Below are positions 1 through 18,171 of a DNA stretch of 18,171 nt, piece after piece; the first letter of the stretch is position 1, and every line of letters begins with the position of its first letter. Made by a program: the position numbers and the translations under genes. The notes beneath the pieces are model-generated. The model saw only the letters and a list, made by a program, of their open reading frames with translations, did no database searches and was not told the DNA's origin. The DNA comes from a bacterium (GTDB lineage: Bacteria > SZUA-182 > DTGQ01). The stretch lies in assembly GCA_023512255.1 (NCBI GenBank), contig JAILZY010000069.1, positions 1 through 18,171 on the forward strand. Reading direction: 5' to 3'.

Positions 1-75
1 AACTTTCTTCTCTCTTTATTTTCTCTCCTCCCCTTTATATTTTCAACATTATTTTTTCAACATGGGGAACATCTG
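1..75. repeat. Left copy of a 75-bp terminal inverted repeat
   Basis: Positions 1-75 are the exact reverse complement of 18097-18171, and identity stops at base 76. The repeat contains two copies of ATGTTGAAAA (read on the minus strand here) and a purine-rich tract at its outer end. No coding sequence was recognised in it. It lies 29 bp beyond the stop codon of the deacetylase gene, so on both sides of the window the repeat begins in intergenic DNA downstream of a gene. The likeliest meaning is that both window edges run into the same multi-copy sequence, such as the end of an insertion sequence. This is inference, since no transposase is visible. Confidence 0.9.
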
Positions 76-104
76 AGCGCATAGTTAATGAAATAGGTTC
101 ACCA

Positions 105-1013
105 TTAAAATTTTAAACCCTCCAGAATTTCTCGATGGTGCTCCTCGTTGATTTGAACCAGGGGCAGGCTCACCTTTCGCTCTTCCCGGTCTAGGATTTC
201 TCCGAGGGGAGCGAAGCGAAAATCCTTGAGCAGATGGATGAGCTTTTTTTCCGTGGCTTCAAGATTAAGATAGTGCCGAAGCTGGTTGAGCGGCCCGATG
301 GGCAACCTGGGCTGTCCTGGATCAAGCTCCCAGGGATGAAGGTAGATAACCGCCGGGCGCATCTCCCGGCGATTCAACCGAAGCAAGGCCTTAGCGATGA
401 GAGCATAGGGCAGGAGGCGAAAATATCCCCCTCCGGCCACGGGAAAATTCTGTCCTAGAAAGCTGACAGTGGAAAGGGGAAATTCCCTAATGGATTTATT
501 CTTCGGGGTCCTGATCCGATAAGGGAAGCGAGGAGAGTCAGGGATACCGTAACGATCATGAAAAATGGGGAAGATGCTGGAATCATAGCGAAATCCCTGT
601 TCAATGAGGATATCGAGTGCCCAGAGGGTGTCCTGTCGGATGGAAAAGGTAGGGGCACGATATCCCCGGATAGACAGATGAGTGATCTGCTCTAGGATTC
701 GTCTGCCACGCTCAAGGTCGGCCCGAAATTCCTCCGGACTCTGGCGGTAGATATCCATATGTCGATATCCGTGGCAGGCAATTTCATGCCCTTCCTTCCT
801 TATCTCCTCTACCAGCTCTGGATATCGTTCCGCATTCCAGCCGAGAATAAAAAAGGTGGCCCGGGCTTGAAACTTCTGGAAAAGATCAAGGAGCCTGTGC
901 ACATTCTGCCTCAGGCGGCTCTCCTGCTTTGGCCATTCCTGAAACGGGACAACCGACTCCATGACCCTAGCCTGAAAGTGCTCTTCCATATCAATCGACA
1001 GGGCATTAATCAT
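105..1013 (-). CDS. Polysaccharide deacetylase, XrtA/PEP-CTERM-locus type
   Basis: A 302-residue NodB-type carbohydrate esterase family 4 protein predicted to remove N-acetyl groups from the exopolysaccharide made by this operon. The N-terminal metal-binding motif reads SIDMEEHF (D8), replacing the usual TFDDG as in the XrtA-linked subfamily. HGYRH at 81-85 gives the two zinc histidines (H81, H85). RGYRAPTFS near 114-122, YDSSIFP near 140 and LHPWELDPGQPR near 226-237 follow. The C-terminal part, after HPWE, matches the tail that marks this subfamily (DUF3473-like). No signal peptide is seen, as is usual for the subfamily. The start is fixed by an ATGA overlap with the stop of the upstream ATPase gene, so translation is coupled. 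It is the last gene of the operon inside the window. The family call is confident; the substrate is inferred from context. Confidence 0.93.
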   Translation of the reverse strand: MINALSIDMEEHFQARVMESVVPFQEWPKQESRLRQNVHRLLDLFQKFQARATFFILGWNAERYPELVEEIRKEGHEIACHGYRHMDIYRQSPEEFRADLERGRRILEQITHLSIRGYRAPTFSIRQDTLWALDILIEQGFRYDSSIFPIFHDRYGIPDSPRFPYRIRTPKNKSIREFPLSTVSFLGQNFPVAGGGYFRLLPYALIAKALLRLNRREMRPAVIYLHPWELDPGQPRLPIGPLNQLRHYLNLEATEKKLIHLLKDFRFAPLGEILDREERKVSLPLVQINEEHHREILEGLKF

Positions 1014-2152
1014 GACTTTTCCTCACCCCTTGTGCCCCCTTTAGTGATTTTCCCATGCAGGGCATTGATCATCAGCCAAAGAGAGACAATCTGCGACAAG
1101 ATAAGAACATCTTCCTGATGCTCTAGGCAGGATAAATCATCGGGAAAAGTGATTTTATTTGCTTCTGCTGCCCTAGCCATCCTCTGCTGACGCCAAGATC
1201 TATAGAGGGAGACTATTCCTTGCAAGATCAGCTCAACCTCATTGAATTGCTGGTTATTTGGTGAAAAATGTTCTATTCTCACACCTCTTGGTCTAAAAAG
1301 CCTTGAAAAGATGGATTTTTTCTCCTCTCGCTTTTTTTCTCTCCCCTTCAGATTAAGCTCCTCAAGAACCTGGTCAACTAGCCAAGCTCTGATGGTCTGT
1401 TTTTGCTCTACGTATCCGGCCAAAAGAGCTGCATCACAGGCGATGTTAATCAGCCGAGGGATACCACCTGAGGCCTGAAATATGCTCCTTACGGCTCCCT
1501 TGGAAAAGGGGTTGCGGGGGCAGCCAGCCACTGTCAGCCGGTGCTGAATGTAGTCTGAGGTTTCTTTTAGGCTCAAAGGTAGGATGTGGAACCAGAGGCT
1601 GACCCTTTGCCTGAGCTGGCAAAGATGAGGAGAGTCGAGCAGGTCTTGGAGCTGTAGCTGTCCAACAAGAATAATATGGATTAATTTCTCTTTTTCCGTC
1701 TCCAGGTTTGACAAAAGGCGAATCTCTTCAAGTGTCTGAATAGGCAGCCGCTGGGCTTCATCGATTATCAAGGCTACCCTTGATCCAGCCGCATATTGCC
1801 GGAGCAAATAGCCGTGGATCAAATCAAGCAGCTCAACCCTAGAGAGTGAGTCGCAAAAGCGGCGAATCTCATACTCTTTAACAATCATCCTAAGCAACTG
1901 ATCTGGCTCTGGGCTCGGATTAATAATATGGGCCACCCTGGCCTGGTCTTGGAAACGGTTAATAACTGCCTTGATCACTGTGGTCTTTCCTGCCCCGATT
2001 TCGCCAGTGATGACGGAAAATCCCTTTTGAGTCTCCAGGGAGTAGTGAAGATAGGCTATGGCCCTCTTATGAACGGAGCTCAAATAGAGAAATTGCGGAT
2101 CAGGAGTAAGACTAAAGGGATTTTCCGCTAACCGATAGAAGCTCTTGTACAT
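1010..2152 (-). CDS. XrtA-associated ExeA/GspA-like AAA ATPase
   Basis: A 380-residue P-loop ATPase of the ExeA family found in PEP-CTERM exopolysaccharide loci. The family N-terminus reads YRLAENPFSLTPDP. Walker A GEIGAGKTT is at 50-58, Walker B VALIIDEAQ is at 126-134 with D131 and E132, and a sensor-1-like ILVGQ is at 161-165. Its exact task in polysaccharide export is not established; relatives energise assembly of envelope secretion complexes. The ATPase core ends near residue 265. The remaining ~115 residues are basic and then form a helical tail (around 330-370) that I do not recognise and that looks long for the family. It follows the tyrosine-kinase gene after 27 bp and overlaps the deacetylase gene by 4 bp. 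The best purine-rich SD (AAGGA) lies about 12 nt before the ATG, which is rather far. Confidence 0.92.
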   Translation of the reverse strand: MYKSFYRLAENPFSLTPDPQFLYLSSVHKRAIAYLHYSLETQKGFSVITGEIGAGKTTVIKAVINRFQDQARVAHIINPSPEPDQLLRMIVKEYEIRRFCDSLSRVELLDLIHGYLLRQYAAGSRVALIIDEAQRLPIQTLEEIRLLSNLETEKEKLIHIILVGQLQLQDLLDSPHLCQLRQRVSLWFHILPLSLKETSDYIQHRLTVAGCPRNPFSKGAVRSIFQASGGIPRLINIACDAALLAGYVEQKQTIRAWLVDQVLEELNLKGREKKREEKKSIFSRLFRPRGVRIEHFSPNNQQFNEVELILQGIVSLYRSWRQQRMARAAEANKITFPDDLSCLEHQEDVLILSQIVSLWLMINALHGKITKGGTRGEEKS

Positions 2153-2179
2153 ATGGCTTAAGAATCCTTATATAATCCT

Positions 2180-2953
2180 CTAGTAGTAGTAATAATAACG
2201 AGAAGATAGGCGGTCCGTACTGTTTAGGACAATACCTATCAGATTAGCTTTCTTCAGTTTGGCCACGGCTGCCTCAAGGTCATTCATTCGGGTTTTCCCT
2301 GCTCTGGCCACCAGCAGCACACCATCTACCTTGAGCGAAAGAATAAGGGCATCGGTGAACTGGTTAATAGGGGGTGAATCAATGATGAGCAGCCGGTTTT
2401 GATACCTCTCTTTAGCCTCTTCAAGGAAAATAGACATGGTGCGACTGTTGATCAGCTCGGATGGGTTTTCGGGAGGCGGTCCTGCTGGCAACAGGCTGAG
2501 CTTTGGGATCGAGGTCTTGAGCAGAACCTGGGGCAGATCAACCTCATGGCGAAGAAAATTGGCCAGGCCGAAAGAAACCCTCTCTAGCCCTAGCATCTTA
2601 TGAACCTGTGGATTGCGCAGATCACAGTCAATCAGCAGGGCCGTCTCCTGTAAGCTTTGGGCAATAGAGATGGCCAGATTTACCGAGGTCGTGGTTTTCC
2701 CCTCTCCTGAGACCGCACTGGTAACTAGAACCAGCCGCTCCCCGTTCTGCTGGCTGGCGTTCAGAATCATGGTTCGCAGCAGCTTGTATTGCTCGAAGGC
2801 ATCGGTGCGATCCTCCATCATGGCCTGGATCCGAGGATCGAGCTCATGAAAATCAACGGATGGCTTGGGTGATTTTGGCCGTATGGCTGACAGAGCCTCA
2901 TTTTTTTTCCTCTCCCGGGCTGCTCGCTCAAGAGCCCGCTCAATAAAGCTCAT
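2180..2953 (-). CDS. Bacterial tyrosine autokinase (BY-kinase), XrtA-associated CpsD/CapB type
   Basis: A 257-residue cytoplasmic kinase that autophosphorylates a C-terminal tyrosine cluster and drives cycles of polymerisation and export with the membrane chain-length protein encoded just upstream. It has Walker A SAVSGEGKTT at 79-88, Walker A' ALLIDCDLRNP at 105-115 and Walker B LLIIDSPP at 188-195. The protein ends in five consecutive tyrosines (253-257) immediately before the TAG stop. A basic, helical N-terminus (MSFIERALERAARERKK) is typical of the XrtA-linked group. There is no membrane segment, so kinase and co-polymerase are separate polypeptides, unlike the fused Wzc of enterobacteria. 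The start is supported by AAGGGG about 9 nt upstream. Confidence 0.95.
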   Translation of the reverse strand: MSFIERALERAARERKKNEALSAIRPKSPKPSVDFHELDPRIQAMMEDRTDAFEQYKLLRTMILNASQQNGERLVLVTSAVSGEGKTTTSVNLAISIAQSLQETALLIDCDLRNPQVHKMLGLERVSFGLANFLRHEVDLPQVLLKTSIPKLSLLPAGPPPENPSELINSRTMSIFLEEAKERYQNRLLIIDSPPINQFTDALILSLKVDGVLLVARAGKTRMNDLEAAVAKLKKANLIGIVLNSTDRLSSRYYYYY

Positions 2954-2965
2954 GGTTGTTTTCCC

Positions 2966-2995
2966 CTTATCAATCTAGTACTTATCAATCTAATA
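2966..2995. repeat. 15-bp tandem repeat, two copies
   Basis: CTTATCAATCTAGTA (2966-2980) is followed directly by CTTATCAATCTAATA (2981-2995), with one mismatch. It lies in the 91-bp gap between the chain-length and kinase genes, just upstream of the kinase SD. A second short repeat, ATACCGAAA, occurs twice further into the same gap. No function is evident; it may simply be replication slippage. Confidence 0.7.
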
Positions 2996-3044
2996 CCGAA
3001 ATTATCGCTAATCCCATAGCAAAAGTTCTTATACCGAAAGTTCC

Positions 3045-4544
3045 TTAAAATAAGTTTCTCATCAAAGAAAAAAGAATAATGAGTATCCAAAAGATAACCA
3101 TTAGCCCCTGGAGTATCCGCTGGCGATTTTGCTGCCTTTTTTCTTCCAAAGTAAGCACCAGGGGAATATTAGCCACTACCGGGATGTGGAGATTGTCCTG
3201 AATGTCGCTCTCGTCCTTGACCGTGCGAAACAGATACTCAAAGCCGATCAGGGCTCCAAAACCTGCGGCCAAAGACAGGATGAGACAGACCAAGGTAATC
3301 TGCAAGGGATTATAAGCCACAGGTCGAAGGGGAAGACGAGCTGGATCTAGAATTTTAAACCGACTTTGCTGAGCACTCTTTTCCATCTCCTTGACCATGC
3401 GGATCTGAGCCAGTCGCTTGAGCAGAACTTCGTAGGCTTCCTCGTTGACCTTTTTATCCCTGGTCAGTCTGGCCAGCTCCTCTTCCTGAGCAGGGATTGA
3501 GGCTGCCCGGGCAGCATAGCGCTCGATATCCTTTTCCAACTCCTGCCGCCTGGTATGGAGCAGATTGATTTCAACCTCGATGTTGTTGATCGATTCCTTG
3601 AGCTTTTGATAGATCGGATTGATGATCGAGGTTTCCTGGGAAGGGTCTATCCCATCAAATTTTTGTTTGCTTTTTTGCTGAGCTGCCCAGGCCTTTTCTT
3701 TTTCCAGCTCGGCCTTCAGTTTGATGACCTCAGGGTAGCGTTCCGTATACCGAGAGAGCAATTCAGCCAATTGAATCTGAAGCTGGTTGATCCGGTTTTC
3801 TCTCTGAACAAAGGCCACGATCGAAGGCTGCTCCTCAGCCAATTGCCTTTGCAGTATTTGCCGCTTTTGTTCCAGTTCCCTAGCTTTCAATTTGACCTCA
3901 ACTAATTCATCCCGAAGCTTTTGAAGCTGAGCAAGATTGATATTAGCCTCACCCGGCATCTGCCCAATATTTTTCTCCTTAAAGGCTCTGAGAGCCTTTT
4001 CCGAGCTCTCCAGTTTTTCCTTATATTCTCTCAACTGCTTTTGGATAAACTCATACTCAACTTGGGCCTGGCTTCCGGTAAGCTCTAGGTTTTCCTCGAT
4101 GAACATCCTGGCCAGGGTATTGGTAATGTCCCTGACCCGCTGCGGCTCCTCTCCCGTGTAGGTAATGGTGAATAACCCGGTGCCTGGGCTGTCGATAATG
4201 ATGTTATCCCTGATCTGAGCGATCAATTGTTCAAGCTCAAAAGAATTTTGAGCGCGCTGGTTGAGCCCAAGGCGCTCAATTACCCGACTGAGGCGGCTAT
4301 TGCTAACTATCAGGTTGCGGATAGTCTTTATCTGCTCTGGATCGAGGCTGGTCTGTTTATTCTGAGCTAGGGGATTTTCTATGGTTTTGATTTCAAGCAT
4401 GATCGTGCACTGCGACCGATAACGCTTGGGCAGCAAGAAACTGCCGACAATGGAAAGAAGGAGACATAGCGAGAAACAGAAAAAAAAGATCTTTTTGTGA
4501 TAGCGAAAAATCTGGATATAATACTCTAGCGTCTCTTTCCCCAT
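3045..4544 (-). CDS. Exopolysaccharide chain-length determinant (Wzz/PCP family, XrtA system)
   Basis: A 499-residue inner-membrane polysaccharide co-polymerase that sets polymer length and partners the tyrosine kinase. One transmembrane helix is at about 18-38, followed by the Wzz domain. A long periplasmic coiled-coil section, very rich in Lys, Glu and Gln, covers roughly 165-400. A proline-rich motif (DPARLPLRPVAYNP, about 399-412) leads into a second helix at about 415-438. A third hydrophobic segment at 478-496 lies at the extreme C-terminus, after a short cytoplasmic stretch, as in the XrtA-linked version of the family. No Walker motif follows, consistent with the kinase being a separate protein. 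GGGG 7 nt before the ATG serves as SD. Length and layout match the family. Confidence 0.95.
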   Translation of the reverse strand: MGKETLEYYIQIFRYHKKIFFFCFSLCLLLSIVGSFLLPKRYRSQCTIMLEIKTIENPLAQNKQTSLDPEQIKTIRNLIVSNSRLSRVIERLGLNQRAQNSFELEQLIAQIRDNIIIDSPGTGLFTITYTGEEPQRVRDITNTLARMFIEENLELTGSQAQVEYEFIQKQLREYKEKLESSEKALRAFKEKNIGQMPGEANINLAQLQKLRDELVEVKLKARELEQKRQILQRQLAEEQPSIVAFVQRENRINQLQIQLAELLSRYTERYPEVIKLKAELEKEKAWAAQQKSKQKFDGIDPSQETSIINPIYQKLKESINNIEVEINLLHTRRQELEKDIERYAARAASIPAQEEELARLTRDKKVNEEAYEVLLKRLAQIRMVKEMEKSAQQSRFKILDPARLPLRPVAYNPLQITLVCLILSLAAGFGALIGFEYLFRTVKDESDIQDNLHIPVVANIPLVLTLEEKRQQNRQRILQGLMVIFWILIILFSLMRNLF

Positions 4545-4642
4545 CTTTTATCCCCACAAAGTTTTATCACCGCAAAGCCCGCCTGCTTCTCCTTCGGGCA
4601 AATCCACTCTCTCTGCACAGACAAATCTAAAATTCACAAAAT

Positions 4643-5557
4643 TCACAGCAAGGATTGTGGAACAAAAATCGTATCCCCCGGCATCAGGGGTATATTCAGC
4701 TCGGATTTTGCTTTTTTTAATAAAGCCTTGAAATCTACCTCAATAATCTGCGGTTTGGCTATCCCAGCCCTTGTGGCCGCAGCCTGAGCTTGGCTAAAGC
4801 GCCGAGCAATCTTGATCCGATCCATTTTGGCAAAATCGGTGAATCCCCCAGCCTCCACAATAGCATCCATGATGGTCAACTCCTTGCGGAAAGGAATGAC
4901 TTTGGGGCTTTTGACCTCACCGACTATGGTTATCCTACTGCTGAAATTGTCAGGGATGAAAATCGTGTCATCAGCCTTAAGCTCAATATTCTGGCTCAGG
5001 TCCCCCTCTTTCAACAGTTGATAAAAATTCAACTCAACAGAGCGGCCATTGCGGATCAGCGAGGCTCGGGTAAGATCAGCCGTCTCCAAAACCCCTCCGA
5101 TGAGCGATAGGAGCTGCAAGATAGTTGTCCTCCGCTTTAAGGTTACCATGCCTGGCCTTTGAACCTCCCCAAAGACATAGACCTTGAAGCTATTGATATT
5201 GGTAACTGTTACCGTAACTGCCGGCTGATTTATGAATAAGCCTAACTGTTGCTGAATACTTTCTGCCATCTTTTCCGGCGTAAGGCCAGCGGCCTGAATA
5301 TCTCCCAGCAGCGGGTAGGAGATTTTCCCATCTGGACGAACAACCACAGATCGGGTAAGCTGGGTATTGTCCCAGACCGAAATGAAAAGCTCATCCTCAA
5401 CCCCGATCAGATACGGCTCTTCAGCCGCCAGAGGACAAGAATACCTGCCTATAGGCACTACACCCATAGACACCAAACCGATCACTAGACAGCTGATGAT
5501 CGCCCACCGACTCTTAAAACCCGACACTTTCCTCACCCTCTTAATCTGAATTTCCAT
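4643..5557 (-). CDS. Polysaccharide export protein (Wza-like, Poly_export + SLBB), XrtA system
   Basis: A 304-residue exported protein predicted to form the periplasmic/outer-membrane conduit for the exopolysaccharide. A basic N-terminus and hydrophobic helix (about 18-36) form a signal sequence. Cys41 in YSC does not fit a good lipobox, so cleavage by signal peptidase I near LAA|EE (around 45) is as likely as lipidation. The Poly_export domain starts at YLIGVEDELFISVWDN (49-64) and runs to about 118. Two SLBB-like domains follow, starting near VYVFGEVQRPG (around 127) and ITIVGEVKSP (around 209), each ending in an ADDTIFIP or PGDTIFVP strand. It lacks the extra C-terminal helix of E. coli Wza. 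It sits between the initiating transferase (61-bp gap) and the chain-length gene (98-bp gap). Confidence 0.94.
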   Translation of the reverse strand: MEIQIKRVRKVSGFKSRWAIISCLVIGLVSMGVVPIGRYSCPLAAEEPYLIGVEDELFISVWDNTQLTRSVVVRPDGKISYPLLGDIQAAGLTPEKMAESIQQQLGLFINQPAVTVTVTNINSFKVYVFGEVQRPGMVTLKRRTTILQLLSLIGGVLETADLTRASLIRNGRSVELNFYQLLKEGDLSQNIELKADDTIFIPDNFSSRITIVGEVKSPKVIPFRKELTIMDAIVEAGGFTDFAKMDRIKIARRFSQAQAAATRAGIAKPQIIEVDFKALLKKAKSELNIPLMPGDTIFVPQSLL

Positions 5558-5618
5558 AATAAGTTCTCAAACCTCCCATATCCCTTAACCAGATACCCCA
5601 AAATGCCACACTCCCTTT

Positions 5619-7001
5619 TTAGAGAGCTCCCTTCCTAAAGAGAATGATATTGATGGTTTTTAAAGCAATAAAAAAATCAAGGACAAGCGAGCTGTGCTTA
5701 ATGTAGAACAGATCATAGCCGAGTTTTTCTCCGCTCTCCCGCACCGTAGCACAGTAGCGGTAGTTTACAGCCGCCCACCCAGTAATTCCAGGCTTGACCA
5801 CAAGTCGCTGTTTGTAATAAGGGATAACCCTATCCAGTTGCTGAACGAAAAATGGCCGCTCCGGGCGAGGGCCCACCAGACTCATCTCTCCCTTGAAAAC
5901 ATTGATCAGTTGAGGAAGCTCATCAATCCTGGTCTGTCTCAAAATACGGCCAACGCGGGTAATCCGCCGATCATTTTTTCTCGTCCAGATCGGACCGCTC
6001 CTCTGCTCTGCATCGACCCTCATGGTTCGAAACTTATACAGCTTGAAAATTTCCTCCCCCTCGCCCACTCTTTCCTGTGTGAAGAGAATCGGGCCCGGCG
6101 AATCCAACCGAATCAGGATGGCAGCGAGCAGAAGAATCGGAGCAGTGAGCACTAGCAGCAGAATCGAAAGAATAATGTCTACCAGTCGCTTGACCTTTCG
6201 GATCATACCCCGGCGATGAAAACCGCCGGTAAACAAAAGCCAACTGGGACGAAGCCGATTGATTAGAATCTTGCCGGTGAGCTGCTCGTAAAAATCAGGG
6301 GCATCATAAATTTTAACCCCTTTGAGTTTATAGTCTAAAAATTGCTCTGATGAAAAGCTCTCACGGCGCTCATCCAGGGCAATAACCATAATCTGAGGTC
6401 GGTATTGATTGACGATTTTAGGCAAATCTCCAATCTTTCCCAAAACCTCAACCCCATCATCTTCCACCTCTGTCGAAAATATATCCGAGGCTGATTCCAC
6501 TATACCCAAAAACCGATACTTTCCCACCGGCTTATGCTCCTTCAGGGCCTGAGCCAATTTTCGACCATTGAAGGTATGGCCGACAATGAGAACTCGGCGG
6601 GGAGAGCTAATCAGGGGAAGGAGCTGGCCAGCAGCCAGTCGCCAGAGGAGTACAAAGAGCATGACCATTGCCAAGGGAGGAAGAAATCGTACCAGCAGGC
6701 TAAAATCGGCTCTGCCCAAAGAGTAGACAAGCAAGAGGGCAAATGGTATACTGAAGGCAGCCGCGATTCTCTGAATAAGTAAGGTCGGCTTTCGGCAAAC
6801 CCTGACGCAGAATAGATCACAGACAAAAAAGAGCAGCAGGTAAAGCGGCACAAGCCGGGAAAGAGTCCACAGCCAGAGTAGCCGCCTGCCAGTAGTGTAT
6901 CCTCCGAACCAAACCTGGAGGGATAAAAAGATGATCGATAGATCACCGATCAGATACAGAAAGCAATCTGTTGGTGTATTTGAAAGCAGATAGTTTTTCA
7001 T
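5619..7001 (-). CDS. Initiating sugar-phosphate transferase (undecaprenyl-phosphate glycosylphosphotransferase, XrtA-associated)
   Basis: A 460-residue polytopic membrane enzyme that transfers a sugar-1-phosphate to undecaprenyl phosphate, the first step of repeat-unit synthesis. Four to five transmembrane helices occupy about 10-135. A Rossmann-like region follows, with RVLIVGHTFNGRKLA near 139-153. The catalytic Bac_transf domain begins at a further helix, KRLVDIILS near 270. It contains SPGPILFTQERVG, FKLYKFRTM, TRIDELPQLINVFKGEMS, LVGPRPERP and PGITGWAAVNYRY in the expected order. The sugar specificity cannot be read. It is the first gene of the six-gene operon; no strong SD precedes the ATG. 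A 125-bp gap separates it from the divergent amidase gene and holds the only obvious control region. Confidence 0.95.
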   Translation of the reverse strand: MKNYLLSNTPTDCFLYLIGDLSIIFLSLQVWFGGYTTGRRLLWLWTLSRLVPLYLLLFFVCDLFCVRVCRKPTLLIQRIAAAFSIPFALLLVYSLGRADFSLLVRFLPPLAMVMLFVLLWRLAAGQLLPLISSPRRVLIVGHTFNGRKLAQALKEHKPVGKYRFLGIVESASDIFSTEVEDDGVEVLGKIGDLPKIVNQYRPQIMVIALDERRESFSSEQFLDYKLKGVKIYDAPDFYEQLTGKILINRLRPSWLLFTGGFHRRGMIRKVKRLVDIILSILLLVLTAPILLLAAILIRLDSPGPILFTQERVGEGEEIFKLYKFRTMRVDAEQRSGPIWTRKNDRRITRVGRILRQTRIDELPQLINVFKGEMSLVGPRPERPFFVQQLDRVIPYYKQRLVVKPGITGWAAVNYRYCATVRESGEKLGYDLFYIKHSSLVLDFFIALKTINIILFRKGAL

Positions 7002-7039
7002 GATCCAGTTTAAAAAGCCGCCCCAAAATGATTTACTTA

Positions 7040-7116
7040 ATGTTCGCTTTACTCCTTAATCGTGAAAAAACGAACATAACCTTGAGTGCATATAGGCAGA
7101 TAAAATATTAGGGCAA
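7040..7116 (-). promoter_or_regulatory. Candidate control region of the exopolysaccharide operon
   Basis: Two perfect inverted 7-mers, ATGTTCG (7040-7046) and CGAACAT (7071-7077), lie 31 bp apart start to start, about three helical turns. On the minus strand a weak sigma-70-like pair, TTGCCC (7116-7111) and TATATG (7094-7089) with a 16-bp spacer, lies just upstream. The dyad would then fall around and downstream of the transcription start, a repressor-like position. The dyad is plain in the sequence; the promoter matches only 4 of 6 bases in each box. Confidence 0.35.
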
Positions 7117-7126
7117 CATAAGAAAA

Positions 7127-7618
7127 ATGAGGAAAATTAACAAGATAATTATTCATTGCACAGATAGTGAGTTTGGTGATGCGCACCTGGTCAATGATTT
7201 GCACACCGGACAGGAAAATCCTCTCATACCCCTGGCCTGGCCCTCTGGGACCGAAATCTACTTCCAGAACCCTTTTCGAAAAATCGGCTATCATTATTTA
7301 ATCCTGAACGGATTCATCCGACCTGGAGAGTACCAGGCAAATCTGGACGGCTACATTGAGACAGGAAGAAGCGAGGAAGAAGAAGGCGCCCATTGCTATG
7401 GTCAAAACCAGGATAGCCTGGGTGTTTGCCTGGTGGGAAGGAGGCTTTTTTCAGCCAAGCAATTGTATCAATCACTGCCTGATCTGCTGACCAGGCTATG
7501 TAAAAAGCATTCTCTATGCTGGCAGGATATTTACGCTCATTATGAATTTAATCAACTAAAAAGCTGCCCTAATATTGATATTGAATTGATTCGAAAGATT
7601 CTCACTAGAGGTTATTAA
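7127..7618 (+). CDS. N-acetylmuramoyl-L-alanine amidase-like protein (T7 lysozyme/PGRP fold)
   Basis: A 163-residue zinc amidase of the Amidase_2/PGRP fold, expected to cut the bond between muramic acid and L-alanine in peptidoglycan. The first strand and zinc ligand are in IIIHCTDS (H10). GYHYLI at 54-59 supplies the catalytic-type tyrosine region, GAHCYGQNQDSLGVCLVG at 87-104 matches the conserved GAH...N..S.G core, and AHYEFNQLKSCPN supplies H138, K145 and C147. All three predicted ligands (H10, H138, C147) are present. There is no signal peptide or membrane helix, so it resembles a phage endolysin or a cytoplasmic/lysis-released enzyme rather than a secreted cell-wall hydrolase. An acidic insert (about 82-86) precedes the GAH motif. 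SD is weak. It is divergent from the exopolysaccharide operon and has no phage neighbours. Confidence 0.85.
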   Translation: MRKINKIIIHCTDSEFGDAHLVNDLHTGQENPLIPLAWPSGTEIYFQNPFRKIGYHYLILNGFIRPGEYQANLDGYIETGRSEEEEGAHCYGQNQDSLGVCLVGRRLFSAKQLYQSLPDLLTRLCKKHSLCWQDIYAHYEFNQLKSCPNIDIELIRKILTRGY

Positions 7619-7628
7619 AAGTTTTAGG

Positions 7629-7678
7629 AAAGGGGTTTTTCGAGGGGAAAACCCTTTTTCAAAAGGGTTTTCCCCTCG
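7629..7678. terminator. Bidirectional hairpin terminator between convergent genes
   Basis: A perfect 18-bp inverted repeat (7641-7658 with 7661-7678, 2-nt centre) lies between the convergent amidase and glycosyltransferase genes. An alternative stem pairs AAAGGGGTTTT (from 7629) with AAAACCCTTT (7648-7657) and is followed by TTTTT, a classical intrinsic terminator for the plus strand. On the minus strand CCCTTT/AAAGGG followed by TTTT can do the same job for the glycosyltransferase. The arms can form mutually exclusive hairpins, but simple two-way termination is the economical reading. Confidence 0.85.
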
Positions 7679-7700
7679 ACTTAAACTCGCCGGCAGTCCT

Positions 7701-8672
7701 TTAGACTACACGATCAGCCGACTCCGTCCAATTTTCAGAGGGTGTCTGTCTCAAACGCCGGAGATTCCGGTGAGTGTAGATAATTTTCAAAGCATCAATC
7801 AACAGGTGGAGAGGATTACCTAGACCGATCTGCCCCCTTGCGGAGGCTACCCTACCCTTTTGCCGGGGAGAAGATCGACTTTCATCCCGGCCCGGCTCCT
7901 CACAGTGCACTCTACTCCCTGGCTGGGGGCGACATTCTACCCTCACCTTTCTGATTGAAAATCCAAGGGCCCAGGCCAAATAGAGCTGCTCAAGATCAAA
8001 GCTTCGGCCATAAAGTTTTTGTGCCCCAGCAATACATCTGGCCGCATCCCGCCTAAAAAGCTTGAGCAGGCAGCCGCGGTATCTGATCCCCATGAGGGCT
8101 GCAAACCAGGTGGCGCTCTTGTCGTCGGGATAGTTAATCCCAAGGCCTCTCCTCCAAACCTTCGTAAAAACAGACTGCTGGCTGCTCTGCTGATTCCCAT
8201 TCTGCCTATCTTCCCCCCAGCCCATTGGAAGACCGAGCACCAGGTCTGCTCCAGCCTGAGCATAAGGCAACATTTTTTCCACCTCGGCAATGGGGACCGA
8301 CATCTCTTCGTCGGTACAGAGGATATACCTTCCCCTGGTTCTGAGTAGGCTTCGAGATAGGGAAAATCCCTGGCCGAGATGTTCGATGTTTCTCTTAACT
8401 CGGGTGGATCTTTGCTCTTTAAACTCGTAGATATAGCGACCTGGATCGGTGATTACTTCGGTGGTTTGGTCATAGTTGCCTCTGTCGACTACGAGGATTT
8501 CCGAATTGAAGCGCTGGGTCTGGAGGTAATCTTTGATTAGATCGAGTGTCTCATCAATCTGGTTCTGCTCACGAGAGATGGAAACGATTACCGAGAGGAA
8601 AATATTTGGGTTAGGAGGGTTTTCCTCTTCCAAGGACTGGGCCGGTTCCTGGTAGTTTGCTTCTGCTTTCAT
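7701..8672 (-). CDS. Family 2 glycosyltransferase (dolichyl-phosphate-glucosyltransferase-like), divergent
   Basis: A 323-residue GT-A-fold transferase. FLSVIVSISREQNQIDETL (about 25-43) is the N-terminal strand-helix, and SEILVVDRG (57-65) is the second strand. GQGFSLSRSLLRTRGRYIL (100-118) followed by CTDEEMSVP (119-127) corresponds to the G.G.A...G...ARG.Y.LFTDADLSTP signature of polyprenyl/dolichyl-phosphate glucosyltransferases. The metal-binding DxD-like site is therefore D121-E122-E123, with Glu for the second Asp. The usual DTQCGFKLF motif appears as RGCLLKLF, lacking the Asp. Activity could still exist but is less certain. It has no membrane helices and a 23-residue N-terminal extension. 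It may glycosylate the exopolysaccharide or an envelope carrier, but it is not in the operon. A GAGGG SD lies just before the ATG. Confidence 0.82.
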   Translation of the reverse strand: MKAEANYQEPAQSLEEENPPNPNIFLSVIVSISREQNQIDETLDLIKDYLQTQRFNSEILVVDRGNYDQTTEVITDPGRYIYEFKEQRSTRVKRNIEHLGQGFSLSRSLLRTRGRYILCTDEEMSVPIAEVEKMLPYAQAGADLVLGLPMGWGEDRQNGNQQSSQQSVFTKVWRRGLGINYPDDKSATWFAALMGIRYRGCLLKLFRRDAARCIAGAQKLYGRSFDLEQLYLAWALGFSIRKVRVECRPQPGSRVHCEEPGRDESRSSPRQKGRVASARGQIGLGNPLHLLIDALKIIYTHRNLRRLRQTPSENWTESADRVV

Positions 8673-8837
8673 TTTCCCTCAATCTTACAGCGCCTTGGTT
8701 AATCCCTCTTGGGAGCACCTGGAGTAATAGGTATTTGACGAATTTTTATCTCCATATCAATAGTTGTTGTCGGCTTTTTTGTATCATATATTGCAGAAAA
8801 TATGTATAAATTGGGGAGAATTGGCCATCAAAAAAAC

Positions 8838-8866
8838 TTGACATTTAGCATTAATTAAGTTATCTT
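8838..8866 (+). promoter_or_regulatory. Sigma-70 promoter TTGACA-N17-TATCTT
   Basis: A perfect -35 box (8838-8843) and a 4-of-6 -10 box (8861-8866) are separated by the ideal 17 bp. Transcription would begin near 8873 and run toward the cysteine-rich protein gene, leaving a leader of about 350 nt. That leader is either a regulated 5' UTR or a separate small RNA. Confidence 0.6.
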
Positions 8867-8932
8867 AGCCCAAAATAATACCTCATTGTATACATAATTT
8901 ATTTTCTCTCTATTTAATTTCTACTATAAATT

Positions 8933-9015
8933 GATTACCATCTTTGTTACCTATTACCAAATAGTTATTCCAGCGATAACAATTTTGTAACCAAGAGCCT
9001 TCTGTCTTTGGTAAC
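8933..9015. promoter_or_regulatory. Cluster of GTTACC/GGTAAC-like elements
   Basis: Seven related hexamers occur in 83 bp: ATTACC 8934, GTTACC 8946, ATTACC 8953, GTTATT 8964, GATAAC 8975, GTAACC 8987 and GGTAAC 9010. TTACCAAA (8954-8961) is perfectly complementary to TTTGGTAA (9007-9014), and GTTAT (8964-8968) to ATAAC (8976-8980). The group can therefore be read either as repeated protein half-sites or as a folded RNA leader made from the promoter at 8838. No protein is assigned. Confidence 0.4.
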
Positions 9016-9098
9016 AGATTAACCTCAAGATAAAGTCGTAAAATCCGCTTTGGTCATAAGGCCAAAAAATTGAAGAACCTTAAGAGCAATATGCAAAA

Positions 9099-9149
9099 TT
9101 GTATTCTGTTTTGATAAAAAGGTATGATTTATGCCATCAAAAAGAATAC
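9099..9149 (+). promoter_or_regulatory. Long dyad overlapping a second possible promoter
   Basis: GTATTC..TTTTGAT (9101-9115) pairs with ATCAAAA.GAATAC (9136-9149), and inside it GGTA (9121-9124) pairs with TGCC (9132-9135). This gives an extended, slightly bulged stem of about 17 pairs. A moderate promoter, TTGTAT (9099-9104), 18 bp, TATGAT (9123-9128), lies inside the dyad, as expected of an operator; its start would be near 9135, about 90 nt before the ATG. The stem is followed by A residues, not T, so it is not a plus-strand terminator. Confidence 0.45.
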
Positions 9150-9225
9150 AAAAGGGTATAAAAAATAAATAGTAAATTTTTAAGACTAATTTATAAAAAT
9201 AACTTTAGAAGAAAGGAGAAACCCC

Positions 9226-9798
9226 ATGAAAGTGCAAAGCCTATTCAAACAAAGTGTTATCTGGATGCTTATTTCAATTCTTATCCTACTCTTCAGCACT
9301 CCCCTGGTCCAGGCAAAAGATGATCAGGCCTCTCCCCTGTTCAAAGAGTCGCTCCATGAGACGCTCAAGGAGTTCGATCACGGGACGGTAAAAATTGATG
9401 TCGATCGTGGGCCTCTTGGACTAAGCCGCGAGGTGAAAGTTGAGATTGAAAAAACTCCAGGCAACAGGGAAATAACTGTGGAAATTGAAAAGAAACCCTG
9501 CGGCAGAGAAGTAAAAATAGAAATCGACCATAAACCCTGCAATCAAAACGAGCGATTCCCAGGTCGGGGCGACTTTCCGATCATCTGCCCTACCCTCCGA
9601 GGCAAGACCTGTCAGGGAGTAAGGTGCTACGGCTTTCCTACCCTGGTGGGAAATACGTGCAGCACTACCTGTGGAGTTCGCTCTACCTGCAGCAGTGGCC
9701 GCTTCTGTCGCATCTACCCTTCACCATGCGCCAAGGCGGATAGCCCTCGCCAATTGGCTAAAGGGAGTGAGAAGCCGCTCCTCTTTGACCTCTTTTGA
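9226..9798 (+). CDS. Secreted cysteine-rich protein with 13-residue repeats, unknown function
   Basis: A 190-residue protein that I do not recognise. A strong signal peptide (residues 1-30, hydrophobic core about 11-28, cleavage likely after VQA) sends it to the periplasm or cell surface. Next comes a charged strand-like repeat: GTVKIDVDRGPLGLS (53-67), REVKVEIEKTPGN (68-80), REITVEIEKKPCG (81-93) and REVKIEIDHKPCN (94-106). The alternating V/I with E/K/D pattern is typical of amphipathic beta strands with a turn at the Pro. The C-terminal half carries most of the ten cysteines (92, 105, 121, 129, 134, 145, 149, 155, 161, 168); the even number suggests disulfides. AAAGGAG 7 nt before the ATG fixes the start. 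It lies 133 bp upstream of the two large membrane-protein genes on the same strand and may share their transcript. Confidence 0.88.
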   Translation: MKVQSLFKQSVIWMLISILILLFSTPLVQAKDDQASPLFKESLHETLKEFDHGTVKIDVDRGPLGLSREVKVEIEKTPGNREITVEIEKKPCGREVKIEIDHKPCNQNERFPGRGDFPIICPTLRGKTCQGVRCYGFPTLVGNTCSTTCGVRSTCSSGRFCRIYPSPCAKADSPRQLAKGSEKPLLFDLF

Positions 9799-9810
9799 TT
9801 GCTATTTATA

Positions 9811-9850
9811 AAAATAGCTAAAAAATCTCAAAAATAGCTAAAAAGTCTCA
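9811..9850. repeat. 20-bp tandem repeat, two copies
   Basis: AAAATAGCTAAAAAATCTCA (9811-9830) is followed directly by the same 20-mer with one change, G for A at 9845. The 5' part also forms a small hairpin with GCTATTT (9801-9807). It lies between the cysteine-rich protein gene and the following terminator-like hairpin. No function is evident. Confidence 0.75.
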
Positions 9851-9853
9851 AAG

Positions 9854-9885
9854 CCCCCGAGGTGGTAGTGTTCCCGCCTCGGGGG
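9854..9885 (+). terminator. GC-rich hairpin downstream of the cysteine-rich protein gene
   Basis: CCCCCGAGG (9854-9862) pairs with CCTCGGGGG (9877-9885), extended by a G-T and two G-C pairs to about 12 bp. There is no T run after it. It may stop only part of the transcription, letting some messages continue into the two membrane-protein genes, or it may protect the 3' end of the upstream message. Confidence 0.55.
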
Positions 9886-9917
9886 ATCACACCGTTGACT
9901 CAAGGGGCCTTGAAATT

Positions 9918-9923
9918 AAGGAG
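9918..9923 (+). promoter_or_regulatory. Ribosome binding site that decides a TTG start
   Basis: AAGGAG ends 8 nt before TTG at 9932. No ATG or GTG in this frame lies at a suitable distance, so this site is the reason for accepting TTG as the start of the 868-residue protein. Directly upstream is the small dyad CAAGG-GG-CCTTG (9901-9912). Confidence 0.7.
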
Positions 9924-9931
9924 CAGACTTT

Positions 9932-12538
9932 TTGAAAACTTCCCCTCATTCCCTTCTGAATCATCATCGGCGCCAGGATCAAAACCACACAAAGCAGCAG
10001 AAGAGGGCATTTAAACTGCTCAGCCACTGCTCCCGATCTCCTGCAGACAGCCAAAAGGGGAGTAGGGCATTTGCTCCTGTGGCTCTGTTTTTAGCTCTTC
10101 TGACCACTAATCTAAGCACTCTGTTCTATTTCGGACAGCCATTTGTCCGGCTCACCTCCTGTGTTCTCGGACTGATGCTGATTGCCTCCATCATTCAGGC
10201 CGCCTGGCGAGTTCAGAAAAGGAGTTTATGGCCGGATTTTCTCTTGACCGCGGTAGGCTTTGCTTTCATGCTGCTTTTCCTTGATTCAAAAGAAGCGGGC
10301 TTTATCGGTCTTATCTGCGCCCTGGGAGTGGCTCTTACTCTTTTTGCTGATGAAGCTAAGGATGAGATTTACGCTCTCCTCACTGCCAGCGGGCTGGTAG
10401 CCTTATTCGATTATGGATACAGCCACATCTGGCTGATCTGGTATGGGGTAAGATGGGCCAATCGCCTGATGATGCGCCTGATCGAAATTCTAACCAGACA
10501 GCCCATGCCCTTTGGTCATCATGCTAGCGGCTTTTTTATCCTGATCCCCTTCATCGCCTATCTTGTGGCTTTCATCCTCCATGCCCAAAGAGCAGGCCAC
10601 AGAGCATGGCGAAAAAACCCTGCGGCCAAGGCGGCCTCGGCTTTGGACCAGGAGGCTGGCATAATCATGAGGCTGGAAAACCCAGCGGCTATGAGTACCT
10701 TGGCTCTTTGGTTTGACAGTCTGCTCATGCTCCTTAGCCTCCTTGCCTGCCAAGCGCTCTATCTTATCATCCAGCAGGCTATTTTCTCTAGGCTTCGATT
10801 TAGGGTATATCAGGCTCTGTTTCAACTCTCTCCATTTGAGACTCACTGGTTTGCCTTCTTGATATTTCTGGTCCCCCTTTGGCTCTATAAAACAAGGCTC
10901 AAAGGCAAGTTAGCCCTCTCTCAGGGTAGAAAGCTCACGGGGGACTGCTCATGCTCCTGCTGCTGCGGCGGCATGAGCCTAGGGAGGCGGATTGTCGCCT
11001 TCGCCTTTGTCCTCCTTATCTTACTGATGGTTCAGGACCGGCGGGCCATCATCCCCTGCGGCCGTGGCCGCGTGGCTTTGGACCGTCAAAGGAGGGTTGT
11101 GATTTACGACAATCTGGACTGGTCGCGGCCTAAATTTGGCTACTATGGGGATCGAAGCGGAGGGATGTTTGGTAATTTGCCTGACTTTTTAAGCTCTCTT
11201 GGGTTCCTTGTGCAGCTTGAGAAAGAGCTTGATGACAGTAAGCTTCAAGGGGTTGATCTGCTAGTGGTCATAAACCTCATGGAACGATTCAAGGCGCCGG
11301 TCAAGGAGGCGATCTTCCGCTACCTCCTAGCCGGAGGAAGCCTGCTGGTCATGGGAGATCATACCGGCCTTGGCTTCATCCGTGAGCCCTTAAACGACCT
11401 AATAGCCCCGCTGGGGATCAAGTTGCAGTTTGACAGCGCCTGCCCCCTTGTCCCTTCCTGGCAAAATTGCATGGAAATTCGCCCCCACAGGATAACCAAA
11501 CATCTGACTACGGAAAATGATCTCCAGATCTGGATTGGCGCCTCATTGGAAATTCGCCCACCGGCTCGGCCAATTCTGATCGGGGTGAGGGCATTTTCAG
11601 ATGCAGGCAACAAAGATAATCCCCAGGAAGGCTTTCTGGGCGACCTTCAATATCAAAGATCAGAGCAGTTAGGGGATGTGGTTCTAGTAGCCGAATCTCG
11701 GCTGGGTAAGGGAAAGATTCTGGTATTTGGTGATACCTCTAGCCTACAGAATGGGAGTCTGCCCTACAGCTACCAATTTATCCAGCAGATCTTTTACTGG
11801 CTGACGGAAAAGGCGAGTGATTTATCCCTGGCTGATTTATTCCTGGCTAAAACGCCGCGGGTGCAGGCTTATCATCAGCCTGATGAGCTTTCCACCAACC
11901 AGGAAAGCCCCAGGAGGGGAGCCTATAGGATAGCCTATATTGATAGTTCTCATGGTGAATTGTTTGACTTGAGTGGCTGGCAAAAAAACTCGATTGACGG
12001 GCTAGCCTATAACCTTATGAGAAACCGCTATACTCCCTTTATCACCAGAAGGCTTGATTCCACCCTGCTGGATAATTCAACCCTTTGGGTGTTTATCAGC
12101 CCTACCAAAAGCTTTTCCTCGAAAGAGCGAAAGCTTCTGCACCGTTTTATGGCTCAAGGGGGGATGATTCTCTGGACCTCAGGCTGGATGGTTCGTGAGG
12201 CCAGCCTCTCTTTCCTTGAAGACCTTAGTCTTTCAATTATCAATATTCCCCTTGGCCCGGTTAGGGAACGCTATGGAAATTATGAGGTCCAGTTTCAGGA
12301 TGCCTGGCCGATTCAAATTGAGCATCAGGCAGAGAACAAAACGAGGGTTTTGCTCCAGCGGGGCGGCTATCCACTGGTTGTTTTCCAAAGGTATGGCCGA
12401 GGTGGCTTGGTGCTTATCTCAGACACTCGCTTTGTGCTCAACCATAATCTTGAGCATATCAATAACTTCTACCATGAGGGAAACATTCTTTTTCTGCGGG
12501 ATATCATCGAGAAAATCATCTCCGGAGAGCGGCTATGA
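9932..12538 (+). CDS. Large membrane protein with two C-terminal GATase1-like domains (paralogue 1)
   Basis: An 868-residue protein that I can describe but not name. After a basic 45-residue N-terminus, about eight or nine transmembrane helices lie between 47 and 369 (for example 50-66, 75-93, 104-118, 199-217, 262-282, 304-319, 353-369). A cluster CSCSCCC (339-345) lies in the loop before the last helix. The rest looks extracytoplasmic or peripheral. Domain 1 (about 385-625) contains VDLLVVIN, FRYLLAGGSLLVMGDHTG and ILVFGDTSSLQNG. Domain 2 (about 665-862) contains LWVFISPTKSFSSKE, FMAQGGMILWTSG and GGLVLISDTRF. These resemble the glutamine-amidotransferase-like fold of DUF4350/GldG-type proteins. 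The nucleophilic Cys position is occupied by DHT or TSG, so amidotransferase activity is unlikely. It starts at TTG and overlaps the next gene by ATGA. Confidence 0.85.
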   Translation: MKTSPHSLLNHHRRQDQNHTKQQKRAFKLLSHCSRSPADSQKGSRAFAPVALFLALLTTNLSTLFYFGQPFVRLTSCVLGLMLIASIIQAAWRVQKRSLWPDFLLTAVGFAFMLLFLDSKEAGFIGLICALGVALTLFADEAKDEIYALLTASGLVALFDYGYSHIWLIWYGVRWANRLMMRLIEILTRQPMPFGHHASGFFILIPFIAYLVAFILHAQRAGHRAWRKNPAAKAASALDQEAGIIMRLENPAAMSTLALWFDSLLMLLSLLACQALYLIIQQAIFSRLRFRVYQALFQLSPFETHWFAFLIFLVPLWLYKTRLKGKLALSQGRKLTGDCSCSCCCGGMSLGRRIVAFAFVLLILLMVQDRRAIIPCGRGRVALDRQRRVVIYDNLDWSRPKFGYYGDRSGGMFGNLPDFLSSLGFLVQLEKELDDSKLQGVDLLVVINLMERFKAPVKEAIFRYLLAGGSLLVMGDHTGLGFIREPLNDLIAPLGIKLQFDSACPLVPSWQNCMEIRPHRITKHLTTENDLQIWIGASLEIRPPARPILIGVRAFSDAGNKDNPQEGFLGDLQYQRSEQLGDVVLVAESRLGKGKILVFGDTSSLQNGSLPYSYQFIQQIFYWLTEKASDLSLADLFLAKTPRVQAYHQPDELSTNQESPRRGAYRIAYIDSSHGELFDLSGWQKNSIDGLAYNLMRNRYTPFITRRLDSTLLDNSTLWVFISPTKSFSSKERKLLHRFMAQGGMILWTSGWMVREASLSFLEDLSLSIINIPLGPVRERYGNYEVQFQDAWPIQIEHQAENKTRVLLQRGGYPLVVFQRYGRGGLVLISDTRFVLNHNLEHINNFYHEGNILFLRDIIEKIISGERL

Positions 12539-14937
12539 GCTTTTGTCTATGGTTGCTGCCGTGGCTTCTTTCTTCAGGCTGGCTATTTCTGCTGCCGATC
12601 TTTGTGCCACCTGCGCCTCTTTGGGCCGCAGGATCAGTGACTTTAGCCATCAGCCTGGTATGGATGATCTGCCTAGCCAAGGGGAGAGGGCCATGCTCAA
12701 GGTCAGGCTCAGCGCTTTTTCCGCTGGCCGATTCTCTTATTCTCTGTGGCCTAATCTTTCTAGCTCAAGCAGCTATTCTGCCGCTTGGCTACTTTCTTTC
12801 GGCTCGCTATCATCGCCTTCCGTTTCTCCACCCCCTGCTCTATCCACTGCTAAAAGCCACTGGGTCTTGGATCAGCCTGAGTGATGGCGCATTTTTCATT
12901 CAGACAGTGAGCCGGACCCTAAAGGTCTCGATCAGCCTGGAGCAGCTTGGCCTTTTCCCATTTTTACTTACCCTGGCTGGCGGTCTGATGCTTCTTTTAG
13001 CCACTGGCCAGGGAAGAGGCAGGATGGGAAAATTCTTCCTCATCCTCTGTGGCTACTGTGTGGTGCGGTTTCTCATGCTTTTTCTCATTAGCCTTGAAAT
13101 CGAAACTCAGGTTATTTTCTGGTCATCACTGATCACTGCGGTCAGCTTTTTCCCCAAGAGCATAATCCTGGCTAAAATTTTGCCCATCTCCTCTGCGGGG
13201 CAGGGCCTATATGTCATCTATCCCTCTCTCGGTAGCCTAAAAGCCTACCGTAGGGTAGGCAGCCTGCTTTTTCTTGGCATGCTGTGTCTGGTCTTGGCCA
13301 TTGGTTTTAAGGATCCGGGCGCAAAAAAGCCTGGTCGGATCCTCATTGATGAGGCTCACAGCGACTGGGAGTGGACAGATGAGAAATTCGACACCAAGCT
13401 CTTTGGCAAAAGAAGCGATTATAACTTTTACTGCCTGAGTGAGTATCTAACCTATTTCTATCCTCAGGTGAAGAAAAACTATCAACCCTTAAGCCGGCAT
13501 ACTCTGGCTGAGGTTGATGTCCTGATCCTAAAGACCCCGACTCAGGAATACTCAGAGGATGAGATCTTGGCTATTGAGGATTTTGTGGCCAAAGGAGGTG
13601 GCCTTTTCCTCATCAGTGATCATACCAATGTGTTTGGCATGAGTACCTATCTCAATAAGGTGGCTAAAAAGTTTGGCTTGAGATTTCGCTATGATGTTAC
13701 CTATGATCTGCCGACCTATCAACTCTCTCTCTATCGCCCGCCTCGCCTATTACCTCATCCGGTGGTTCAGCATGTGCCCCTCTTTCTTTTTGGCTCATCC
13801 TGTACCCTGGCTATTCCACCGACAGCCTCATCAGTCATAACCGGCTATGGATTGCGAAATCACTACCTTGACTATTCCCAGAAAAATTTTTTCCCAATTC
13901 CCGAAGAGGACTTTGATTATGAATTCGGGCTTTTTATCCAAAGTGCAGCCGTAGAATACCGACAAGGGAGAGTATTGGCCTACACTGACAGTACCTGCTT
14001 TTCCAACTTCTTTATGTTTATCCCAGGAAAACCTGAGCTGCTTCTTGGCTCCATAGAGTGGCTCAACCGGAAAAACAGATATCGGCTAGCTAACCTTCTC
14101 TTTCTCCTAGCAGGGGCTTGCTGCCTCTTCGGCCTGGCCATTGTTTGGCGGCCAAAGCGGGCTGATTTTCTCGGCTACTTACTCACCTTTGGCCTTCTTG
14201 GGGTGGTTTTAGGAATTTCGGCTAGCCACCTGCTGAGCCAGAAAAATTATCAGCTTCCAAAGCCTAGGAAAGATTTCTTTCAGATAGCTCTAGAATCTGA
14301 GCACTCGACCTCTTTTCTCCCCACAAGCCGCCTGGCTGATAGTCGGGATAAAAGTTTTCTTACCTTTTTTGTCTGGATCCAGCGTCTTGGATATGTTCCC
14401 TGTCTAAAACCCAGCCTCGATGAGGCCATACGGTGCGGTAAAGTGGTGGTGATCATCGATCCTAAAAAAGAGTTTAGCTCAAAGGAGGTCTTAAAGGTAA
14501 AAAGCTATCTTCGCCAAGGAGGCTGCCTACTTCTCCTAGACAGCCCCAAAAACCGCGCCTCATCAGCCAATCAAATCTTGAAAACCTTTGATCTTAGGAT
14601 TGACCATCAGTCTATTGTCAAAGGGGAAATATTTGATCAGCGAACTGGCGCGGCCCTGGGAGAATTTGACCAAGCCTGGCAGATCAAAGGCGGCAGCCCC
14701 CTTCTGACTGACGGCCAGGGCAGGGCTGTTTTGGCGGTCAAACAGTGCGGTGCAGGATTGGTGGCTGTTTTTTCTGCCTCACACCTTTTCCGGGATGAAT
14801 CCCTAGGCTCTACCAGCTCGGTTCCAAATGAATACCAGCAATGGTTAAGCAGCCTGGAATTTTGGTTATTCGAGAGCCTGGCCAAAAAGGAATTCGTCCC
14901 TTATGCCTCACAAGGTGCGGCCACTCCTCATCAATAA
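12535..14937 (+). CDS. Large membrane protein with two C-terminal GATase1-like domains (paralogue 2)
   Basis: An 800-residue partner of the preceding protein. The N-terminal membrane part has about seven helices (for example 5-24, 31-48, 66-89, 138-156, 166-186, 192-214, 242-258). Domain 1 (about 266-510) begins GRILIDEAHSDWEW and contains VDVLILKTPTQEYSEDE, FVAKGGGLFLISDHTN and RVLAYTDSTCFSN. Two further helices (about 519-537 and 546-565) separate it from domain 2 (about 600-780), which has VVVIIDPKKEFSSKE and LRQGGCLLLLDSP. Matching positions with paralogue 1 (VD.L, GG.L....DHT, the shared FSSKE and QGG) show that the two arose by duplication. Again no GxCxG nucleophile is present, so a binding or scaffolding role is more likely than catalysis. 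Its ATG overlaps the upstream TGA, so the pair is translationally coupled and probably forms a complex. Confidence 0.87.
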   Translation: MSFCLWLLPWLLSSGWLFLLPIFVPPAPLWAAGSVTLAISLVWMICLAKGRGPCSRSGSALFPLADSLILCGLIFLAQAAILPLGYFLSARYHRLPFLHPLLYPLLKATGSWISLSDGAFFIQTVSRTLKVSISLEQLGLFPFLLTLAGGLMLLLATGQGRGRMGKFFLILCGYCVVRFLMLFLISLEIETQVIFWSSLITAVSFFPKSIILAKILPISSAGQGLYVIYPSLGSLKAYRRVGSLLFLGMLCLVLAIGFKDPGAKKPGRILIDEAHSDWEWTDEKFDTKLFGKRSDYNFYCLSEYLTYFYPQVKKNYQPLSRHTLAEVDVLILKTPTQEYSEDEILAIEDFVAKGGGLFLISDHTNVFGMSTYLNKVAKKFGLRFRYDVTYDLPTYQLSLYRPPRLLPHPVVQHVPLFLFGSSCTLAIPPTASSVITGYGLRNHYLDYSQKNFFPIPEEDFDYEFGLFIQSAAVEYRQGRVLAYTDSTCFSNFFMFIPGKPELLLGSIEWLNRKNRYRLANLLFLLAGACCLFGLAIVWRPKRADFLGYLLTFGLLGVVLGISASHLLSQKNYQLPKPRKDFFQIALESEHSTSFLPTSRLADSRDKSFLTFFVWIQRLGYVPCLKPSLDEAIRCGKVVVIIDPKKEFSSKEVLKVKSYLRQGGCLLLLDSPKNRASSANQILKTFDLRIDHQSIVKGEIFDQRTGAALGEFDQAWQIKGGSPLLTDGQGRAVLAVKQCGAGLVAVFSASHLFRDESLGSTSSVPNEYQQWLSSLEFWLFESLAKKEFVPYASQGAATPHQ

Positions 14938-14942
14938 CTCAA

Positions 14943-15082
14943 AAGCCCTTAAGCTCTCGCTAACAAAGCGCGCAAAGCTGGGGGCAGACCAGACACAAGG
15001 GCTTGCCTCTACACCTCTACAATTGATAGCCCAATTGATCCGCTGCGTAATTGTGTTACGCACTTACACTTAGCGAAAGAGC
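14943..15082. other. Structured non-coding segment between convergent genes
   Basis: Nested inverted repeats fill the 200-bp gap between the paralogue 2 stop and the HD-GYP stop. GCTCTCGCTAA (14953-14963) pairs with TTAGCGAAAGAGC (15070-15082) with a 2-nt bulge. TGCGTAA-TTGTG-TTACGCA (15044-15062) is a perfect hairpin. AAGCCCTT (14943-14950) pairs with AAGGGCTT (14997-15004), which competes with the outer stem. CCTCTACA occurs twice in tandem (15006-15021) and CAATTGAT twice (15020-15027, 15032-15039). No T run follows any stem. It may act as a two-way terminator or be the remnant of a mobile element. Confidence 0.55.
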
Positions 15083-15137
15083 CCCTAAGTTTCAAAAATC
15101 GTTTACGGATTTATGGAATCAAGCGGCAACGAGATTA

Positions 15138-16568
15138 TCACCCAATTGTGGGAATTTTTTGCAGATACCTTTGCAGCTTTTGCTGATCGTGGAAGGAAAG
15201 ATCGGCAAATCGCAATCCAACCTGAAATTTTCCCGGCAACTCAGCCTCACGGCACCAGACGACCTGGGCCAGGGCCTCAATTCGATCATTAGGGATATAG
15301 ACCGTGAGACCGATTAATTTATGGGTCGGAAAGATGATGTCCGAAGAGAATAAGAGCCCACTTTGACTTAGGTTCAATGCCCTTCCCCGGCCAATCTGCT
15401 CTTCCTTTACCTGGCCTTCGGGGTCGAGCACGTATTCTATGGCTAGATCCACGCTTATTCGCTTGTGGATTCTAAGCTCTGTATGGTAGATGCGCTTTTC
15501 AATAAAAAGATCCACTAGGTTCGGGTCAAAACAGGTGCCCTTATTCCTGATCAGGACCTCCAGGGCCTCACTGATTGACATGGCCTTGCGATAAGGCCTA
15601 TCCCGAGCGGTCAGCGACTCGTACACATCAGCAATCGAGATTATTTTAGCCAATTTGTGAATTTGGTTATCCTTAAGACCAACTGGATATCCTCCGCCAT
15701 CGATCTGCTCATGATGAGAGCTAGCGATCTGCGGTATTTCCTTAAGGTCATCGGGGAAATCAATGGCGTTCAGGATATTTCTGGTATAAGCGGCATGATC
15801 TTTAATGCTCTGGTACTCCTCGGGCGTCAATCGACCCGGTTTTTCCAGGATAGCATCTTTAATGCCGATTTTTCCGACATCATGGAGGAGGGCGGCATAA
15901 TAGGCAACCTTGATCTCTCGGTTACTTAAGCCTAAAGCCTGAGCAAAATTCCGCACGTAAGTAGCCACTCGCTGTGAGTGGCCGGCGGTAAACTCAGAGC
16001 GGGCATCAATCGTTTCACCAAAAGAGCGCACTACGCTGTCAATGAATTTTTCTCTCTCCATATCTCGTTCAACATCCCGAATAGCGGCCGCGGCCAAAGA
16101 GGCAAAGGTCATGAGTAAGGATCGATCATAATCATTGAAATTGCTTCCCTGCTTATTGATCGCTTCGATTACACCGACCAGCTCGCTGCCCCTTGCCAGC
16201 ATCGGAACAGACAGAATATTATTGGTGCAATAGCCGGTTTTTTGATCCCAGGTGGGATCAAAAAAAGGAGAATCAAAAGCATTGGCAATCATCAAAGCCT
16301 CTTTGCTAGCAGCTACCCATCCGGCAATGCCCTGACCGAGGGGGAGGCGAATCTCTTCGATTTCCAAATCAGGACTAACCCAGCTCCAAAGCTCATTTCT
16401 GTCTCGATCAAACAGAAAAATAGTGCAGCGATCCACCTGAAGAACCTGTTTGGTTTGATCGTGAATTTGCCGCAAAAGGGAATATAGGTCTTTTTCCTCG
16501 ATCATAGCCCGGGTGAGGCTGAATATCGTCTCTAGGTTAGCTTTATCGGAATAGATAATATCTTTCAT
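15138..16568 (-). CDS. GAF-HD-GYP-PilZ cyclic-di-GMP phosphodiesterase
   Basis: A 476-residue cytoplasmic signalling protein predicted to hydrolyse cyclic di-GMP. A GAF sensor domain covers about 27-165. The HD-GYP domain (about 183-360) has AGHSQR (H197), HDVGKIGI (H229, D230, K233), DHAAYT (H258), SHHEQIDGGGYP (H285, H286, E287, GYP 293-295) and IADVYESLTARDRPYR (D314). All metal ligands and the GYP signature are present, so activity is expected. The C-terminal PilZ domain (about 364-470) keeps both c-di-GMP-binding motifs, RIHKR (366-370, RxxxR) and NLSQSG (399-404, N/DxSxxG). One chain can therefore sense a ligand, bind c-di-GMP and degrade it. GGAG 7 nt before the ATG serves as SD. It is a likely regulator of exopolysaccharide or surface-protein output here, by inference from position. 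Confidence 0.96.
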   Translation of the reverse strand: MKDIIYSDKANLETIFSLTRAMIEEKDLYSLLRQIHDQTKQVLQVDRCTIFLFDRDRNELWSWVSPDLEIEEIRLPLGQGIAGWVAASKEALMIANAFDSPFFDPTWDQKTGYCTNNILSVPMLARGSELVGVIEAINKQGSNFNDYDRSLLMTFASLAAAAIRDVERDMEREKFIDSVVRSFGETIDARSEFTAGHSQRVATYVRNFAQALGLSNREIKVAYYAALLHDVGKIGIKDAILEKPGRLTPEEYQSIKDHAAYTRNILNAIDFPDDLKEIPQIASSHHEQIDGGGYPVGLKDNQIHKLAKIISIADVYESLTARDRPYRKAMSISEALEVLIRNKGTCFDPNLVDLFIEKRIYHTELRIHKRISVDLAIEYVLDPEGQVKEEQIGRGRALNLSQSGLLFSSDIIFPTHKLIGLTVYIPNDRIEALAQVVWCREAELPGKFQVGLRFADLSFHDQQKLQRYLQKIPTIG

Positions 16569-16743
16569 TGACCCGCTCCATAGACAAATTGGAATTTTTT
16601 TACCCCCCTATTTTTCATATCGACCGGATTAATAAGTAAGTTAGGTTTGGACCGCATTTAAATTATATACTAACTACCCGACCATAAAGGTTTATAGCTT
16701 GACATAATGACTCAGCCATGGAGAAGCGAAATAATTATCCTGG

Positions 16744-16783
16744 CCAGGAGGTTATAACTCATTCCAGGATGTTATAACTCATT
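16744..16783. repeat. Tandem 20-bp repeat with palindromic core, candidate activator site
   Basis: CCAGGAGGTTATAACTCATT (16744-16763) is repeated at once with one change (16764-16783). Each copy contains the perfect palindrome GTTATAAC (16751-16758, 16771-16778), exactly 20 bp apart and so on the same DNA face. A looser GTATAAC lies at 16813-16819. The pair is about 160-200 bp upstream of the sigma-54 -24 element, the usual distance for binding of an enhancer-binding protein. That role is inferred. Confidence 0.55.
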
Positions 16784-16939
16784 ATGGTTGGGCGCTTACC
16801 ATTTCATACTGTGTATAACGCTGCATAATTTTAATACTTATGAAAAATGTTACATATTTTTTACCCACACCTGATTATGCTAAGCTAGCTAACTTATTAA
16901 TTTTTCACAAATATCCCAAAAGCCGGTTAGGATAGAAGG

Positions 16940-16956
16940 CCGGCACCAAAGTTGCT
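16940..16956 (+). promoter_or_regulatory. Sigma-54 (-24/-12) promoter
   Basis: CCGGCACCAAAGTTGCT matches the consensus YTGGCACGRNNNTTGCW at all but two positions. The invariant GG (16942-16943) and GC (16954-16955) have exactly 10 bases between them. Transcription would start near 16967 toward the Thr/Pro-rich secreted protein, giving a leader of about 325 nt. Genes tied to PEP-CTERM loci are known to be under sigma-54 and PrsK/PrsR control, so the promoter type fits the setting. Confidence 0.65.
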
Positions 16957-17099
16957 TTCTTTCTACTCAGGCGAGGTTAGCCCTGTTGAGCTTCCTCATT
17001 TAGTTAAAAATTCCTTAAAAAAACATAAGGTTAGAAGATAACCAAAAAGGAGGAATGACCAGAATCAGAGTGTAAGGCGTTTTTCTGGTGGTTAAAGCA

Positions 17100-17197
17100 G
17101 ATTGTGGTTCGATGAGCGAATGGGTTAGGATCAGGTTGAGGCTCTGTGCGGTTTTGTGGCTCCTGGGGATTGTGGTTCATTGATGGTTGCGGCTCTG
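17100..17197 (+). repeat. Imperfect repeats in a G/T-rich leader
   Basis: GATTGTGGTTC occurs at 17100-17110 and 17168-17178. GGTTGAGGCTCTG (17134-17146) recurs as GGTTGCGGCTCTG (17185-17197), with a looser relative GGTTTTGTGGCTCCTGG between them. The stretch is strongly G+T-rich on the plus strand, unlike the surrounding DNA. It lies in the predicted 5' leader of the Thr/Pro-rich protein gene. No reading frame with a start and SD fits it. Confidence 0.45.
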
Positions 17198-17291
17198 GTA
17201 GATATTGCGTCTTGTTAAAGTGGACTTGAAAGAGTCTAAAAGCGTGATAAGTGAAAGCTCATTCGAATTTAAGGAAAAGAGGTAAATCCCT

Positions 17292-17963
17292 ATGATACGC
17301 TGCTTTATCCAGAAAAACAGATTGAAGATGCTCCTCCCTGGTATTGTGGTCTTGGTCATTTTAGGCACAATTGAATTTTCTCCTCTTGCGATCGCCAATG
17401 CCCAGGGCCTGTTTGGACTTCCCTTTTGGAATAGCTATCTAGCTTTGGCGCCACGCTATCCTTACGATTTTTTATCACCCCTTCTAGGCCGCTGGACAGC
17501 AGGCAGTGGGCTGCTTCCTTCGGCCTTGTTGGCAGGAAACTCATCCGCTACCTCTCCCCTCCGATTTGCTCACGCCTCTATTCAGGGAGTAACCACGATC
17601 TTTATTCCTCCATCAGCCACAAGCGTGAAGCTATCAGTCAAACCTTCTACCGGCACTACCGGCTCAAGTATCCCAAGCATCAAATTGTCTGCCCTTGTGC
17701 CACCACTTACGGTCTATATTTATCCGACAGGTTCTCTACCTCCGACCCTGGTAACAACTCCCACGGTAGCTACTCCAGTAACTACTCCTTTAACCACACC
17801 GGCAACTACTCTCCCCACCTCTACCACTTCGGCTCCGGCAGTGATCTCGGGTTTGGGAGGCCTCCAGCAGGTATTCCCTTCACCCCTCCGACCGACATTT
17901 TCACCTTACGGGTCGGTGTTTCAGCCTCTTTGGCCGGCAGCTTCTCTTTATCCTATTCTATAG
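17292..17963 (+). CDS. Secreted Thr/Pro-rich surface protein, unknown function
   Basis: A 223-residue protein of no family I recognise. The signal peptide (1-37, hydrophobic core about 13-28, cleavage likely after ANA) is followed by an aromatic/Pro-rich segment (40-70) and a Ser/Thr-rich region with short strands (95-145). A low-complexity linker of TTP/TPT units covers about 149-182, and a Pro/aromatic C-terminus ends in YPIL. Such linkers are often O-glycosylated or span the surface layer. There is no C-terminal PEP-CTERM motif, LPXTG motif or hydrophobic anchor, so it is not an exosortase substrate of the usual kind. The start follows GAGG at 9 nt, with an in-frame stop (TAA, 17283) just upstream. 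The sigma-54 promoter about 340 bp upstream is its likely control. Confidence 0.85.
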   Translation: MIRCFIQKNRLKMLLPGIVVLVILGTIEFSPLAIANAQGLFGLPFWNSYLALAPRYPYDFLSPLLGRWTAGSGLLPSALLAGNSSATSPLRFAHASIQGVTTIFIPPSATSVKLSVKPSTGTTGSSIPSIKLSALVPPLTVYIYPTGSLPPTLVTTPTVATPVTTPLTTPATTLPTSTTSAPAVISGLGGLQQVFPSPLRPTFSPYGSVFQPLWPAASLYPIL

Positions 17964-18034
17964 GCTAATCAGGATCATTGGCCATCTGATTCTATCTCTC
18001 AGTAAGGCGCTGATCAGAAGAGAAGAGATTGAGA

Positions 18035-18075
18035 AAGGGGCAGGCAAGAGAGTTTCTTCTCAAGCCTGTCCCCTT
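18035..18075 (+). terminator. Terminator downstream of the Thr/Pro-rich protein gene
   Basis: AAGGGGCAGGC (18035-18045) pairs with GCCTGTCCCCTT (18064-18075) with a single bulged base, and GAGA/TCTC can extend the stem inward. T-rich runs follow at 18081-18084 and 18089-18094. It ends just before the right-hand terminal repeat starts. Confidence 0.75.
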
Positions 18076-18096
18076 GCTCGTTTTCTGATTTTTTAC

Positions 18097-18171
18097 CAGA
18101 TGTTCCCCATGTTGAAAAAATAATGTTGAAAATATAAAGGGGAGGAGAGAAAATAAAGAGAGAAGAAAGTT
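18097..18171. repeat. Right copy of the 75-bp terminal inverted repeat
   Basis: This is the exact reverse complement of positions 1-75. Identity begins immediately after the T run of the preceding terminator. Read outward it starts CAGATGTTCCCC, then ATGTTGAAAA twice (18109-18118, 18123-18132), then an almost pure purine tract (18139-18169). No coding sequence was recognised. The element presumably continues beyond the window. Confidence 0.9.

Follow-up and report, generated by a model that had tools for sequence, protein, structure and literature searches.

The window analysed here, an 18,171-nucleotide stretch of bacterial DNA, carries a three-gene module in which a secreted Cys-rich protein is followed by two large membrane proteins, designated A and B. 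From the company that these genes keep in other genomes, A and B may constitute an inner-membrane machine for the sorting or maturation of Sec-exported Cys-repeat proteins; the function is deduced from association and is given a probability of approximately one half.

Organisation of the module

The three genes are as follows.

9226..9798, + strand: secreted Cys-rich protein, 190 aa, the proposed substrate of A-B (ORF, hydrophobic N-terminal segment, 10 Cys, orthologues)
9932..12538, + strand: membrane protein A, 868 aa; TM core, GIFT1, GIFT2 (Pfam; adjoins B in 24/24 loci)
12535..14937, + strand: membrane protein B, 800 aa; exosortase-like TM core, GIFT1, TM hairpin, GIFT2

The ORF calls agree with the original prediction of three co-directional genes encoding a secreted Cys-rich protein and two membrane proteins. 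Gene A has a TTG start codon with AAGGAG upstream and is joined to B by an ATGA overlap at 12535-12538, from which production of the two proteins in equal amounts is plausible; we infer that they form a heteromeric complex.

To the left of the module, on the - strand, lies an XrtA/PEP-CTERM-type exopolysaccharide locus (best models TIGR03006, 03007, 03013, 03015, 03018 and 03027, of which 03015 and 03018 fall below cut-off), and to the right a GAF/HD-GYP/PilZ protein. Both neighbours had been named originally, and the profile matches agree. The tie to exopolysaccharide or surface-layer export that had been drawn from them did not hold. Exopolysaccharide genes, XrtA-type or other, adjoin the module at three f1-family loci only (the window, L065 and L066), and none were found near it at L064 or elsewhere among the loci inspected, other phyla included; the module is not a constant part of the XrtA exopolysaccharide locus. 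The HD-GYP neighbour is common only to the window and L064. The exopolysaccharide link looks local, not general, and exopolysaccharide assembly was dropped as the core function for this reason.

The secreted Cys-rich protein

Three features were distinguished downstream of the hydrophobic segment.

9331..9378, + strand: mature N-terminal motif SPLFKESLHETLKEF, residues 36-51 (motif HMM ranking)
9388..9546, + strand: four REVKxEIE-type repeats, residues ~55-107 (sequence)
9586..9729, + strand: Cys tail PTLxGxTCxGxxCxxFPTLxGNTCSTTCGxRSTC.., the conserved part of the protein (alignment)

The only hydrophobic segment of the 190-aa protein is N-terminal and of signal-peptide type, and exactly 10 Cys are present, all within residues 92-168, which confirms the secreted protein with four repeats and ten cysteines described at the outset. 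Orthologues occupy the same place at L064 and L065, and a broken copy is found at L066. The REVKxEIE repeats are missing from the L065 relative, in which the Cys tail is retained, and are therefore non-essential to the family. In the tail, T usually stands immediately before Cys, a feature shared with the hexad proteins described below. The C-terminal motif, TM helix and basic tail of a PEP-CTERM-type protein were not found in this protein.

Recurrence and co-evolution of A and B

In all 24 loci at which both genes are nearly complete, A is followed by B on one strand, often with a 4-base overlap; the compared genomes are MAG-like, mutually related assemblies and such counts do not represent independent events. 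The coupling of A and B proposed originally is borne out by this obligate pairing. Searches with B recovered A-B pairs from the window's own family, its own order and several phylum-level groups, and the recurrent co-occurrence of all three genes, which had been put forward as the test of a system, was observed both within the family and across phyla. A related-locus search of genome contigs yielded one relative, L076, from the MAG 'Pseudomonadota bacterium CSMAG_150'.

When all 48 sequences are placed in one tree, A and B form two cleanly separated clades of mirrored topology, and the separate A and B trees are strongly correlated (Mantel r 0.965; 0/2000 permutations). The clean split and mirrored halves therefore indicate an old duplication, after which the pair was passed on undivided, whether by descent or by transfer. 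The early-branching pairs of L068 and L069 (G002 and G004) have no Cys-repeat neighbour, and L148, L171 and L172 carry A-B without an adjacent Cys-repeat protein.

Cys-repeat partners and their shared motif

A Cys-repeat gene adjoins A-B in the window and at L064, L065, L066 (broken), L070, L120, L121, L122, L123, L125, L142, L145, L147, L150, L167, L168 and L170; the N-terminus of the L122 protein is interrupted by a stop. Such a partner accompanies A-B in most lineages. It is Sec-exported, bears the motif '(S/T)P[LA][FY]xxxL' near its mature N-terminus and, further along, has Cys recurring at a constant interval of 5, 6, 7 or 10 residues. Pentad partners (GSxCx) occur at L122, L147 and L150, hexad partners such as TCPGTTTCPGSFTC at L120, L121, L123, L142, L145, L167, L168 and L170, a heptad partner (TDPQWCA) at L070 and a decad partner (TNPxFDPxCx, with 145 Cys in 1657 aa) at L125. 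Among hexad partners beside A-B the Cys count reaches 158, in a protein of 1088 aa, the highest number recorded in one Cys-repeat ORF is 230, and the residue most common before Cys in hexads is T. The Cys period tracks the A-B clade, being 5 in L122/L147/L150, 6 in the L120/L121/L168 groups and 7 and 10 in L070/L125.

The motif stands shortly after the signal peptide, as in SPLFKESLHETLKEF of the window, SPLFQQSLQTSIDRF of L170, SPAFGAMLDEAIARL of L121, SPLFHARLDETLADW of L147 and TPLFDYQTRSTVERF of L125. An HMM of the motif was built from 20 substrates of the G166/G402 group only, comprising dispersed Cys-repeat proteins and A-B-adjacent ones, and was run over 2468 ORFs. The proteins of L066, L064, L065, L120 and the window ranked directly behind the training members and were outranked by no unrelated ORF. 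The motif is short and is conserved only in part in the L070/L125 and SPAF groups. Judged by its sequence, the 190-aa protein of the window belongs to this motif-bearing Cys-repeat class as one of its short representatives.

Family models matched T9SS/FlgD-type tails on some partners, CefA weakly on the pentads and Extensin_1 on the L125 protein, and otherwise nothing; a Por-type C-terminal tail is carried by substrates of L070, L120 and L207. By analogy with a beetle antifreeze protein, Cys spacing of this kind could suggest a disulfide beta-solenoid. That fold found no support for the hexad proteins and was rejected, a 251-aa hexad-Cys fragment of 10 rows giving no fold with AlphaFold2 (pLDDT 33).

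Across 50 related genomes the hexad profile (A6) was positive in 15 of the 26 with A-B and in none of the 24 without. A second, independent sample of 386 genomes gave long uninterrupted hexad matches restricted to G143, G145, G166 and G280, each of which has A-B. Matches in G036, G103 and G136, which contain internal stops, and in G096, a short frame in which the repeat reads NSGLFC, were discarded as noise. In G166, G280, G397, G399, G400, G402 and G403, hexad proteins are encoded far from A-B or on a different contig, and in the last five of these genomes they are spread over several contigs; nearly all of the dispersed proteins fetched with a visible N-terminus carry SPL[FY] or SPAF near it. 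One group thus has many scattered Cys-repeat proteins and a single detected A-B pair, while in single-substrate genomes, that of the window included, the substrate gene stays beside A-B. This placement matches the pattern of rhombosortase, in which dedicated systems keep the gene link and multi-substrate genomes lose it (PMC3237569). The many-to-one arrangement is, by analogy, like that of sortases and their substrates.

Domain structure of A and B

The extramembrane portions of the two proteins were divided as follows.

11084..11806, + strand: A GIFT1, residues ~385-625; GDHT where the nucleophile would be (Pfam, alignment)
11924..12517, + strand: A GIFT domain 2, about residues 665-862 (DUF4350 match at 693-842; alignment)
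13327..14073, + strand: B GIFT1, residues 265-513, where conservation within B is highest (alignment, structure search)
14083..14247, + strand: TM hairpin separating the GIFT domains of B, residues 517-571 (AF2 model)
14272..14889, + strand: B GIFT domain 2, residues 580-785 (AF2 model)

A and B share 21% identity over ~550 aa (blastp, E 1e-16), in keeping with their original description as membrane duplicates. Two stretches in each protein match Pfam GIFT families, PF09822 with 35.2 bits in A and 59.3 bits in B (gathering 34.7) and PF23355 with 30.9 and 41.8 bits (gathering 27.2), and all 15 B relatives tested also match these families (E <= 1). The AlphaFold2 model of B (pLDDT 83, pTM 0.84) contains two extramembrane alpha/beta domains with the TM hairpin between them, and both would face outward by the positive-inside rule. 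A and B thus combine scores above the cut-off with a GIFT fold, the latter being shown on the B model. In structure searches B GIFT1 aligned with the GIFT domain of IFT52 (VIA Z 22.8, rmsd 2.6), site-one protease (Z 19), OST48/Wbp1 (Z about 18) and GH42-type accessory domains.

The position of the Cys nucleophile in GIFT1 is occupied by G/S-[DE]-H-[TS] in 29/29 aligned A and B proteins, and the Cys nucleophile in an elbow after a GG-strand that defines class I glutamine amidotransferases is not present. Two amidotransferase-like folds lacking a Cys nucleophile had been proposed for each protein, and both the GIFT matches and the alignment uphold this. A match to a characterised transporter or enzyme family had been named as grounds for abandoning the prediction; no such profile covers the whole proteins. 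B GIFT1 contains the conserved strings HSDWEW, KTPT, DHTNVFG, HP, NFF and TDSTCFSNF, and H275, W278, E279, K333, H363, H408, D485 and N491 are invariant in the alignment, which suggests a binding or active site, not a spacer.

The GIFT fold also raises another explanation of the module, sugar binding. Sugar binding has been proposed for GIFT domains (PMC7226087), as for OST48/Wbp1, and A-B might bind a lipid-linked or polymeric sugar, either to attach glycan to the Cys-repeat protein or to link that protein to exopolysaccharide. The likeness of B GIFT1 to OST48/Wbp1 and GH42-type accessory domains, the exopolysaccharide genes at the window, L065 and L066, and the prevalence of T before Cys in hexads are all consistent with such a role. 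However, no glycosyltransferase gene regularly accompanies the module, exopolysaccharide genes are missing beside it at L064 and in other phyla, and GIFT/ThuA-like folds also occur in IFT52, site-1 protease and GldG, so that the fold is no proof of sugar binding. Glycan handling is regarded as rather unlikely.

Possible relationship of the B core to exosortases

The membrane core of B precedes its first GIFT domain.

12826..13179, + strand: membrane core of B, residues 98-215, composed of a helix, a beta-hairpin and three TM helices (hhalign, AF2 secondary structure)

In exosortases a helix, a beta-hairpin and TM helices are arranged in that order around the active-site Cys. The profile of the B core aligned with archaeosortase B/XrtH/XrtX-like proteins of relatives in the expected register, with an hhalign score of 33.7 (pairwise E 5e-4), compared with a maximum of 17.9 for 20 block-shuffled decoy profiles and 16.5 for reversed profiles. 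The core of A gave no hhalign match to the exosortase profile, and no B protein matched PF09721 or the other Pfam and NCBIfam exosortase models. Foldseek and VIA lists for B contained no exosortase for the core; the lists were filled by matches to the GIFT domain, and their silence is for that reason not taken as counter-evidence. The profile match is weak, and the B core is treated as a likely but putative distant relative of exosortases. The full catalytic triad of exosortases is not conserved in B, the Cys position being variable, His not conserved and Arg present in most proteins but not all.

The core of B, and that of A, might on this basis simply capture the substrate as a degenerate exosortase would, with other chemistry or with docking as the sole task. 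The margin of the hhalign score over the decoys and the predicted order of elements would fit, as would the many-to-one pattern known from sortase systems (PMC3237569). This explanation is nevertheless unlikely, given that conservation is lacking at the Cys and His positions and only partial at Arg, that the substrates lack a C-terminal motif-TM-basic tail, and that PF09721 matches no B protein.

Comparison with known systems

Known GIFT proteins (GldG, IFT52, OST48/Wbp1; PF09822, PF23355, DUF4350) resemble A and B in the fold and sequence of their four extramembrane domains. A and B differ from them in that each joins a TM core to two GIFT domains, in always being paired and in having Cys-repeat partners, and they lack the ABC ATPase, IFT or STT3 partner of GldG, IFT52 and OST48. 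PF09822 (ABC-type auxiliary) and GldG being the best named relatives, A and B could be viewed as GldG-like accessories to an ABC-type exporter through which the Cys-repeat protein is secreted. The GldG model (TIGR03521) scores only 14.0 bits (A) and 26.7 bits (B) against a cut-off of 389.85, however, an ABC ATPase or GldF-like permease is absent from the window and is no constant neighbour elsewhere, and the substrates carry N-terminal signal peptides, all of which makes an accessory role improbable. It is very improbable indeed that A-B perform a general envelope task with the Cys-repeat proteins as passengers of a chance or historical neighbourhood, as the pairs without a Cys-repeat protein at L068 and L069 might suggest, in view of the co-occurrence in scattered genomes, the shared motif and the tracking of Cys period with A-B clade.

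With exosortase/PEP-CTERM and archaeosortase systems A-B have in common the pairing of one membrane machine with many exported proteins; the B core may resemble theirs, to judge by the remote profile match and the way its elements are ordered. A-B differ in the loss of the catalytic Cys and His from B, in a signal near the mature N-terminus in place of a C-terminal tripartite tail, and in comprising two large paralogues where exosortases are one small enzyme. The 'Cys-every-fifth RiPP peptide' CefA (NF038108) is weakly matched by the pentads of L122, L147 and L150, at no more than 16.8 bits and below the cut-off of 30 bits, and is not matched by the window, hexad, heptad and decad members; unlike CefA, the A-B substrates are Sec-exported and paired with A-B. 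C-terminal tails of the T9SS/FlgD sorting type are found on some substrates and are absent from the window protein and most others.

Judged against Pfam, NCBIfam, PADLOC, the PDB and open PMC text, the A-B and Cys-repeat module looks undescribed. No model in Pfam, NCBIfam or PADLOC describes the full-length A-B pair or the motif, the PADLOC models of known anti-phage defence gave no match, and in open PMC text (subscription literature being outside the scope of the search) no paper was found on the Cys periodicity or on GIFT proteins with Cys-repeat partners.

Proposed mechanism

Under the preferred reading, that of a sorting or maturation machine, A and B would be two obligate halves of an inner-membrane apparatus for exported proteins with regularly spaced Cys. 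Cleavage of the signal peptide would place the motif close to the new N-terminus at the outer face of the inner membrane, where it could be captured by the exosortase-like membrane cores and outward-facing GIFT domains of the A-B heteromer; the Cys-repeat protein would then be sorted or matured before delivery to the surface. The most likely task would be to keep the thiols in the right state, or to direct their pairing or attachment. The window would represent a 'dedicated' version, with one short substrate beside its machine. The fuller proposal, a new system in which a GIFT pair with degenerate exosortase-like cores reads SPLF and processes, pairs or attaches the Cys of many substrates, is advanced tentatively, at slightly short of even odds.

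A clue to the biochemical step comes from the G166/G402 group, in which every one of the nine B-containing loci has next to B either one or two genes for small membrane proteins that include a CcmH-like domain. The best of these scores 26.8 bits with Pfam CcmH against a cut-off of 25, and the Cys pattern is rearranged (RCP..CHC). Such neighbours, present in this group only and not in the window, recall the CcmH thiol redox proteins of cytochrome c maturation and point to thiol handling, to judge from their sequences.

The module would bring to light a class of Cys-periodic surface proteins tied to a specific machine, with a short motif and two genes available for testing. If the proposal is true, exported proteins are handled here by an N-terminal instead of a C-terminal signal, and the GIFT domain, widespread and poorly understood, acquires a testable role outside gliding, cilia and N-glycosylation.

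Expression of the proposed substrate gene

The intergenic region between the Cys gene and A contains one further feature.

9854..9885, + strand: RNA hairpin with a 12-bp stem (fold z -4.8)

Equivalent hairpins are found between the Cys gene and A at L064 (z -3.9) and at L065 (z -5.8, followed by U's). Their sequences differ among the loci, and all three are stronger than shuffled sequences. The hairpin of the window is a possible attenuator. As the Cys gene is split from A by a strong hairpin at three loci, its level of expression may differ from that of A, and the hairpin could allow the substrate gene to exceed the A-B machine in expression.

Region between the Cys gene and A

Strong hairpins occupy the spacer between the gene for the secreted Cys-rich protein and that for A, the first of the paired membrane paralogues, in three relatives:

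Window 9799-9931, hairpin-bearing spacer
L064:8483-8573, hairpin-bearing spacer
L065:14451-14562, hairpin-bearing spacer

The hairpin sequences are unrelated to each other, that of L065 comprising a 23-bp stem followed by U's. In the pentad group, whose Cys-repeat proteins have a Cys period of 5, a gene for a small hydrophobic protein separates A from the pentad Cys gene; in L149 it lies immediately upstream of A, at the contig end:

L147:8786-9106, small hydrophobic protein gene
L149:4852-5277, small hydrophobic protein gene
L122:6774-7121, small hydrophobic protein gene

Two Cys genes appear, from their sequences, to be broken through assembly error or decay:

L066:13633-14288 (-), frame change, with the N-terminus and C-terminus read in different frames
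L122:6150-6690 (+), in-frame TAG downstream of the SPLFSA motif

Protein A and neighbours of the A-B pair

The A protein of the window (residues ~617-660; window 11780-11910) lacks the hydrophobic TM segment linking GIFT domains 1 and 2. This segment is kept in the A relatives of L064, L065, L066, L067, L068 and L069, and its absence represents, judging by these sequences, a lineage-specific deletion.

The A-B pairs of L068 and L069 are early-branching and have no Cys-repeat neighbour; genes upstream of the pair in L069 encode secreted repeat proteins rich in Tyr/Asn/Pro. In every locus of the G166/G402 group (L124, L166-L173), B is flanked by small membrane proteins, one or two in number, that carry a CcmH-like domain.

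Other window genes and exosortases

Window 17292-17963 (+), Pro/Thr-rich secreted protein, 223 aa
Window 105-7001 (-), XrtA/PEP-CTERM-type exopolysaccharide locus

The Pro/Thr-rich protein yielded zero Pfam matches. A full exosortase is encoded elsewhere in the genome of the window (G000:C20). Additionally, L089 (G000:C45) and L092 (G001:C17) encode a protein of ~630-660 aa whose N-terminal domain is exosortase-like (archaeosortase B/XrtH-like, with E-C-T-G). It also contains another TM block similar to the first, and its C-terminal part, by eye, looks SPFH/band-7-like.
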